From: Deltaproteobacteria bacterium
GTDB taxonomy: Bacteria; Bdellovibrionota; UBA2394
DNA: 64,000 bases
Direction of reading: 5' to 3'
Assembly (NCBI GenBank): GCA_017302715.1
Contig: JAFLCD010000004.1
Location: 124,001-188,000, forward strand
A program made the position numbers and the translations under genes. Under the pieces are notes generated by a model that had not been told where the DNA came from, ran no database searches, and worked only from the letters and a program-made list of their open reading frames with translations. Positions 1 through 64,000 of this stretch are shown here, piece by piece. Every line of letters begins with the position of its first letter. Position 1 is the first letter of the stretch.

Positions 1-25
1 ACTTATTAACTTTTGACTTAGCCAT
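1..25 (-). CDS. 5' end of an unidentified gene running off the window
   Basis: The reverse strand carries an ATG at 25-23 followed by eight open codons (MAKSKVNK) before the window ends. A GGGAG motif lies about seven bases upstream (reverse strand, around 32-37), which is a good ribosome binding site. The gene would be divergent from the aconitase gene, sharing a 73-base intergenic region. Eight residues are too few to name the product. The call rests only on the start codon plus the Shine-Dalgarno match. Confidence 0.45.
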
Positions 26-98
26 TTGCGTCTCCCGATTGCATTCTAGACTTCGTTTTCTTGGCGCTCAAATCTTTTGTCTGTTAGATTAAAGATCT

Positions 99-2372
99 AT
101 GGCAGCAGTAGAAACAACACCTGAACTTGTAGAAAAAGCTCTTCAAAAAATTGAAAAATCTTATCCGATTTTAAAAAAACGTTTGGGGCGCGAACTTACC
201 TTATCCGAAAAATTAGTGCTCGGGCATCTTGACGATCCCGAAACTCAGACGCTCGCAAGAGGTGAGGCCACACTTCGCATCCGGCCCGACCGAGTGGGAA
301 TGCAAGATGCGACTGCGCAAATGGCGATATTACAATTTATGCAAGCGGGCATCGATCGCGTTCGAGTTCCTTCGACGGTTCATTGCGATCATTTGATTCA
401 AGCGCATACAGGTTCGGCGGCGGATACTCAAACGGCGGCGACTGTGAATAAAGAAGTTTATGACTTCTTAGAATCGGCTTCGAAAAAATATGGAATTGGA
501 TTTTGGGGACCAGGTGCAGGAATTATTCACCAAGTTTTGCTCGAAAAATATGCATTTCCTGGCGGTTTAATGATCGGAACCGATTCGCATACTCCAAATG
601 GTGGGGGAATCGGAATGATTGCGATCGGAGTGGGCGGCGCGGATGCAGCTGAAGCGATGGCGGGTTTGGTTTGGGAAGTTTTGCATCCAAAAGTTATCGG
701 AGTAAAACTCACCGGAAAATTAAATGGATGGGCGGCTCCTAAAGATGTGATTTTAAAAGTCTGCGAAATTTTAACAGTTAAAGGCGGAACAAACGCTATC
801 GTTGAATATTTTGGAGAAGGCGCTTCGACGATTTCATGCACGGGAAAAGGCACGATTTGCAATATGGGTGCCGAGCATGGTGCAACGACTTCCGTTTTTC
901 CATTTGATGAATCGATGGTGAAATATTTAAAGGCGACCGAACGCGAAAAAATCGCCGAGATCTGCAAAAAATATTCTCATTTGCTTCAGAATGATCCCGA
1001 TGTGAATGTTCATCCCGAAAAATATTATGATCGAGTGATTGAAATTAATTTAAGCACGCTCGAGCCGCATATCTGCGGACCACATACCCCTGATTTGGCG
1101 CGACCCATTTCAAAAATGAAATCGGATGTGAAGGCAAATCAATATCCAGACAACCTTACAGCCGCTTTGATCGGAAGTTGCACGAATTCTTCGTACGAAG
1201 ATATTGAGCGCACTGTCGATGTCGCGAAGCAAGCGCTGGCCGCGGGAATTAAAGCTCCGATCAAACTCATGGTGACTCCAGGATCTGAGCAAGTTTTTGA
1301 AACCATCAAGCGAGATGGTTATATGGAGATTTTAGAAAAAGCGGGGGCCACCGTTTTGGCCAATGCCTGCGGACCTTGCATCGGTCAGTGGAAGCGAGAC
1401 GATATCAAGAAAGGCGAAAAGAATTCGATTTTAAATTCTTACAATCGAAATTTCCCCGGAAGAAATGACGGCAATGCTGAAACACTTTCTTTTATTGCGA
1501 GCCCTGAGATTGTGATGGCGCTTGGACTCACCGGAAAACTTTCGTTCGATCCTTTAAACGACGAGATCGAGCAAAATGGAAAAAAATTAAAACTTAAAGC
1601 GCCTAAGCCGGCGGCAGATGTTCCACCTAAGGGTTTTGCGATTTCATGGGCGGGTTATGTTGCACCTGAATCGGATGCTTCAAAGATCGATGTAAAAATT
1701 TCTCCAACCAGCGAAAGACTTGCGTTTTTACCTCCTTTCGCTGCTTGGGACAAAAACGATTTCATCGATCTGCCGATTTTGCTCAAGGCCTCTGGAAAAT
1801 GTACGACGGATCATATTTCTCCAGCGGGGCCCTGGCTTAAATTCCGCGGTCACTTGGATAAGATCAGCGACAATATGTTTTCGGGCGCGATCAATGCGTT
1901 CACCAAAGAAGCCGGCAAGGGCATGAATGTTTTGACGGGCGATAAATCTATTTCTTTTCAGTTGGTGGCGCGAGATTACAAAGCGAAAAATTCTCGCTGG
2001 GTGGTGATCGGCGATGAAAATTACGGCGAAGGAAGTTCGCGTGAGCATGCCGCGATGGAACCTCGATATTTAGGCGCCGCTGCGGTGATTGCGAAATCAT
2101 TTGCGCGTATTCACGAAACGAATTTGAAAAAACAGGGATTGCTTCCTCTGCATTTTGTAAATGTTAAGGATTATGATCTGATTGGCGAAACCGATCGCAT
2201 CAGTATTTTGGGACTCAAAGATTTAGCTCCTAAGAAAAATCTTAAAGCGCAGATTAAAAAGCCCGATGGAAAAACCACAGAGATTGAAGTTCGTCATACG
2301 ATGACGGCCGAACAGATCAAATGGTTTCAGGCTGGGTCGGCTTTGAACGCGGCAAAACTAGCAGCTGCTTAA
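99..2372 (+). CDS. acn: Aconitate hydratase, mitochondrial-type
   Basis: Interconverts citrate and isocitrate in the cytoplasmic TCA cycle using a [4Fe-4S] cluster. At 757 residues it has the length of the mitochondrial-type enzyme rather than the roughly 890-residue AcnA/IRP type. The three cluster cysteines are visible as C361 (GSCTNSS), C424 and C427 (ACGPCIG), with the same 63- and 3-residue spacing as in mitochondrial aconitase. The swivelling C-terminal domain carries [10 protein letters not shown] near residue 647, containing the substrate-binding serine and arginine. The ATG start has no strong Shine-Dalgarno sequence, but the N-terminus matches family length. It is monocistronic: a 10-bp hairpin follows the stop. 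The identification is secure. Confidence 0.96.
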
Positions 2373-2380
2373 AATTTCAA

Positions 2381-2405
2381 ATATTTTTCATGCGCTGAAA
2401 AATAT
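2381..2405 (+). terminator. Hairpin after aconitase gene
   Basis: Perfect 10-bp inverted repeat (ATATTTTTCA / TGAAAAATAT) with a five-base TGCGC loop, starting eight bases after the acn stop. It is not followed by a long T run, so it could be a weak intrinsic terminator or an mRNA 3' stabiliser. Confidence 0.5.
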
Positions 2406-2464
2406 CTCTTGCACCCTCATGACATGATGCGCCATGCTCAAAAATGTTAAGGGGGTAAGAGGGG

Positions 2465-3280
2465 ATGAATTCATTTAAATTTATTTTAGGTTTTATTTTA
2501 TCAAGTCAGCTGGCTTCTTCAGTTTTGGCGGAAGAAGTGTCAATGCTCACTCGCTTAGAAAAAGGCGAAATCGTAGCCACGAAGGCTGGTACCTCATTTA
2601 CGATTCAAGCGGTTGTGAAGAAAAAAGTAGCTGACGTCAGAGAAGTTCTTTTTAAAGATTTCACACAGCTTCCAAAATTTTTTAAAGAAGTAGCGTTTGT
2701 TCAGCCTTATTCATCTACAGGCGATGTGAATCTACTTTATCTTAAGCTTCGAGGTTTGGGAGATGGCTTGGGCGTTTTGATGGAAGTGAAATCGCTGGAG
2801 ACTTCTGATTATATGGCGAAAAAATCTTCGCTTTTCTCATTTGCGAACGCGGAGTCTCTTATTGCAAGTTCAGAATCCTTAGGTCTCCGTAAAACAGAAT
2901 CCGAAGTAGATCTTAAATTAGATTCTGCGAATCAAGATTTGATGAAACTCGCCGACGCTGAAAAGAAAGCTAAATCTAAAATCACTCGAGAAGTGAGTAT
3001 CAATACGAATTTAATCTTAGAAGGTCCGATCAATCCTATTCCTCAATTTCCTACGTTGAGATTGGTGATGAATATTGCCGTAGGCCCTTACACCGTTTCG
3101 GAAGGTGGGTCTGAAAAAGAATCGAGTACTTATCTCATCGCAAAAGTTTCTTTTGGAAATCAAGCTCCTCAGGGAGAGCTTGGAGATATTTCGGGCTTTG
3201 GGGATATGCGACTTAATATTGCAAAAAATGTCGGCAAGACTTTTATCTCGAGTATAAAAACTCGCATCGAAAATTTATAA
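2465..3280 (+). CDS. Secreted START/SRPBCC-like protein of unknown function
   Basis: A 271-residue protein with a clear Sec signal peptide (residues 1-22, cleavage after SVLA). Residues of about 40-250 look like a START/polyketide-cyclase (SRPBCC) fold: a first strand and helix with VREVLFKDFTQLPKFF, then alternating strands around LYLKLRGLGDGLGVLMEVK and a long final helix. Such folds bind hydrophobic ligands; no ligand can be inferred here. The ATG is preceded by a purine-rich TAAGAGGGG site. It stands between acn and the subtilisin gene with 36 bases to the latter, so it could share that transcript. The fold call is inference from pattern only. Confidence 0.6.
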   Translation: MNSFKFILGFILSSQLASSVLAEEVSMLTRLEKGEIVATKAGTSFTIQAVVKKKVADVREVLFKDFTQLPKFFKEVAFVQPYSSTGDVNLLYLKLRGLGDGLGVLMEVKSLETSDYMAKKSSLFSFANAESLIASSESLGLRKTESEVDLKLDSANQDLMKLADAEKKAKSKITREVSINTNLILEGPINPIPQFPTLRLVMNIAVGPYTVSEGGSEKESSTYLIAKVSFGNQAPQGELGDISGFGDMRLNIAKNVGKTFISSIKTRIENL

Positions 3281-3316
3281 GTTTAGATTTTAGTTTGGGA
3301 AATCAAGGAGGGGTCT

Positions 3317-5170
3317 ATGAAGTTAACAAATTTATTTAAGCTGGCGCTGGGTGCTGTTGCTGTGATCGCAGCTGGATGTTCTTCAGGTGGGCAAGTTCCG
3401 CTGAAGAGCGATCAAGAGATCATCAAGATAAAAAACGAAGCGAGTTTGCATACGACAGAAAAATATTTTTTAGACCAAGTTCAAGCCAATCTATATAGCG
3501 AAAGCCAACTCGTTGGTTTCATGGAAGATATGAAGGTGAAAAAAGGAATCGAGCTGACCTTGCTTGATCGCGAAAAACATCGCCCTATTTTTCTTTTTGA
3601 AATTAATTCGCTCACTTCTGTTGATGAAGCTGTCAAAACTTTAGAGGCTGACTCGCGAGTAGTGGTGGCTGCACGTAATCGACAGATTAATGCGGGAGCT
3701 TTTCAAACCAATGATCCACTTCTTACAGCACAGTGGTCTCTTGCCAACGCTGGTCAAGACGCTCCCCACGCTTTGCCGGGAATTGCAGATGCAGATATTT
3801 CGATGATCGAAGGTGGAACCGATGGAAGTTATGAAGTGGTCGTCGGCGTGATCGATACCGGAATCGATTATACTCACGAAGATTTAGCGATTACCGAAAT
3901 GGTCGATGGAAAGCTTCAAGTCATGCCTGGAAGTAATATCTGGGTAAATCCTGAAGAAATTTCTGGAAACGGACGCAATGACGACGGCAATGCCGATCGA
4001 AAATATGGCGTCGATTATGTAGACGATGTTTATGGATATAATTTCGTCGGACGAAATGGAGATCCTCGAGACGATATGGGACATGGAACTCACGTCGCCG
4101 GCACGATAGGTGCACTTCGAAATAATGCGGTTGGAATGAGCGGTATCGTTGGAAAAGTTTCGATGATGGGCTTAAAATTTTTGGATGCCAATGGCTCCGG
4201 AAGTTCATTCGATGCGCAGCTTGCGATTTATTACGCGATCGATATGAAGAAAAAATATCCTAAAAAGAATTTTATTCTTTCAAACTCTTGGGGTTCAGCG
4301 AGCCAAGAAAGCAAAGATGGAGATCGTAAAGATCCACTGTTGATGGCGTTTGCAGAAGCCGCTGCGAATAATATTTTGAGCGTCGCCGCTGCAGGAAATG
4401 ATGGAACAAGCAATCGCTTCGATGGTCACTGGCCAGCGAATTACTCCAATAGAATTTCAAATTTTATCACGGTGGCTGCAACCAATAATTTAGATCAGCT
4501 CGCAGGATTTTCTTCGTATGGTTATGACACCGTTCAAGTGGCAGCTCCTGGTGTGAAAATTTTATCGACCGTTCCAGAATATGTATTTGGTGTGAAATAC
4601 GATGCATGGAGTGGAACGTCGATGGCGACCCCGCATGTTTCAGGTTTAGCCGCCGCGATTTGGGCGAACAATATGTCGATGTCGGCGAACGAAGTGAAGA
4701 AGAGAATCATGGAAACCGTGGATGTGCTTCCACAACTTTATGGTTCGGTCTCCACTTCGGGTAGAATCAATGTAAAAAAAGCTGTGTTGGGTGAAACGAT
4801 GATGTCGGTTTTGCCAGTCGCGCGAGAAGTTCCTCGAGTGGTGTCAGCACCGATGGGAAATGATTATACTTATGAAACAATGACGCCGATCAAAGAAGAG
4901 GGCGCGAAAGAAATTCAAGTTTGCTTCAGTCAAATTTCTCTCGAAGATTCTACGGATTGGATTGAAATCATGGGCGCCGATTATCGAGTGAAAGATATGA
5001 TGACGGGTGCTTACTCCTCGCAATTTTTTGATGTGCTTACCGGTGCTGTCAAAGAGGGTGAACTCTGCGCGGCTCCTGTGAAAGGAGATACCGTTTATAT
5101 TCGCTTAGTGAAAAACGGTTCGTCTGTAAGAGCAGCAAGTTTTGAAACCAAATATTTGAAGGTGCAATAA
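3317..5170 (+). CDS. Subtilisin-like (S8) serine peptidase, lipoprotein
   Basis: A 617-residue lipid-anchored protease. Residues 1-21 form a lipoprotein signal with lipobox IAAGC, so C21 would be acylated. An inhibitor_I9-like propeptide region (about 50-125) precedes the S8 domain (about 135-490). The full catalytic apparatus is present: D180 (VIDTGIDY), H256 (MGHGTHVAG), oxyanion N361 (AAAGNDG) and S435 (SGTSMATPH). A 120-residue C-terminal domain of unknown fold follows. The start has an AAGGAGG Shine-Dalgarno sequence eight bases upstream. Its stop overlaps the start of the next gene (TAATG), which encodes a paralogue lacking two catalytic residues, so the pair is translated together. An envelope or extracellular proteolytic role is inferred. 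Confidence 0.92.
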   Translation: MKLTNLFKLALGAVAVIAAGCSSGGQVPLKSDQEIIKIKNEASLHTTEKYFLDQVQANLYSESQLVGFMEDMKVKKGIELTLLDREKHRPIFLFEINSLTSVDEAVKTLEADSRVVVAARNRQINAGAFQTNDPLLTAQWSLANAGQDAPHALPGIADADISMIEGGTDGSYEVVVGVIDTGIDYTHEDLAITEMVDGKLQVMPGSNIWVNPEEISGNGRNDDGNADRKYGVDYVDDVYGYNFVGRNGDPRDDMGHGTHVAGTIGALRNNAVGMSGIVGKVSMMGLKFLDANGSGSSFDAQLAIYYAIDMKKKYPKKNFILSNSWGSASQESKDGDRKDPLLMAFAEAAANNILSVAAAGNDGTSNRFDGHWPANYSNRISNFITVAATNNLDQLAGFSSYGYDTVQVAAPGVKILSTVPEYVFGVKYDAWSGTSMATPHVSGLAAAIWANNMSMSANEVKKRIMETVDVLPQLYGSVSTSGRINVKKAVLGETMMSVLPVAREVPRVVSAPMGNDYTYETMTPIKEEGAKEIQVCFSQISLEDSTDWIEIMGADYRVKDMMTGAYSSQFFDVLTGAVKEGELCAAPVKGDTVYIRLVKNGSSVRAASFETKYLKVQ

Positions 5171-6243
5171 TGAAATTAATGAACACCACAAAAGTTTTAA
5201 GCATTTTATTTTTAGGAATTTTATTTTCGGCCTGTCGTCCTACACAAAAGGATCCACCCTTGGATATGAAAGTGGCGAGACAAGATGTGAGAGTTGATAC
5301 ATTGACGTTAGAATCTCGCTCGCAACTTGAAACTTTAGGTGCCGCTACGATTTGGAAAACAACAACTGGAAAAAATCCAGATGGCACGCGAGTGAAGATC
5401 GCGATTGTCGGAACAGGAGTTGATTATACGATTCCGGATCTTCGAGAAGCGCTTTGGGTAAATCCGGGAGAGTTGGGAGATACTAAGTCTGCCAATCAAA
5501 AGGACGATGATGTGAATGGATTTGCTGACGATGTGATCGGATACGATTTTTATTCGGGCGATGCTTTTCCTTATGATTGGCACGGCGCGGATACTTATGT
5601 GGCGAGTGTGATTGCAGCGACGGGACGAACGAATTCAAAAGTTTTGGGACTCGCACCGAACGCTGAACTCATGATTGCTCGTTATATCGGCCCCGATGGA
5701 ACGGCGAATGGTTACGATGCTGCGATGGCACTTGAGTATGCTTTTCACAACGGAGCGAAAGTTATTTATTTCAATTGGCCTCAAGGTGGATTTACTGCTG
5801 ATGCGGATCCGCTTATTTTGTCAGTTTTTAAAGCGGCAGAAGCGAAAGGTGTTCCGATTGTTGTTCCTGCGGGAAATGGATCGAATCAAAATCTGCCAAG
5901 GTTTTTAATGGCAGCTTCAAAGTTAACAAACGTGATTGTAGTGGCAGGGCTTGAAGCAGACGGAAGATTAACTCGCACAACAAATTACGGAAAAGCATTT
6001 GCGTCGGTGGGAGCACCTGTGGAGGCGATTGGTTATTTGCCAGGAGCTCAAGTGACTACCGAGTTGAGAAGTACAGCGACGGCTGCGGCTTACGCAACGG
6101 CGGCCACCGCATTGCTTTCGACCATGCCTAAGCTGGTGAGCGCTCAGAAGATTCGAGCAGAGCTTGTCTCGAAATCTCGCGGTAGCAAAGACGCCTCCGC
6201 CCCCGACATCCTCTCCGCCGGCAGTATCTATTTAGGCAATTAG
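5170..6243 (+). CDS. Catalytically degenerate subtilisin-like lipoprotein (pseudo-protease)
   Basis: A 357-residue paralogue of the preceding protease with its own lipobox (LFSAC). The S8 fold can be followed throughout, but the key residues are changed. The catalytic Asp is G81 (IVGTGVDY against VIDTGIDY) and the nucleophile Ser is A303 (STATAAAYA against GTSMATPHV). H138 and the oxyanion Asn region (PAGNGSNQ) remain. It also lacks the C-terminal domain of its neighbour, and its TAG stop lies inside the left inverted end of the RAYT element, so its 3' end may have been set by that insertion. The one-base TAATG overlap suggests translational coupling. A regulatory, chaperone or decoy role for the active partner is conjecture. 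Confidence 0.82.
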   Translation: MKLMNTTKVLSILFLGILFSACRPTQKDPPLDMKVARQDVRVDTLTLESRSQLETLGAATIWKTTTGKNPDGTRVKIAIVGTGVDYTIPDLREALWVNPGELGDTKSANQKDDDVNGFADDVIGYDFYSGDAFPYDWHGADTYVASVIAATGRTNSKVLGLAPNAELMIARYIGPDGTANGYDAAMALEYAFHNGAKVIYFNWPQGGFTADADPLILSVFKAAEAKGVPIVVPAGNGSNQNLPRFLMAASKLTNVIVVAGLEADGRLTRTTNYGKAFASVGAPVEAIGYLPGAQVTTELRSTATAAAYATAATALLSTMPKLVSAQKIRAELVSKSRGSKDASAPDILSAGSIYLGN

Positions 6244-6274
6244 GGGTCGGGTTAAAAAGGTGCCAGGTCAGCTC
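6238..6274 (+). repeat. Left 37-bp inverted end of RAYT element
   Basis: Exact reverse complement of 7041-7077. It starts AATTAGGGGTCGGG and ends GGTCAGCTC. The stop codons of two genes lie within it: TAG at 6241-6243 for the degenerate subtilisin gene, and TAA at 6254-6252 (reverse) for the transposase. Confidence 0.95.
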
Positions 6275-6920
6275 GCTTGAGTTGATTGACTTGAGTTTCA
6301 AATGATCTACACGCCGTGTCCCCATTGAGGTGCGGCGCTAGGTTTTTCCTTCGGTAGAAACTCGCTAAAGTTTTTTCATTTCCTTCAGCGATGAACTTTT
6401 CAAATTCATATCTTGCTGCGCTTTGATTTATTGCAAATGAGCTCAAAATCTTTTCGCATTTCAACCAAGAGGGATGATTTCCATTTTTATAAAACGGATG
6501 ACTAGACCAGCGATAGGCGGAAGGATCTGCTGTCAGACCAGCTTCTACAGGATTGAGATGTATATAGCGAATAAGACTGAAAAGGTAGGCCTCATCAGTG
6601 ACACAAATAGACTTAAATCGGCCTTTAAAAAGTGGACCATCTCTCCCATGAATTTTGTTAATTCGCTGAGTAAATGTTTGGCCTAAATATTTTATTCCTT
6701 CAGATAAATTTGCATGTTCAGTGCGAATCGCGAGGTGAAAATGATTTGTCATGAGGCAGAATGCAAAAATATCAATCTGAAATTTTTCTGATACTTCTTT
6801 GAGTCCCTTTATAAAAATATTGTAATCGGTATCACAAAATACAATGGGGTTGTGACTCACCCCGCGGTTAAGCACATGGTAGTAAGAATCTTTGTCTGAG
6901 AGTCGAAGAGCTCTGGGCAT
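6252..6920 (-). CDS. REP-associated tyrosine transposase (RAYT / Y1_Tnp family)
   Basis: Single-strand DNA transposase of the IS200-like HUH family. The HUH motif is MTNHFHLAI, the catalytic Tyr is expected in IRYIHLNPVEAG, and the family hallmarks YHVLNRG and GPLFKGRFKS are present. I start it at the ATG at 6920 (MPRALR, the usual family N-terminus); an in-frame TTG at 6935 would add five residues, and neither has a convincing Shine-Dalgarno sequence. The last codons (RADLAPF) are read from the left inverted end, so protein C-terminus and transposon end are physically the same sequence. The reading frame is intact, so the enzyme may be active. RAYTs typically move or maintain REP palindromes. 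Confidence 0.9.
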   Translation of the reverse strand: MPRALRLSDKDSYYHVLNRGVSHNPIVFCDTDYNIFIKGLKEVSEKFQIDIFAFCLMTNHFHLAIRTEHANLSEGIKYLGQTFTQRINKIHGRDGPLFKGRFKSICVTDEAYLFSLIRYIHLNPVEAGLTADPSAYRWSSHPFYKNGNHPSWLKCEKILSSFAINQSAARYEFEKFIAEGNEKTLASFYRRKNLAPHLNGDTACRSFETQVNQLKRADLAPF

Positions 6921-7001
6921 GATGGCTGCAAACAATGCAAATCCAAGGCCAAGCCGTAGAGACCCAGAATTTTACACTTAATTACATATTAAATTTCGGA
7001 A

Positions 7002-7028
7002 ATCCGGATTTTGCATAAAAATCCGGAT
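7002..7028. repeat. REP-like hairpin inside RAYT element
   Basis: Perfect 11-bp stem (ATCCGGATTTT / AAAATCCGGAT) with loop GCATA, between the transposase start and the right inverted end. Each arm contains the self-palindrome ATCCGGAT. A hairpin near the end is what HUH transposases recognise in single-stranded DNA. Confidence 0.7.
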
Positions 7029-7040
7029 GGATAGGTTCAT

Positions 7041-7077
7041 GAGCTGACCTGGCACCTTTTTAACCCGACCCCTAATT
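7041..7077 (-). repeat. Right 37-bp inverted end of RAYT element
   Basis: Exact reverse complement of 6238-6274 (begins GAGCTGACCTGGCACC). It lies in the intergenic region before the metalloprotease gene. Confidence 0.95.
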
Positions 7078-7165
7078 TGAAGATTTTTCTTGACGCACTA
7101 CGCTACTACTTTTTTGAAACTTCTCGTCGTCATGATGCGGCATATGTATTGTGAAACTTGGGGAA

Positions 7166-7189
7166 CTTAAAAAGTAGGGGCTTTTTAAG
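7166..7189 (+). other. Hairpin in the leader of the metalloprotease gene
   Basis: Perfect 9-bp stem CTTAAAAAG / CTTTTTAAG with loop TAGGGG, 28 bases before the TTG start at 7218. The 140 bases from 7078 to 7217 hold no ORF; this hairpin and the GGGGAGGGG ribosome binding site are the only clear structure. Confidence 0.5.
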
Positions 7190-7217
7190 TAGTTAATAAT
7201 TTTGGGGAGGGGATTCT

Positions 7218-9050
7218 TTGAAATCATTTTCACTTCGTTTAGTGGTTTTGTTTTTCTGCACGCAAATCTTATCGAGTTTATCGACGAAGACTTATGCGAT
7301 TTGGCAAAACAATACCACGAACTCGATGATGGACGACGGCGGTCAGATTTCCACCTTTAATTTTCGCACGCACGGCGCCGTCATTCCGCGTCTCGCTGGA
7401 AAAAATGGAAACATAAGTTTACAGTCTGGTTCTCGCACTTTCACTTGGGATGCCGTAGTCACTGCGAAGGGTCCTCTGCAACTTTCAGGAGCTCCTCTGA
7501 TGCGACTGGCGGCAGGGGCAAGCACAAAAGAAATTGATCAACAGCTCATGCAATTCGTTGAAGAGAATTTCAATGTGTTTCAAGTTCGAACAAATGAATT
7601 AAGATACAATCGCATTCGAACTAAAAACTCGGGTCCATTTAAATACATCACTTACGATCGAATGTTAGTGGTTGAAGGCCAAGCTTATCCAGTTCAAAAT
7701 GCCTACATCACTTTTCGCTTCAAAAATAATTCGCTGATTCAAATCACGAATTTTACTTACGGCGATATTGGTCCTGTAGAATTTCCAATCGTTTCTCGAG
7801 ACGAAGCTGTTCAAGAAGTTCAGCAAGACGCTCGATTCGATGAAGAAAAAGATAAAGTCGTCAGTGCAAAAAGTGAACTTCAACCTTTTTATGACGAAGC
7901 TGGCCACGTTCGTTTTCGATTTGTTCATCAAATCAGCTTACGCAAAAAATTTCCTCGCGGAATATTTCATTACTCCGTCAGCGCGCTCGATGGTCGCATC
8001 GTTCGAATTATCAACGGAGTTATGACGGCTCAGGTGACTGGAGAAATTTATACTCGTTTTCCAAATACACCGATTCGTCGAGTTCCGCTGACGGAAGTTC
8101 TCGTCGGAAGCGGCTCTGATCGCAGTCCTACCGATGGTAGTGGAAATTCAGAAGGCGAAGGTGTTGCTGAGCTTTCTGGTCAGCATGTGCAAATTCGAGT
8201 GGGCTCAGCTAAGCCTGCCACCGAGCAAGCGGGCACGGATGGAAATATCAACTTTGCCGCTTCAGAACATATTTCTGAAACCATGGCCTATGTTCACGTT
8301 CAGCGTGTGAATGCGTATGTCCGAAATTTTCTTAAACTTGTTTCGAGCGATCCCAATAATCCACAAAATAATTTTTTGGATAAGCCTATCCGCGTGAACA
8401 CCCGAGTGGTTGATGGTCCGATTCAATCTTGCAACGCATGGTTTGACCAAAGTGATCTAACGCTCAACTTTTTGGAAGGTGACGAAAAATGTGCGGCCTC
8501 AAGTCATATCGCCGATGTTATGTACCACGAATGGGGTCATGCTTTAGATATGGCTTTAGGTGGAATCAATGATTCCGCTTTTTCAGAAGCTGTAGGTGAT
8601 ATCACTGCGCTGATTATGACGGGCGATTCAAAAATTGGTGTTGGATTTTTCAAAAACTCACAAAGACCTATTCGAGATATTTCGGTTTTTAAACATTATC
8701 CCGAAGATGCTCGGATGAGTGATCCACATCTGCAAGCTTTGGTCATGAGCGGAGCTTGGTATGACTTTTACGTAAAGGTTCGCGAACTCGCCGGAGCGGA
8801 AGCAGGACGCACTAAAATGGCGGAATTGTTCTTTAAACATTTGGTTTCTGCCGAGTCGATGCTCGAAAGTTACCAAGGCGCGCTTGTGGCTGATGACGAT
8901 GACAACAACCTCGCTAATGGAACCCCCCATATGTGCTTACTCAATGCGGCGTTTTCAAGGCACGGATTGGTTCCAGCAGATGAACGTTGTAACCCCAATT
9001 CAGACAAATATATGAAGGGCCTTTCGGCGACCACGTTTTCGATCGAGTAG
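7218..9050 (+). CDS. Secreted thermolysin-like (gluzincin) metalloprotease
   Basis: A 610-residue secreted zinc protease. It has a signal peptide (1-28, ending TYA), then an FTP/PepSY-like propeptide (about 105-270, with strands such as ITFRFKNNSL), then the catalytic domain. The zinc site is H437-E-W-G-H441, with a third ligand probably E457 in SEAVGD as in M4/M36 enzymes. The start is TTG at 7218, supported by GGGGAGGGG six bases upstream and by the signal peptide starting there. The C-terminal part (PHMCLLNAAFSRHG) resembles the end of M4/M36 catalytic domains. It is monocistronic, placed after the RAYT element. The precise family (M4 or M36) is undecided. Confidence 0.87.
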   Translation: MKSFSLRLVVLFFCTQILSSLSTKTYAIWQNNTTNSMMDDGGQISTFNFRTHGAVIPRLAGKNGNISLQSGSRTFTWDAVVTAKGPLQLSGAPLMRLAAGASTKEIDQQLMQFVEENFNVFQVRTNELRYNRIRTKNSGPFKYITYDRMLVVEGQAYPVQNAYITFRFKNNSLIQITNFTYGDIGPVEFPIVSRDEAVQEVQQDARFDEEKDKVVSAKSELQPFYDEAGHVRFRFVHQISLRKKFPRGIFHYSVSALDGRIVRIINGVMTAQVTGEIYTRFPNTPIRRVPLTEVLVGSGSDRSPTDGSGNSEGEGVAELSGQHVQIRVGSAKPATEQAGTDGNINFAASEHISETMAYVHVQRVNAYVRNFLKLVSSDPNNPQNNFLDKPIRVNTRVVDGPIQSCNAWFDQSDLTLNFLEGDEKCAASSHIADVMYHEWGHALDMALGGINDSAFSEAVGDITALIMTGDSKIGVGFFKNSQRPIRDISVFKHYPEDARMSDPHLQALVMSGAWYDFYVKVRELAGAEAGRTKMAELFFKHLVSAESMLESYQGALVADDDDNNLANGTPHMCLLNAAFSRHGLVPADERCNPNSDKYMKGLSATTFSIE

Positions 9051-9093
9051 TTTTTTATTTGATGGAGATGCAGCGGGACGATACTCTTAAGAG

Positions 9094-9771
9094 GTGATTG
9101 CCTGCTGCAAGTTTCTTTGTTCGTCTATTGGTCGAAAAATTATCATGTCCGCTACGGGCATGGCTTTAGCCCTTTTTCTGCTTCTTCATGTGGTAGGAAA
9201 TCTCGTCATCCTGATTGATCCGATTCAATTTAATCATTACGCCCATTCATTAGCTGAAAATCCTCTTCTCTTGCCCGCTGAGTTCGGACTTATCGCTATT
9301 TTGCTTATCCATATAGGAATAGCGATTCAACTCACTCGCGCTAATAGAGCCGCACGTCCGATTCCTTATGCCGTTCGCCAAAATACCGGGCGCTCACGCC
9401 GCTGGTGGGGTTCATCCAATATGGGAATCACCGGCACATTCGTGCTTATTTTTATCATTTATCACCTTTGGCATTTTAAATTCGGCCAGGTGATTCCCAC
9501 CACGCAGGGGGGAGTCGAGATGCGCGATCTCGCTGCTACCGTGAAAGGCGAATTTTCGGAATGGCCTGAAGTGACTATATATATAGTCGCGATGATTTTG
9601 ATCATGATGCATTTGCTTCATGGTTTTCGCTCGGCTTTTGAAACTTTGGGAATTGTCCGCTCGCGCTGGGATAAAGTATTTCTGATTTTTACAAAAGGCT
9701 ACGTCATTGCCGTGATGGGTGGATTTATTCTCATTCCACTTTGGATTTTCTTTAAAGCGAGGGCCGGATGA
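9094..9771 (+). CDS. sdhC: Succinate dehydrogenase cytochrome b subunit (b558 family)
   Basis: Membrane anchor of complex II, 225 residues with five predicted membrane helices, of the SdhC b558 type found with Bacillus/Bacteroidetes-like enzymes that lack a separate SdhD. The family signature [13 protein letters not shown] and a following H-x-x-x-N helix (LLLHVVGNL) are present. Other helices contain histidines suited to haem ligation ([17 protein letters not shown]). The start is uncertain: the GTG at 9094 is directly abutted by AAGAGG, so spacing is poor, but starting at the internal ATG would remove the conserved SSIGRK motif. It overlaps sdhA by four bases (ATGA). Confidence 0.9.
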
Positions 9772-11681
9772 AATTAGATTCTAAAGCTCCCAGTGGCCCC
9801 ATCGAAACAGCTTGGTCTCATTATAAAGACCATTTGAAACTCGTTAACCCTGCGAACCGCAGAAAACATACGATCTTAATGGTGGGCACAGGTTTAGGTG
9901 GAGCTTCTGCCGCCGCGAGTTTGGGCGAACTCGGTTATCATGTAAAAACTTTTTTCTATCATGAAAGTCCACGTCGCGCTCACAGCATCGCTGCTCAAGG
10001 TGGAATCAACGCCGCCAAAAATTATCAAAACGATGGCGACAGTATTTACAGACTTTTTTACGACACGATCAAAGGCGGAGATTATCGCGCACGCGAAGCA
10101 AACGTTTATCGATTAGCTGAAGTGAGCGTGAACATCATCGATCAGTGCGTTTCTCAAGGAGTTCCTTTCGCTCGCGAATATGGTGGGCAACTTTCAAACC
10201 GAAGTTTCGGTGGAACCCAAGTCTCGCGAACTTTTTATGCTCGCGGGCAAACGGGTCAGCAACTTCTGCTAGGCGCTTATGGCTCGATGATGCGCCAAGT
10301 GAAAACGAAGAACGTTGAACTTTATGAGCGACGTGAAATGCATGACGTCGTTATCATCGATGGAAAAGCTCGTGGCATCATCGTTCGAAATTTAATTACC
10401 GGCGAACTCGAATCTCACTTTGGTGACGCCGTCGTTTTAGCGACCGGCGGTTACTCCAATGTTTACGATCTTTCAACGAGCGCACGTCAGTCAAACGTCA
10501 CAGCTATTTGGCGCGCCTATAAAAAAGGTGCTGGCTTAGCGAATCCTAATTTTGCGCAGATTCACCCAACTTGTATTCCGGTCAGCGGCGATTACCAATC
10601 TAAGCTTACCTTGATGAGCGAAAGTTTAAGAAACGACGGACGCGTTTGGGTTCCTAAAAAACAGAAAGATCCTCGAGCACCTAAAGATATTCCTGAAGGC
10701 GAGAGAGATTATTTTCTTGAGCGAAGATATCCAGCGTTTGGAAATTTAGTTCCTCGCGATGTGGCTTCTCGCGCTGCTAAAGTGGCGTGCGATGAAGGCT
10801 TTGGAGTAGGCGCAACCGGACAATCGGTTTATTTGGATTTTGCAGACGCGATCAAACGACTCGGTCATGCTTCGATCGAAAGCAAATACGGAAATCTTTT
10901 TGAAATTTATCAGCAGATCACGAACGAAAATCCTTACGAAGTTCCGATGCGTATTTATCCTGCACCTCACTACACGATGGGTGGACTCTGGGTGGATTAT
11001 AATTTGATGACGACGGTTCCAGGATTATTTGCGATTGGCGAAGCCAATTTTTCGGATCATGGCGCCAATCGCTTAGGGGCCAGTGCGCTTATGCAAGGCT
11101 TAGCCGATGGATATTTTATTTTGCCGTATACGATCGCCGATTATATCGGTGGAACTCCATTACAAAAAGTTTCAAAGGACGATCCAGCTTTTAAAGAAGC
11201 CGCAAAAAATGTTCAAAATAAAATCGATAAGCTTTTTGCTGTAAAGGGCGGAAAAACTATCGCCGATTTTCACCGACGTCTCGGTCGAACAATGTGGGAT
11301 AACGTTGGAATGGCGCGCAACAAAACCGGTCTCGAAAAAGCCATCGCTGAAATTAAAAATTTACGAAATGAATTTTGGCAAAACGTAAATGTTTTAGGCG
11401 ACAAAAATAATTTAAATCCTGAGCTAGAAAATGCAGGACGAGTCGCGGACTTTTTAGAATTTGGAGAAGTCATGGCGCTGGATGCACTTAAGCGAGAAGA
11501 ATCTTGCGGTTGTCATTTTAGAGAAGAATTTCAAACTCCTGAAAATGAGCCGATGAGAAATGACGAAAAATTTGCGCATGTCGCTGTTTGGGAATATCAA
11601 GGCGAGAACCAACAGCCGGCTCGCCATACCGAACCCTTAAGTTTTGAGAATGTAAAATTAACTCAGAGAAATTATAAGTGA
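9768..11681 (+). CDS. sdhA: Succinate dehydrogenase flavoprotein subunit
   Basis: Catalytic FAD subunit of complex II, oxidising succinate to fumarate on the inner face of the cytoplasmic membrane, 637 residues. The N-terminal dinucleotide fold is [16 protein letters not shown]72 in [11 protein letters not shown] is the expected covalent FAD attachment site. Substrate-site motifs [18 protein letters not shown] and [12 protein letters not shown] follow, and a C-terminal SCGCHFREE segment ends the protein. Its length and order (C-A-B) fit the non-classical sdhCAB operon. It is translationally coupled to sdhC by an ATGA overlap; sdhB begins 12 bases downstream. Confidence 0.97.
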
Positions 11682-11693
11682 GAAAAAATTAAG

Positions 11694-12452
11694 ATGCGTC
11701 TTCATTTAAAAATCTGGCGACAAAAAAATTCTCAAACATCCGGAAAATTCGTCGACTACGATGTCGATGGAGTTGTTTCGGATATGTCGTTTCTTGAGAT
11801 GCTCGACATTCTTAACGATTCTCTCAGCAAAAAAAATGAAGAACCCGTTACTTTTGATCACGATTGCCGGGAGGGCATCTGCGGTTCTTGCGGTTTTATG
11901 GTGAACGGACTCGCGCATGGCGGAGTTCCTAAGACAACCGTTTGCCAACTCTATATGAGAAATTTTAAGGATGGCGACACAGTGACTGTCGAACCTTGGC
12001 GAGCTCAAAGTTTTCCTGTGATTAAAGATTTAGCGGTGAACCGAACAGCGTTTGATCGCATTATTGCCTCCGGCGGATATATTTCATCCACTGTTGGAAG
12101 TGCAACTGACGGAAATACTTTGCCCATTCCAAGACCTATTGCTGAATCGGCATTCGATGCCGCTGCATGTATCGGTTGCGGCGCTTGCGTTGCGGCCTGT
12201 AAAAATGCTTCGGCCATGCTTTTCGTTAGTGCAAAAGTCACTCAGATGGCGCTTCTTCCTCAGGGCCAAGTCGAGCGAGCCGAGCGAGTGGAAGCCATGG
12301 TCGCCGCAATGGATGAAGAAAAATTTGGATCGTGTACAAACGAGGCCGAATGTTCTGCCGTTTGTCCTAAAGGAATCTCGTTTAAAACCATCACGAGAAT
12401 GAACTCCGAATTTATCCGAGCAAACATATTTGGCTCGGGTAATGGTGAGTAA
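11694..12452 (+). CDS. sdhB: Succinate dehydrogenase iron-sulfur subunit
   Basis: Electron-transfer subunit of complex II, 252 residues. The plant-type [2Fe-2S] site is [10 protein letters not shown] plus a later Cys, the [4Fe-4S] site is [12 protein letters not shown], and the [3Fe-4S] site includes CSAVCPKGI. This is the third gene of sdhCAB. Only two bases separate its stop from the TTG start of the sigma-54 activator gene, so that regulator is probably co-transcribed with complex II. Confidence 0.97.
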
Positions 12453-12454
12453 GA

Positions 12455-13951
12455 TTGCCGACTTCTTCTAAAATTTCTGTTGAACAAAGACTTGAGTGGT
12501 ATGAACGCATTTTATCGCTGAGCCGAAGAGCTTCGGATGAAAGTTTAGAATCAGTTTGTCGTTATTTGATGGACGATGCGATTTTAGCTGCGAAAGCCGA
12601 GCTCGGTTATTTTTTTCTGATCACTCCTAAAGGACAAATTCACACGGCTTATGCTCGCCGACAAGATCGAACGGATATTCCAAGTGTCGATCAACATTTT
12701 AGCGAGAGTGTCATTCGACGTGCGATTGAAATGGCGAGTCCGCTCATCGTCGAAGATGCCAGCGTGCATCCTGAATTTCGTGAAGCAAAGTCGGTAATCG
12801 CTGCGCAAATTAAATCACTTCTTGTATTGCCGCTTTTTTTTGAGAAAAAACCTATCGCTTTGATTTATCTCGAGAATAAAAATCAGGCTCAATACTTTGC
12901 CGAAGAATTGCTCGAGGTTCTGAATTTATTTTCATCTCAAGCCGCTATTTTGCTTCATGCCAAAATGTCGATAGCTCCCTCCAAATCAACGGCGACCATG
13001 AACGAAGCTCCGATTCTTAGTAAAAATCCAGCGATGCGACAAATTTTGCAGCAAGCAGATACAATTGCAAACGCCGATTCCACCGTTTTGCTTTTAGGCG
13101 AGACAGGCACGGGCAAAGAAGTTTTTGCAAAATATATCCATCAAAAGAGTTCTCGAGCTCAAGGGCCTTTTGTGGCGATCAATTGTTCGGCCATTCCCGA
13201 AACTTTGATGGAGGCGGAACTTTTTGGATATAAAAAAGGCGCGTTCACCGGTGCCAATGCCGATCGAGATGGACTCATTCGCCGAGCGCACAAAGGCACG
13301 CTTTTTCTAGATGAAATCGGCGATCTGCCCCTGATGATGCAGGCAAAACTTTTGCGAGTACTTCAAGATAAAAAATTCACTCGCCTGGGTAGCACGGTAG
13401 AAGAAGAATCCGATTTTCGTTTGATTTCAGCGACTCACAAGCCACTTGAAGATTCTGTTTCTCAGGGATTTTTTAGACAGGATCTTTATTTTCGAATTAA
13501 TACGATTGCACTTCAGTTACTTCCATTGCGTCAGCGCACCGAAGATATTTTAGATCTAGCTCAAGAGTTTTTAAAAAATGCTGTCATCGAAACCGGTCGA
13601 TCGATTAAAGGATTTTCAGAAGGCGCTGCTGCCTTACTTTTGCATTACGATTGGCCAGGAAATATCCGTCAGCTTCAGCATGCCATTCAACGAGCGACCA
13701 CTCTGGTGAACGCCGATCAAACCAATTATCAGTTTTCAGCTGAAGATTTTAAATTTCTTTCTGCGAAAAATCAGGTGAGTGATTCGATGGCCAAACTTCA
13801 TGACGCAAAAGAAGAGTTTATTCGCAATTATGTGAAGAAAGCTGTTTTGATTCACCGCGGTAACAAATCAAAAGCTGCAAAAGCACTTGGCGTTGACCCT
13901 AAGACCCTTTACCGACATCTGCTTGAGGATGATAATGAAGATAAGGGGTAA
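12455..13951 (+). CDS. GAF-domain sigma-54-dependent transcriptional activator
   Basis: A 498-residue NtrC-type enhancer-binding protein. It has an N-terminal GAF sensor (about 25-170), a central AAA+ domain (about 185-410) with Walker A GETGTGKE, sigma-54 contact loop GAFTGA, Walker B LFLDEIGD and a WPGNIRQL sensor-2 region, and a Fis-type helix-turn-helix at the end (KSKAAKALGVDPKTLYRH). The TTG start at 12455 is supported by GGTGAG six bases upstream. It has no receiver domain, so its input is probably a small ligand or redox signal bound by GAF. Its position directly after sdhB hints at respiratory or carbon control, but the targets are unknown; a GG-N10-GC promoter exists at 28305. Confidence 0.93.
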   Translation: MPTSSKISVEQRLEWYERILSLSRRASDESLESVCRYLMDDAILAAKAELGYFFLITPKGQIHTAYARRQDRTDIPSVDQHFSESVIRRAIEMASPLIVEDASVHPEFREAKSVIAAQIKSLLVLPLFFEKKPIALIYLENKNQAQYFAEELLEVLNLFSSQAAILLHAKMSIAPSKSTATMNEAPILSKNPAMRQILQQADTIANADSTVLLLGETGTGKEVFAKYIHQKSSRAQGPFVAINCSAIPETLMEAELFGYKKGAFTGANADRDGLIRRAHKGTLFLDEIGDLPLMMQAKLLRVLQDKKFTRLGSTVEEESDFRLISATHKPLEDSVSQGFFRQDLYFRINTIALQLLPLRQRTEDILDLAQEFLKNAVIETGRSIKGFSEGAAALLLHYDWPGNIRQLQHAIQRATTLVNADQTNYQFSAEDFKFLSAKNQVSDSMAKLHDAKEEFIRNYVKKAVLIHRGNKSKAAKALGVDPKTLYRHLLEDDNEDKG

Positions 13952-13959
13952 TTCGGCGA

Positions 13960-14628
13960 ATGCCAGGGCTTACGATTTCTTGGGATGAATTTACGGGATT
14001 TATTTTATCGGCTCTCGTCGCTGTCGTCTGCGGAGTTATCATCGGCCTTGAGCGAGAGAGCAAAGGCAAGCCCGCCGGCGTTCGAACTCTTGTTTTGATT
14101 TGTTTAGGTTCCTCGATTTACGTAAAAGTTTCGATCTTGCTTTCGGGTGATCACGGAGATCCCGCGCGAGTGGCTGCGCAAATCGTTTCAGGAATTGGCT
14201 TTCTAGGAGCAGGAGCGATCATTCAAAAATCTGAATCGGGTTATGTCGCCGGACTTACAACCGCGGCAAGCATCTGGGTGACGGCAGCGGTTGGAATGGT
14301 GATCGGTTCTGGGCATTATATTTTGGCCCTCATTAGCGTGATCATCGTTGTACTCGCTTTAAGATTCTTAATGGATCTTGAAGGTTATCTTTTTTACGAC
14401 TCCACGATTGAGACAAAGCGCATCATTTTCGAACCTAATTTCGGAAAAACGCGTTGGACTATTCTCGGTCAGCTTGAAGAAAATATGATTCGGCCCGATG
14501 AATATACTTTTATGGATGAATCTCGTGCGACGCCCTGCCTCGAATTTAAATACACTCATAAAAATCGAAATCATCGAGCCTTTTTGGCGCAGATTGCCAC
14601 GCTGCCCGAAATCTTAGAGATGAATTAA
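13960..14628 (+). CDS. MgtC/SapB family membrane protein
   Basis: A 222-residue inner-membrane protein with four to five N-terminal helices and a cytoplasmic C-terminal domain of about 80 residues. The family signature is clear: GLERESKGKPAGVRT, VSGIGFLGAGAI and GLTTAASIWVTAAVGM. MgtC relatives support growth at low magnesium or inside other cells and inhibit the F-type ATPase in pathogens; whether that holds here is unknown. It lies eight bases after the sigma-54 activator gene and is likely the last gene of the sdhCAB transcript. It has an AAGGGG site upstream at somewhat long spacing. Confidence 0.88.
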   Translation: MPGLTISWDEFTGFILSALVAVVCGVIIGLERESKGKPAGVRTLVLICLGSSIYVKVSILLSGDHGDPARVAAQIVSGIGFLGAGAIIQKSESGYVAGLTTAASIWVTAAVGMVIGSGHYILALISVIIVVLALRFLMDLEGYLFYDSTIETKRIIFEPNFGKTRWTILGQLEENMIRPDEYTFMDESRATPCLEFKYTHKNRNHRAFLAQIATLPEILEMN

Positions 14629-14638
14629 AAAAAATTTA

Positions 14639-15631
14639 TTATTCGACTGCTTCGCGTTTTAACAAATTTTCATTTTCTAAATGGGAGAGGGCGGTTGGTA
14701 TGGGTGTCATTGCATCTGCCGACTTAATAGCATTTACTCCGATTTGCTTGGCTTGCTCTGCATTTAATTGCGGAACTCCAATCGGGAATCCAAAGACATC
14801 GCAATTTTGCGCGCATTCTGAATCTGGCTTTGCATTTCCGAAATCAATAATTCCTGTCGAGAAGCTTAAAATTTTCTCCTGCACTTTTGCGTCTTCGAGC
14901 CCTAAGCCTCTCATTAAAAAATGCTTGTTATAGTAATTCCCATTCATTTTTTTCAAAAAATCTTCGTAGGATAATGTTTCGATTTTTTCATTTGAAAAAT
15001 CTAAAACTTTAGACTCAATTTTATACTCTTCGCTTTCGGTTCGAATGATTGGACTCTCTAAAGTTCTCTTTCTTTCAATTCTCCAAGATTTCATCGAAGT
15101 GCTTCCACTCATCGATTCCGAGTCTAAAGCAGGTCCGGCGTCTTTCAACCTTTTGCTTAAATCTAGACCCCATGCTAAATCACGGCCGCTTCCTGGGACT
15201 TGCTGAGCATGAGTAATAGGGGCAATCGGACCCGTGTTTTCTTTGCTTAAGTCAGGTTTTTCAAACTTTTTTTCTTTATTTTGAATCATTGCAATATTGT
15301 AAATACCTCTATCAATATATTCTTGATCGGACTTCATCACGACAATTCGTGTGATATGTCCGGACTGAGGAGCCGTAAGAATCGGACGCATTTGAATACT
15401 ACTTGAACTTAAGTTTTTTAAATCTTGAGGGGATTTGTGATTGGCACCAAAGGGAGCAAAGGGGCCTCGCTCTTTGATTTGACTTCGAACGAGATAGATA
15501 TCTCCTCCTTCTCGATGAATGAAAGTAACAACAGGATCTATAGATTCGGTAATTTTTAAATCTTCTTCTGCATAAACTGAGATAGCAGATGAAAAAAGCA
15601 GAGCCGTAGGTAATAAAAATTTAAAGTTCAT
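14639..15631 (-). CDS. Secreted protein of unknown function
   Basis: A 330-residue protein with a Sec signal peptide (1-21, ending VYA) and no recognised domain. The mature part is polar and rich in charged residues; a short cysteine pair occurs near residue 275 (CAQNC). An AGAGGA Shine-Dalgarno sequence lies eight bases before the ATG. It is transcribed towards the MgtC gene with 10 bases between stops. The 246 bases upstream to the BMP gene contain no ORF I would accept. No function can be proposed. Confidence 0.7.
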   Translation of the reverse strand: MNFKFLLPTALLFSSAISVYAEEDLKITESIDPVVTFIHREGGDIYLVRSQIKERGPFAPFGANHKSPQDLKNLSSSSIQMRPILTAPQSGHITRIVVMKSDQEYIDRGIYNIAMIQNKEKKFEKPDLSKENTGPIAPITHAQQVPGSGRDLAWGLDLSKRLKDAGPALDSESMSGSTSMKSWRIERKRTLESPIIRTESEEYKIESKVLDFSNEKIETLSYEDFLKKMNGNYYNKHFLMRGLGLEDAKVQEKILSFSTGIIDFGNAKPDSECAQNCDVFGFPIGVPQLNAEQAKQIGVNAIKSADAMTPIPTALSHLENENLLKREAVE

Positions 15632-15791
15632 AGGTGCGTCCTCTTCTAATGATTGAAGCTGAAATCAGCATTGAGGTAATTCTTTGCAAATTTTAGGCCA
15701 AATGAGGGCTTTCAGAATGAGCTGTTAAAGGCGTTTTAAGCAGTTTTTAAAGTTTAAATTGTTTTTTGGGAGCACAGCCTGGGACAGGGAA

Positions 15792-15876
15792 GTCTGGTTT
15801 GGCTCTGGTTAACTTCTGGGCATCTGCCAGGGCCCAAATTCCATTGAGTCGGGTATCGGCTTCAAGTAAACCAGAC
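15792..15876 (+). promoter_or_regulatory. Candidate structured leader of the nucleoside importer operon
   Basis: GTCTGGTTT at 15792-15800 is the exact complement of AAACCAGAC at 15868-15876, 67 bases apart. The second arm ends two bases before the ATG at 15879, where the ribosome binding site should be, and no other Shine-Dalgarno sequence is visible. Pairing would hide the start. The enclosed 67 bases contain further GC-rich complementary segments (GGGC...GCCC). I could not match it to a known riboswitch class. Confidence 0.35.
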
Positions 15877-15878
15877 CT

Positions 15879-16934
15879 ATGAAAAAACTTCGATTTTTGG
15901 CCCCTTTTTTAGGTCTTTTGGTCGCGCTTTCTGCCTGTAAAAAATCTGATTCGACGACTGAATCCACTGCTGAAAATAAAGCGGCAGGCGCTCCGTTTCG
16001 AGTCGCCCTTGTCCTCGATAAAGGTGGCAAGGACGATAAATCTTTTAACGCTTCGGCGTTTTTGGGTGCGAGCCGTGCTCAAAAAGAACTCGGCATTGAA
16101 CTTCGCGACGTTGAAGTAAACGATGACACACAAGTTGAGCCCACCTTAAAAAACTTTGCGAAAAAAGGTTATGATCTCGTGATCGCGATTGGATTTACGC
16201 AGCAAGAAGCTTTGAAAAAGGCGGCTGAGGCAAATCCAAATACTCATTTTGCTCTCGTCGATTCTGTTGTCGATCTTCCTAACGTAGCTTCGCTGATGTT
16301 CAAAGAACACCAAGGAAGTTATTTGGCAGGCGCGTTAGCTGCGATGAAATCGAAATCGGGAGTGATCGGATTTATTGGAGGAATGGATATTCCTTTGATC
16401 CGAAGATTTGAACTCGGTTATCGCGAAGGTGCGAAGCACGTCAAAAATAATATCAAAGTCATCGTCAATTATGTGGGCGTCACCGGAGAAGCTTGGAACA
16501 ATCCGACTAAAGCAAAAGAACTCGCCGTCTCTCAAATGGGACAAAAAGCGGATGTCATTTTTCATGCGGCAGGTGCGAGTGGAGCAGGACTTTTTGATGC
16601 CGTTGAAGAGCGAACTAAATCTAAAGCGGGCGAAAATTTTTATGCCATCGGCGTCGACTCCAATCAAAATTGGGTGAAGCCCGGTTTTGTTTTGACCAGC
16701 ATGCTTAAGCGAGTCGATGTAGCTGTTTTCGACACAATCAAAGCGGCGAAAGAAGGAAAATTTAAAACGGGTCGACAAGATTTCGGACTTCAAAATGCGG
16801 GCATCGATCTTGCAATGGATGAGCATAATAAAGCTCTTGTCGATGATTGGATGAAAACCGAACTCGATAAATTAAAAACGGATATTGTTCATTCTAAAAT
16901 CACGGTCACGGATTACTACCTCATAAAGCGCTAA
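15879..16934 (+). CDS. BMP-family nucleoside-binding lipoprotein of ABC importer
   Basis: A 351-residue extracytoplasmic substrate-binding protein of the Bmp/PnrA/NupN family, which capture purine nucleosides. Lipobox ALSAC places the acylated cysteine at residue 20. The family features are VALVLDKGGKDDKSFNASAF at the start of the mature fold, GFIGGMDIPLIRRFE, FHAAGASGAG and GVDSNQNW in the ligand cleft. It is first of four genes encoding a complete importer (binding protein, double ATPase, two permeases), each separated by a few bases or overlapping. Expression may be governed by the leader structure noted upstream. Substrate specificity is inferred from family only. Confidence 0.93.
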   Translation: MKKLRFLAPFLGLLVALSACKKSDSTTESTAENKAAGAPFRVALVLDKGGKDDKSFNASAFLGASRAQKELGIELRDVEVNDDTQVEPTLKNFAKKGYDLVIAIGFTQQEALKKAAEANPNTHFALVDSVVDLPNVASLMFKEHQGSYLAGALAAMKSKSGVIGFIGGMDIPLIRRFELGYREGAKHVKNNIKVIVNYVGVTGEAWNNPTKAKELAVSQMGQKADVIFHAAGASGAGLFDAVEERTKSKAGENFYAIGVDSNQNWVKPGFVLTSMLKRVDVAVFDTIKAAKEGKFKTGRQDFGLQNAGIDLAMDEHNKALVDDWMKTELDKLKTDIVHSKITVTDYYLIKR

Positions 16935-16938
16935 GCAT

Positions 16939-18450
16939 TTGAGCTCTCTTATTTTAGAAGCGAAGGGGATTACGAAGCGGTTTGGCAATGTCGTTGCCAA
17001 CGATCGTGTAGACCTTTCTATTCGAGAGGGAGAGATCCACGCTATCATCGGAGAAAACGGAGCTGGAAAATCTACGCTCATGAAAATTCTCTATGGGATG
17101 ATTGCTCCCGATGAAGGCCAACTTTTAGTACGAGGAAAATCAGTTCACTTTGAATCTCCGCTCGATGCACTTTCTCTGGGCATCGGAATGGTTCACCAAC
17201 ATTTTATGTTGGTCGAGCGAATGACGGTTTTAGAAAATTTTATTTTAGGGTCCGAGCCCACAATAAATGGAATCGTCGACGAAAAATCTGCGCTTCAAGA
17301 TTTAAAAAATTTAATGCTTGAGGCGCATACTGAGTTGCCAAGCTCCTCGCTTGTAAAATTTCTTTCGGTGGGGCAACAACAGCGATTAGAAATTTTAAAA
17401 CTTCTCTATCGCAAAAGTGATATTTTAATTTTTGATGAGCCGACTGGAGTTCTTACTCCTCAAGAAGTGGATCAGTTCTTAAAATCTCTTCGAGATCTGA
17501 AGGCTCGCGGAAAAACTATTTTGCTTATTACTCACAAATTGAACGAAGTGATGGCAGTCGCCGATCAAGTGACGGTGATGCGTGCCGGAAAAACGGTTTC
17601 AAGTTTAGCAGCCTCTTCGACGGATGTGAAAGAGCTAGCCACTTTGCTCGTTGGAAGAGAAGTTCGCGCTTTCGATGAGCGAAAAGTGAAGTCTGTTAAA
17701 AAATTAAGTGGAGCTCCGGTTTTAAAAGTGGAATCGCTTTCGGGTGTGAAAAAATTAAAATCTGTAAGTTTTCAAATTAATCCCGGCGAAATTTTGGGAA
17801 TCGCTGGCATTGAAGGCAATGGTCAGCATGAACTTGTGCAAATGCTTTCAGGAGTGAAAGTTCATTCTCACTCTCAGGGCGCATCGATTCAATTTCTCAA
17901 TATGAAGATCGATCAATGGAACGTGGAGAAAAGAAAAGCTGCGGGAATGGCATGTATTCCTGAGGACCGACACCATGAAGGGCTTATTTTAGATTTCAAT
18001 TTAGTTGAGAATTTTTATCTTGGATCGAGAGTTCATTTTGATATTCCTACTTTGCTTCCATTTAAAGAAGTTACGGCTCTTGTTGAAAAATCTATTTCTG
18101 ATTTTGAGATTAAGGCGAAGTCTCCTTTTTCTAAGGCTCGTGAACTCTCAGGCGGCAATCAGCAAAAAGTTATCGTCGCGCGCGAACTTTTTGGAAGACC
18201 TAAGCTTTTGATCGCGGCTCAGCCGACTCGTGGAGTGGATATCGGTGCGATCGAAAGAATTCACGATGAACTTTTAAAGCGAGCGGAAGAGGGAATGGCC
18301 ATTTTGCTGATTTCCTCGGAGCTCGATGAAATTTTAAGTTTAAGTGATCGAGTGCTTGTGATTCGTAACGGAGAAATTTCAGCTGAATTTTCGGATGTTG
18401 CCGTTCAAGGTCCAGACCTTAGATACGAAATTGGTAGGGCGATGGTATGA
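16939..18450 (+). CDS. ABC importer ATPase, duplicated (NupO/YufO-like)
   Basis: A 503-residue energising subunit with two nucleotide-binding domains, as in sugar/nucleoside CUT2-type importers. Domain 1 (about 5-240) has Walker A GENGAGKST, signature LSVGQQQRLEI and Walker B ILIFDEPTG. Domain 2 (about 255-500) has the degenerate P-loop GIEGNGQHEL typical of this family and signature LSGGNQQK followed by LLIAAQPTRG. Only one canonical P-loop is therefore expected. The start is TTG at 16939, five bases after the preceding stop. It is followed by a permease gene that begins near or within its 3' end. Confidence 0.95.
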   Translation: MSSLILEAKGITKRFGNVVANDRVDLSIREGEIHAIIGENGAGKSTLMKILYGMIAPDEGQLLVRGKSVHFESPLDALSLGIGMVHQHFMLVERMTVLENFILGSEPTINGIVDEKSALQDLKNLMLEAHTELPSSSLVKFLSVGQQQRLEILKLLYRKSDILIFDEPTGVLTPQEVDQFLKSLRDLKARGKTILLITHKLNEVMAVADQVTVMRAGKTVSSLAASSTDVKELATLLVGREVRAFDERKVKSVKKLSGAPVLKVESLSGVKKLKSVSFQINPGEILGIAGIEGNGQHELVQMLSGVKVHSHSQGASIQFLNMKIDQWNVEKRKAAGMACIPEDRHHEGLILDFNLVENFYLGSRVHFDIPTLLPFKEVTALVEKSISDFEIKAKSPFSKARELSGGNQQKVIVARELFGRPKLLIAAQPTRGVDIGAIERIHDELLKRAEEGMAILLISSELDEILSLSDRVLVIRNGEISAEFSDVAVQGPDLRYEIGRAMV

Positions 18451-18463
18451 AAGAAGATCAGTT

Positions 18464-19507
18464 GTGAAAAAAATCATCAGCCTTCCTTTTATGGTTACCG
18501 TTTTGGTGGCTCTTACCGCTGGAGGAATCGTCTCTCTTTTAGCCGACGAGAATCCTTTCAAAGTTTATTCCATTCTTTTTTCCGGCAGTTTTGGATCGAT
18601 CGAAGCGATTGGGTACACTCTTTTTTATGCCACTCCTTTTATTTTTACAGGATTGGCCGTGGCGATTCCTTACCGAGTGGGATTGTTTAATATCGGAGCC
18701 GAAGGCCAACTTTATTTTGCAGCGATTGCACTCGCTGCCATGGCTTTTTATTTTCCGAGTGCAGGAATTTTTTCATTTTTCTTAGCGATCGCAGCGGCTA
18801 TTTTAGGTGGAGCTTTATTTGCGGCTCTACCAGGAATTTTTAAAGCTTATCGAGGATCTCACGAAGTTATCACGACCATCATGCTTAACTTCGTAGCGAT
18901 GAGCCTTTCAAATTATTTAATTCTCTACGCGTGGAAAGATCCGGGCAGTCAGCGACCTGAGACGATTATTTTTTCTGAGAGCACCTGGATTCCACTTTTG
19001 CATTTAGGAGATTCTCCTCTTAATTATTCTTTTATTTTGGCACTTATTTCGGCGGTGTCTTGTTGGTTCTTTTTAGAAAAAACAGATTTGGGATTTCAAC
19101 TGCGAGCGGTGGGACAAAATCCTTCAGCTTCGAAAGTTGCTGGATTTTCAGTTAAAAAATGCATTGTCCTTTCGATGATGATTGGGGGAGCCATGGCATC
19201 CGGAGTAGCGATGAATGAAATTTTAGGAAACGCCCATCGGCTTCGCGATGGATTTTCTCAAGGTTACGGATTTATCGGAATCGCTGTCGCTTTTTTAGGC
19301 AGAGGAAATCCGATCGGAATTATTTTCTCCGCTATTTTCTTTGGCGCGCTCTATCGCGGAGCCGGAGAGCTTGAAATCGAAACTCATCGAATGACTCGGG
19401 ACTTTGCGACGGTGATGCAGGCTATTTTTATTGCGGCGGTTGGTTGCGAAGGCTTAGTCGCCCTACTTTTAAATAAATTGAAAAAGAAAAAGGGAGATCC
19501 AAAATGA
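18464..19507 (+). CDS. ABC nucleoside importer permease 1
   Basis: Membrane subunit with about ten hydrophobic segments, of the BPD_transp_2 family used by CUT2 and nucleoside importers. Recognisable stretches are GLFNIGAEGQLY and GSHEVITTIMLNF. The open frame extends 69 bases upstream into the ATPase gene, but I choose GTG at 18464 because the resulting protein (347 residues) begins with MKKIISLPFM just before the first helix and has AAAGAAG about eight bases upstream. It overlaps the second permease by four bases. Confidence 0.92.
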   Translation: MKKIISLPFMVTVLVALTAGGIVSLLADENPFKVYSILFSGSFGSIEAIGYTLFYATPFIFTGLAVAIPYRVGLFNIGAEGQLYFAAIALAAMAFYFPSAGIFSFFLAIAAAILGGALFAALPGIFKAYRGSHEVITTIMLNFVAMSLSNYLILYAWKDPGSQRPETIIFSESTWIPLLHLGDSPLNYSFILALISAVSCWFFLEKTDLGFQLRAVGQNPSASKVAGFSVKKCIVLSMMIGGAMASGVAMNEILGNAHRLRDGFSQGYGFIGIAVAFLGRGNPIGIIFSAIFFGALYRGAGELEIETHRMTRDFATVMQAIFIAAVGCEGLVALLLNKLKKKKGDPK

Positions 19508-20388
19508 ACGAATTTCATTTTTCTTTTGTAGATCTTTTACTTTCGGGATTGCGTTTATCGACTCCACTTTTGTTTGCAGCTCTCGGAGGTTTGCTCAGTG
19601 AAAGAGCGGGCGTAGCGAATATTGCTCTTGAAGGATTTTTGCTCGTCGGAGCCTTTTCGGCGGCGGCTGTTACATACCTATCTGGAAATCCTTGGATAGG
19701 ACTAAGCGGCGCTTTAGCCGCAGGTGCTATGATCGGACTTATTTTTGCGATGCTCACCGTTTATGCAAAAGCCGATCATATTGTGATGGGTACAGCGCTT
19801 AATTTATTTGTGGTCGGGGCACTTCCACTTTTTAATAAGATTTTTTTTGGAGTTACGGGTTCGACCCCGTCTTTGGAACTCGATCAAAGACTTTCGGTTT
19901 GGTTTTTATTTTTTGTGGCCGTTGCACTCTCGCCACTCATTTGGTTTTTTCTGCATAAAGTTCCATTCGGTTATCACCTGCGCTCAAGTGGAGAAAATAT
20001 CGAAGCTTCAAAAAGTCTTGGGATCTCGGTGAAACGCACTCGATTGATCGCTGTCATTTTAGCAGGTATGGTCACCGCCCTTGGCGGAGCTTTTCTCTCG
20101 ATCGCGCACGGCAGTCAGTTTTCTCGTGGAATGAGCGCGGGCCGTGGATTTATCGCGCTCGCGGCTTTGATTTTGGCAGGGTGGCGTCCTATCCCTGTGA
20201 TTTTGACCTGTATTTTATTTGGTCTGGCTGATGCAGCTCAAATTGTTTTGCAATCTTATCCGCTACCGGATGGCAGTACCTTGCCCGTGCAGTGGATTCA
20301 AATGTTCCCTTATATCGTCACCTTAGTGGTGTTGGTGGGTTTTGTCGGAAAGACCGAACCCCCTCAAGCTATTGCCAAGAACGATTGA
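19504..20388 (+). CDS. ABC nucleoside importer permease 2
   Basis: The second membrane subunit (294 residues) of the same importer, with helices throughout and the family features LLSERAGVANIALEGF, KADHIVMGTALNLF and GRGFIALAALILAGW. A heterodimer of two such permeases with the doubled ATPase is the standard arrangement of BMP-type nucleoside systems. Its ATG overlaps the previous stop. It is the last gene of the importer operon, though the next ORF starts only 34 bases later on the same strand. Confidence 0.92.
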   Translation: MNEFHFSFVDLLLSGLRLSTPLLFAALGGLLSERAGVANIALEGFLLVGAFSAAAVTYLSGNPWIGLSGALAAGAMIGLIFAMLTVYAKADHIVMGTALNLFVVGALPLFNKIFFGVTGSTPSLELDQRLSVWFLFFVAVALSPLIWFFLHKVPFGYHLRSSGENIEASKSLGISVKRTRLIAVILAGMVTALGGAFLSIAHGSQFSRGMSAGRGFIALAALILAGWRPIPVILTCILFGLADAAQIVLQSYPLPDGSTLPVQWIQMFPYIVTLVVLVGFVGKTEPPQAIAKND

Positions 20389-20422
20389 TTTACCGGCATA
20401 AATCTTGCAGAAATCTTAGCTT

Positions 20423-22492
20423 ATGGCGCGTAGGGCAGCGTTTTGTGCGATCGGCTTTTTTATTTTCGTTTCTTTTATTTTTAATGCGAGTGCTCAAACT
20501 CCCTCCATTAGTTTTGCACCATCTTCGATGCCCACTTTGGGTCGTCTTATCACTGCTACTCGTATCGATTATTGTTCTAAAGCTTTAAGTGCCATCTCAA
20601 AACTGCAGACCGACCCTCAAGTTTCTTTTTTAATTGAAAGGGACTTTGCTGAGGGTCTATTACAGGTCTTTCACGGAACTTTTAAGGATCGGTTTTTTTA
20701 TCTGAGTCAGTGGCAAGCGGCCACGCTTCTCAATTTGAGAAATAAATACGATACACCACTCGCACACCTTGAAGGCTCACGGGTTATTCGATTAAAAATG
20801 TCTCTGGGAACTTTTAATCGAGAGACTGAATCCATTCTTCGGACTTATCGAGAGCGATTAATCGCTTTATTTGACGAGCAAAATCAAATCGCGAATGGAC
20901 CACGAAGTCTTTATGCATTGGGAAGTTACGATCCCAGACTCATTCCGTTTGTTCCAGACGCTTTGAGTTCTAAAGTTTCAGAGGCTTTAGCAGAAAAAAT
21001 GGATCCTCAGTCTGAGAAATTTTTTCAAATTGAAAAAATGGCGCAGCTTTCTGCTGAACAAGAAAAAAGTTTAAGAGAGTTTATAGATGTGCAGATGACG
21101 AATGTCGACGTCTTTGAGCTTGGAAAAGTTGCGGGTTGGTTTCAAAGAATGAGTGACAAATCTTCAAATGATGAGAATTTTAGAAAACGCTTTTTAGGGC
21201 TCTTAGATATAGCTGATTGGAAAAGTAATCCACTGTTTGAAGCAGGGCTTAATGCCTTTTCTAGTTATCTGCTTGGAAATAAAGATCGAGAAGAAGCTTT
21301 TCAAAACCTAATAGCGCGCGCTCAAAAAGCGCTGATGACGAACGGTAAAAATATTCAGCAAAGAACACAAATGAAGTTGGACCCTGTGAAGCTCGTTTCA
21401 GAGTTACCTTTTACTCCAGAAGAAATTCTTAGAGATATTCAGAATAGCGAAAATGGCTTAGAGCCTCTGTTCGATCGAGAGCCCTTTTATCTTTTTGCCG
21501 TTCCTTTTTTTCGAGCCTTGATTTTAGGCAGAGCTGAAAATGCTCATCCGATTGTTCGGCCTAAACGTACAGCTAAATATGGAGATTATCTTTTTATTCA
21601 TCCTCGGCATCAGGTTTCGGTGTGGATCAAAGATAACAAAATTGAATCTTTAGAACTTCATTTTTTAGATGAAGTTACTTTGGCAGCTATTGCGCCTAAA
21701 GAAGTAACAGAAGTACTGGTGCCTTCGGATTTCGTTTTTAATTTTAAACCACGTCCTCAAGTTGAAGCTCGCGTCCCACTGCCAGAAGCTGATCTTTTTA
21801 AAATTAAAAAAGGAGAGGTGAGCGAAGAGATTCGAGGCGCTTTAGAAAAAGATATCAATGAACTTTTAGATGACTTTCGAGATAGAAAATCTTTCATTTC
21901 TGGTTTTTTGGAGTGGGTGAAAGAAGATTCAGAATTACAAGATTATCATTTTTTATCTTATTTGATTGGTCGATTGAGATCGAGATTTGGCCAACTCAAA
22001 AATGGAAATCTGGAAGAAAGCATTTTCTTTACTACTTTAAAAAATGATGCAGAGAAGTTTTTTGTTAAGCGAGAGCGAGCTAAAAAGTATGAAGAAGCTG
22101 TCGATTTGACTCAGCCTCTTGATGCGATTCCAAAAAATACGATAGAAAATTTTTTGAATGAAGACTTAAAGATTGAAAATCTTCAATCTGAAGTTCCTTA
22201 TTCTGTTCATTTTCCATTGGAATCTTTAGGCATTCAAACTTTTGTCTTTAGTCCTGAGGCTATAGAATTTTTGCATAAAGATTCGTATCCACTTCAATGG
22301 CTTCGTGCGATCAAAAAGGGAATGGTCGTCAGAGGTTCTCATGAAGCGGGGATTACAACAGTGCATGGTTATTTAGGTTTCGACTTCAAGGTAAAGATTA
22401 TCCGAAGAAAATTTGGACATATTCGCCTTTCGCTGACAAAGACAGCTGAGAACTCTTGGAGAGTTGGTAAGCCTGTTGAAATTCCAGATTAA
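20423..22492 (+). CDS. Large secreted protein of unknown function
   Basis: A 689-residue protein with an N-terminal signal peptide (about 1-24, ending ASAQ). The body is mostly predicted helical, rich in Lys and Glu, with no motif I recognise. The last 75 residues change character to short strands (VVRGSHEAGITTVHGYLGF...KIIRRKFGHIRL) and faintly resemble the beta-rich tail of RelE/BECR-type small proteins; this is a weak impression. It is convergent with the arginine decarboxylase gene, overlapping it by four bases at the stops. It may be co-transcribed with the importer, from which it is 34 bases away. Confidence 0.65.
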   Translation: MARRAAFCAIGFFIFVSFIFNASAQTPSISFAPSSMPTLGRLITATRIDYCSKALSAISKLQTDPQVSFLIERDFAEGLLQVFHGTFKDRFFYLSQWQAATLLNLRNKYDTPLAHLEGSRVIRLKMSLGTFNRETESILRTYRERLIALFDEQNQIANGPRSLYALGSYDPRLIPFVPDALSSKVSEALAEKMDPQSEKFFQIEKMAQLSAEQEKSLREFIDVQMTNVDVFELGKVAGWFQRMSDKSSNDENFRKRFLGLLDIADWKSNPLFEAGLNAFSSYLLGNKDREEAFQNLIARAQKALMTNGKNIQQRTQMKLDPVKLVSELPFTPEEILRDIQNSENGLEPLFDREPFYLFAVPFFRALILGRAENAHPIVRPKRTAKYGDYLFIHPRHQVSVWIKDNKIESLELHFLDEVTLAAIAPKEVTEVLVPSDFVFNFKPRPQVEARVPLPEADLFKIKKGEVSEEIRGALEKDINELLDDFRDRKSFISGFLEWVKEDSELQDYHFLSYLIGRLRSRFGQLKNGNLEESIFFTTLKNDAEKFFVKRERAKKYEEAVDLTQPLDAIPKNTIENFLNEDLKIENLQSEVPYSVHFPLESLGIQTFVFSPEAIEFLHKDSYPLQWLRAIKKGMVVRGSHEAGITTVHGYLGFDFKVKIIRRKFGHIRLSLTKTAENSWRVGKPVEIPD

Positions 22493-24540
22493 TTTCTTAA
22501 ATACGTATAACCCTGCATGACTCGTTCATAGAAATCGACGAGTTGAACGCCATCGCGGGGTTTGATTTTGCCGGATTTTACTTTTTCTTCGACGGCAGTC
22601 TTGATGAATTTGGCGAGTTCAAAAGGAGCGAATTGATTTTCTTCAATCACGGATGCGATCGTGTCACCCATAATGACTTCTTGAATATAAAAATCTTCGG
22701 GATCATCGTCGTCGCAAAAAACGTGAACTTCATTTACTCGACCGAATAAATTATGCAAATCGCCCATGATGTCTTGGTAGGCACCGGTTAAAAACATTCC
22801 CAAATAATAGGGTTTGCCATTTAACTGATGGAGCCAAAGATTCGAATCAAAATCTTTTCGTCTTGCAATAAATCGATCGATGACTCCGTCGCTATCGCAA
22901 GTGATATCGGCGAGCGAACAAGAGCGCCGAGGCATTTCGAGCATTCGATGCAATGGAACGATCGGAAAAAGTTGATCGAAGGCCCAGTGATCAGGCGCCG
23001 ATTGAAATACCGAAAAATTAACTAAATACTGAGTCGCTGTCTTTTCAATGATATCTTCGAGTTCATCTGATAAACGTTTTAAGCGTTTTCGGTTTTGTAA
23101 AATCCATCGGCGAATATCTTTAACAGATTCTTCGACAAAGCCTCTTTCTTCGAGAGAAAGCATTCCAAGCTTAAAGCGGTTAATGGCTTCTTCAAGTTTT
23201 CCTGTGGCGTCGTGATAAGATTCAAGAGCATTTTTGGGACTTAAATTAGCTAAAATTTCTTTAACTTCTTTTACGATTTCCGAACCTTCTAAAACGGAAG
23301 TCACTTGAGGAGATTTCTTTGGAAATGCAGCGATTGATCCAATGACATTCATCACTAAACACGAATGGTGAGCGGTAATAGCGCGACCCGATTCACTCAC
23401 GAGATTAGGATGAGGTTCATTCTCTTCATCGCAAATTTGCTGAATATTATAGATGGCGTTCGAAATATATTCTTCGAGCGAATAATTCATGGAGTAATCG
23501 GAACTCGATTGGGATCCGTCGTAGTCGACTCCAAGTCCACCGCCGATATCCATATATTGAAGAGGAGCGCCTTTTTTTCGGATGCTCGTGTAAAGCCGAG
23601 TGCCTTCGACAATGGCTTCTTTGATCGTACGAATTTCAGTAATCTGACTACCGATATGAAAATGCAAAAGTTGTAAGCAGTCGAGCATTCCGGCTTCTCG
23701 CAAAACTTCGATGCCCTCTAAAATTTCGGTGGTACTTAAACCAAACTTTGCAGCTTCGCCGCCGCTCTCTTCCCATTTTCCAGATCCGCGCGAATTAAGT
23801 TTTCCACGAAATCCTAAAAGAGGCATGACGCCCACTTCTTTAGCAATCTTGATGGTCGAAGCTAGCTCAGAGAACTGCTCGATCACGATAAAAACTTTTC
23901 GCTCGAGTTGACGGCCGAGCAAAGCTAAACGAATAAACTCAGAATCTTTGTAGCCGTTGCAAATGGTGATGGCTTCAGGATCGGTATTGTAGGCGAGAAC
24001 AATTTGAAGTTCGGCTTTACTGCCTGCTTCAAGACCGTAGTGATAAGGTTGACCTGCATCGACGATTTCTTCGATAACTTCGCGAAGTTGATTTACTTTT
24101 ACAGGATAAACTCCGCGATAGACTCCGTTATAACGAAGTTCAGTCATCACTTTTTTGAAAGTTTCGTTGAGACGTTGAACTCGGTCTCTCAAAATATCTT
24201 GAAAACGAATAATGCAAGGAAGCTGAATGTTCTGCTTCTGCATATCTTCGATGACGTCCAAAATTTCGATGCGAGGTCCGTTTTCGCCCCGCGGAAGCAT
24301 GATGACATTTCCTTTTTCGTTCACTGAAAAATAAGAAGAGCCCCAATTATCTATATTATAAAATTCAATGGCGTCTTCGCGCGTCCATTTTTTTTGTCCG
24401 GAGACTTTAGGTGCATCTTTGGTTTGCGATTCGATTGTGGGGGTCTCATTGTCATCGAGAGCGGGCTCGATTTGAGGAGTTGTATTTTGCTCCAAAGGAG
24501 AATCTGAAGTGTTCGAATTTTCTGAATTTGCCGACTCCAT
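22489..24540 (-). CDS. speA: Biosynthetic arginine decarboxylase
   Basis: PLP-dependent fold-III enzyme converting arginine to agmatine, the first step of the agmatine route to putrescine. The PLP lysine lies in GVYPVKVNQ and the PLP phosphate loop near DIGGGLGVDYDG. The specificity motif CDSDG and the family C-terminus (FYERVMQGYTYL) are intact. I start at ATG 24540 (MESANSENS), giving 683 residues; the open frame continues 23 codons to a TTG inside the next gene, which is less likely. Compared with E. coli SpeA there is an extra acidic, Asn/Thr-rich N-terminal tail of about 50 residues before the conserved WTREDAIEFYNIDNWG region. Confidence 0.95.
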   Translation of the reverse strand: MESANSENSNTSDSPLEQNTTPQIEPALDDNETPTIESQTKDAPKVSGQKKWTREDAIEFYNIDNWGSSYFSVNEKGNVIMLPRGENGPRIEILDVIEDMQKQNIQLPCIIRFQDILRDRVQRLNETFKKVMTELRYNGVYRGVYPVKVNQLREVIEEIVDAGQPYHYGLEAGSKAELQIVLAYNTDPEAITICNGYKDSEFIRLALLGRQLERKVFIVIEQFSELASTIKIAKEVGVMPLLGFRGKLNSRGSGKWEESGGEAAKFGLSTTEILEGIEVLREAGMLDCLQLLHFHIGSQITEIRTIKEAIVEGTRLYTSIRKKGAPLQYMDIGGGLGVDYDGSQSSSDYSMNYSLEEYISNAIYNIQQICDEENEPHPNLVSESGRAITAHHSCLVMNVIGSIAAFPKKSPQVTSVLEGSEIVKEVKEILANLSPKNALESYHDATGKLEEAINRFKLGMLSLEERGFVEESVKDIRRWILQNRKRLKRLSDELEDIIEKTATQYLVNFSVFQSAPDHWAFDQLFPIVPLHRMLEMPRRSCSLADITCDSDGVIDRFIARRKDFDSNLWLHQLNGKPYYLGMFLTGAYQDIMGDLHNLFGRVNEVHVFCDDDDPEDFYIQEVIMGDTIASVIEENQFAPFELAKFIKTAVEEKVKSGKIKPRDGVQLVDFYERVMQGYTYLRN

Positions 24541-24563
24541 TAGTCCGAAAAATTTAGACCGAT

Positions 24564-24830
24564 TTAAGGATGCGAGCAACTGAGTTCTTCGGATTCCACG
24601 CGGTTGCAAGCGACCACTTCGGTGACGCCAGACGTCAAAAGAGCGCAGGCGTTTCGATGGGCTTCTTCAGTCGCGGCATCGGCCGTAGGGCCAAGTGCTT
24701 TAGAACATTGGCGCTTTCCGTTGAAAGTAAGGCAGAGAGAACATTGAATTTGTGCCAGTTTCAACATTTCATAGGTGAGTAAAGCTGCTAAAATTAAAAC
24801 GATCGTTACGATCAGGAGGGGTTTTTTCAT
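24564..24830 (-). CDS. Small membrane-anchored cysteine-rich protein
   Basis: An 88-residue protein with one N-terminal membrane helix (residues 5-22) and a short outer domain with six cysteines, including CSLC and later CAL, VACN and SCSHP. The pattern (Cys-x2-Cys, then GKRQCSKA, then a conserved NACALL) is one I recognise from uncharacterised deltaproteobacterial proteins, so I treat it as real despite its size. Its stop is 23 bases before the speA start, so both may be in one transcript. Its ATG shares a base with the TTG start of the divergent methyltransferase-like gene. Confidence 0.7.
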   Translation of the reverse strand: MKKPLLIVTIVLILAALLTYEMLKLAQIQCSLCLTFNGKRQCSKALGPTADAATEEAHRNACALLTSGVTEVVACNRVESEELSCSHP

Positions 24831-25606
24831 TGTTCGATTTTATTTCGACGAATTTTCGTCGGCTTAGCAACGAATTTTTCTATAGGTTTCGATCTCAACT
24901 GCCTGCGCTCAGAAGGTCTCCTTACCAAGAAAAATCGAGTCGATTCGTGTCTCAAGATCTTTTGCCTCAAGAGCTCGCATCAAGAATGAAGGAAGAAAAT
25001 TTACGCCAGGCTCTTTTTTATGCTTGGATTTTAGAAAGAGTTCCTTTGATTCCAAGATTTTTTTCTCAAGATAGGCCAGCCAAAATTTTAGACTTAGGAT
25101 CTAAAAACTTTGTTTACGCTGCGGCTCTGGCCAAATTTTTAAATGAGATTTATGAGAATTTTTATTTAACGGGCTTAGAGATTGATCCGCATCGAGTGTA
25201 TCGAGATTTTTATACGCGGGGAGATTATGCTCAGTATTACGCTGCACTCGCTTCATCTTTTTATTCCAATTCGGCAGTGAGATTTCAGGAAGGCGATTGG
25301 CTGGATGAGAAATTTAATCAAAATTACGATTTGATTACCTGCTTCTTTCCGTTTCTTTATGAAGATCTGCATTCAAAATTTGGATTACTTCCGCAGAGTT
25401 TTTCGCCCGAAGCTTTTTATAGAAAAGCCATCACGCAAGCAGCTCAAATTTTATTTTTTCATCAGGGTCAGCAGGAATATACAGATTCGCTCGAGTTGTT
25501 GCAGAAGCTAGGTGGTGGAGAAATCGTTTTTTCAGAAAACTTTTTCGCTAATCCGTGGATGAAGAGAAAATATCCTGTCTACGTTTTACTATGGCGAAAA
25601 AATTAA
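24830..25606 (+). CDS. SAM-dependent methyltransferase-like protein
   Basis: A 258-residue cytoplasmic protein with a Rossmann-type class I methyltransferase core. Motif I is ILDLGSKNF (about 85-93; the usual GxGxG is reduced), the acidic end of strand 2 is GLEIDPHR, the motif-II region is RFQEGDWL and motif IV is YDLITCFFPF. The start is TTG with AGGAGGGG ten bases upstream, itself lying inside the divergent small gene. Substrate unknown. Its stop is three bases from that of the next, convergent gene. The weak glycine motif leaves room for loss of activity. Confidence 0.72.
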   Translation: MFDFISTNFRRLSNEFFYRFRSQLPALRRSPYQEKSSRFVSQDLLPQELASRMKEENLRQALFYAWILERVPLIPRFFSQDRPAKILDLGSKNFVYAAALAKFLNEIYENFYLTGLEIDPHRVYRDFYTRGDYAQYYAALASSFYSNSAVRFQEGDWLDEKFNQNYDLITCFFPFLYEDLHSKFGLLPQSFSPEAFYRKAITQAAQILFFHQGQQEYTDSLELLQKLGGGEIVFSENFFANPWMKRKYPVYVLLWRKN

Positions 25607-25609
25607 GAT

Positions 25610-26716
25610 TTACGGTGTCAGTGGGTAGGTATGATAGACCTCAACCGTTGAAACGAATGGATGAGTCATTGTCATTTTAACTCCTTTGATAGTGAAGCCC
25701 TCTTGCTTTGGCACTTGATCCTCCGGAATATTTTCAATATCGAATTTAACTTTTTCTGACTTAAAAACTCGCTCTTTTGAAGCTAGTCGTGCAAGTGGGC
25801 CAAAAGAATTGAGATCTTTAATAAAAATAGCGTTTTGAGATGAATCGGTAGGAGATCTTTTCTGAGAAGCAAATAGAACTTCTGTTAAAAAATGTGAATC
25901 GGATGTGGTGCTGGTTGAAGAATCGTTCTTAGATCGACCTACTCCTAAAGAAGTAAATGCCATATCAATCTCGCTTAGATCTTTTAAGTGAGATTCGTTC
26001 AGCGGAAATTTAAAAACATCCGAGATATGTACGGGCAACAAATCTCGTTCGAGTGTACCCGCTACTGGATAGCCCATTTCTTTTCCTGTTGTAGGAGTGA
26101 GTTCAAGGCCGGCTTGTTCTTTCCATTCATTTTGAAAAGTGGAAAACAGTGCTTCTACACGTTGAGAGATGGGCTTCATGGTTCCATCTCGATTTTTGAC
26201 AATGATGACAGAAGAATCCGGAAAAATTCGAATACGCTTGGATGATGAATTCGAATTTCTCTCAATCTGCTCAAAGGTTCGTCCCAGATTAATGACGGCA
26301 CCGGTTGAAAGTCTTTCGTGAGGCAAAAGTTGAAAAAAGGCAGGAAAGGCGTCGCGTAGATTTTCTCCTGCATCGCCTTCCATTCTTTCGATCTGTCGCA
26401 GATCCTTTAAAATTTCTTTGGCTTGCTGGGTGGTCATATTTTCTGTGATGCCACCGTATCTTCGAAGCGCATCGGCTCCTCTGCCTCCGAGCCGAATAGC
26501 TAAAATTTTAGCTTCTTCTTGAGGGGAGAGGTGGCCGCGCCCTCTCGCACTTGCATTTTCGGGGCCATAATCCCAATCCGCAGGGTCATCGCCGTCTCGA
26601 AAACGTCCCAATTTTCCAGAAGTTCCTTGGCAGGAGTGCTTGTCGGCAAATGTCGATTCGATTGCCGATGCAAATAAGAAAAATAAAAAGAAATATTTAA
26701 AAGCTTTTAGACCCAC
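25610..26716 (-). CDS. Secreted protein of unknown function
   Basis: A 368-residue protein with a signal peptide (about 1-24, ending TFA). The start is GTG at 26716, the only one that preserves the signal. The mature protein opens with a Gly/Asp/Arg-rich segment and contains helical stretches (SPQEEAKILAIRLGGRGADAL, TQQAKEILKDLRQ). No catalytic motif was recognised. It is convergent with the methyltransferase-like gene. The 213 bases upstream, up to the next gene, contain no further ORF or strong hairpin. Confidence 0.65.
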   Translation of the reverse strand: MGLKAFKYFFLFFLFASAIESTFADKHSCQGTSGKLGRFRDGDDPADWDYGPENASARGRGHLSPQEEAKILAIRLGGRGADALRRYGGITENMTTQQAKEILKDLRQIERMEGDAGENLRDAFPAFFQLLPHERLSTGAVINLGRTFEQIERNSNSSSKRIRIFPDSSVIIVKNRDGTMKPISQRVEALFSTFQNEWKEQAGLELTPTTGKEMGYPVAGTLERDLLPVHISDVFKFPLNESHLKDLSEIDMAFTSLGVGRSKNDSSTSTTSDSHFLTEVLFASQKRSPTDSSQNAIFIKDLNSFGPLARLASKERVFKSEKVKFDIENIPEDQVPKQEGFTIKGVKMTMTHPFVSTVEVYHTYPLTP

Positions 26717-26929
26717 CGACTTTCAAACTATTGCAAAAGTTATGCCGTTGTTTGAGAACATTTTAATGCGGTAAATCAAATATTTAGATTAGAGATTCAG
26801 GTCGGTGCGCAAAGGTTTCTTACTTCTGAGAGTTTAAAGGTCATATGTTTTGATGATTCACCGCGTCTTGTTGAGCTCTTCTTCGAATGTTACGATAATC
26901 TATCAATTCTGTTTTCGAGGGGGAAATTC

Positions 26930-27310
26930 ATGAAAATTTATTTTTTAAGCTTAATCACTTTGGCATCTATGGGTGTTTTTGGGTTTGGCACTGAAGCCGC
27001 GACGAAGAAAGTCGAAACTCCGAATCAAAATGCCGGTTCAGGCGTTAACTGCTACTGCGAAAGTACAACGGCTATTTGTTCTGATTCAACCGGGAATCTT
27101 TGCACCCAACATTATAGTTCCAACTGTGGCTGGAAGTCAGGCACCACTCAACAAAGAGGTTCAGGACCTGTATCAATAGACGAATCAAAGATCAATTCAA
27201 CGAAGAGTGCAACGATGCCAGCTGGCCCCTATAAATGCGTTCTGACAAATCGATACCAATGCACAGGTAAAGGTGGAGCCTTGGCCTGCTCACACAACGT
27301 CGATCCGTAA
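26930..27310 (+). CDS. Small secreted cysteine-rich protein
   Basis: A 126-residue protein with a signal peptide (about 1-23, ending TEA) and eight cysteines in the mature part (NCYCES, AICS, NLCTQ, SNCGW, YKCV, YQCTG, LACSH). The spacing suggests a disulfide-stabilised exported domain. The GAGGGGG Shine-Dalgarno sequence six bases before the ATG is one of the strongest in the window, suggesting high expression. The stop is three bases from that of malate dehydrogenase (convergent). No family was recognised. Confidence 0.75.
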   Translation: MKIYFLSLITLASMGVFGFGTEAATKKVETPNQNAGSGVNCYCESTTAICSDSTGNLCTQHYSSNCGWKSGTTQQRGSGPVSIDESKINSTKSATMPAGPYKCVLTNRYQCTGKGGALACSHNVDP

Positions 27311-27313
27311 AAA

Positions 27314-28246
27314 TTATAAAATCTTAATCAGTGAATCGACGGCTTCTTTAGATTTTTGAAGCATAGCTTTTTCTTCGTCGTTCAATTTGATTTCGATAAT
27401 TTTTTCGATGCCTTTGGCGCCAAGTAAAACAGGAACTCCAAGATAAACATCTTTGAATCCGTATTCACCTTGTAAGTAAGAGCATACAGGGCGAATTTTT
27501 TTCTGATCTTTGATAATGGCTTCAGCCATTTCAACCGCCGATGCCGCAGGAGCGTAGTAAGCCGATCCTGTTTTTAAGAAATTGACGATTTCGATTCCAC
27601 CATCTTTTGCGCGCTGAACAATTTTCGCAAGTTTATCTGCTGCGACGAAGTCTGCAACTGGAACACCCTGAACAGTGGTGTAGCGAGTGAGTGGAACCAT
27701 CGTGTCACCGTGGCCGCCAAGTAAGAGAGCGTGAATATCATCAGGTGAACATCCGATTTCCATAGCTAAAAATGTTCTGTACCGTGCGGTGTCTAAAACT
27801 CCCGCCATCCCCATCACGCGATGAGCGGGAAAGTTTGAAGCTTTTTTTGCAACTAAGCACATCGCATCGAGAGGATTGCTGACAATAATCAAAATAGAGT
27901 TCGGTGAAAATTTTGCGACTTGTTCAGTCACAGATTTAACAATGCCTGCATTTGTTTTTAATAAATCGTCGCGACTCATTCCGGGTTTGCGAGGAATTCC
28001 TGCGGTGATAATCACCACGTCTGAATCTTTGGTTGGCTCGTAAGAATTTGTTCCGATCACCGAATGCGAAGCGGCTTCGACCGGAGTCGACTCGTACATA
28101 TCGAGAGCTTTGCCTTGCGGAATGCCTTCAGCAATATCGACTAACACTACATCGCCAAGTTCTTTTAAGGCGCAAAGGTGAGCGGCGGTTGCTCCAACAT
28201 TTCCTGCACCGATAACCGAAATTTTTGCTCGTCTTAAACTTGTCAT
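27314..28246 (-). CDS. mdh: Malate dehydrogenase (NAD-dependent, LDH-like type)
   Basis: TCA-cycle enzyme oxidising malate to oxaloacetate. The NAD-binding fold is [14 protein letters not shown]. Arg pairs for dicarboxylate binding are in [14 protein letters not shown], the loop Arg is in [11 protein letters not shown], and the catalytic His is in [11 protein letters not shown] start at ATG 28246 ([10 protein letters not shown]), giving 310 residues, the usual length; the open frame extends 17 codons to a TTG at 28297, but that segment is not family-like. No good Shine-Dalgarno sequence is present. This is the bacterial malate dehydrogenase group related to lactate dehydrogenase. Confidence 0.95.
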
Positions 28247-28304
28247 GTTCAATAGTTTAACGACTTTAAGCTTTAAAAACAGACAATTTTTGTCCAAACC
28301 CGCC

Positions 28305-28321
28305 TTGGCATAGTTCGTGCT
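28305..28321 (+). promoter_or_regulatory. Candidate sigma-54 promoter for the DUF4388 gene
   Basis: TTGGCA-N8-TGCT with the invariant GG (28307-28308) and GC (28319-28320) exactly ten bases apart, the signature -24/-12 spacing of RpoN promoters. It points at the gene starting at 28432, leaving a leader of about 100 bases. A sigma-54 activator is encoded at 12455 in this window. Confidence 0.6.
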
Positions 28322-28431
28322 TTATCTATTTATAAGACAGCAGATTTTTTTGAATCTCAAGGGTGGTAGAAATGAGGTCTGCGTTAAAAGGTGAGTAGTT
28401 TTAAGTAGTTAGGCCAATTTGGAGGAAGCTC

Positions 28432-29529
28432 ATGCGTTCAGTAGCCGACACAGAAAATATTCAAACTACGCAAGCCGTAGCCGAAAACTATGAAAAGAAT
28501 TCGCGATATCCAAATACAGGGCATTTAAACGAAATCCCCGCGCGAATGATTTTTGAGCAGCTTCATAAACAAAGTTTTACGGGTCATTTAAGTATTTCTC
28601 ATCGCGAGAAACGTAAGAAAATTTGGTTTTTTAAAGGCGAAGTGATTCGCATTCAATCCAATTTGGTGCCTGAGTTGCTTGGCCATCTGATGATCGAAAA
28701 AGGTTGGTTAAGTGAAGAGGATTTACAGACCTGCTTGAAACTTCAAAGAGATGCGCTTAAGCGAAATGAAACTTCAAACAAGCGTATCGGTGATTTTGTT
28801 CAAGAACTTTACGGAATTGGAATGAAAGAAATGGATGAACTTTTTGCTCATCAAAAAATTTCTTCTCTTATTCAGGCCATGACTTGGGAAGACGGAGATT
28901 TTGAATTTGCTGAACTTCATATTCAAAATCCAAAAGCTCCACTCATTGGTTATCGAGATCTTGTTCGATCCATTCATGATTTATTTGATGTCTCGCCTTC
29001 ACCGCTTGGGCCTCTGTTTAAAATAGTTAAGCCTTGGCAGCCCAAATCTTCGGCCGTGGATCTCAATGATACTCCACTTTGGGCAATCTTAGCGGGATGT
29101 CGAATGACTGGATCCAATGGAATTTTAGCCATTCGAAAACAAAATAAACTTTATGAAATCGTTATTAAGTTTGGTGTGCCTTTAACTTTTTACGAAGGAA
29201 CTTTTGGCCAACCTCGTCAAACGGTCGTGGTCAGACAAGCTTCTGAAGAGCACGAGAAATTTTTTATCGATCAAATTTTTAAACTCTTTTCATTTTTGAC
29301 GGGTTCAGCTCATTTTCGATTATTATCAGATTCTCGAATGGGATCTGCCGATCGCGAAAGTTTTTTGCAAATCCGAGAAGAGACAAATGTCACCGAAAGT
29401 ATTTCTCCAGAAGATATCGCTTTTGGTCGCCAGCCTTCTTTAGATACTCGAAAGAAAATGAAGTTGATCGATAGACTAAAGATAAAATTACAAAATATGC
29501 TTTTTACTTTGGCGGATTTAAGTCAATGA
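28432..29529 (+). CDS. DUF4388 (PATAN-like) protein with GspE-N/MshEN-like repeats
   Basis: A 365-residue cytoplasmic regulatory protein. Residues 25-75 form a DUF4388 start (FEQLHKQSFTGHLSISHREK...WFFKGEVIRI), a domain typical of deltaproteobacterial signalling and gliding proteins. Residues of about 80-145 show two tandem helical repeats, LLGHLMIEKGWLSEEDL and KRIGDFVQELYGIGMKEM, which resemble the RLGxxL...L pattern of MshEN c-di-GMP domains; the first lacks the Arg. A GGAGGAAG site precedes the ATG. The candidate sigma-54 promoter lies 110 bases upstream. Its 3' end overlaps the 3' end of the convergent sigma-factor gene by 26 bases. Confidence 0.8.
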   Translation: MRSVADTENIQTTQAVAENYEKNSRYPNTGHLNEIPARMIFEQLHKQSFTGHLSISHREKRKKIWFFKGEVIRIQSNLVPELLGHLMIEKGWLSEEDLQTCLKLQRDALKRNETSNKRIGDFVQELYGIGMKEMDELFAHQKISSLIQAMTWEDGDFEFAELHIQNPKAPLIGYRDLVRSIHDLFDVSPSPLGPLFKIVKPWQPKSSAVDLNDTPLWAILAGCRMTGSNGILAIRKQNKLYEIVIKFGVPLTFYEGTFGQPRQTVVVRQASEEHEKFFIDQIFKLFSFLTGSAHFRLLSDSRMGSADRESFLQIREETNVTESISPEDIAFGRQPSLDTRKKMKLIDRLKIKLQNMLFTLADLSQ

Positions 29530-30484
29530 TCGCTTCTGAAAATTTAGCATTCTCTTTGATATAAGCTTTTAATTTTTCCATCACGCGAGCTTCGATCTGG
29601 CGCACTCGTTCCCGAGTGATGTGGTATTGATCGCCGATTTCTTGAAGTGTTCTAGGTTCTTCGGCTCTCAATCTTTCTCGAAATACGATTAATTCTTTTC
29701 CGGACAAAGTTCTTTCGAACGAATTTAATCGAAGCGTAAATTCTTCTGCAATTTCTTGTTTGGCAAGCTGCTCATCTGCTCCCGCTTCAGAATCTTTAAC
29801 TAGATGAAGCATAGAGTCGCCTTCAGGTTCATCCGATCTTAGCGGAGCGTTCAAAGAAAGATCGCGACCGCTCATTCGCTGCGACATTTCAAGGACTTCA
29901 TTTTCTTTGACGTTTAATTTTTCGGCCAAATATTTAGGTTTAGGTTGAAGGCCCATCGCTTCAAGTTTATTTTTTTCTTTTTGAAGTTTGTAAAATAAAG
30001 TTCGTTGAGCCCGAGTGGTGCCAATCTTTACTAAACTCCAATTTTTTAAAATAAAACTTCGGATATAAGCTTTGATCCAATAGCTCGCATATGAAGAAAA
30101 TTTTACGCCGCGATAGGGGTCATAATCTTTAACGGCTTGTAAGAGTCCGGTATTTCCTTCTTGAATCAGATCGAGAACATGAAATCCGGATCTCATATAT
30201 TCGTAAGCAATTTTTACGACGAGGCGCAAATTAGAGAGAATCAAAATTTTTTGAGCTTCTCGATCATGCTCGTCAAAAATTTTCTTAGCAACTTCGACTT
30301 CTTTTTGAGGACTTAATAAAGGATATTTTTTTAAATTCGATAGATAAGTTTGAAGAGCCTCACCCTTTGTGGAGGAATCTGCTTTTTCAAGCGATTCAAC
30401 GATCTCTACTTTTTTGACGGGCAAATTTCGCTTCGCTGGAAGCTTCTTTTCCGAAGATTTTTTTGATGGTTTTGAAGGACTCAT
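29504..30484 (-). CDS. RpoH-like sigma-70 family (group 3) sigma factor
   Basis: A 326-residue RNA polymerase sigma factor. It has region 1.2 (LQTYLSNLKKYPLLS), region 2 with LRLVVKIAYEY, DLIQEGNTGLLQAVKDYDP and FSSYASYWIKAYI, then an RpoH-box-like QRTLFYKLQKEK, region 3, and region 4 ending ITRERVRQIEARVMEKL. The Lys/Ser-rich first 40 residues are extra. Most similar in layout to heat-shock sigma-32; whether it controls heat shock is inference. It is the last gene of a six-gene minus-strand run with a kinase, a rhomboid and an AAA+ ATPase, and overlaps the end of the DUF4388 gene. Confidence 0.88.
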   Translation of the reverse strand: MSPSKPSKKSSEKKLPAKRNLPVKKVEIVESLEKADSSTKGEALQTYLSNLKKYPLLSPQKEVEVAKKIFDEHDREAQKILILSNLRLVVKIAYEYMRSGFHVLDLIQEGNTGLLQAVKDYDPYRGVKFSSYASYWIKAYIRSFILKNWSLVKIGTTRAQRTLFYKLQKEKNKLEAMGLQPKPKYLAEKLNVKENEVLEMSQRMSGRDLSLNAPLRSDEPEGDSMLHLVKDSEAGADEQLAKQEIAEEFTLRLNSFERTLSGKELIVFRERLRAEEPRTLQEIGDQYHITRERVRQIEARVMEKLKAYIKENAKFSEAIIDLNPPK

Positions 30485-30499
30485 AAAGAATTTACTTTT

Positions 30500-31063
30500 T
30501 CAGGTTTTGTGAAGCTTCTCAAGGTCTGCTGCAAACCTTTTAAGTCGATAAGAAATATCGGGCCAATCCGTCACTATACTCGGGCCTATGAGGCTTAAGC
30601 CGGTCAGCCAACTGCCTAAAAAGCTCATTTTCATTTGAGCTCGAGCCTTGGCGGCTTTCTCAATGCAGTTTGCAAAAGCGAGTGGGGACGAAGCGGAAAG
30701 GGCCGCATCTCGATCTGCCGAAAGAGGATCAAAGGGCCCAAAAAATCTGAAAACGGTAGCGCTTCTTAGATGTACCGAATGTATCCACTCTAAATAGGAT
30801 TCCTTTTCTTCATTTGTCCAATCGTTCCAAAGATTTTCGGATACAAAAACATTCGATTTAAAAAAGGTAGGAATTGAAATTGATTCTACGGGAGCAGTTT
30901 TCATGGTGTAAATTTGCAATTTAATCTTGTTGCGCGCAGAAAGTCGTACATCCCAAGGACCAGGTTTCACTAGGCTAACTCGACCAATAAATCCCACTGC
31001 GAGAACTAAAATTTCTCGGTGGAGCAGAATAAAAAAAAGTAGACTGAGAATTAAGAGGGCCAT
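30500..31063 (-). CDS. Membrane protein resembling an M48 peptidase without its zinc motif
   Basis: A 187-residue protein with one or two N-terminal hydrophobic segments (about 1-28). The rest follows the pattern of M48 peptidases: ISIPTFFKSNVFVSENLWNDWTNEE corresponds to the strand and helix before the HExxH helix, and PLSADRDAALSAS to the EADRxA region. Where HExxH should be, the sequence reads EWIHSVH, and the third-ligand Glu is missing, so zinc catalysis is unlikely. It overlaps the preceding gene by 13 bases and lies 15 bases before rpoH. The family assignment is inference from pattern and needs a profile search. Confidence 0.55.
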   Translation of the reverse strand: MALLILSLLFFILLHREILVLAVGFIGRVSLVKPGPWDVRLSARNKIKLQIYTMKTAPVESISIPTFFKSNVFVSENLWNDWTNEEKESYLEWIHSVHLRSATVFRFFGPFDPLSADRDAALSASSPLAFANCIEKAAKARAQMKMSFLGSWLTGLSLIGPSIVTDWPDISYRLKRFAADLEKLHKT

Positions 31064-31533
31064 CGGCTCATTAAATAGTAAGCCTCATCTCGAAGTGAAG
31101 CTACTTTCCAGCGATATAAAATAAGTTCAAGTGTAGACGGATCCTTGGATAAATTTCTCTCTTTCATCAGTTTTGCGATATGTCGCAATCGCTCTCGAAT
31201 TTTTTCGAAAACTCTTTCATTTCCTTCCGGTGGATTTTCTTTTTTTAGAATTCTATCGAGAGCAATCAAAACTTTAAGACTTTGAATTCGTTCATTCCAT
31301 TCAAAAACTTGAGCCCATTCAAAAATAGAGATTTTTTTAATCGAAGATTCAAGGTCCTTTAAAAACTGAGTAGAGACGGGAGATGAAAAATTTTCGAGCA
31401 AAGAATTCATCTCTAAAACTTGGCGGTGGCGAACTTCGGGATATCGAAAATCGGAGTCTTCAATCAACGCAGAAACAAAAATCTGCAAGCGACGACGAAT
31501 TTCAAAGGGATGCCAATCCAAAGAAAAGAACAT
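31051..31533 (-). CDS. Helical cytoplasmic protein of unknown function
   Basis: A 160-residue protein without signal peptide or membrane helix, almost entirely predicted helical, rich in Glu, Arg and Leu. AAGGA directly precedes the ATG. It is in the middle of the kinase-rhomboid-AAA+-rpoH gene run, with 24 bases to the upstream ATPase gene and a 13-base overlap with the degenerate M48-like gene downstream. No motif recognised. Its reality is supported by its fit into the operon rather than by homology. Confidence 0.6.
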   Translation of the reverse strand: MFFSLDWHPFEIRRRLQIFVSALIEDSDFRYPEVRHRQVLEMNSLLENFSSPVSTQFLKDLESSIKKISIFEWAQVFEWNERIQSLKVLIALDRILKKENPPEGNERVFEKIRERLRHIAKLMKERNLSKDPSTLELILYRWKVASLRDEAYYLMSRWPS

Positions 31534-31557
31534 TCCTTAGTCTAACGTGCTGTTGTC

Positions 31558-33054
31558 TTATTTTGAAGCTTTAACCGCGCGAGTATCTGCCCAACGTTTA
31601 ATCTCTTTGATTTGCTCAGCCATCGTAGTTGCTAAAGGAACCATTCGGCCGACGGCTTTAAAAATATCATCTTGTGAAAGTGGTCTTTGTTTATCTTTAA
31701 ACGCGAGAACCAAACCCGAAACGACAGACTGCTCAATTTCAGCTCCATTAAAATTATTCGTCGCTTTGGCGAGCTCAATTAAATTAAATCCTGCGAGATC
31801 GATCTTTCTCTTTTCTAAGTGAACTTTAAAGATGGGGCCTCGTTCGGCTTCCGTAGGAAGATCGACGAAGAAAATTTCATCGAACCGACCTTTTCTTAAA
31901 AGCTCCGGAGGCAATTTATTAATTTCATTTGCCGTGGCTGCTACAAAAACGGGAGTCGTATGTTCCTGGAGCCAAGTTAAGAAGGATGAGAAGATTCTTG
32001 CAGTCACTCCTTTGTCGCCTTGCTCATAACCGGCAACACCTTTTTCGATTTCTTCTAGCCAAAGAATGGCTGGGGAAACCGATTCAATTTGAATAATCGC
32101 TCTTCGAAAACATTCTTCTGCCGTTCCTAAAGCGCCGCCGTAGAGTCGATTCATATCGAGTCTGTAAAGTGGAAGCCCCCACGCCGCAGCGATCGCTTGA
32201 GTACTTAAAGATTTTCCGCAACCGCTAACACCTGTCATCAAAACACCCTTAGGCATTCGAAGGCCTGCAGACTGAGCTTCTTTAGAAAAGAAAGTCGCAC
32301 GATCTTTGAGCCAATCTTTTAAATTTTCAAGGCCGCCGATGTCTTCAAGATTATATTTAGTGGGAACAAATTCTAAAAGTCCGTCACGTTTAACGATACG
32401 AGCTTTTTCTTCGTAAATAATATCGAGTGCATCTTCATTGAGCTCGGTTTTTCCAACGAGCATTTTCTGAAATGCAAATTTTGCTTCATCACCGGTGAGT
32501 CCGAGAGCGCCTTTAAGTAGTTTCGCTTTCTGTTCTTCGGTTAAGCTTACTTTAACTTTAGGCGCACCTTTTAAAACGCTTTCAAAAATAGTTCCTAAAT
32601 CCATTTCATCGGGAAGAGAAAAATCAATAGAGACGATATCCTTAAGCATATCGTCTGGAATCTCGGCGATAGATGAACAGAGAAAAAGAGTTTTGAAACT
32701 CGATTTTGTCAGTTGAAAAACATCTTTCAACATTCTTTTAAGCAAAGATTCTGGGGCAAGTTTCCATGAAAAGTCTTTGATAAGAAAAAGTCCCGAGCCT
32801 GATTGCGAAATAAATTGTTCAAGAGCCGAAACCACATCTATTTTTTCGCCATTTCCGAAACCTCGAGTCTCGCTCCAAACTTGAAATTGAAGAGGTTGGC
32901 TGAAGCCTGAAGCGGCTACTTTTTTAAGAGCTGCTTCGACTCGCTCCTCTTCCCAGCTTTCGATCCAGACGATGGGGTATTTCGAAGCAATCAGACGTTT
33001 GATTTCTTCGAAAGAATTTTTGCGCTGAGCTTTTAGTTGTAATTGAGAACTCAT
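31558..33054 (-). CDS. Ycf46-like AAA+ ATPase
   Basis: A 498-residue ATPase resembling cyanobacterial/plastid Ycf46. The N-terminal half (about 1-240) is a degenerate P-loop-like domain (YPIVWIESWEEERVEAAL, GLFLIKDFSW). The C-terminal half is an intact AAA+ domain with Walker A GVSGCGKS, Walker B ILWLEEIEKG, sensor 1 FVAATAN and arginine finger region LLRKGRFDEIFFVDLP. I choose ATG 33054 (MSSQLQLKA), which has GGGGTGGG about six bases upstream; a GTG at 33063 is in frame. The cellular role of Ycf46 proteins is not settled. It lies 13 bases after the rhomboid gene. Confidence 0.86.
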   Translation of the reverse strand: MSSQLQLKAQRKNSFEEIKRLIASKYPIVWIESWEEERVEAALKKVAASGFSQPLQFQVWSETRGFGNGEKIDVVSALEQFISQSGSGLFLIKDFSWKLAPESLLKRMLKDVFQLTKSSFKTLFLCSSIAEIPDDMLKDIVSIDFSLPDEMDLGTIFESVLKGAPKVKVSLTEEQKAKLLKGALGLTGDEAKFAFQKMLVGKTELNEDALDIIYEEKARIVKRDGLLEFVPTKYNLEDIGGLENLKDWLKDRATFFSKEAQSAGLRMPKGVLMTGVSGCGKSLSTQAIAAAWGLPLYRLDMNRLYGGALGTAEECFRRAIIQIESVSPAILWLEEIEKGVAGYEQGDKGVTARIFSSFLTWLQEHTTPVFVAATANEINKLPPELLRKGRFDEIFFVDLPTEAERGPIFKVHLEKRKIDLAGFNLIELAKATNNFNGAEIEQSVVSGLVLAFKDKQRPLSQDDIFKAVGRMVPLATTMAEQIKEIKRWADTRAVKASK

Positions 33055-33067
33055 AATACCCACCCCA

Positions 33068-33805
33068 TTAATGTACTCGCTTAGATTGATCGACGTAGAT
33101 CACTCGAAGCTTTTTTCGCATCCGTCGTTGATGTAAACGATCTCTAAAATTTTTAAACCATCCACCGTCTTGATCGCTACCACGTCCCCCGCGAGAATTT
33201 TTTTGAATCGAAACGTAAAAATATCCGACAAAAGCGCCTGAAAGATGGGCGATATTGCTGATGCCATGATGATTCGAATCGTAAAGAGCAAAAAATTCAA
33301 TCGCGATCATGAGATAGGCGAAGTAACGCATTTTGATCGGGAAAACAAAAAAGAGAAGAACTGTTTGATCGGGGAAAAGTCGGCTAATTGCCATCAAGAT
33401 TGCAAAAATAACTCCTGAAGCTCCAATCGTAGGAAGAGAAAACGTGATGGGATCTAAAAGTCCCCAGAGGCATACAACGACTCCCGTTAGATAACCTGTA
33501 ACCACGACAAAGCGAATGAAGCGGCGGGTGCCCCAAGTTTCTTCGAGCAAACTTCCGAACATCCAAAAGGCGAACATATTAAAAAGCAAATGGCTAAAAT
33601 TTCCATGAAGAAAAATCCACGTGAAAGGCTGATAAATCATTCCTTGAAAGAAAAGTTCAGGAACGAGTCCAAAAAATCGAGTGAGCTCGAGAGCGTAAAC
33701 TTGACCTCCAAAGGGGCCTCTCAGTGCAAACTGCTGCAAAATAAAAACGCCGACACAAATAAAAACAAAAGTGCGAACGAAGCCTTGAAACTTAGGAAAG
33801 AGCAT
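33068..33805 (-). CDS. Rhomboid-family intramembrane serine protease
   Basis: A 245-residue integral membrane protease with six predicted helices. The catalytic Ser is in TIGASGVIFA (GxSG motif), the catalytic His in NIAHLSGAFVGY, and the conserved HGNFSHLLFNM segment provides the oxyanion/structural residues. A basic cytosolic tail follows (RLHQRRMRKKLRV). The ATG overlaps the stop of the upstream kinase gene by one base (TAATG), indicating translational coupling of a kinase and a membrane protease. The substrate is unknown. Confidence 0.93.
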   Translation of the reverse strand: MLFPKFQGFVRTFVFICVGVFILQQFALRGPFGGQVYALELTRFFGLVPELFFQGMIYQPFTWIFLHGNFSHLLFNMFAFWMFGSLLEETWGTRRFIRFVVVTGYLTGVVVCLWGLLDPITFSLPTIGASGVIFAILMAISRLFPDQTVLLFFVFPIKMRYFAYLMIAIEFFALYDSNHHGISNIAHLSGAFVGYFYVSIQKNSRGGRGSDQDGGWFKNFRDRLHQRRMRKKLRVIYVDQSKRVH

Positions 33806-35790
33806 TATTTCTTCTTTCCTTTCTTCGGCGTTACTAAAAGTGTGGGCTCAGAATCTTCGGGGATCTTTTTGAGAGCCTCAAATATTTCATCCGCCGATTG
33901 AAAACGATCGTCTGGTTTTTTCTCTAAACATTTGGCAATAATTTTTGCCAAACCTTCATTCAAATCGGGTTTGATCGTTCGCACATCGGGAGCTGTGGTG
34001 TGTAAATGATGATAGCCAGGATTTTCCATCGGGAAGGGAACTTGCCCCGAGAGCATTTCAAAAAGACAGACACCAAAAGAATAAATATCGGTTCGATGAT
34101 CGATCGGCGCGCCTTCGACTTGTTCAGGTGACATGAAGTAAGGAGTTCCACCGATAATCGATTGTTCCGAATGAAGTTGATTGACCACGCGAGCTAAACC
34201 GAAATCCATGAGTTTGATAATCTTGGTTTCGGTGAGCATCATATTGTTCGTTGTAATATCACGATGAATCACTCGCTTCGAATGCGCATAAGCTAAGGCC
34301 TTCAAAACTTGTCGCGAAAGAGCAAGTGTTGTTGGAATTCTAAAGTGACCTTTCTTTTTAAGAAGATCGCGAACGGTTTTTCCTTCGATGAATTCCATCG
34401 AGATATAGTAGTTACCTTCTTCAATTCCCGCATCGAAAATAGTGACGATGTGCAAGTGATTCAAAGACGCTAAGGATTTGGCTTCACGTAAAAAAGTTTC
34501 GACGATTTTTTCATCATGCTTAAAGTGTGAATTGAGAATTTTTAAAGCCACTTCTCGCCCAAGAACTCGATCGCGAGCGCGATGAACAATTCCCATCCCA
34601 CCTCGGCCGATCTCTTCAATTTTCTCGTATCGAGAATTTTCTCGCGAGCTTTTGCTGAAAGCGGGCAGTCCCATTTTCTTTTCGTTCGCAGAATTTGCTT
34701 TTCTCTGTAACTCTTTAACCCGAGCCATGCGAGCACCGACTTCTTTGAAGAGTGGATTCTCTCCTGCAACTCGCTCGTAAAGTTTAAGCGAATCCTCAAA
34801 GCGATTTAATTTTTCAAAAGTGTACGCCAAATGGTAGAGAAGCTTTAAAACAGTTTCATCGACAATCGCATCTGGATCTTCACACCAATGATCAAAAGCT
34901 TTCTGAAAATGAATACTCGCTTTGTTATAATTTTTCTTTTTCAAGAAAGCTTTGCCAAGAATAATTTTAGATTTAATAAAGTAAAGATTTTCAGGGCTCA
35001 CTTGTTCGAGGAGCTCAACGGCTTGAAAAAGATTGCCCTGCTTTAGGCATTCAAGTGCAGCGTGATAAAAATCTTCGTGTCGAAGATGAAATTCAAAATC
35101 ATCTGTTGAGGATTTTGAACTTGTTTGGGATCTTTCTAAAATCCGATGTAGCCATCGATCTTCTAAAATCGAAATCCTCATATGACTCAAATGAGCCCAG
35201 ACGGTTTCACAAAAAGTTTTAGGTGTTTTTAGATTTTTTTCACGAACAAGAATGGCTTGGTAGGGAACAAGTTTCTGAGTTTCAGCAATATTAAGTAAAT
35301 CTTCTTCATCTTTAAATCGCTCTGCAATTTCTTTAAGATGAATCTTAAATTCATTTTCAGTTTTAAAATGCAAAACTTGGTAGCCTTGCGATTTTAAAAG
35401 CGCTTTCATCGATGCTTGAAGATCGTCGTCCGATTCAATCAGTGCTACCATCCAGCCTTGCGCTGCAGTTTCTGCTCCCGTCACTTCGCTACGAGCTTTT
35501 TCAACTTGGTTGAGTAAAGTTTGAAAAGCGTGATCGGAGATTCGAAAAGCCGAAAGGCGAGTCCATCCATTTTTTGCACGAATGTTTTCGAGTTCTGCTC
35601 CTGAGTTTGCATCGACAAAAACAAATGAAAGAATTCCGGATTGAGATTCTAAGCGCAGAGGTAGAATTTTATTTTTTCTGCAGAATTCAATCGGAATCAT
35701 CGGCAGAAGATCGAGAGGAATTTTTATATCCCTCAAATCCTCCAAAGTGAGTTCCGGCGCTAATTCTAGCGATGTCAGCAATGCATTCAA
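33805..35790 (-). CDS. Ser/Thr protein kinase with GspE-N-like, pseudo-receiver and TPR-like regions
   Basis: A 661-residue cytoplasmic protein. Residues 15-100 resemble the GspE/MshEN second subdomain (IPLDLLPMIPIEFCRKNKILPL). About 110-215 is a receiver-like domain whose phosphoacceptor position is not Asp. About 235-370 is TPR-like (AFLKKKNYNKASIHFQKAFDHW). The kinase domain starts near 385: GRGGMGIVHRA, VALKIL, HRDITTNN and DFGLARV. The catalytic-loop Lys two residues after the HRD Asp is Thr, which may lower activity. The start is TTG at 35790 with GAGAGGGG upstream. It is the first gene of the minus-strand operon ending in rpoH. Confidence 0.88.
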   Translation of the reverse strand: MNALLTSLELAPELTLEDLRDIKIPLDLLPMIPIEFCRKNKILPLRLESQSGILSFVFVDANSGAELENIRAKNGWTRLSAFRISDHAFQTLLNQVEKARSEVTGAETAAQGWMVALIESDDDLQASMKALLKSQGYQVLHFKTENEFKIHLKEIAERFKDEEDLLNIAETQKLVPYQAILVREKNLKTPKTFCETVWAHLSHMRISILEDRWLHRILERSQTSSKSSTDDFEFHLRHEDFYHAALECLKQGNLFQAVELLEQVSPENLYFIKSKIILGKAFLKKKNYNKASIHFQKAFDHWCEDPDAIVDETVLKLLYHLAYTFEKLNRFEDSLKLYERVAGENPLFKEVGARMARVKELQRKANSANEKKMGLPAFSKSSRENSRYEKIEEIGRGGMGIVHRARDRVLGREVALKILNSHFKHDEKIVETFLREAKSLASLNHLHIVTIFDAGIEEGNYYISMEFIEGKTVRDLLKKKGHFRIPTTLALSRQVLKALAYAHSKRVIHRDITTNNMMLTETKIIKLMDFGLARVVNQLHSEQSIIGGTPYFMSPEQVEGAPIDHRTDIYSFGVCLFEMLSGQVPFPMENPGYHHLHTTAPDVRTIKPDLNEGLAKIIAKCLEKKPDDRFQSADEIFEALKKIPEDSEPTLLVTPKKGKKK

Positions 35791-35936
35791 AAGATGGAAA
35801 CCCCTCTCTAAATTATAACTGAAGTAGAAAATTGACGCGCGAAGACGGGCGCTGAATGCTGCTCCACGTCAGGATTTCTTGCTTAGATAGCAGGGTGGGC
35901 TTGGCTAAATGGGCGAAATGAGAGGATAATAGATGA

Positions 35937-36605
35937 ATGCCTACGTTAAAAAAAGTAATGGGTGTTGGAGCGGGCACAGCATCTTGGGCTTCAGCTTTTA
36001 AAGAATGTGGTATCGATTTTAAATCGCATAACAGTGTCGATGAAGCTCTTAAGTCTGAAGCAGATTGTATTTTACTCGACGCGCGTCAGGCTCATTGGGT
36101 TTCTGAAATTCCGAAATTGAAAGCAAAAACTTCTGCCACAATTTTATCTTTGATCAAAGATTCGTTTAATCGAGATGACTTATTAAAATTAAAAAATCAA
36201 GGATCGGAAGGCTATGTCAGCGAAAGTACACCTGCAGAAGAAGTGGTGATTCGTGTGCGAGCGCTGCTTGATAACCCTCCTAAAGAAATGAAAGAGGCGA
36301 GAGCTGCAAAGCGCATTTGGTTTCAGCAAAAAGTAGATTTCAAAGCCTTTGATAAGCCTCAACAAGCTTGGAGTACTACTCTCAGTGAGACGGGAATTTT
36401 TCTTCGAACGAATCTTACTTTTCCACTTTATTCAGTGATCCAGTTAAAATTTAATTTGCTCGGACAGAATGAGCCTTTTGCTTGTGATGGAGTGATTGTT
36501 CGTCAAGAAGTCGAAGGCGATATTCATGGACTTGGCATCATGTTTCAAAATCTCAAGGGAGAAAGCGTTCGCGCTCTCGAATCCTTTCTTGAAATCTATC
36601 GCTAA
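35937..36605 (+). CDS. Receiver-like plus PilZ domain protein
   Basis: A 222-residue protein with an N-terminal receiver-like fold (about 6-115; DCILLDA holds an Asp at the phospho position, but the conserved late Lys is not evident) and a C-terminal PilZ domain (about 125-222), with TLSETGIFLRT matching the (D/N)xSxxG element and FACDGVIVRQE. The Arg-rich RxxxR c-di-GMP motif is not clear. Similar two-part proteins occur in gliding-motility systems of deltaproteobacteria. It overlaps the FtsB-like gene by one base (TAATG). It is divergent from the kinase gene; the 146 bases between hold no other ORF. Confidence 0.78.
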   Translation: MPTLKKVMGVGAGTASWASAFKECGIDFKSHNSVDEALKSEADCILLDARQAHWVSEIPKLKAKTSATILSLIKDSFNRDDLLKLKNQGSEGYVSESTPAEEVVIRVRALLDNPPKEMKEARAAKRIWFQQKVDFKAFDKPQQAWSTTLSETGIFLRTNLTFPLYSVIQLKFNLLGQNEPFACDGVIVRQEVEGDIHGLGIMFQNLKGESVRALESFLEIYR

Positions 36606-36889
36606 TGATTTTTAGATCTTCGGTTTTACTCTCTATTTTTGTGGTTGCGGGAGTGATCTTGGCGGCTATTTATTCTCATCATGGATTATTAGATCGTCAA
36701 AAATTTCATTCTCAAATTGAACTCACTCGAGAACGCATTAGTTTAATCGAAGAAGAAAATCGTAATCTCAAAAAGCAAGCTGAGCTTCTCGAGCATCCTT
36801 CTGCCGAGCTCACGGAGCGCCAAATCCGACTGCTTCTGGGCTGGGCTCGCTCTGATGAGCTCGTTTATTTCGAAAAAACGCGCCGGTAA
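36605..36889 (+). CDS. FtsB/DivIC-like septum formation initiator protein
   Basis: A 94-residue bitopic membrane protein with one N-terminal helix (about 5-25), a coiled coil (about 32-68, ELTRERISLIEEENRNLKKQ) and a C-terminal LGWARSDELVYFEK that matches the end of FtsB-type proteins. FtsB works with FtsL and FtsQ in the divisome. It is translationally coupled to the PilZ-domain gene, which would link a signalling protein to cell division. It is followed at once by two strong hairpins. DivIC-like short coiled-coil proteins are hard to separate by sequence. Confidence 0.75.
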   Translation: MIFRSSVLLSIFVVAGVILAAIYSHHGLLDRQKFHSQIELTRERISLIEEENRNLKKQAELLEHPSAELTERQIRLLLGWARSDELVYFEKTRR

Positions 36890-36894
36890 TTAAT

Positions 36895-36945
36895 AAAAAA
36901 CAAAAAAGAAAAAGACCTTCAATATCTTTTTCCTTTTTGTTTTTT
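36895..36945 (+). terminator. Long AT-rich terminator after the FtsB-like gene
   Basis: A 21-bp stem with a single mismatch. The 5' arm consists of A with C and G interruptions (six A, C, six A, G, five A, G, A) and the 3' arm is its pyrimidine-rich complement running into seven T. It starts six bases after the stop. Confidence 0.8.
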
Positions 36946-36964
36946 TAAAATCATCTGAGCTGGA

Positions 36965-37017
36965 TATGAAAAAGAAGAAAAGGAGTTTTTAAAGGACTCC
37001 TTTTCTTCTTTTTCATA
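36965..37017. terminator. Bidirectional hairpin between convergent genes
   Basis: A perfect 22-bp stem (TATGAAAAAGAAG... paired with ...CTTCTTTTTCATA) and a nine-base loop, between the FtsB-like gene and the convergent kinase gene. The arm is nearly all purine on one strand. It can terminate in both directions. Confidence 0.8.
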
Positions 37018-37037
37018 ATTATGGAATCACTGAAAGT

Positions 37038-37059
37038 TTACCGTAAACGTGTACGGTAA
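37038..37059. repeat. 22-bp palindromic element, copy 1
   Basis: TTACCG-N10-CGGTAA with a near-palindromic centre (TAAACGTGTA), five bases from the stop of the large kinase gene. Related copies are at 46370, 60918 and 63675. Confidence 0.7.
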
Positions 37060-37064
37060 ATTGC

Positions 37065-39638
37065 TTACCCAACTTTTTTGAGCATTCGTTCAAGCTTGGC
37101 TAAAATAAATTGGGGCTCGGAGGTTTTGGAAAGAAAATCTTCGGCACCGAGTTGAATGGCTTTGGTGGAATGCTCAGGGGCATTAGATTCTGAAAGAAAA
37201 ACGACAGGAATTTTGCTTAAGAGTTCATCGGCGCGGAGTCGAGCGCAGAGTGAGAATCCATCTAATTTTGAAACCATAATTTCTGAAATAACGAGATCAG
37301 GTTTATCTTTTTTAATTCCTGCTAATGCTGAAACACCATCGGAATAAACTTTGGCATCGGCTGAAATTCCTTTTAACTGAGCTGCAAGTCTTGCGGAATA
37401 TTGAGAATCAGAATCCACAATAACAATTTTAGTTTTCTTTGCACTTCCGCCCGTGGGTTGAAGCATATCTAGAATAGCTGCCGTTAATTGCGGATCGAGT
37501 TGCTTGCCTGAATATTGATCGTATTTCTTTTTAAGTTCCGTAACTTCTTGAACGGTCCATGGGCGATCAAATGTAGGATGAAGCGCATCAAGTGGAAGAA
37601 GTGCCGTTAAAATACGACTGCCTAAAGGAATTTGATATTCTTTAAGTCCTAATGGGCCTCGACCATCGAATCTTTCTCCGATGGCATCGAAGATATGTCG
37701 AATGCGACAAACTCCGTCAAAAACATCAATAGATTTACCTTGCCCTGCTGTAATTTTTTCCCATTTCCAAAAGAGGCATGCAAAATAAACTTCGTCCAAA
37801 GAGCGTATGCTTTCACTAATAGTTTTTGCAATTTTCGCTCCCAGAGAAGCGAACTCAATGGCAGCATCTTTTTGAGCTTTAGTGCCCTGGCCTAAATACA
37901 TATGAACGATACGATTAAAAAATTCTCGATATTTTTTATAGGTGATCGACTCTTGAAAGAGCTCAAGACTCAACTGATCGTAAAGACGAATTTCACAACT
38001 GGGGTTGTGTCGCAGAACTGATAGCTCAAATTCAAGTTCATCTCCGATCAAAGTACGAGAAGCCCAAACATAATCGAATTTCTCTCGTTTTAATTTTACG
38101 GCGGCTTCTTGATGATTGGAGGCCAGAATCAGCGAATTTTCATTTCGTTTAAAAAGTTTAACCAGAGCTTCATGGTGATGAGGTTGATTATCGATTAACA
38201 AAACTCGTCTTTCTGTTTGATCGAAAGCTGCTAATTGCTCAGCTGTATCAATATGACTCAAAGTCATTGAAGAAGTGGCTGAAGAGTTCTGTTTTTGTCT
38301 TATCTTTGCATCGATAAGTTTTTTAAGTGTCTGCTGGCCACAAACATAAAAATGGAGTTGAAATTTTCCATTGAGATCTGCAATTTCGGGATCTTTTTGA
38401 AAGTCAGTGCATCCATCGATAATGAGACTGATCGATTTTTTCTCGTTATCTCGAAAGAACGGCAAAATATTTTTATCTTTAATCGTTTCCGGCGACAAAA
38501 TAGAAAAAGCCGGATCTGAAATTTTTAAAGATTTTATTCTGCCTCGAGGAATCCAGGGTAGTGATAAGCATTCACTTAAAACTTTTGCGAGTTCGTCTTC
38601 AGAAATGAGCTCTTCCCTTAAAATGGTTTCAACGGCCGCTTTGCCGCGAAGTTTTGAAACTTGTTCCGACGTCAATTTCTTTTGCGACTGAAGAGTCGAA
38701 AGAATTTGAGAATCTCGAACAAAATAAGATTTTAATCCAGCCGAAATTTTTTGAGCGCCTGTGAGTGAATTTCCTCGGTCCGAAATAATCCCCATTTGAA
38801 TTTGGGAAATTTCTTTTTCGATCTCTTCACATTTTTGGTATCTCTCTACGGGAGTTTTTTTCAAACACTTCATGATGAGGTTTGAAAGCTGAGGAAGAAG
38901 ATCAGGTCTTAATTCGACCGGTGGTTGTGGATCGAAATGCACTATTTTATATAAAATGCTACTCGAGTTTGCGCCTCGAAAGGGAAGTGTGCCGGTCGAA
39001 GCTTCATAAAGAAGAGTTCCTAAGCAAAAAACATCACTTCGCCCGTCTAGATTTTTTCCAACGATGTGCTCGGGAGAAAGATAGTGAGTGCTTCCAAGTA
39101 CCATTCCCGTTGAAGTCAGTTTCATTTCTTCTTCGTTAACGAATTTAGCGATTCCGAAGTCTAAAATTTTTGCAACACCGGAGTGAGCTTCAATAATAAT
39201 ATTACTGGGCTTGATATCTCGATGAACAATTCCTTTTTTGTGGGCGAAGGCTAAACCCGAAGCTACTTCTTTTGTGACTCGCAGAAGTTCTTCCAGGTTA
39301 AGTGGACCTTTTGATTTAATGAGATTCTCGAGAGTCTCGCCCTCGATATATTCCATAATGATGTATGAAATATGATCGATCTCACCGAAATCATAGATTT
39401 GCACGAGATTGGGATGTGGCAATCCACCCGCTGCTCGTGCTTCATTAAAAAATCTTTCTTGAATATTTTTTCGAACCGAAGGGTCTTTAACACGATCCGA
39501 AATAATTTTGATGGCGACAGGTCGCTTGAGACGTGTGTCGAGACCTTTGTAAATAAGTCCCATTCCGCCCGCGCCAATGCGTTCATGCAGTTCGTAGCGG
39601 TCTAGTTTCTTAGGAATTTCATCTTCTTTTTGACTCAT
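37065..39638 (-). CDS. Multidomain Ser/Thr kinase with GspE-N-like, HD-GYP-like and degenerate receiver domains
   Basis: An 857-residue protein. The kinase domain (about 10-280) is complete: GAGGMGLIYKG, VAIKII, HRDIKPSN and DFGIAKF. About 315-450 resembles the GspE N-terminal domain (ILREELISEDELAKVLSECLSLPWI). About 490-550 is a receiver-like domain with no phospho-Asp (DYVWAS). About 560-720 resembles an HD-GYP region (GERFDGRGPLGLKEYQIPLGSRILT), but the HD and GYP residues are missing. A final receiver (about 735-855) has Glu in the phospho-Asp position (DLVISEIM). It is divergent from the 39730 operon, with 91 bases between starts. Likely a constitutive scaffold-kinase; this is inference. 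Confidence 0.88.
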   Translation of the reverse strand: MSQKEDEIPKKLDRYELHERIGAGGMGLIYKGLDTRLKRPVAIKIISDRVKDPSVRKNIQERFFNEARAAGGLPHPNLVQIYDFGEIDHISYIIMEYIEGETLENLIKSKGPLNLEELLRVTKEVASGLAFAHKKGIVHRDIKPSNIIIEAHSGVAKILDFGIAKFVNEEEMKLTSTGMVLGSTHYLSPEHIVGKNLDGRSDVFCLGTLLYEASTGTLPFRGANSSSILYKIVHFDPQPPVELRPDLLPQLSNLIMKCLKKTPVERYQKCEEIEKEISQIQMGIISDRGNSLTGAQKISAGLKSYFVRDSQILSTLQSQKKLTSEQVSKLRGKAAVETILREELISEDELAKVLSECLSLPWIPRGRIKSLKISDPAFSILSPETIKDKNILPFFRDNEKKSISLIIDGCTDFQKDPEIADLNGKFQLHFYVCGQQTLKKLIDAKIRQKQNSSATSSMTLSHIDTAEQLAAFDQTERRVLLIDNQPHHHEALVKLFKRNENSLILASNHQEAAVKLKREKFDYVWASRTLIGDELEFELSVLRHNPSCEIRLYDQLSLELFQESITYKKYREFFNRIVHMYLGQGTKAQKDAAIEFASLGAKIAKTISESIRSLDEVYFACLFWKWEKITAGQGKSIDVFDGVCRIRHIFDAIGERFDGRGPLGLKEYQIPLGSRILTALLPLDALHPTFDRPWTVQEVTELKKKYDQYSGKQLDPQLTAAILDMLQPTGGSAKKTKIVIVDSDSQYSARLAAQLKGISADAKVYSDGVSALAGIKKDKPDLVISEIMVSKLDGFSLCARLRADELLSKIPVVFLSESNAPEHSTKAIQLGAEDFLSKTSEPQFILAKLERMLKKVG

Positions 39639-39729
39639 GACCCCGGGGTTCCCCTTAACCTCCTTAAGACTTCTCGGAGTATCTTCTTAAATACTTGTGA
39701 GAAAGTCGGCCTAGCCTAATAATTATAAC

Positions 39730-41517
39730 ATGAGTTCCTTGAAGGCGGCGGTGTCGGTCTATAGAGATATCGAAAAGATTTATCGCCTTTACGCCCTCTA
39801 TAGCGGGCGAGTTCAAGCTATGGAGCCCCACGTCAAACTTATTGATCAAAGTTTAGCTCAGCATCTTAGGGGAAAAGACGCCGACCTCGACTGGATGCAA
39901 TTTGAATTTTTGATGACGGCCGTTCAAAGCCAAGGTGAAAACGTTTTCATTTCGAAGCAACCAGAAACCACTTTAAGTTACGCTCTTTTTTGCGAGGGTA
40001 TTCGAGCTTTGCTTATTTCTAAAAATATTTCAGCTCGAGAAGTTTTAGATTGGTGCACAAGAATTCGAAAATATTTTATTGAGATCGAAAAGCCCGAAGG
40101 CTCTCTTTTAGATTTAGCATCTGTACTTTGGAAAAATCCGCATCCGCATTTGAGAGTTTATCTTTTTAATTCACTGCTTGAACTTAAAGAAGTGGATCCT
40201 GCGGCCGAGGGGCTCGAGCTTAAAAATGAGACCGGTGGCCTTCTCGATAAAGACGACGATGACTTAAATAATACGGGGAATAATTCAAAAGATGAGTGGC
40301 ATTCTCGGGATATGGATTGGGAGTTGCCTTCGGGAGACTTAGTTTTTAGTCAGATGGATGCTGAAGAAGATTTGCTTAAAGATAAGCTCACTCATTTAAA
40401 GCAGCAACTTTCGGACGCCTCTATTAATGATCGAGCTGAGCGCATCATGAGATTTCAAGAAGCCGAAATTGAGGCGTTAAAAAATGAAATTGAAACTTAC
40501 GATCAAAATCATGTCGAATTTAATCTGCTCGTTCAATTTTTTACGACACTTTCTGAAAGTTCAGATGCGACTTCTTTAGGCAATGCTTTGATTTTAGAAA
40601 ATCTCAAGAAGATGGCTTCGTCGATTATCAGCCGTTTTCACGGTGGACTCATTTTGTTCTTCTTAAAGCGTTTACAGGATTATCAAACAGCGAAGGGCAG
40701 TGATCAAGTTACTGAAAGTCTGAAAAAAAGTTTGATGGAAGCACTCGCGAAGCCAGATCATCTTCGTTTGTTAGCCGAAGCTTTAACGGACGCCTCTCGA
40801 TATAAAATTGCCAAACAGTTAGTGGTTTATCTTAGCCGAGAATCTCAATCCCATTTGCTCGATTTTCTAATCGACCAACAAAACAAAGCGGGTATTCAAC
40901 ATTTTTTAATGATGCTTATTGAGACTGACCCCACTCTCGATCAGGATATTTTTCAGTGGGGCGATCAAAGGCTTATTCAAGTTTTACCCGTTTTACAAAC
41001 GATTCCTTGGAGTGCCCGATCTCGTTTTTTAATTCGATGTCTTCGACACCGCTCCCTTGAACTCAATCGAGCAGCTCTACCCATTATCGCGGATTTACCC
41101 ATTAAGTCTTCAGAAGCGATGGCGCTCTATGAAAAATTATCCGCACACGATCGAAAAATTTTAGTAGATAGTTTTTCAAATCGGCCTGTTCTTGCAGAAT
41201 GGGCTCCTTTTATTCAACAGGTCATTCGCTCAGGTTATTGGTCTTTAGATAATTCAGATATTGCTCTCGCTTGGGCTCGCGCGGCGTTTCGTTATTTAGG
41301 CCGTCGGGGATTCGAATTGCTTGATCCTTTTGTAAGCTCTCGAAAATTTATTCTTTGGCCTAAATTTTCTGTGGAGCGCGAAGCTGCTTTGATCGCCGCT
41401 TTGCAAATCAAAGAGCCCCAATTGAGAGCTCAGGTGAATCAGTGGGCCGCGCGTGAAAAAGGACTGTTTTTTCAAGACTCTGAACTTAAACAAAAGTTAG
41501 CGGCGGCGGCTCGATGA
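39730..41517 (+). CDS. HEAT-like helical protein of unknown function
   Basis: A 595-residue cytoplasmic protein. The N-terminal 150 residues are helical (DWMQFEFLMTAVQSQGENVF...EGIRALLI) and resemble the N-terminal module of the HD-GYP-like protein encoded next. An acidic linker follows (about 160-215, with DKDDDDLNN), then a short coiled coil. The C-terminal 300 residues show repeated helical pairs of HEAT type (for example ALTDASRYKIAKQLVVYLSRE, RFLIRCLRHRSLELNRAALPII). Its end overlaps the next gene by four bases. It is the first of a three-gene operon divergent from the multidomain kinase. Function unknown. Confidence 0.7.
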   Translation: MSSLKAAVSVYRDIEKIYRLYALYSGRVQAMEPHVKLIDQSLAQHLRGKDADLDWMQFEFLMTAVQSQGENVFISKQPETTLSYALFCEGIRALLISKNISAREVLDWCTRIRKYFIEIEKPEGSLLDLASVLWKNPHPHLRVYLFNSLLELKEVDPAAEGLELKNETGGLLDKDDDDLNNTGNNSKDEWHSRDMDWELPSGDLVFSQMDAEEDLLKDKLTHLKQQLSDASINDRAERIMRFQEAEIEALKNEIETYDQNHVEFNLLVQFFTTLSESSDATSLGNALILENLKKMASSIISRFHGGLILFFLKRLQDYQTAKGSDQVTESLKKSLMEALAKPDHLRLLAEALTDASRYKIAKQLVVYLSRESQSHLLDFLIDQQNKAGIQHFLMMLIETDPTLDQDIFQWGDQRLIQVLPVLQTIPWSARSRFLIRCLRHRSLELNRAALPIIADLPIKSSEAMALYEKLSAHDRKILVDSFSNRPVLAEWAPFIQQVIRSGYWSLDNSDIALAWARAAFRYLGRRGFELLDPFVSSRKFILWPKFSVEREAALIAALQIKEPQLRAQVNQWAAREKGLFFQDSELKQKLAAAAR

Positions 41518-42953
41518 TGAATACGACCAATCAAAACGACGATAAAATTTTAGATGCCCCTGTGCCAGTCTCTGGATTGATCTTAGCAACTTCGTTTTTA
41601 CGAACGATGTTTCAATTTTTTAGACAAACCGAGCTTCATGATTCTTCGAATGCGATTTTTGTTCAAGCTAACCAAGAAGTATTGCGTACATTAAGTGGTT
41701 TGATGATGTTGCCTGGCCAATCAGGAATTCATCTGACATTTAAAGGGGAGCTTTTCTTTATCAACGGTGTACGTCTTCGACCACAGCCCAGACTTTTTTA
41801 TATCTATCGTTATCTTCTTCGATATTTTCGCTCGCGAAAAATTGGTGGAATAAAAGTTTTAGCTCTGCCCACTGAAAAAAGTCTCTCTGTCTTTTTAAGT
41901 CTTATTTCAAAAGTCGATAAAGAAGAAAATCCAGCTCAGGAAATTTACAATCATTTAGTATCCGAGGGAATTCGTGAGTTTGAATTGATTCCACTTTCGG
42001 GCCAGCTAGAAAAATCGACGAATGAACAAGGCGAAGGTGATGTAGAGCTGATCGTCGCTTCTCTTTACCAGCGTTTGCAAAAATTCGTCGAAGTTTGTTT
42101 CGACAATATGGAGAGAGCTTATTCGTTTTCTCTGAAGCCCGTGCAGGAATCTTTGAATGAACTCATTTTGCTCGCCGAAGGCGATATCGTTCAAATGCTT
42201 CGTTTGATTTCAGTTAAGCGTTATGAGCGACCATTGCCATTTCGCGCGGTGAATTCTTGTTTTATGGTGATGGCATGGGCGAGATCTTTGCGTCTTCCTG
42301 CAGGGGTGGTAACCGAATTGGGTGGAGCCGCTCTCGCTCATCCGATCGCGATACTTTCAGGTAAGCCCGGAACTGTTCCCGAGGTTTTAGCAACCATTCA
42401 AAAACTTAAGGACACTTGGCAGCTGACCGATTTACAGAGACTCAGCGTTTTAGAATGGACTCGTCCGTTTGGAAAAACGGGAGTCTATGAAACTCAAGGA
42501 GTGAAATCTTATCAGCATTTTTTTTCGCGAATGATTCGAATTGTGGCGCTGTTTGAAGAGATGACAACTTATGAAGCTGGCAAAAGAGTTTTTTTACCCG
42601 ACGAAGCTTTAGCCGAACTTCTCAAAAATTCTCACGACTGCGATCCGACTTTGCTTAAACTTTTTGTGAATTGGGTTGGAGTTTATCCTGTGGGATCTTT
42701 AGTTCAACTTCAGTCCGGAGAAGTCGCCCAAGTTTTTGCCGGAGCTTCGGATCCTCTTCGATTTCAACGACCGATCGTGAGTGTTTTAAAATCAGCAAAT
42801 GGAAAATTACTTGAGCGCCCGCAGCTGCTTGATTTGTCCGAGATGAATGAGAAACTTGGAGTTTACAAACGAAATATTAAACGTAGCATAACTTTAGAAG
42901 AAGCAAATATTCCTCCCGATTATTTTCAACTTAATCCAGTGGGAGTGACTTAA
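41514..42953 (+). CDS. Catalytically degenerate HD-GYP-like protein
   Basis: A 479-residue protein with an N-terminal module (about 20-150) found before HD-GYP domains in deltaproteobacterial proteins, then an HD-GYP-like domain (about 215-410), then the usual C-terminal YPVGSLVQLQSGEVAQVF element. The order and spacing match HD-GYP phosphodiesterases, but the metal-binding residues are lost: the HD pair reads AHP (AALAHPIAIL), the first His of the H-x-V-N helix is Arg (FRAVNS), and GYP is absent. It probably binds rather than hydrolyses. It is coupled by overlap to the HEAT-like gene and followed closely by the FIST gene. Confidence 0.75.
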   Translation: MMNTTNQNDDKILDAPVPVSGLILATSFLRTMFQFFRQTELHDSSNAIFVQANQEVLRTLSGLMMLPGQSGIHLTFKGELFFINGVRLRPQPRLFYIYRYLLRYFRSRKIGGIKVLALPTEKSLSVFLSLISKVDKEENPAQEIYNHLVSEGIREFELIPLSGQLEKSTNEQGEGDVELIVASLYQRLQKFVEVCFDNMERAYSFSLKPVQESLNELILLAEGDIVQMLRLISVKRYERPLPFRAVNSCFMVMAWARSLRLPAGVVTELGGAALAHPIAILSGKPGTVPEVLATIQKLKDTWQLTDLQRLSVLEWTRPFGKTGVYETQGVKSYQHFFSRMIRIVALFEEMTTYEAGKRVFLPDEALAELLKNSHDCDPTLLKLFVNWVGVYPVGSLVQLQSGEVAQVFAGASDPLRFQRPIVSVLKSANGKLLERPQLLDLSEMNEKLGVYKRNIKRSITLEEANIPPDYFQLNPVGVT

Positions 42954-42973
42954 AATTGAAAGAGGTTCAGTCG

Positions 42974-44140
42974 ATGAAAATGGGAGTAGGGATCAGCAAA
43001 GCGAGAGATCCCGAAGCGGCACTACAAGAGGCTTATCGAAAATCTTTACAGAAGATTAAATCTACAAAAGCCGATCTCTGTTTTGTTTTTTATTCTTATG
43101 ATTACGCGATGGATACAGGTGCTTTCGCTGGCGCACTTAAAAAAGTTTTAAGAGATATTCCTCACGCAGGTGCATCTACTTGGAGTGCATGGTCCGACAA
43201 AGAAGCTGTCGAAGGCGAAACGGGTTTGATGGTTTTTAGTTTTAAGAATGTGGAATTTGAAACTCATTTCTTAAAAGTTCACAGTCTTCGAGAGAAGGCT
43301 GAGCTTTGGTCAGCCGAAATTGCGCGCCAACTTGGCGATCTTCAAGTCGATGAAAGCGATTTTTTGTGGATCATGGCTGATAGTCTTAATTTCAACGCCG
43401 GAAATGGATTTCAATTTTTAGAAAGACATTTTCCAAAGCTCCAGATCGCGGGCTTTGGAACCAGTTATTCCGTTCCTCAGTGCAGCGTGATTTGTCAGGG
43501 CGAAGTTTATACCAATTCACTTGTGGCCGTTTCAATTCGCGGACTCAAACCTTGGATTGGTTTGCTTCAAAGTATCAAACCCGAGCTCGATGCTGTTTCG
43601 GTCAATCGAATGTCCGAGAATTTGATCATTGAACTTGATAGCAAGCCCGCTTTTTATCGTCTCTGCGAACATCTCATGACCAAAGATGATTTGCCGATGA
43701 TGTCGCCTGATGAATTTCGAAAACATATGGGCAATCTTTTTGTAGTGGAGAGATCAAAAGTTCCGGTCGAAAGACTTCGAACTTTTGGTGAAGCTTATCG
43801 AGTAGTTTCTTTGCTTGGAAGCGAGATGACAACGGGAATGGTAGCTGTGGCCAACGCGCTTGATTTTTCTCAAACGCATTATTTAGGTCAAAAAAAAGTA
43901 ACTTACGCAGAAACCGAAACTGAGATGATTTTGCAGCAGCTTAAAACAAAAATTCCTGAGCCTTCTTTACTTTGGCTCATTAGTTCGACCACTCGCGTTC
44001 GCGATCGAGAGAGAGTTCGATCTGATTTTGCAATCTTGCGATCGATTTTTCCCGATACTCCTGTTTTAGGAGTGTCTTCGAATGGCGAATTTCTAGGTGG
44101 TGTGAATCAATTCGCGGGACTTGTCGTTGCCTTCGAATGA
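42974..44140 (+). CDS. FIST-domain sensory protein
   Basis: A 388-residue protein with FIST N (about 5-215; DLCFVFYSYDYAMDTGAFAGAL, IAGFGTSY) and FIST C (about 220-385; FYRLCEHLM, VLGVSSNGEFLG). FIST domains are predicted to bind small ligands such as amino acids and usually feed signalling proteins; here no output domain is fused, so it would act on partners from the same operon. I choose ATG 42974 because AAAGAGG lies eight bases upstream; an in-frame TTG at 42956 would place that ribosome binding site inside the gene. It is the third gene of the operon with the HEAT-like and HD-GYP-like proteins. Confidence 0.82.
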   Translation: MKMGVGISKARDPEAALQEAYRKSLQKIKSTKADLCFVFYSYDYAMDTGAFAGALKKVLRDIPHAGASTWSAWSDKEAVEGETGLMVFSFKNVEFETHFLKVHSLREKAELWSAEIARQLGDLQVDESDFLWIMADSLNFNAGNGFQFLERHFPKLQIAGFGTSYSVPQCSVICQGEVYTNSLVAVSIRGLKPWIGLLQSIKPELDAVSVNRMSENLIIELDSKPAFYRLCEHLMTKDDLPMMSPDEFRKHMGNLFVVERSKVPVERLRTFGEAYRVVSLLGSEMTTGMVAVANALDFSQTHYLGQKKVTYAETETEMILQQLKTKIPEPSLLWLISSTTRVRDRERVRSDFAILRSIFPDTPVLGVSSNGEFLGGVNQFAGLVVAFE

Positions 44141-44151
44141 TTTTCTCATCA

Positions 44152-44343
44152 TTAATGGCCATCTTCCAATCGCTTCGACCATTTTACTAAAAATAAGGTG
44201 GCTTGAGTAAGAACAACCGCTGATCCCATCAAGATGACGAGAAGAAGGTTGAGAAAAAAGCCTGCCTCTTTTTTGTGTGGTTCATTTTCGATATGAACAA
44301 AATTTTGGAGCTTACGAGCAATGACACTTGCTTCCGAAGCCAT
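44152..44343 (-). CDS. Small single-helix membrane protein
   Basis: A 63-residue protein with one membrane helix (about 29-52, FFLNLLLVILMGSAVVLTQATLF) between basic ends. The strong AAAGGGG Shine-Dalgarno sequence five bases before the ATG supports real translation. It is convergent with the FIST gene, with 11 bases between stops. No family recognised. Confidence 0.65.
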   Translation of the reverse strand: MASEASVIARKLQNFVHIENEPHKKEAGFFLNLLLVILMGSAVVLTQATLFLVKWSKRLEDGH

Positions 44344-44404
44344 AAGTACCCCTTTCTTTTTTAATCCGCGATCTCCCTAAGACCGCATCTCTTATTACTC
44401 TTTA

Positions 44405-44434
44405 GCGAAATCACTCCCTTAAAGCTGATTTCGC
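44405..44434. other. Hairpin in the intergenic region upstream of the epimerase gene
   Basis: Perfect 9-bp inverted repeat GCGAAATCA / TGATTTCGC with a 12-base spacer. The 262-base region 44344-44605 has no ORF; it holds this hairpin, a GCGGT/ACCGC pair at 44456-44476 and the inverted repeat plus promoter at 44533-44597. Confidence 0.45.
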
Positions 44435-44532
44435 ACACACTTAAATAAAGCAATTGCGGTGCCAGGATTAAACCGCTTAAAAGCCTTCAAATTTGCAAAT
44501 TAGTGCGGAAAATGTGGAATCGATGTCGCGGA

Positions 44533-44597
44533 CTTGAGACAAAAAAGTCTCAAGATTGACAAGATTTGGTTTGCGTGCGGACAAATAAAGTTACACT
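44533..44597 (+). promoter_or_regulatory. Putative operator and promoter of the epimerase gene
   Basis: Perfect 8-bp inverted repeat CTTGAGAC-N6-GTCTCAAG (44533-44554) is followed by a perfect -35 box TTGACA (44556-44561). A good -10 for it is not obvious. Alternatively TTTGCG (44569) and TACACT (44592-44597) at 17 bases would form a promoter close to the ATG at 44606, giving a nearly leaderless transcript. Confidence 0.4.
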
Positions 44598-44605
44598 AAA
44601 TCTCT

Positions 44606-45016
44606 ATGACGAATGAAAATTATTCGATCGCCCACATCGCTGTTGCTGTACCAGAACTCCAATCGGCACTACAAAATATTGAAAAAGTTTTGGGATTAAA
44701 AGCCGGTGGGCCTATCGAAGAAGTTGCAGATCAAAAAGTTAAATTGCAATTTGTCGATATTGGCGGAGTTCGATTCGAATTTTTGGAGCCCACCTCAACG
44801 GACTCTCCCATTTCTAAATTTATCGATAAACGCGGAGGCGGAATTCACCACGTTGCCATTCGAGTAAAAGATATCGATGCCAAATTGGCTGAATTAAAAG
44901 CGAAGGGTGTGGCTCTGATAGATGAGAAAGCTCGCATCGGAGCAGAAGGATGTAAGATTGCATTTTTACATCCTAAAGCTTGCGGCGGGATACTCGTCGA
45001 ACTCGTGCAAGAATAA
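44606..45016 (+). CDS. mce: Methylmalonyl-CoA epimerase (VOC family)
   Basis: A 136-residue metal-dependent enzyme interconverting (R)- and (S)-methylmalonyl-CoA, used in propionate and odd-chain fatty-acid breakdown. It has the two paired beta-alpha-beta modules of the vicinal oxygen chelate fold. Metal ligands are expected at H10 (IAHIAVAV), the Gln/Glu in the middle strand, the His of GGGIHHVAIRV and the Glu of ILVELVQE. No methylmalonyl-CoA mutase gene is in the window. It overlaps the convergent SulP gene by 44 bases at the 3' end. Confidence 0.9.
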   Translation: MTNENYSIAHIAVAVPELQSALQNIEKVLGLKAGGPIEEVADQKVKLQFVDIGGVRFEFLEPTSTDSPISKFIDKRGGGIHHVAIRVKDIDAKLAELKAKGVALIDEKARIGAEGCKIAFLHPKACGGILVELVQE

Positions 45017-46310
45017 AAGCGAGCGCAATGCCGGCACCCACCCCGACCACCATATTGTAAATAACGGTAAAAATAAAACAGACGAGCAAAATAGCGATAT
45101 CTGTCTTGGGATGCGTTTTTATAATTTTTATAAAATTTTTCATATCCGACATATTGTAGGCGACCAAAATCAAGAGAGCGGCGAGAGAGGCCATGGGTAG
45201 ATAGCCAATGGCTGGTGCAAAAAACAGAATCGATAATAAAACAAAGATAGAATGCAGTATGGCAGAGATGGGAGAGCGAGCGCCGAAGCGAATGTTGGTG
45301 GCCGTTCGCGCGATGGCTCCGGTGGCTGCAATTCCTCCAAAGCAAGGAGCGATAAGATTACCAACACCAAGTGCAAAAAGTTCTGAATTGGGTTCATGGC
45401 GAGTGGAGGTCATCGAATCGGCAACCACCGCAGACAGTAAAGATTCGACAGCGCCTAAAAGAGCAATCGAAAAAGAAGCGGGTAAAAGGCTGAGTATATT
45501 TTCTGTACTTAAAATAAATGTTCCAGCTTCTGCATTCTGCCAAGGCCATTGAAACCGAGGAAGGCTTGCAGGAATTCCATTGATCACGTGACCGTCGATC
45601 AATGGATGAAACATGCTTTGAATGGTTGCAATCGATAAATCGGGATTATTTTTTTTAAGAAAAAAAACGAAGAGGCTTAAACTGCTTAAGGCAATTAAAG
45701 GAGCTGGGATTTTTCTATTCAGTCGCGGCCAAAAAAGGAGAATAGCAAGAGTCAGTAATCCAATTCCTAACTCCCAGGGTGAATAAGAAGAAAGAGAAGA
45801 GTAGAAAGCGGTCAGTCGTGCAGTGAAATCTTCAGGCACCTGAGAAATGCGTAGTCCAAAAAAATCTTTAAATTGAATAGTGGCGATGACGAGAGCGATT
45901 CCCGCTGTAAAACCGGTGACGACGGGGTGAGGAATAAACTCGATAAATCTTCCAAGCCGAAATATTCCCATCAATATCAAAATAATTCCCGCAAGCATTC
46001 CAGCCGTCAGTAAACCAGCCAACCCATGATGATGAAGAATCGGAAGAAGCAAGACGACAAAAGCTGCGGTGGGACCTGTAACTTGAAAACGAGAGCCACC
46101 CAAAAGAGCTACGAAAAAACCTGCTGTGATAATGGTATAGAGGCCTCGTTCTGGAGAGACCCCACTGGCAATTGCTAAGGCCATACCTAGGGGAATAGCG
46201 ACGCACGCCACGATGAGACCCGACATCAAATCAGCCATCAAATCTGATCGAGAATACCCAAGCGAAAATTTTTCTCGCAGAGCATGACAAATTTTGAAAG
46301 AGCGAAACAC
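44973..46310 (-). CDS. SulP-family anion permease lacking the STAS domain
   Basis: A 445-residue membrane transporter with about 12-14 helices. SulP hallmarks are present: DLMSGLIVACVAIPLGMALAIASG near the N-terminus, FQVTGPTAAFVVLL, and NLIAPCFGGIAATGAIARTATNIRFGARSPIS. Relatives carry sulfate, bicarbonate or dicarboxylates. The protein ends with RVRRVSRRKL directly after the last helix, so the cytosolic STAS domain that most SulP proteins carry is absent; nothing STAS-like follows in any frame. The start is GTG at 46310 with a modest TGGG site. It overlaps the epimerase gene tail-to-tail. Confidence 0.88.
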   Translation of the reverse strand: MFRSFKICHALREKFSLGYSRSDLMADLMSGLIVACVAIPLGMALAIASGVSPERGLYTIITAGFFVALLGGSRFQVTGPTAAFVVLLLPILHHHGLAGLLTAGMLAGIILILMGIFRLGRFIEFIPHPVVTGFTAGIALVIATIQFKDFFGLRISQVPEDFTARLTAFYSSLSSYSPWELGIGLLTLAILLFWPRLNRKIPAPLIALSSLSLFVFFLKKNNPDLSIATIQSMFHPLIDGHVINGIPASLPRFQWPWQNAEAGTFILSTENILSLLPASFSIALLGAVESLLSAVVADSMTSTRHEPNSELFALGVGNLIAPCFGGIAATGAIARTATNIRFGARSPISAILHSIFVLLSILFFAPAIGYLPMASLAALLILVAYNMSDMKNFIKIIKTHPKTDIAILLVCFIFTVIYNMVVGVGAGIALAFILARVRRVSRRKL

Positions 46311-46331
46311 TTTGTACCCAGTGTCTCAAAA

Positions 46332-46359
46332 AAAAAGGCCGTTGTTCAACGACCTTTTT
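46332..46359 (-). terminator. Rho-independent terminator after the ROK gene
   Basis: Read on the minus strand: AAAAAGG, A or T mismatch, CGTTG, two-base loop, complement, then a run of nine T. One mismatch interrupts a 13-bp stem. It is correctly placed 35 bases past the ROK stop. Confidence 0.8.
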
Positions 46360-46369
46360 AAATTAAAAT

Positions 46370-46391
46370 TTACCGTAAACGTTAGCGTTAA
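46370..46391. repeat. 22-bp palindromic element, copy 2
   Basis: TTACCGTAAACGTTAGCGTTAA spans the two bases before the ROK stop codon region; one arm differs (CGTTAA for CGGTAA). It lies between the ROK stop and its terminator. Confidence 0.65.
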
Positions 46392-46393
46392 GA

Positions 46394-47536
46394 TTAAATA
46401 GCAACGCTAGCGACGGCTTTCAACGCAGGAGCTGCGGCAGCTACGGGAGCTTTCACCGTTTTGATCTCGATCGAAGCTTGTTTTTTCAAGGCATCGACAA
46501 AAACCAAAGAGGCCGCACCCACCACACCCGCTTCAATGAAATTGGAATTTTTCATTAAGCTCGTCGAAAGAATACGAAGCTTGTTGTGTCGAGCGACGTA
46601 CGATCTTTCCATGGTGATTTGAATCATCTTGCGGCTGAAAGCTTTCCAAGCGTGAGTCAGTCCACCGGCAAAACAAATCGCCTGAGGATCTAAGGTGTTC
46701 ACGACGTTGGCGAGCATAATACCGAGGGCATTTCCCATATCGTCAAAAACTTTTTCAACAGCTTCCCACTCAGGAAGTTTATTGCCGCGTTTCCAAAGTT
46801 CATAAAGTTCCTCGGGGGTGTTCGCGCTGATCGAAGGATGACGTTCACGCAAATCCGAAAGAATTTTTTGAAATCCAGATCCACTCGCATAAAGTTCAAC
46901 CGATCCACGATTTCCAGTCGACTCAGGAGCTCCTTGAGGATCCACCGTCATATGCCCGATTTCACCAGCAAGTCCCATGCTACCGTGATAGAGATCTCCA
47001 TTTAAGAAAAGGGCGCCACCGATTCCGGAGCCTAAAGTGACATACACAAAATGATCATAAGGTTTACAAACGCCATACATTTTTTCGCCAAGAGCTGCTG
47101 CATTTGCATCGTTATCAATAAAGACAGGGAATTTAATTTTTTTGCGCAATTTTTCGTAAACGGCGAAACGTTTCCAATCAGGAAACTGAGGACTTTGAAT
47201 GACGAGTCCTTTTTTAAGGTGGATAATTCCTGGAATTCCAAAACCAACTCCAAGCAAATCCTTAGATGGTTCACATCCTGGAGGAGGGTTTTTTAAAAGT
47301 TCATCCACAAGTTGAACTAAGCGACTTAAAACTTTTTCTTTTCCGTCGCTCACTTTGGTTTCCCATTTAATAGGATCAAAAATTTGTCCTTTGGTACTCA
47401 CCCAAGCACCGCGGATGCTTTGGCCGCCAAGGTCGACACCGATCGCCCAGCCTTGAAGGCCATTGAGTTTTGATGCGATGTCGGAAGTTGTTTTATTAGG
47501 GGTGGAAGACGATGATTTCTTTGTTCCTTCAGTCAT
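46394..47536 (-). CDS. ROK-family sugar kinase-like protein
   Basis: A 380-residue protein of the ROK (repressor/ORF/kinase) family without an N-terminal DNA-binding domain, so probably a glucokinase-like sugar kinase. It has the N-terminal phosphate loop GVDLGGQSIRGAWV, the catalytic Asp in VFIDNDANAAALGE, the second loop TLGSGIGGALFLNG and GLAGEIGHMTVDP. The cysteine zinc motif that normally follows GHM is missing (GNRGSVELYASG instead of CGCGxxGC). I start at ATG 47536 (MTEGTKK); the frame is open to 47629, but those 31 codons look unlike family N-termini. The Ala/Val-rich C-terminal tail is unusual. Confidence 0.85.
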   Translation of the reverse strand: MTEGTKKSSSSTPNKTTSDIASKLNGLQGWAIGVDLGGQSIRGAWVSTKGQIFDPIKWETKVSDGKEKVLSRLVQLVDELLKNPPPGCEPSKDLLGVGFGIPGIIHLKKGLVIQSPQFPDWKRFAVYEKLRKKIKFPVFIDNDANAAALGEKMYGVCKPYDHFVYVTLGSGIGGALFLNGDLYHGSMGLAGEIGHMTVDPQGAPESTGNRGSVELYASGSGFQKILSDLRERHPSISANTPEELYELWKRGNKLPEWEAVEKVFDDMGNALGIMLANVVNTLDPQAICFAGGLTHAWKAFSRKMIQITMERSYVARHNKLRILSTSLMKNSNFIEAGVVGAASLVFVDALKKQASIEIKTVKAPVAAAAPALKAVASVAI

Positions 47537-47631
47537 AGACGAACGTCTTACCACAGGTTGGACGAACCTGGCTGAAAATTTTATCAAATCTTTAATTTCA
47601 TATTTGAAGGCTGGCGTGAATCCGATCAAAA

Positions 47632-48345
47632 GTGGAAACTAATGAAGATAAAGCGGTGAAAATTGAATCTTTAAATCTTTATCTTGACGGGCTTTTAGGC
47701 CTCTGCAGCGATCCCGAATCTAATCGTGCACCGCTGATCGAAGAGGCAGCCGCAACGGCTGATATTTGTGAGCTGTTACAAGACTGGCTTTGGCTTTTAG
47801 ACCTCGATGAGAAATCTTGTCTTCAAATTCGCGTCTGGTTTGGACTCAGTTATCGTCAACTTGGAAAAGTATTACATCTCAGCTCTCGAGAAGTAGCTCA
47901 GCTCATCAAAAGTCAGCGCGCTCAGATGCTCTCTACTTATCCGGCGATTTCTTTGGCCACATCGAAGGTGCAGGAAGATGAAAAAATAGCGGGGCTTTCG
48001 TGCTTTATGGTGGAGCAGCACTTAAGTGCTTGGTCAGATAGCGAACTCATTGATCCGAAAATTCAGGAATCGATTCAGACGCACTTACGTGCATGCGCTC
48101 TTTGCACTCAGCGACTGCAAGAATATCGCCAACTTCAAGCCGATATCTTAAAAAAGAGACCGAGCTTCGAGGCCGTGACCGAAAAAGAGTCTCAGAAGGT
48201 CCTCAAAATTGCTTCCCGAAGAAAACGAGATCGAATTTTGCGTTTCGCATACTGGATTTTCATTATTTTAACCGTGCTTACATTTCTCGCTTGGGTGATT
48301 TGGTCAAAACCTGAGAAAATGCCGAATATCTATGAAATCCCATAA
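47632..48345 (+). CDS. Sigma-region-4-like helix-turn-helix fused to anti-sigma zinc finger and membrane helix
   Basis: A 237-residue protein with three parts. Residues 55-105 look like sigma-70 region 4 (LDEKSCLQIRVWFGLSYRQL then LHLSSREVAQLIKSQRAQML). Residues 123-170 match the zf-HC2/ZAS anti-sigma finger (CFMVEQHLSAW, then HLRACALC, the H-x3-C-x2-C motif). One membrane helix lies at about 205-225, leaving a short external tail. Region 2, needed to bind core polymerase and the -10 element, is absent. The start is GTG at 47632, two bases from the divergent ROK frame. It overlaps the LD-carboxypeptidase gene by 14 bases, so it is probably its operon partner. Confidence 0.75.
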   Translation: METNEDKAVKIESLNLYLDGLLGLCSDPESNRAPLIEEAAATADICELLQDWLWLLDLDEKSCLQIRVWFGLSYRQLGKVLHLSSREVAQLIKSQRAQMLSTYPAISLATSKVQEDEKIAGLSCFMVEQHLSAWSDSELIDPKIQESIQTHLRACALCTQRLQEYRQLQADILKKRPSFEAVTEKESQKVLKIASRRKRDRILRFAYWIFIILTVLTFLAWVIWSKPEKMPNIYEIP

Positions 48346-49258
48346 GTCAAAAAAAATGAGAAAACCTCCGGCATTAAAACTTGGAGACACCATTGCCTTG
48401 GTCAGACCCGCGGGATTTATTTCAGATAAAATTTTAAAAAAGACGGCAGAAAATTTACGCAGCTTAGGTTTTTGCGTGGTCACTTATCTGGGTAAATCTA
48501 AAAAGGACGGATTTTTTTCGGCCTCCGATGAAAGTCGAGCGGCAGAATTAAACTGGGCTTTTTCTCAGCCAGGCATTTCTGCGATTTTTTGTTGTCGAGG
48601 GGGCTATGGCTCGGTTCGAACTTTCTCTCATATTTCAAAAACTCAAATTCAAAAATGGAAGCCGAAAATTTTCGTTGGTTATTCCGATATGACATATGTT
48701 CATCAAATTTTGCAAAATGAAATGGGCTTAGTGAGTTTTCATGGTCCGTTGTCCGGTTTTTTAAACAAAAAAGATCTTAAAGTTTTTGTTCAAAGCTTGC
48801 TCGATTTGCCTCGAGCTCAAAAACAAAAGTGGTCCGAGGTGAAGATTTATAAAAAGGGATCAGCTCGCGGCAAACTTTTAGGTGGAAATTTATCGCTTCT
48901 TCAAGTTGCAGGCAGAGCTGCACTTCCTAAAGTTCCCATGATTTTGGCTATCGAAGATGTGAATGAAAATTTTTACAGAATCGATCGAATGATTTGGACG
49001 TTGATCGATGCCGGCTATGCCCCGTTTGTTCGTGGAGTGGTTCTAGGAAAATTTTTAAGCTGTGGAAAAGATGATTCCAAAATTTTTGGCTGGTCTCGTG
49101 TGATGCAAAGTCTTCAAAAATTAACGCGAGGTCCGATTTGGCAAAATGCAAATTTTGGTCATGGAATGAAAAGGCAGAGACTTCTTGCGCTTGGATGTGA
49201 AGTCGAAATGAAGAATCGCTCACTTATCGTTCGCGAATCTATAGTGAGTGATTTTTAA
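48332..49258 (+). CDS. ldcA: Muramoyltetrapeptide LD-carboxypeptidase (S66 family)
   Basis: A 308-residue cytoplasmic serine peptidase that removes the terminal D-Ala from peptidoglycan tetrapeptides during recycling. The nucleophile Ser is in FVGYSDMTYVHQ, the catalytic Glu in ILAIEDVNE, and the catalytic His in ANFGHGMKRQ. The conserved CCRGGYGSVR precedes the nucleophile. The ATG at 48332 lies inside the end of the preceding gene; a second ATG at codon 9 is also possible. It is the first of three likely co-transcribed cell-wall genes ending with mpl. Confidence 0.92.
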   Translation: MKSHKSKKMRKPPALKLGDTIALVRPAGFISDKILKKTAENLRSLGFCVVTYLGKSKKDGFFSASDESRAAELNWAFSQPGISAIFCCRGGYGSVRTFSHISKTQIQKWKPKIFVGYSDMTYVHQILQNEMGLVSFHGPLSGFLNKKDLKVFVQSLLDLPRAQKQKWSEVKIYKKGSARGKLLGGNLSLLQVAGRAALPKVPMILAIEDVNENFYRIDRMIWTLIDAGYAPFVRGVVLGKFLSCGKDDSKIFGWSRVMQSLQKLTRGPIWQNANFGHGMKRQRLLALGCEVEMKNRSLIVRESIVSDF

Positions 49259-49263
49259 AACTC

Positions 49264-50346
49264 ATGTTGGATAAAAAATTTAAGAAAAAGATTAACTATA
49301 AACTGAGCGAGTTGATTCGCGCGGGTGCTGCGCCTGGCTTTCAATTGGCACTTGGATTGAAAGACGAATCTTTAGGGGTTTTCTGCGCCGGTATTCGAGA
49401 TTTTCGATCGCATCGCCCTGTACTCGATGAGACTTGGTTTGATTTAGCTTCGCTTACAAAAATTTTATCAACGGTTGATTTATTGATGCAGGCGGTTCAA
49501 GAAAAAAAAATCGCCGACTTAAATTTACCTCTTAAAACCTGGTTTCCTTTTTTTTCTTCAGAACTTAAAAATCAGACTGTTTTAGATCTGCTCAATCATT
49601 GCTCTGGTCTTCCCGCCGTTTTTGAAGAAACGCGTGAATTTAATTCTCGAGAAGAAAAAATTAAATTTTTCCTCAAACAAATCGACGAAACTTATGTTTT
49701 TCAAGCTGAGCGACCTACTCTTTATTCGGATGTGGGATTTATGCTGTTGGGGATTTTGCTTGAGCAGCTTTATTCGAAACGCTTGCGCGATCTTTTTGAT
49801 CATAAAGAAAATTTAAATTTTGGACCTCAACATCCATCTTTTTTTTCTCGCGCCTTGGGACTGAAAAATATTGCGGCTATTGAAAGTTTAGATCCTAGCC
49901 CCCGACTATTAAAAGGAGATGTTCAAGACGCACGAGCTGAGTGGTTGGGCGGAGATGCGGGGCATTCGGGTTTGTTTGGAACGGCCATAGGCGTTGAGAA
50001 TTGGGGTCAGGAACTTTTTCGCTCATATCATGGTAAGGGCTTGCGATTAAGTGACCGAACGACCCGCGCTTTCATCGCTTTTGATTCGCCCGTCAGAAAG
50101 GCAAGTTTTCTCAATGGATTTGATACGCCGTCTTCCGAAAATTCTCAGGCTGGCAAAAAATTTGGAGCAACGACCATCGGGCATTTAGGTTATACGGGCT
50201 GCAGTTTTTGGATGGATATAGAAACGGGCCGACGCGTCACTTTGCTTTCGCATCGATTCGCGCCGGGTTTAGTTCCCGAGACCTTAAGAAAACTTAGACC
50301 CGCTTTTCATGACTGGCTTCATGAAGAGGTTTTTTCTAAACTATAG
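49264..50346 (+). CDS. Serine hydrolase of the beta-lactamase/penicillin-binding class C family
   Basis: A 360-residue enzyme with the SxxK motif S63-L-T-K66, a second motif YSDVGF where Asp replaces the usual Asn of YxN, and HLGYTG in place of KTG (the HxG variant of esterase/peptidase members). No signal peptide is evident, so it probably acts in the cytoplasm, consistent with a role in recycling of muropeptides. It is between ldcA (five bases) and mpl (two bases). Beta-lactamase, DD-peptidase and esterase activities cannot be distinguished from sequence. Confidence 0.85.
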   Translation: MLDKKFKKKINYKLSELIRAGAAPGFQLALGLKDESLGVFCAGIRDFRSHRPVLDETWFDLASLTKILSTVDLLMQAVQEKKIADLNLPLKTWFPFFSSELKNQTVLDLLNHCSGLPAVFEETREFNSREEKIKFFLKQIDETYVFQAERPTLYSDVGFMLLGILLEQLYSKRLRDLFDHKENLNFGPQHPSFFSRALGLKNIAAIESLDPSPRLLKGDVQDARAEWLGGDAGHSGLFGTAIGVENWGQELFRSYHGKGLRLSDRTTRAFIAFDSPVRKASFLNGFDTPSSENSQAGKKFGATTIGHLGYTGCSFWMDIETGRRVTLLSHRFAPGLVPETLRKLRPAFHDWLHEEVFSKL

Positions 50347-50348
50347 CA

Positions 50349-51767
50349 ATGGCTCTCGAACTAAAAGCCGGTACTAAAGTCTATTTTCTAGCCATTTGTG
50401 GTACGGGAATGAGTGCGCTTGCCGGGCTACTTAAAGAGCGCGGCTGTATCGTGGCGGGCTCGGATGTGGCGGCTTATCCGCCGGTTGGGGATTTGCTTAA
50501 AGCTTTGCAAATTCCGGTTTGTCTATCTTATGACGTTGAAGATCTTAAAAAATTTGCGCCTGACTATGTGGTGATCGGCAATTTCATTCGCCGCGATAAT
50601 CCGCAAGCTCAGTACGTCATGGAGAAAAAAATTCCTTACGGAAGTTTTCCAAGCACTCTTGAAGATTATTTTTTACAAAAAACGGACAACTTTGTGGTGG
50701 TCGGAACTCATGGCAAGACAACCACGACCGCAACACTTTCGCATTTGCTCACTTTTGCGGGATTAGATCCCAGCTTTTTGATTGGCGGCGTGCCGATTAA
50801 TTTTGAAAAAAGTTTTCATGTCGGTCGTGGAAAAGATTTTGTGATGGAAGGCGATGAGTACGATACCGCTTTTTTCGATAAAGAATCTAAATTTTTGCAT
50901 TATCGACCGACCTTTGGACTTTTTATGTCGATGGAATTTGATCACGCCGATATTTTTGCCAATTCCGAAGCTATGGAAAAAATGTTTCGAAAGTTTGTGC
51001 ATCTAATTCCCAAAGATCGTGGCGCCTTGATTTATTGTCGTGATTGGAAGCGGGTTGGCGAACTCATCGCTGAAGAAAAATTAAGTTCAAAGGCAATTAG
51101 TTTTGGATTTGATCCAAGTTCCACTTATGCCATTCAAAATTATTCAGATAACGCCTCAGGAATGGAATTCGAACTCGATGGAACGGTCTATAAAAACTCC
51201 ATGACGGGTAAATTCAATGCGCAGAATTTTGCCGCTGCGATTTTAGCAGCGCGAGAGGCAGGAGTCAGTGCCAAAGTTTTAGCTGAAGCCTTACAAAACT
51301 TTAAAGGAGTGAAGCGCCGCCAAGAAGTCCGCGCTCAAGTGGGCAAACATTTAGTCATTGATGATTTTGCTCATCATCCAACGGCAGTAAGAGAAGTGCT
51401 TCGAGGTCTTCGAGCCAAATATCCTCAACATAAAATCGTGGTTTTCTTTGAACCTCGATCCAATACTTCTCGCAGAAAAATTTTGCAGTCAGAATTTGAG
51501 ACCGCATTCGATGGAGCCGATCAAACTTTCTTAGCTCCGGTGTTTAAAGAAGAAGCTTTGCCTGAAAATGATCGTCTCGACATTTCAAAAATTAAATCTT
51601 CTCATGCTTCGCGAGGAAAATCCGTGGACGGTCCTTTAAGTCAAGACGAAATGATCGCAAAATCTTTGAAGCTGGCGTCAAGTTCACCCTGCCTTTTTGT
51701 CGTTCTATCTAACGGAAGTTTTAATGGGTTGCATGAATCGTTGATTTCTTCATTGAAGCTTCAGTAA
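50349..51767 (+). CDS. mpl: UDP-N-acetylmuramate:L-Ala-gamma-D-Glu-meso-DAP ligase
   Basis: A 472-residue Mur-ligase family enzyme that attaches the recycled tripeptide directly to UDP-MurNAc. It has the N-terminal CGTGMSALAGLLKERG, ATP-binding GTHGKTTTTA, catalytic GDEYDTAFFD, LGPF-less central domain and the C-terminal FEPRSNTSRR that is typical of Mpl rather than MurC. Together with LdcA (tetra- to tripeptide) it forms the core recycling path. The presence of meso-DAP is consistent with dapF at 57751. Confidence 0.93.
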   Translation: MALELKAGTKVYFLAICGTGMSALAGLLKERGCIVAGSDVAAYPPVGDLLKALQIPVCLSYDVEDLKKFAPDYVVIGNFIRRDNPQAQYVMEKKIPYGSFPSTLEDYFLQKTDNFVVVGTHGKTTTTATLSHLLTFAGLDPSFLIGGVPINFEKSFHVGRGKDFVMEGDEYDTAFFDKESKFLHYRPTFGLFMSMEFDHADIFANSEAMEKMFRKFVHLIPKDRGALIYCRDWKRVGELIAEEKLSSKAISFGFDPSSTYAIQNYSDNASGMEFELDGTVYKNSMTGKFNAQNFAAAILAAREAGVSAKVLAEALQNFKGVKRRQEVRAQVGKHLVIDDFAHHPTAVREVLRGLRAKYPQHKIVVFFEPRSNTSRRKILQSEFETAFDGADQTFLAPVFKEEALPENDRLDISKIKSSHASRGKSVDGPLSQDEMIAKSLKLASSSPCLFVVLSNGSFNGLHESLISSLKLQ

Positions 51768-51777
51768 TCTCTCGAAC

Positions 51778-52311
51778 ATGAAAACAATTTTATTTAGTTC
51801 TTTAGGTTTTATTTTATTAACGTCTGTCACACACGCTCGAGATCTGACTTACAAATTTGGAGCGGGTTATCGTCAAGCTTATACCAATTCGTTGGTGAAT
51901 AAAGATACGCGAGCGGTGACGGATAAACAAATGAACGGACTCGAATTTACTTACGGCATTGCAAAAGATATGCAAATCGGTGCGTTCTTTGGAACGACCG
52001 GCAATATGAATGCGTCTTTGCTTGGTCCAAAGTTTCGCTACAATATCGAGCGACTCTTTTCGCGAGACGAAACTGTTTGGAAACATTTAAATATTTTTGC
52101 CGAACTCGCTTTTTTGGCTAAATTAGGAAAAGAAATCAAAAGTGGAATCACTCTTCATGCTCCTTATTTAGGTTTTGAAGTTTTTCCATTCTCTGAAAAT
52201 AATTTTTCGATCTTAACTGCTGCAGGTGCCTCGATTGATTTTGGTACACAAAATCGAATCGGTTTTACTCAAGGTATGTTTGGCGACGTTGGCGTTAAAT
52301 ATTATTTTTAA
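51778..52311 (+). CDS. Small outer-membrane beta-barrel protein
   Basis: A 177-residue protein with a signal peptide (1-20, ending THA). The mature part alternates hydrophobic and polar residues in strands (LTYKFGAGYRQAY, LEFTYGIAKDMQIGAFFG) and ends VGVKYYF with a C-terminal Phe, the usual BAM recognition signal. It is long enough for an eight-stranded barrel. It starts 10 bases after mpl and may share its transcript. A hairpin follows. Function unknown. Confidence 0.75.
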   Translation: MKTILFSSLGFILLTSVTHARDLTYKFGAGYRQAYTNSLVNKDTRAVTDKQMNGLEFTYGIAKDMQIGAFFGTTGNMNASLLGPKFRYNIERLFSRDETVWKHLNIFAELAFLAKLGKEIKSGITLHAPYLGFEVFPFSENNFSILTAAGASIDFGTQNRIGFTQGMFGDVGVKYYF

Positions 52312-52327
52312 AAAAATAGCAAAAGTC

Positions 52328-52354
52328 TTGCAGCCCGTCCCCGACAGGCCGCAA
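52328..52354. terminator. GC-rich imperfect hairpin between convergent genes
   Basis: TTGC/GCAA, GCC/GGC and GTC/GAC pairs separated by two A-C mismatches, loop CCC. It lies between the beta-barrel gene and the convergent phosphoesterase-like gene. There is no T run, so it is a weak terminator candidate. Confidence 0.45.
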
Positions 52355-52356
52355 AC

Positions 52357-54501
52357 TCAATCTTCTAATTTGGGCGGTTGAGAATATTGATCCACTGTCT
52401 CAGCTCCACTCGTTGGCTCCATCAGCGGAATAGCTTTTGGATATTCGATGCCTTCGATATCTCTCAGCCAAAATCGTTCAGGCTTAACGAGTGGTTGCTC
52501 ATTGCCTTTAAAGAATTCTCCGTTTTTAAATTGATAGACTTGAATTTCTCCGTTCGGCCCTGCGATGCCAATCGACTGAGTCCAGCTGCTAAAACCTTCG
52601 GCTGTATAACTGAGATCGAGGTTGGTTCCGGTCCCGAGTTGAGCCGTTCCATTTCTTCGGGAATCGGCGTGAACATGTCCGTAAATTGCGCGTAGTACTG
52701 CTTCGTAAGTTCCTCTTAAATTATTTGGTTTTCCGTTTGGCCCTTGATGTCCGTGATAACCAATTTGAACAAGACGATGACTTGGTCCAACAGCAAGTCC
52801 TGGTGAATCTCGTGGAATAAATTTCACGCGATTGGGTTCAAGCACTCGAGTGAAACGTTCCGACTCGCGATCCGAATGAAATCGCAGTGGAGTTTTTAAA
52901 AGTGCATACTCCAGTGGATCTTCTCCGCGCACCATCACAGCGTCGAGTTCAGATCCAATCGCTGCATTAATAGGATCATGAGCCCATGTTTTTTCTTGAA
53001 GCCATCGCGAAAGCCATGCGGGGTGATTCGAATAGGCGAGGATAATTTCTATTTCAGGATCGATCGCTAAAAATCCATTGAGAACAGCTGCCACTCGATC
53101 GAGATCTTTGGAGACATCCAAACCTTCGCCACCTTTTGCAAGACGAGCTTTGGTGATCGTTTGTTTTTCGAGGTGATGATTAATGGTTTCACCGTCCCAA
53201 AAATCGTGAAGCACCAAACGTTTTGGTTTGAGTGCGCGGATCACTTTAACAATCGGCTCTAAAAGTTTTTGATCCATGCTCTGAACGGCGTGCGTATCTC
53301 CTAAGACGAGTGCTTCGGGCCGAACTTTGCTCGAGCCTTCGCCAGTATAAAGAGTATTCAAATCGACGAAGCCTTTGACTTCAGGAATATATTCAATATG
53401 TCTCCAATGAAATCCTCCTGCGGTTGGTAAGCCTTCGATTTGTTCTCCGCCATTATTTTTTTCGATGAGCACGGCGCCAACCAAATGATCGAATCCAGCT
53501 AAACGAGCGGATCGTCTTTGAACGGTCTTTGCATTTTGCTCGGCATAGCGAGCTTCGGATAAGCTTCCTGTGGTCACGATCATATGAGGAGCTTGACGAT
53601 TAGCAGTGGCTACTGATTTTACTTCGATTTTAGGAGCCGCAATAAATTGAGTTTGATTTCTTAACCATCGAGAATTGAGACCTGTCGTGGGATTCATTTG
53701 CTTTGGAAGAAGTTCGATGGTGTTGAGACGATTCCAAGGATCAAGTTCAATATCTTCAGTCAAAATATGAATCCAATCGGCTTCCAAGAGGCGCTTATCA
53801 AGATACATACTTCGATTGTTCAGTGAGCGAACAAAAACAGGAGCTCCCGTTTTTTCATGAAATGTTTTAAGAGCTTGAAAAAAACCTTCTTCAATTGGAA
53901 AACCTTTTCCGGCGAGCACCGAAGTATAAATAAATTTATCGGCGGTTCGAAGGGCCTGCATCAGAGAAGCTTTCCTCTCCGGTGAATAAACGGATTCGTT
54001 TCTTACATCTTCAAAAGCTGCTGGCTTTCGCTGAATCGCAGTCGCTTTAAGATCTTCAAAATCTTTAAAAAGACCGAGTTTACCAAAAATAGTTTCGAGT
54101 TTTTCTTTGGTGGTGAGCATTTGCGTCGCCATCTCGTCGAGTGTAGCAAGTTCACCTTTTTGTCGAGAGAGGGTCGTGAAAGTTCGAATCATTCTCTCGC
54201 GAACAGCAAAAAAACTATCGGCGTGACCCGTTCGCGCATTCTCTAAAAGCTCACGAAAGGTGATTCCAAAAGTTTCGACCATCGAATCGGCGCCAATGCC
54301 GTAATAGGTTGCAAAATCTTTGGCAGAAGGAATTCGATTATTATTTTTAATGTATTTCGCTAAAGCTTTTGCGCCTTTTGTCGTATTGGTTGCCTGAAGC
54401 TCAGCAAGTTTTCGTGTGGTTTCTGAACAATTCTCCTTAGCCTCTGCCGTGAGACTGATTAAGCCCATCAAAACGAAAGACGTCAGAAAATATTTCATCA
54501 T
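52357..54501 (-). CDS. Secreted calcineurin-like metallophosphoesterase
   Basis: A 714-residue exported protein (signal peptide 1-21, ending AEA). The N-terminal 190 residues are helical, with a repeated small-homology feel (NTTKGAKALAKYIKNNNRIP). The C-terminal half shows the metallophosphoesterase motifs in order: LVLGDTH, LVLHDFWDGETINHH, AYSNHPAWLSRW (GNHD-like), GYHGHQG and YGHVHAD. Similar HD...NHH versions occur in large phage proteins. The substrate is unknown. The start overlaps the stop of the HAD-like gene by four bases, so two exported phosphatase-like proteins are made together. Confidence 0.7.
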   Translation of the reverse strand: MMKYFLTSFVLMGLISLTAEAKENCSETTRKLAELQATNTTKGAKALAKYIKNNNRIPSAKDFATYYGIGADSMVETFGITFRELLENARTGHADSFFAVRERMIRTFTTLSRQKGELATLDEMATQMLTTKEKLETIFGKLGLFKDFEDLKATAIQRKPAAFEDVRNESVYSPERKASLMQALRTADKFIYTSVLAGKGFPIEEGFFQALKTFHEKTGAPVFVRSLNNRSMYLDKRLLEADWIHILTEDIELDPWNRLNTIELLPKQMNPTTGLNSRWLRNQTQFIAAPKIEVKSVATANRQAPHMIVTTGSLSEARYAEQNAKTVQRRSARLAGFDHLVGAVLIEKNNGGEQIEGLPTAGGFHWRHIEYIPEVKGFVDLNTLYTGEGSSKVRPEALVLGDTHAVQSMDQKLLEPIVKVIRALKPKRLVLHDFWDGETINHHLEKQTITKARLAKGGEGLDVSKDLDRVAAVLNGFLAIDPEIEIILAYSNHPAWLSRWLQEKTWAHDPINAAIGSELDAVMVRGEDPLEYALLKTPLRFHSDRESERFTRVLEPNRVKFIPRDSPGLAVGPSHRLVQIGYHGHQGPNGKPNNLRGTYEAVLRAIYGHVHADSRRNGTAQLGTGTNLDLSYTAEGFSSWTQSIGIAGPNGEIQVYQFKNGEFFKGNEQPLVKPERFWLRDIEGIEYPKAIPLMEPTSGAETVDQYSQPPKLED

Positions 54502-55595
54502 TTTTCCCCACCCAATTTTGTCGCTGTATTCTTACAAACACTTGTTTTTGAAACAGGTAAAAATTCCCCTAAAAATTCTTCAGCGGTAACTCTTCGCGCA
54601 AGTCCTGAATTATTGATGACCGAAAATCGAGGACGTCCTGTTCTTTGAACTTCTTCATCCGTGCCTGCATTAAAAATAGCAAACTTAATTTCAGATGCGC
54701 GCTGACGATTACGAGCGTGCTTATCCATTTCACGAAATGCGCTTTCCAAAAATTCCTGATTGTCTTCGGCAAAAATTAAAAAATGAGAAAGAACTTGTCG
54801 ATCTCCATCTGAATTTAATCTTGGAGATTCAAGTACGGGAACGGTGCGAAGACGTTGAGAGATCAGCTCGAGGATGGCTCGTTTTTTCTCACTGACATTT
54901 CCCTCGGTATTGTATTTGTCGAACTCAGGTCGACCGACACTAAAAATAAGATCGTAATTGGGATGAAATTTAATAAATTTCTTTTTAATCAGAAAATCAA
55001 AAAATTCTTTCCACTCTTCTTTGCTGTGACCTCGAGCGGTTAAAACTCCAAAGCCTTGCGCAGTTTCAGCTGTGCTTAAAGCTTTGACCATTTGATCCCA
55101 AAAGGGACCTTTCCAAGATTTACCTGATGGATCTGCTTTGTAAGCTCGCTCTAATGTTTGAAGTAAAAAGTTTTCTCTACCTTCTTTAAAAAATTCAAAA
55201 GTGGCAGGATCTCGAATTTCGTAATCACCAGGAATAAAATTTGAAATTTCTTTTTTCGTAGCGGGATCGATGGCGTCTTTAAGACGTGCAGAAATAAGTT
55301 GGCCAGGGTGACCCTGGCCTTTAGCTAAATGATTTTTATATCTCTCAAAATCCCCCGTCGAAATATGAAGGACTTCGGGCCCCTCGATAGGCTTTTGAAG
55401 AACCGAAACCCGCTGATCGATTCGATAGAGTTTGTAATAAGTTCCAAAGGGACTATGGCCTTCGGTTTTGACTAAAGTTCCGTCCAAGTCGGACAAAATG
55501 ATGGTCGCTGCTCGAACCTGAAATCCGCCCAAAGCAATAAAAAGAACGTTTAAAGCAAGAAATAGATAAAGTTTATGTCCCCGCCGATTTTTCAC
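54498..55595 (-). CDS. Secreted HAD-superfamily phosphatase-like protein
   Basis: A 365-residue exported protein: hydrophobic signal (about 10-28, ending VRA) directly followed by HAD motif I, ILSDLDGTLVKT, with both aspartates. A probable motif II is FGVLTARGHS (Thr), and the late acidic motif may be FAEDNQEF. It lacks family-level identity, but the DxDGT right at the mature N-terminus is characteristic of exported acid phosphatases. The start is GTG at 55595 with GGGAGGGG eight bases upstream. It is the first gene of a two-gene operon with the metallophosphoesterase, behind a recognisable promoter. Confidence 0.72.
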   Translation of the reverse strand: MKNRRGHKLYLFLALNVLFIALGGFQVRAATIILSDLDGTLVKTEGHSPFGTYYKLYRIDQRVSVLQKPIEGPEVLHISTGDFERYKNHLAKGQGHPGQLISARLKDAIDPATKKEISNFIPGDYEIRDPATFEFFKEGRENFLLQTLERAYKADPSGKSWKGPFWDQMVKALSTAETAQGFGVLTARGHSKEEWKEFFDFLIKKKFIKFHPNYDLIFSVGRPEFDKYNTEGNVSEKKRAILELISQRLRTVPVLESPRLNSDGDRQVLSHFLIFAEDNQEFLESAFREMDKHARNRQRASEIKFAIFNAGTDEEVQRTGRPRFSVINNSGLARRVTAEEFLGEFLPVSKTSVCKNTATKLGGEK

Positions 55596-55623
55596 CCGCT
55601 CAACCCCTCCCTCATTCGTTCTT

Positions 55624-55653
55624 AGTAAATCGAAGGCTGATGCAATGTGTCAA
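55624..55653 (-). promoter_or_regulatory. Sigma-70-type promoter of the exported phosphatase operon
   Basis: On the minus strand TTGACA (55653-55648) is followed after 18 bases by TTTACT (55629-55624), 29 bases before the GTG start. The -35 is perfect, the -10 four of six. Confidence 0.5.
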
Positions 55654-55705
55654 TGGTTAGTGTCTACCGACCAAAGTTTATTGAAAAAATTAACACGACC
55701 TTAAT

Positions 55706-57775
55706 TTAAAGAGGTTTTAAACGAGAGAGAGCGATGAGAGGAAAATAATTTCGATAGCCGTCGTAACGTAAATAAAAATGTTGAGGAAATCCTGTGCCCG
55801 TAAATTCTTGTTCGCTGAGCCCATCATTGGCGCGGCGAGAATTTAAAAAATCTATCGCGCGAGAAATTTCCGACGCAAAATCTTCTGAATGATTTCGACA
55901 AGCCGCAAGCGACATCAGCGCCCATGCGGTTTGACTTGGAGTCGATGCACCTTCGCCATGAACGGCATTGAGATTATAAGAAGCGCAAGTTTCTCCCCAG
56001 CCACCATCGGCGTTTTGTTTGCTCAATAAAAACTTGAGCGCGCGTTTAATCATAGGGGAGTTTTCAGATTCTCCCACTTTTCTTAAACCCACAATCGCCG
56101 CTGTGGTTCCATAAATAAAATTTACGCCCCAGCGGCCGAACCAAGATCCATCGGGTTTTTGAACCTGATTTAAAAATCGAATCGCTTTTTTGACATGAGG
56201 AGAATGTGAAAGTCCGAGCTCGCCAAAAGTTTCGAGTACGTGGCCGGTGACATCCGGGTTGGATGGATCAATCAAAGATTTTAAATCTGCAAAAGGAATT
56301 CGATTAAGAATGGCCTGATTATTATCTCGATCAAAAGTTCCCCAGCCGCCATCTGTGTTTTGCATCGCCTGTATCCAATGGATCGCAGGTTCTAATTCGC
56401 GCGCACTCATTCCCAGTTTGTTCAGCACCAATGCGACAACGGCTGAGTCGTCGACATCGGGGTAATGAGAGTTATCGTATTGAAAGCACCAAGCGGCGAA
56501 AGGTTTTCCGCGTTTTAATTTTGCTTTCACGGCCCAATCACTTTTTCGTTGAATGCGATGATCCCAGAGAAATTTTTTCGTTTTCTGTAAGCGAGGATCT
56601 TTAGGATCCGCTCCACCTTCTAAAAGAGCAAGCGCCCCAAGTGCGGTATCCCAAATGGGGGAAACGCAAGATTGAAGAACGGCGACATCGGCATTTTCAT
56701 GACGATGCGAGCGAATCGATTCGCTGACTCCTCGTGTGAATCTTTTTAAAGCAGCAAAACCTTTTTGAATCGGCTCTTCATCGAGTTTCATTCCCATCGC
56801 ATGCAAAGCCATAATCGAATTCATCATCGGAGGTTGAATGCCGCCCCAATCGCCTCTCTCTTCTTGATGATCCAAAATCCAATGCTTCGCTCGCTGCAGA
56901 CAGTAAGCGCGCAAAGGTTTGATTGGAATTTTTGATTCGTAAACGGTCACACCTTTATTCAGACCTACAAAAACTTGTTCCCAATTGATCCATTCGAAAT
57001 CCCATTTCTTCGATTTCAAAATCCAAGAATCGTCGACGGGTGGAGGAGCGCTAAACGCGATATTCAATTTGTCTTCGGGCTTCGCGTAAAGTTCATCCAA
57101 ATTAAAAGAAACTCTGCGCATTTTTTGTAAATGAAACAAAATCGTCAGCGGAATAATCGTTGCGCGAGACCAATACGAAAATTCATAAATATTAAATGGC
57201 ATTCCGCGAGGGGCGAGCAAAATCTCAGGTGGAATAACGGGAACACCTTCCCAAGGAAACAATCCAAAGAGAGCGAGCCAAATTTTTGTGAATACTCGCG
57301 ACGCAGGAATTCCGCCCTGAGATGTTATAAAATCTTTGGCCTGAAGCATCCGAGAATCGCTTGCCGAAAATCCCGCAGCTTTCAAAGCAAAGTAGGCTTC
57401 AACCGAAGCGCTTAAATTTCCGGGACCTCCAAAATAGATTCCCCACGATCCGTCTGGATTTTGGGTATTTAAAATATGATTGGCGAGACGCTTAACGAAA
57501 ATTTCGTCCTTAATATTTAGCCAGCGATAAAATAAAATATACTCGGCATTCATCGTGATATTGTCGTCGAGACCAAAATGCCAATGACCATCGGCCTCTT
57601 GTCGGTGCCACAAAAGTTGCTGCAGATGTTCCATGAGTTTGAGATGCTCTGGATGTGCAGAAAGATTTACCTTAATTTGCTGAGCGATTGCCAATCTCGG
57701 GCTAATATAGTGAGCTAGGGCGTGAGAGTCCAGAATTGTAAGGGTGCTGAATGATAGATCAAATTGCCTACACAA
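55706..57775 (-). CDS. shc: Squalene-hopene cyclase
   Basis: A prenyl cyclase of up to 689 residues that folds squalene into hopene, the first hopanoid step, as a monotopic membrane enzyme. The general acid motif DVDD is at 440-443, and several QW-type repeats are visible (QNPDGSWG, QNTDGGWG, QKPDGSWFGRWG, QNADGGWG). The family C-terminus GTGFPQHFYLRYDGY is intact. The start is uncertain: TTG 57775 would overlap dapF by 25 bases, and comparison with known enzymes suggests roughly 30 residues too many, so an internal start is likely. No squalene synthase or hpn gene is adjacent. Confidence 0.92.
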   Translation of the reverse strand: MCRQFDLSFSTLTILDSHALAHYISPRLAIAQQIKVNLSAHPEHLKLMEHLQQLLWHRQEADGHWHFGLDDNITMNAEYILFYRWLNIKDEIFVKRLANHILNTQNPDGSWGIYFGGPGNLSASVEAYFALKAAGFSASDSRMLQAKDFITSQGGIPASRVFTKIWLALFGLFPWEGVPVIPPEILLAPRGMPFNIYEFSYWSRATIIPLTILFHLQKMRRVSFNLDELYAKPEDKLNIAFSAPPPVDDSWILKSKKWDFEWINWEQVFVGLNKGVTVYESKIPIKPLRAYCLQRAKHWILDHQEERGDWGGIQPPMMNSIMALHAMGMKLDEEPIQKGFAALKRFTRGVSESIRSHRHENADVAVLQSCVSPIWDTALGALALLEGGADPKDPRLQKTKKFLWDHRIQRKSDWAVKAKLKRGKPFAAWCFQYDNSHYPDVDDSAVVALVLNKLGMSARELEPAIHWIQAMQNTDGGWGTFDRDNNQAILNRIPFADLKSLIDPSNPDVTGHVLETFGELGLSHSPHVKKAIRFLNQVQKPDGSWFGRWGVNFIYGTTAAIVGLRKVGESENSPMIKRALKFLLSKQNADGGWGETCASYNLNAVHGEGASTPSQTAWALMSLAACRNHSEDFASEISRAIDFLNSRRANDGLSEQEFTGTGFPQHFYLRYDGYRNYFPLIALSRLKPL

Positions 57776-58626
57776 AAATGCATGGCTGCCGAAACGATTA
57801 TATTTATTTAGATAATTTAAACGGGAACTTAGACGGCCTTAGCGTTGATCAACTTAAAAAACTTTCAATTAAAGTTTCAAACCGAAAAACGGGGTTAGGC
57901 TCCGACGGTCTCATCGTGATTCATAAGTCTGACAATCCACAAGCGATCGCTCGAATGCAGATGTTTAATGCCGATGGCTCCGAAGGCAAGATGTGCGGAA
58001 ACGGAATTCGCTGTGTTGCAAAATTTTTGCACGAAAAAATGGGAGCGAAACCTTCGTTTAAAATATCTACGCTCTCAGGAATTCGCGAATGTTTTGTGAT
58101 CGAAGCCACCGATCCCAAAAAATTTCAAGTGCGAGTGAATATGGGGCGGCCAAGTTTTTTGCCAGGAAATTTACCCGTACTTTTTGATGATGTAATGGTG
58201 ATGGATGAAGATTTTGAAGTAGACGGAAAAAATTTCAAAATTTCCTGCGTCTCGATGGGCAATCCTCACTGCGTGATTGAAGTGGATTCTTTAGATACTT
58301 TTGATGTTCAAAAATACGGGTCCAAAATTGAAAAACACGAAGCTTTTCCTGAAGGCGTGAATGTCGAATTCATTGAAGTGAAATCTGACAAAATTTTGCA
58401 GCGCACTTGGGAAAGAGGTAGTGGCGAAACTCAAGCTTGCGGTACGGGAGCCTGCGCCGTCGGCGTGGTACTCATCATGAAGAAAAAGAGAAAAGCTCCT
58501 GTGGATATTCAACTTAAAGGCGGAGCTTTGCGTATCGAATGGGATGGACTTCGCGAAGCTTGGATGACGGGCGAAGCCGTCACCGAATCTACGGGAACTT
58601 TAAAATTAAAAGATTGGCTGAATTAA
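57751..58626 (+). CDS. dapF: Diaminopimelate epimerase
   Basis: A 291-residue enzyme converting LL- to meso-diaminopimelate for lysine and peptidoglycan. The two catalytic cysteines are C82 (MCGNGIRC) and C230 (ACGTGACA). The N-terminal MHGCRNDYIYLD has Arg in place of the usual Gly-Asn pair (KMxGxGNDF), a small deviation. The ATG has AAGGGTG four bases upstream. It is divergent from shc with overlapping 5' ends. It supplies the meso-DAP that Mpl and LdcA handle. Confidence 0.95.
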   Translation: MIDQIAYTKMHGCRNDYIYLDNLNGNLDGLSVDQLKKLSIKVSNRKTGLGSDGLIVIHKSDNPQAIARMQMFNADGSEGKMCGNGIRCVAKFLHEKMGAKPSFKISTLSGIRECFVIEATDPKKFQVRVNMGRPSFLPGNLPVLFDDVMVMDEDFEVDGKNFKISCVSMGNPHCVIEVDSLDTFDVQKYGSKIEKHEAFPEGVNVEFIEVKSDKILQRTWERGSGETQACGTGACAVGVVLIMKKKRKAPVDIQLKGGALRIEWDGLREAWMTGEAVTESTGTLKLKDWLN

Positions 58627-58674
58627 TTTAAGCGAGCTGAATTTGTAAGTCGGCCTTAAACTTAAGCGCCAGGA

Positions 58675-58878
58675 TTAAATAGTAGTAGCTTCTTCTTTTT
58701 CAACTTCTTCCATCGAAGTGAATTCAAATTCGCTCTCTTCAGGCAAAGCTTTCAAATAAGCTTCGCGTTCTTGGCGAGTCAAAAATCCATGCTCCACTTT
58801 TTTATCTAAAAGACGGGCGTCGAATTTCATTTCTTGTGAAGTCGTGGTCAAATCATTGAGGGAATTGTTTTTGCTCAT
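58675..58878 (-). CDS. Small acidic conserved protein
   Basis: A 67-residue soluble protein. The central DARLLDKKVEHGFLTRQEREAYLKALPE pattern is one I recognise from uncharacterised small deltaproteobacterial proteins in which a short helix pair is followed by a Leu-Pro and an acidic tail. No Shine-Dalgarno sequence is evident. It is divergent from the acyl-CoA dehydrogenase gene (46 bases) and convergent with dapF. Function unknown. Confidence 0.6.
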   Translation of the reverse strand: MSKNNSLNDLTTTSQEMKFDARLLDKKVEHGFLTRQEREAYLKALPEESEFEFTSMEEVEKEEATTI

Positions 58879-58924
58879 AATCTAACGTATTGCCTCGCTT
58901 CGGCCGATACGTCAATATCTCGGT

Positions 58925-60658
58925 ATGGGAATGAGAAGCTCTGCTAACTTAGAATCTGATAGTTTTTGTCGTGCTTTATTCAATGGATATCTCTTAGAAA
59001 ACCGAATTTTGCCTTATCCCGACGTGGATCAGGGCGCTTGGAATGACGTGGTTGAGGCCATCAAACGTTTCGGTGCCGATCGCGTGGATTCAAAAAAAAT
59101 AGACGAGGAGGCGAAGGTGCCTCTCGAACTGATCGAGGAGATGAAGCAGCTGGGGCTTTACGGAATGATCATTCCCGAAGAATTCGGTGGCTTTGGTTTG
59201 AATGCCACGGCCTATGCCAAAGTGATGGAAGATTTAGTGCGAGTGGACGCCTCGCTTACTTTGTCGGTAGGCGCGCATCAGTCGATCGGAATCAAAGCTT
59301 TGCTTTTGTTTGGAACTCCCGAGCAAAAGAAAAAATATTTACCTAAGCTTGCGACCGGCGAAATGATCGGCGCCTTTGCTCTGACAGAACCGACGAGCGG
59401 AAGTGACGCTCAAAGTATCAAAACTAAAGCCGTACTTTCGGCCGACGGAAAATATTACACCTTAAATGGCGGAAAACTTTGGATCACCAACGGAGGCATC
59501 GCAGATTTTTTCACCGTGTTTGCCAAAGTTGACGTGAAACAAGACGGAGTCGTCAAAGAAAAAGTCACCGCATTTATCGTCGAACGTTCGATGGGCGTAA
59601 AATCTTTGGCCGAAGAACATAAACTCGGCATCAAAGCGAGTTCCACCGTTCAATTGGTTTTCGAGGACGTCAAAGTTCCTGTTGAAAATGTTTTGGACGA
59701 AGTGGGTAAGGGATTCAAAGTCGCGATGAATGTTTTGAACTCCGGCCGCCAAGGTTTGGCCGCAGGTTGCGTCGGCGCTTCGAAAAAAGTTTTAGAAGAA
59801 TGCGTTCGATACGCTGCTGAACGAAAACAATTCAATCGACGCATCTGCGATTTCAAAATGATCAAAGAGTATATCGCGCAGATTGAAGTCTCGGCCTATG
59901 TGCTTGAGAGCATGGTGTACCTCACCACAACTTGGATCGATCAAGGCGTGAAAGATTATTCGATGGAGTCTGCGATTTGCAAAGTTTATGGCTCGGAAGC
60001 CGCATGGGAGAATATCAACCGTGCACTTCAGATCGCGGGTGGTAACGGCTATATGAAAGATTATCCTTACGAGCGAATGCTTCGTGATTCTCGAATCAAT
60101 TTGATTTTCGAAGGCACGAACGAAATTTTGCGATTGTTTATCGCGCTGACGGGACTTCAAGCGGTGGCGATGGAGCTTAAAGAAACTCAAGCAGCCGTAA
60201 AAAATATGTTCGAGGAACCCATCAAGGGATTCGGCGCGATGTTTGATTATGTGACTAAGCAAACGCGACAAACTTTTTCGCCCGAGATGGCAAAAAAAAT
60301 TCACCCGCTGCTTAAGAACCAAACGAAAAACTTAAGTCTTTCGATTCGAGATCTTTCGAGCGTGGCCGAAACTTTGGTCAAAAAATATCGAAAGGATATC
60401 GTTGAAGAGCAGCATGATTTACGTCGAGTTGCCGATATTACCATCGATATTTACGCGATGGCCGCCACACTTGCGCGAGTGACGACCGAGATTGAAAAGA
60501 AGGGTGAAGCGGCCACTATGCATAACCGCCAGATTGCCTCGGTTTTTTGTTCCCAGGCCCGAAGACGGGTACGAAACCATATGAAGTCTTTAACCATCAA
60601 TAAAGACTCCCTGATCGATGCTATTTCGGACCGAGTGGTAAAGCGAATCGCGGGGTAG
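58925..60658 (+). CDS. Acyl-CoA dehydrogenase
   Basis: A 577-residue FAD flavoprotein of fatty-acid beta-oxidation. The dehydrogenase core (about 40-420) contains the signatures FALTEPTSGSDAQSI and ITNGG, QFNRRICDFK, and IAGGNGYMKDYPYERMLRD. The catalytic base is E396 in IFEGTNEILR, the position used by short/medium/very-long-chain enzymes. A C-terminal extension of about 150 helical residues resembles the VLCAD/ACAD9-type tail. It is probably linked to propionate or odd-chain use with the epimerase at 44606. A 10-bp hairpin terminator follows. Confidence 0.93.
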   Translation: MGMRSSANLESDSFCRALFNGYLLENRILPYPDVDQGAWNDVVEAIKRFGADRVDSKKIDEEAKVPLELIEEMKQLGLYGMIIPEEFGGFGLNATAYAKVMEDLVRVDASLTLSVGAHQSIGIKALLLFGTPEQKKKYLPKLATGEMIGAFALTEPTSGSDAQSIKTKAVLSADGKYYTLNGGKLWITNGGIADFFTVFAKVDVKQDGVVKEKVTAFIVERSMGVKSLAEEHKLGIKASSTVQLVFEDVKVPVENVLDEVGKGFKVAMNVLNSGRQGLAAGCVGASKKVLEECVRYAAERKQFNRRICDFKMIKEYIAQIEVSAYVLESMVYLTTTWIDQGVKDYSMESAICKVYGSEAAWENINRALQIAGGNGYMKDYPYERMLRDSRINLIFEGTNEILRLFIALTGLQAVAMELKETQAAVKNMFEEPIKGFGAMFDYVTKQTRQTFSPEMAKKIHPLLKNQTKNLSLSIRDLSSVAETLVKKYRKDIVEEQHDLRRVADITIDIYAMAATLARVTTEIEKKGEAATMHNRQIASVFCSQARRRVRNHMKSLTINKDSLIDAISDRVVKRIAG

Positions 60659-60677
60659 GAGCGTAAGGTTGGCAGTG

Positions 60678-60705
60678 ATAGGAAAGCTTAAAACTGCTTT
60701 CCTAT
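60678..60705 (+). terminator. Hairpin after acyl-CoA dehydrogenase gene
   Basis: Perfect 10-bp stem ATAGGAAAGC / GCTTTCCTAT with an eight-base loop, 20 bases after the stop, followed by TTCTTG rather than a T run. Confidence 0.65.
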
Positions 60706-60742
60706 TCTTGACCTTAGCGCGATTTTAGGGAAATTTGCCCAA

Positions 60743-60913
60743 ATGCCATCACCCACAGGGGTCACACGACTCATCAGAAAAAAGAAGAAAACCATTCAAG
60801 GTAAACGCCGAAAAATGGAACAACGTAAATTGAAGACCATCAATTACTTCAAAGCTTTTGCCGTCGCTCCTTCGGATGCCAAAGTTCCTGCTAAAAAAGC
60901 TGCAGCTAAATAA
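60743..60913 (+). CDS. Small strongly basic protein (56 aa)
   Basis: An intact ORF starting ATG CCA TCA CCC (MPSPTGVTRLIRKKKKT) and ending in an Ala/Lys-rich tail (VPAKKAAAK). About a third of residues are Lys or Arg, with a histone-H1-like end, so nucleic-acid binding is plausible. AGGGA lies nine bases before the ATG. The 22-bp palindrome starts five bases after its stop. I recall similar short MPSP-starting basic proteins in this lineage but cannot name a family. Confidence 0.65.
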   Translation: MPSPTGVTRLIRKKKKTIQGKRRKMEQRKLKTINYFKAFAVAPSDAKVPAKKAAAK

Positions 60914-60917
60914 TTTT

Positions 60918-60939
60918 TTACCGTAAACGTTTGCGGTAA
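60918..60939. repeat. 22-bp palindromic element, copy 3 (best copy)
   Basis: TTACCG-TAAACGTTTG-CGGTAA, whose reverse complement differs at only two positions. It fills the gap between the stops of the small basic gene (60913) and the convergent TIGR02147 gene (60942). Confidence 0.75.
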
Positions 60940-60941
60940 GT

Positions 60942-61748
60942 TTAGACTCTGATCAAATCAATATTAAAATTGATCAGTTCTTCTTCAGAAGATTCCAAAG
61001 CCGTTTTTCTTGCGCTTGTAATGGCTTCATTCAGCATCGTCTTAATTTTTTTCAAATCTTTTTTAGAAAGGGAATAAACGCCAGTGTATTGAATTTCATC
61101 TTCCGTCACAGGGTAAGTTTGATTGGCTGCTCTAAATCTCCAATTAAAGTGATGTCGAGAAATCATAGGATGATTATCAGAGATGTGAATATTTTTTCGA
61201 GTCGCCGACCATTTTCCAGATTTAAATTCCACAAGGCCTTGAGACTTCATTTGAGTCAAAGCATGCATGACGGTTTCACGTTTTAAATTTAATTTTTCAG
61301 CGATGTCTCGCTCATCTTTTATCAGAGGAAACGTGCAAAGAATGTGGACGGCTAAATAATGCCATGACGAATAATAAATATTTGCAAATTCTTTAAGAGC
61401 ATCCGGATGAGTATCTTCTTTAATTTTATTGGTTAATCGAAAATATTTTTTCCTCTCTCTTTCCATTTTTTCAAGAATAAATTTTTTAAAAGCCAATTGA
61501 GAAGCTCGCTCCAAATTAACCAGAAGAAGAAAGAAATTCATTTCATCTTCTGTAAATTTTAAAAACTTAGCTAATCCGTAAGCATGATCGGAAGTGATAT
61601 TCACTTTAGAGTTGAGAGCTTGAGAGAGGTAACTCGGTTGACAGCTTGCTGCGAGGGCTAATTGTTTTTGAAAAGCTCGTTTGTCTTTGTTGTCAGCGAT
61701 AACTTTTTTTAAAAATTCTTTATAAGAATCAAATTCAAAAATATTCAT
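60942..61748 (-). CDS. TIGR02147/DUF4423-family regulator
   Basis: A 268-residue cytoplasmic protein of a family largely confined to Bdellovibrio-like bacteria and Fibrobacteres. The N-terminal start FEFDSYKEFLKKVIADNKDKR is typical, followed by a helix-turn-helix (KQLALAASCQPSYLSQALNSKVNIT) and a second winged-helix-like region (ERDIAEKLNLKRETVMHALTQMKSQGLVE). It is divergent from a secreted protease-like gene, an arrangement common for this family; the AT-rich region between contains inverted and direct repeats that could be its operator. Regulation of the neighbour is inference. Confidence 0.85.
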   Translation of the reverse strand: MNIFEFDSYKEFLKKVIADNKDKRAFQKQLALAASCQPSYLSQALNSKVNITSDHAYGLAKFLKFTEDEMNFFLLLVNLERASQLAFKKFILEKMERERKKYFRLTNKIKEDTHPDALKEFANIYYSSWHYLAVHILCTFPLIKDERDIAEKLNLKRETVMHALTQMKSQGLVEFKSGKWSATRKNIHISDNHPMISRHHFNWRFRAANQTYPVTEDEIQYTGVYSLSKKDLKKIKTMLNEAITSARKTALESSEEELINFNIDLIRV

Positions 61749-61844
61749 GATTATAATTTATAAACTATTTGATTATAAATTAATAACAAATAAATTGAAG
61801 GTCTTGCCTTGCTTTCCTTAAACTGAATTCATAAGGAGATATTT
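61749..61844 (+). promoter_or_regulatory. Divergent control region between TIGR02147 gene and secreted protease gene
   Basis: The AT-rich repeats GATTATAATTTATAA and GATTATAAATTAATAA form direct and inverted repeats close to the regulator's own start (about 61749-61785). A possible promoter for the right-hand gene is TTGAAG (61795-61800) with TAAACT (61819-61824), followed by AAGGAG eight bases before the ATG at 61845. Confidence 0.4.
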
Positions 61845-62813
61845 ATGAACTTCATTTTAAGATTTGTTTTAACCGTAGCGTTTGTTTTGTCAGTGGGTGT
61901 TCAAGCCAAAGCAGGTGGTGTGTCGGATGGAGGAGGCGGAAGAGCAGAGCAAAATATCAGTTTTGCTTTTATGCACTTAAATCGATTTATCGAGCTTTGT
62001 CTTCAGTCCGAGACTTGTAAAATAACAGCAGCAGAAAAAAATATACTTCAATCGATTCAAAAATCTTTAGCTTCAGAGCAAAAAAATACTCACCCTCTCG
62101 TTTTTAAATCCGGTGACTCTAGTTTTTTTAGAATTGATGGCGATCTCAAAGTCGCTAAGACAGATTTTAAAATTGGAAGCCCAGTCTATTTTAATGTCGA
62201 TATGCTCTATATTAAAGCTGCCGATGGAAAAATTGTTGCTATGGATATTGCAGAAGCAGTGGGAATTCTCATTCATGAACTAGCTCATCATCAAGGAGAG
62301 AGAGATCATTCTCAACTTGATCTTTTAGCGGCAAAAGTTCGTCAAGCCGTTCAGGCTCGTATTCAACACTTGGATATGGGTAAATATCAATCAAGCATTC
62401 AGGTGGATGTGATTGACTGGAATGTTTCGAATGAAGCAGCCACTGATACGCAACTTATCATTTCAGATGCTTTGAAAACTCAGAATCTAAGTTCGTTGAT
62501 TCGAGATCAAATTTCATGCCCATTTAAAGGCTCTACTCTGAGTGGCTATTGGCTTTGGAATATTCATTGGAATCTGGGCGAAAGTTTCCCCAGTTTTGAT
62601 CAGCAGCGTTTATGGAAACAACCTCTTCGTGGTCGCTTAAATTATTATTGTAAAATTTCAAGCGGCGAAACAGTGGAGGTCGCGGGTAATGATATGGAAA
62701 TCTCGATTTATTTTTCAGAAGCGAAAGATGATCTTAAAAACTTAGAATTTTCGTCCAAAGCGCCAGAGGTAGAAGTCATTGATTGCCTTCAAAATCCTGG
62801 TCGTTGTCACTAA
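61845..62813 (+). CDS. Secreted protein with metzincin-like zinc motif
   Basis: A 322-residue exported protein: signal peptide (1-22, ending AKA) and then a Gly-rich GGVSDGGGG start. H144-E-L-A-H148, then HQG and D154, fits HExxHxxGxxD, the metzincin-type zinc signature, on a predicted helix (GILIHELAHHQGERDH). Four or more cysteines (LCLQSETC, QISCPF, NYYCK, DCLQNPGRC) could form disulfides. The C-terminal part is beta-rich. It is divergent from the TIGR02147 regulator. A protease function is likely but not proven; AAGGAG supports the start. Confidence 0.7.
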   Translation: MNFILRFVLTVAFVLSVGVQAKAGGVSDGGGGRAEQNISFAFMHLNRFIELCLQSETCKITAAEKNILQSIQKSLASEQKNTHPLVFKSGDSSFFRIDGDLKVAKTDFKIGSPVYFNVDMLYIKAADGKIVAMDIAEAVGILIHELAHHQGERDHSQLDLLAAKVRQAVQARIQHLDMGKYQSSIQVDVIDWNVSNEAATDTQLIISDALKTQNLSSLIRDQISCPFKGSTLSGYWLWNIHWNLGESFPSFDQQRLWKQPLRGRLNYYCKISSGETVEVAGNDMEISIYFSEAKDDLKNLEFSSKAPEVEVIDCLQNPGRCH

Positions 62814-62836
62814 TTGTTTTAAATTTTCAAAATAAT

Positions 62837-62941
62837 AAAAACAGAAAGAAAGAGATCCTATAGTCTCTTTCTTTCTGTTTTTGGTTCCCTATCCGAAAAA
62901 CAAATTAATGAATGCTTCATCACAATTGGTCCCGGGACCAA
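62837..62941. repeat. Three-hairpin composite repeat, copy A (left of vapBC)
   Basis: First hairpin 62837-62882: perfect 19-bp stem, 5' arm purine-rich (AAAAACAGAAAGAAAGAGA), eight-base loop; it can terminate the upstream gene. Then GAAAAACAAATTA, a small ATGAA/TTCAT hairpin, and the 16-base perfect palindrome TTGGTCCCGGGACCAA (62926-62941). The same three parts in the same order recur at 63721-63822. Confidence 0.8.
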
Positions 62942-62963
62942 TTGTGAGTTCCTCATGCCCCAT

Positions 62964-62992
62964 TGACGGCTTTTCAGTCTTGCCTTACACTA
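62964..62992 (+). promoter_or_regulatory. Promoter of vapBC
   Basis: TTGACG (62964-62969) and TACACT (62987-62992) with 17-base spacing, 32 bases before the ATG of vapB. The -10 overlaps the inverted repeat CTTAC-N6-GTAAG at 62985-63000, a good place for the autoregulatory VapB/VapBC operator. AATACAT occurs twice just downstream. Confidence 0.6.
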
Positions 62993-63023
62993 AAGTAAGG
63001 AATACATAAAAAAGTAATACATT

Positions 63024-63263
63024 ATGTTGACGTCTAAAATTACAAGCAAAGGGCAGATCACTTTACCTCGCGCCATTCGAGATTTTCTAAAATTAGGTAC
63101 TGGCGATCGAGTAGATTTTGTTATTCGCGACAATGGAGAAGTTATTGTGCGACCCAAATCGGTGAGCGTTCAGAGCCTTCATGGAAGTATCGAGTATCAC
63201 GGAAAACCTATCTCTATAGAGAAAATGAACGAAGCTATTGCGCAATCGATTCGCCCAAAGTAG
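63024..63263 (+). CDS. vapB: VapB-type antitoxin (AbrB/MazE fold)
   Basis: A 79-residue DNA-binding antitoxin with an N-terminal swapped-hairpin AbrB domain: SKGQITLPRAIRDFLKLGTGDRVDFVI. The C-terminal 30 residues (HGKPISIEKMNEAIAQSI) would wrap the toxin. It lies eight bases upstream of the PIN toxin gene. It is autoregulated with the toxin through an operator overlapping the promoter (inferred from family behaviour and the repeat seen). Confidence 0.9.
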   Translation: MLTSKITSKGQITLPRAIRDFLKLGTGDRVDFVIRDNGEVIVRPKSVSVQSLHGSIEYHGKPISIEKMNEAIAQSIRPK

Positions 63264-63271
63264 GACGCTTT

Positions 63272-63667
63272 ATGATAGGGCTCGATACAAATATTTTAAT
63301 TCGATATCTGATCAACGACGATCCAAAGCAAGCAGCTGTCGCAAAAAAATTCATTGAAACCAAGGCACGCACCGAAAAGTTTTTTATCAACCATATAGTT
63401 CTCTGCGAACTTGTTTGGGTTTTGCTCGGATCTTATAAACTTTCTAAAAATCAGGTGCTCGATACTCTCGAAAAGATTCTTTCAACCGAAGAGTTTGAAG
63501 TCGAAAATAGTCAGCAGGCGTGGGAAGCGCTTTCAGATTACAGAGAAAGTGGCGCGGATTTTTCTGATTGTCTCATTGGTCGTATCAATCGTGCGGCTGG
63601 ATGCTCAACGAGCATTTCATTTGATAAATCCGTGAAGACTTTGAAGTCATTTGAAATATTGAGCTAG
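63272..63667 (+). CDS. vapC: VapC-type PIN-domain toxin ribonuclease
   Basis: A 131-residue PIN-domain endoribonuclease. Acidic active-site residues are visible: D5 (IGLDTN), the Glu of VLCELVW, the Asp pair of GADFSDCLIG and a late Asp (ISFDKSV). VapC toxins cut tRNA or rRNA when the antitoxin is degraded. The module lies between two copies of the composite repeat and is followed by the fourth copy of the 22-bp palindrome. Confidence 0.92.
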   Translation: MIGLDTNILIRYLINDDPKQAAVAKKFIETKARTEKFFINHIVLCELVWVLLGSYKLSKNQVLDTLEKILSTEEFEVENSQQAWEALSDYRESGADFSDCLIGRINRAAGCSTSISFDKSVKTLKSFEILS

Positions 63668-63674
63668 TCGAAGT

Positions 63675-63696
63675 TCAGCGTAAATCTTTGCGGTGA
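63675..63696. repeat. 22-bp palindromic element, copy 4 (diverged)
   Basis: TCAGCG-TAAATCTTTG-CGGTGA, eight bases after the vapC stop. It keeps the palindromic layout, with the terminal T/A pairs replaced by compensating TCA/TGA. Confidence 0.5.
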
Positions 63697-63720
63697 GTTT
63701 TTCTTCCTCATTAAGATTCA

Positions 63721-63822
63721 AAAAACAAAAAGAAAGAGACGTTTAGGATCTCTTTCTTTTTGTTTTTAATCTGCTTGAAAAACAAATTATGAATATTTTT
63801 TCATCTTTGGTCCCGGGACCAA
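63721..63822. repeat. Three-hairpin composite repeat, copy B (right of vapBC)
   Basis: Perfect 19-bp hairpin 63721-63767 (arm AAAAACAAAAAGAAAGAGA), then GAAAAACAAATTA, an ATGAA/TTCAT hairpin with a different loop, and TTGGTCCCGGGACCAA (63807-63822). It ends four bases before the stop of the convergent CCA-adding enzyme gene, so it can serve as a bidirectional terminator. Confidence 0.8.
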
Positions 63823-63825
63823 TTA

Positions 63826-64000
63826 TTAAGAAATTTTAAAATTCTTTTTCACGAAATTCAGCGCTAGCTCTCGTTCCGAAATTCTCGATTCAAGCTGCTC
63901 CGTCTCAACAGCATCTAAAATTTGCTTAAAAACGGGGCCGGGTTTGAAGCCTAAAGAAATTAAATCATGGCCTGTCACCAGAGGAGCTGGTTTCAAAATA
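63826..64000 (-). CDS. C-terminus of CCA-adding tRNA nucleotidyltransferase / poly(A) polymerase
   Basis: Partial gene entering from the right; 57 codons and the TAA stop (63828-63826) are visible. The peptide reads LVTGHDLISLGFKPGPVF, followed by KQILDAVETEQL, the typical end of the C-terminal helical domain of the CCA-adding/poly(A) polymerase superfamily (GxDLxxLGxxPGPxxGxxL). Which of the two enzymes it is cannot be told from this part. Confidence 0.75.
   Translation of the reverse strand, partial: ILKPAPLVTGHDLISLGFKPGPVFKQILDAVETEQLESRISERELALNFVKKNFKIS

Follow-up and report, generated by a model that had tools for sequence, protein, structure and literature searches.

A vapBC operon enclosed by two copies of a palindromic repeat probably linked to a multicopy family of HNH nucleases in Bdellovibrionota

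We have analysed a 64,000-nucleotide stretch of a Bdellovibrionota genome (hereafter the window; C14:124001-188000 of a 2.39-Mb assembly in 19 contigs) in which a vapBC toxin-antitoxin operon lies between two direct copies of a repeat. The explanation that, taken whole, best accounts for the data, to which we give a probability of about 0.6, is that this repeat is a solo, genome-specific palindromic site of a multicopy family of HNH-nuclease elements of Bdellovibrionota. The statistical link between the palindromes and the HNH genes is strong, and the data suggest an overlooked selfish system of nuclease plus palindrome in predatory-type bacteria, not an ordinary terminator. The features around the operon are as follows (window positions).

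61845..62813, forward strand: 322-aa secreted-type protein without Pfam match, left neighbour of the bracket
62837..62882, no strand: copy 1 purine/pyrimidine hairpin, bidirectional-terminator-like, 19-bp stem, 8-nt loop TCCTATAG
62895..62919, no strand: copy 1 spacer GAAAAACAAATTA and weak ATGAA/TTCAT inverted repeat, without hairpin in the minimum-energy fold
62920..62947, no strand: copy 1 palindrome TCACAATTGGTCCC-GGGACCAATTGTGA, 28 bp, perfect, with core TTGGTCCCGGGACCAA at 62926-62941; predicted nuclease site, TTGG type
62963..63001, forward strand: putative vapBC promoter (TTGACG, 17, TACACT), 9/12 consensus match, inside the bracket
63024..63263, forward strand: vapB, AbrB/MazE-type antitoxin, 79 aa (PF04014, E 2.4e-11)
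63272..63667, forward strand: vapC, PIN-domain ribonuclease toxin, 131 aa (PF01850, E 3.4e-11)
63721..63767, no strand: copy 2 purine/pyrimidine hairpin, perfect 19-bp stem, 9-nt loop CGTTTAGGA
63779..63806, no strand: copy 2 spacer GAAAAACAAATTA and ATGAA/TTCAT inverted repeat
63807..63822, no strand: copy 2 palindrome TTGGTCCC-GGGACCAA; predicted nuclease site, TTGG type
63826..64000, reverse strand: 3' end of a CCA tRNA nucleotidyltransferase-like gene (name inferred from sequence), right neighbour, continuing past the window

The two direct copies described in the initial annotation were confirmed at 62837-62941 (105 nt) and 63721-63822 (102 nt). Global alignment found 91 of 121 positions identical (75%) and scored 114, where shuffled sequences reached at most 17; for TTGGTCCCGGGACCAA at up to three mismatches the chance expectation is 0.10. 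Both purine/pyrimidine hairpins have the perfect 19-bp stems that had been described, and they fold strongly as RNA (copy 1, −26.8 kcal/mol, z −8.1; copy 2, −24.0 kcal/mol, z −6.2), while the common spacer GAAAAACAAATTA is indeed present in both copies. Other details of that description needed amendment. The hairpin loops do differ, as it had stated, with the correction that the two purine-hairpin loops are approximately reverse complements of each other; the ATGAA/TTCAT inverted repeats exist, but the middle hairpin they were said to form is weak and missing from the copy 1 minimum-energy fold; and the palindrome TTGGTCCCGGGACCAA is the same at 62926-62941 and 63807-63822, but that of copy 1 is longer than claimed. 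The outer arms TCACAA of this longer palindrome occur also in a palindrome inside the second HNH gene of the genome (C13:122770-122799). An Rfam scan of the window gave no match.

Between the copies sits a complete vapBC module (63024-63667), in agreement with the initial annotation, with vapB directly upstream of vapC on one strand at a gap of 8 nt, the full layout of a type II toxin-antitoxin system. The repeats, 881 bp apart, enclose the whole operon including its putative promoter, and this bracketing is a real duplication. The operon itself is a standard one, with an AbrB-type VapB and a PIN-domain VapC, and what is unusual is only that nuclease-linked palindromes enclose it. An inverted repeat, CCTTAC-ACTAAA-GTAAGG (62984-63001), overlaps the predicted −10 region and is, judging from its sequence and place, likely an autoregulatory vapBC operator. 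Since vapC has a single other match (32% identical) in 291 genomes of the phylum, with no close relative in the 290 other genomes, and since its relatives on plasmids are about 46% identical, vapBC was probably acquired horizontally, and to this extent the mobility proposed for the module in the initial annotation is supported. When the neighbourhood of the CCA gene was compared in relatives, its 3' side was not conserved, and for this reason a clean empty site without vapBC could not be shown.

A search of the whole 2.39 Mb for the palindrome core GTCCCGGGAC gave 15 occurrences, against one of a reversed control. The core comes in two versions, TTGGTCCC-GGGACCAA (GTGG...CCAC in one copy) and CCTGTCCC-GGGACAGG; among copies, the outer arms differ yet remain complementary. 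Most copies are solitary and adjoin unrelated housekeeping genes, without cargo; the neighbours, named by inspection, include acyl-CoA dehydrogenase/mutY, a TPR-type gene, rpiB/glyA, a methyltransferase and flagellar genes. The repeat is therefore not vapBC-specific, and the proposal that it belongs to this operon is not supported. Occurrence after many unrelated genes with no cassette pattern, which the initial annotation had named as the outcome that would speak against a cassette, is largely what was found for the palindrome, yet the sites cluster in pairs: five gaps between neighbours are 3.1 kb or less, against 0.31 expected, and the clusters enclose vapBC, the HNH gene C14:12670-13608 and, at C4:49694-52741, an ankyrin gene accompanied by a HigBA-type module. 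At this last locus (L035:2195-5242) two AGCCTGTCCCGGGACAGGCT palindromes stand around an ankyrin-repeat gene, a HigBA-type pair and a secreted-type gene of unknown kind, the left one lying within a TTGAGTTT/AAACTCAA stem. Elsewhere, two palindromes, one from each of the two versions, stand 45 bp apart beside an imperfect purine hairpin (C14:435-498, L033).

The recurrent partner of these palindromes is a nuclease gene. Two paralogs of one HNH family are encoded in the window's genome, HNH-1 at C14:12670-13608 and the TTGG-type HNH-2 at C13:122544-123494, and each holds one palindrome version within the gene at a homologous position (ACCTGTCCCGGGACAGGT in C14, TTCACAAGTGGTCCCGGGACCACTTGTGAA in C13). 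The C14 gene comes with three CCTGTCCCGGGACAGG-type palindromes, at its 3' end, internally and upstream (C14:12614-13826, L034:2115-3327), and its C-terminus SLSRDRLAL is palindrome-encoded. Similar purine hairpins occur on both of its sides, and the gene, as is the case with vapBC, is enclosed by hairpin-plus-palindrome units in one orientation.

This recurrence bears on the proposal, made in the initial annotation, that vapBC is itself mobile, a shufflable cassette swapped by recombination between its flanking repeats. The layout of hairpin and palindrome, gene, and again hairpin and palindrome does recur, at an HNH gene, but the repeat does not belong to vapBC. We regard this proposal as unlikely, though the best surviving of the alternatives: direct repeats enclosing operon and promoter, and the near absence of vapC from the rest of the phylum, are what it would predict, but neither a further vapBC nor any other cassette flanked by these TTGG brackets turned up, the TTGG sites are mostly without cargo, and the association of the repeat is with the HNH family.

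The HNH family is present in 124 of the 291 phylum genomes, often in several copies. A scan for named relatives returned only one genome, Bacteriovoracaceae bacterium UBA2394, and no HNH relative was found in phage or plasmid records. The absence of TTGGTCCCGGGACCAA from 58 other genomes first suggested a species-specific oddity, an idea that was dropped once the palindromes of other genomes were found. At HNH loci of other genera, collected by protein similarity only, different perfect palindromes occupy the same linker position or stand upstream or just downstream of the gene:

CTGTCGCGCGACAG, genome G059, twice
CCTGCCCCGGGGCAGG, genome G127
ACTCGCGCCGGCGCGAGT, genome G053
CTGTTCACGTGAACAG, genome G101
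GGAACTCTCCTCGAGGAGAGTTCC, genome G078
TGTGCCCGGGCACA, genome G001, twice
ACAGTTCTTAAGAACTGT, genome G042, adjoining three nuclease genes

Linker palindromes with arms of at least 7 were detected in 12 of 48 HNH genes (from nine genomes, some of them paralogs), against a mean of 0.4 and a maximum of 4 in 1000 rounds of codon shuffling; a perfect one is thus absent from about three quarters of the sampled genes. Bins from 150 to 900 nt downstream contained zero palindromes. Within a panel of ten genomes the sequences are private to their hosts, with eight copies of CAGTTCTTAAGAACTG in G042, four of CTGTTCACGTGAACAG in G101 and about 23 of CTCGCGCCGGCGCGAG in G053, and none of each in the other panel genomes. 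The CCTGTCCCGGGACAGG palindrome is found in four of the 291 genomes, all four with the HNH family, and G184 has two palindrome copies, each about 170 bp upstream of an HNH gene.

G002 has seven copies of an HNH unit of about 1.3 kb with inverted ends of about 95 bp, each end a bulged hairpin and not a loopless palindrome; these seven units (L081, L103-L108) are about 85% identical, and their bulged hairpins have one or the other of two interchangeable loops. Element copies of G053 are homologous from a terminal palindrome to the HNH stop codon. Many contigs of this genome (L146-L156) have a palindrome no more than a few hundred bases from their end, as would be expected if repeated HNH elements had broken the assembly, and its true copy number is probably above the count. 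A masked stretch (N) lies between two palindromes beside an HNH gene of G042 (L078:653-1171) and makes any cargo there unreadable.

These observations also weigh on a reading of the hairpins and palindromes as an intrinsic-terminator family, that is, as 3'-end RNA structures whose bracketing of vapBC would reflect two consecutive gene ends. The purine hairpins do fold strongly and sit after gene ends, and the palindromes are mostly intergenic and near 3' ends. The purine hairpin at 62837-62882 has the form expected of a terminator, a G+C-rich hairpin followed by a T-run, on one strand. The palindromes, however, have no T-run; their sequence varies between genomes while their form does not, and the window copies match far past the hairpin. 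Since the palindrome occupies a constant position within HNH coding sequence in many genera and lacks a T-run, a plain terminator is rejected for it, and the terminator module of the initial annotation gives way to a dispersed palindrome tied to the HNH nuclease family. Long purine hairpins are moreover rare, with seven in the 390 kb of the window's genome used for background counts. Five of these have a palindrome no more than about 110 bp away and a sixth lies a short way upstream of the C13 nuclease gene, which puts six of the seven beside a palindrome or HNH gene. The seventh, at window positions 36965-37017, has a 22-bp stem and is the sole one away from both. We consider a terminator family improbable as an account of the whole, even though transcription arriving from either side is probably terminated by the purine hairpin beside the palindrome. 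Palindromes gained independently where gene ends adjoin terminators could also have come to enclose vapBC, a point against our preferred explanation.

A similar, low likelihood attaches to the possibility that the palindromes are passive, MITE- or REP-like ends moved by another transposase such as Y1/RAYT, with the HNH genes as passengers inserting nearby. The solo palindromes do look like REPs, and RAYT genes are known to be flanked by their cognate REP repeats (PMC2817692). As in that system, a single-gene, selfish partner is flanked by palindromes that are also dispersed in its genome and whose sequence is specific to partner and genome. However, the recurrent partner with matching sequence is here an HNH nuclease with a ParB/Noc-like domain instead of a Y1 HUH tyrosine transposase, the palindromes are perfect and loopless, often with one copy inside the gene, and copy numbers range from 2 to about 23, not hundreds. 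No conserved GT(A/G)G head, the tetranucleotide of REPs, was common to the palindrome flanks in the window's genome. Because the partner is an HNH protein and REP heads are absent, we do not place the system within REP/RAYT.

The AlphaFold2 model of the HNH protein, a confident one (mean pLDDT 89.5), shows a helical N-terminal domain, a linker and a C-terminal HNH domain, which matches HNH domains such as that of McrA. PF01844 was detected in 31 of 32 family members, and the His-His and Asn columns are invariant. When the N-terminal domain alone was searched with Foldseek, the top 16 PDB matches were all ParB, Noc or Spo0J (probability 0.84-0.99), with non-significant E values of 0.08-0.7 and modest TM-scores of about 0.3-0.5. 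HTH_ParB matches appeared in five of 32 members and were weak (best E 3.1e-4), and no CTP-binding ParB N-terminal domain was found in Pfam and NCBIfam scans of the family. The modelled fold thus suggests a resemblance of the nuclease N-terminus to the ParB/Noc DNA-binding domain. Read outward from the dyad, half-sites carry G at position 1 in 12 of 13 cases and at position 3 in 12 of 13, and 11 of 13 begin with G-N-G. Variable residues are present in the recognition helix, in a sample too small to claim covariation with palindrome type.

Least probable among the alternatives is that the HNH protein serves in defence or in chromosome organisation, with the palindromes as its functional binding sites and vapBC bracketed by chance, since the predicted ParB/Noc-like domain, the NBS-like scatter of the sites and the presence of a site in the protein's own gene, comparable to the Bacillus parS located in spo0J, are set against palindromes whose copy number and sequence differ sharply among related genomes, HNH genes that are multicopy with inverted ends, and site pairs that cluster around mobile-type genes. 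ParB and Noc bind 16-bp palindromes similar in form to the HNH-linked ones, with parS being TGTTTCAC-GTGAAACA and NBS TATTTCCC-GGGAAATA (PMC7383237). The predicted DNA-binding fold, perfect palindromic sites of about 16 bp and half-sites beginning with G-N-G are common to the ParB-parS and Noc-NBS systems and the HNH family; the G101 palindrome CTGTTCACGTGAACAG shares TTCACGTGAA with parS, and the core TCCCGGGA of the window palindrome equals the NBS core. The HNH protein differs in being fused to a nuclease, without a detected CTPase domain, and in having many palindrome variants that are multicopy and mobile-looking.

Other systems resemble the HNH family in part. Palindromic elements of Rickettsia, which are longer, are likewise dispersed in intergenic and coding DNA; we know of no partner gene for them, whereas a partner nuclease is identified here. 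The REP13E12/DUF222-HNH repeats of mycobacteria, mentioned in PMC10589994, also consist of a repeated unit in which a helical domain at the N-terminus is combined with HNH at the C-terminus, but similarity to DUF222 is weak and sub-threshold in our family, with two of 32 members at E < 0.1 (highest score observed, L075, 21.6 bits against a gathering cut-off of 24.4). TasH of TIGR-Tas is an HNH nuclease of parasitic-type bacteria and phages with repeats nearby; it combines an N-terminal HNH with a Nop domain and uses arrays (PMC12045711). HNH is C-terminal in the family described here, and identity with TIGR-Tas was rejected, as domain scans and fold searches gave no Nop match in the family and no tandem array was present at L034 or L053.

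Taken together, the palindromes are most likely, by analogy, the cognate sites of the nuclease or the ends of its element, arranged as in REP/RAYT but with an unrelated protein, because they lie in or beside HNH genes, are dispersed and genome-specific, and accompany a protein with a predicted ParB/Noc-like helix-turn-helix domain at its N-terminus. A dimer of the nuclease would bind the palindrome through this domain and then nick or cut near it, and repair from another copy would spread the nuclease gene and solo sites, as in homing or REP/RAYT. In a weaker step, vapBC, once acquired horizontally, would have come to be enclosed through duplication of a hairpin-plus-palindrome site, either in the course of this cutting and repair or as sites recombined with each other. 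The bracketing may represent cargo capture at a duplicated site, the least certain step because the comparison of relatives yielded no clean empty site; movement of vapBC by the nuclease is a hypothesis only.

We searched the open-access literature and found no description of this pairing of HNH gene and palindrome. It is conceivable, at somewhat less than even odds, that these loci represent an undescribed class of selfish elements, in which a palindrome-binding HNH nuclease of ParB/Noc-like type, with a target in its own gene, seeds genome-specific palindromes, its domain and target co-diversify between lineages, and the sites can capture and move cargo such as toxin-antitoxin operons. To our knowledge, dispersed bacterial palindromes mostly have no known driver apart from RAYT transposases. 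If this class is real, a ParB/Noc-like HNH nuclease would be a second and unrelated driver; it would account for the genome-specific palindromes of this phylum and would provide many natural pairs of nuclease and palindrome, for which about a dozen predicted target sites are already available, including TTGGTCCCGGGACCAA, GTGGTCCCGGGACCAC, CCTGTCCCGGGACAGG and the palindromes of G101 and G042. If cargo capture is real as well, toxin-antitoxin operons would have a new way of becoming established in chromosomes.
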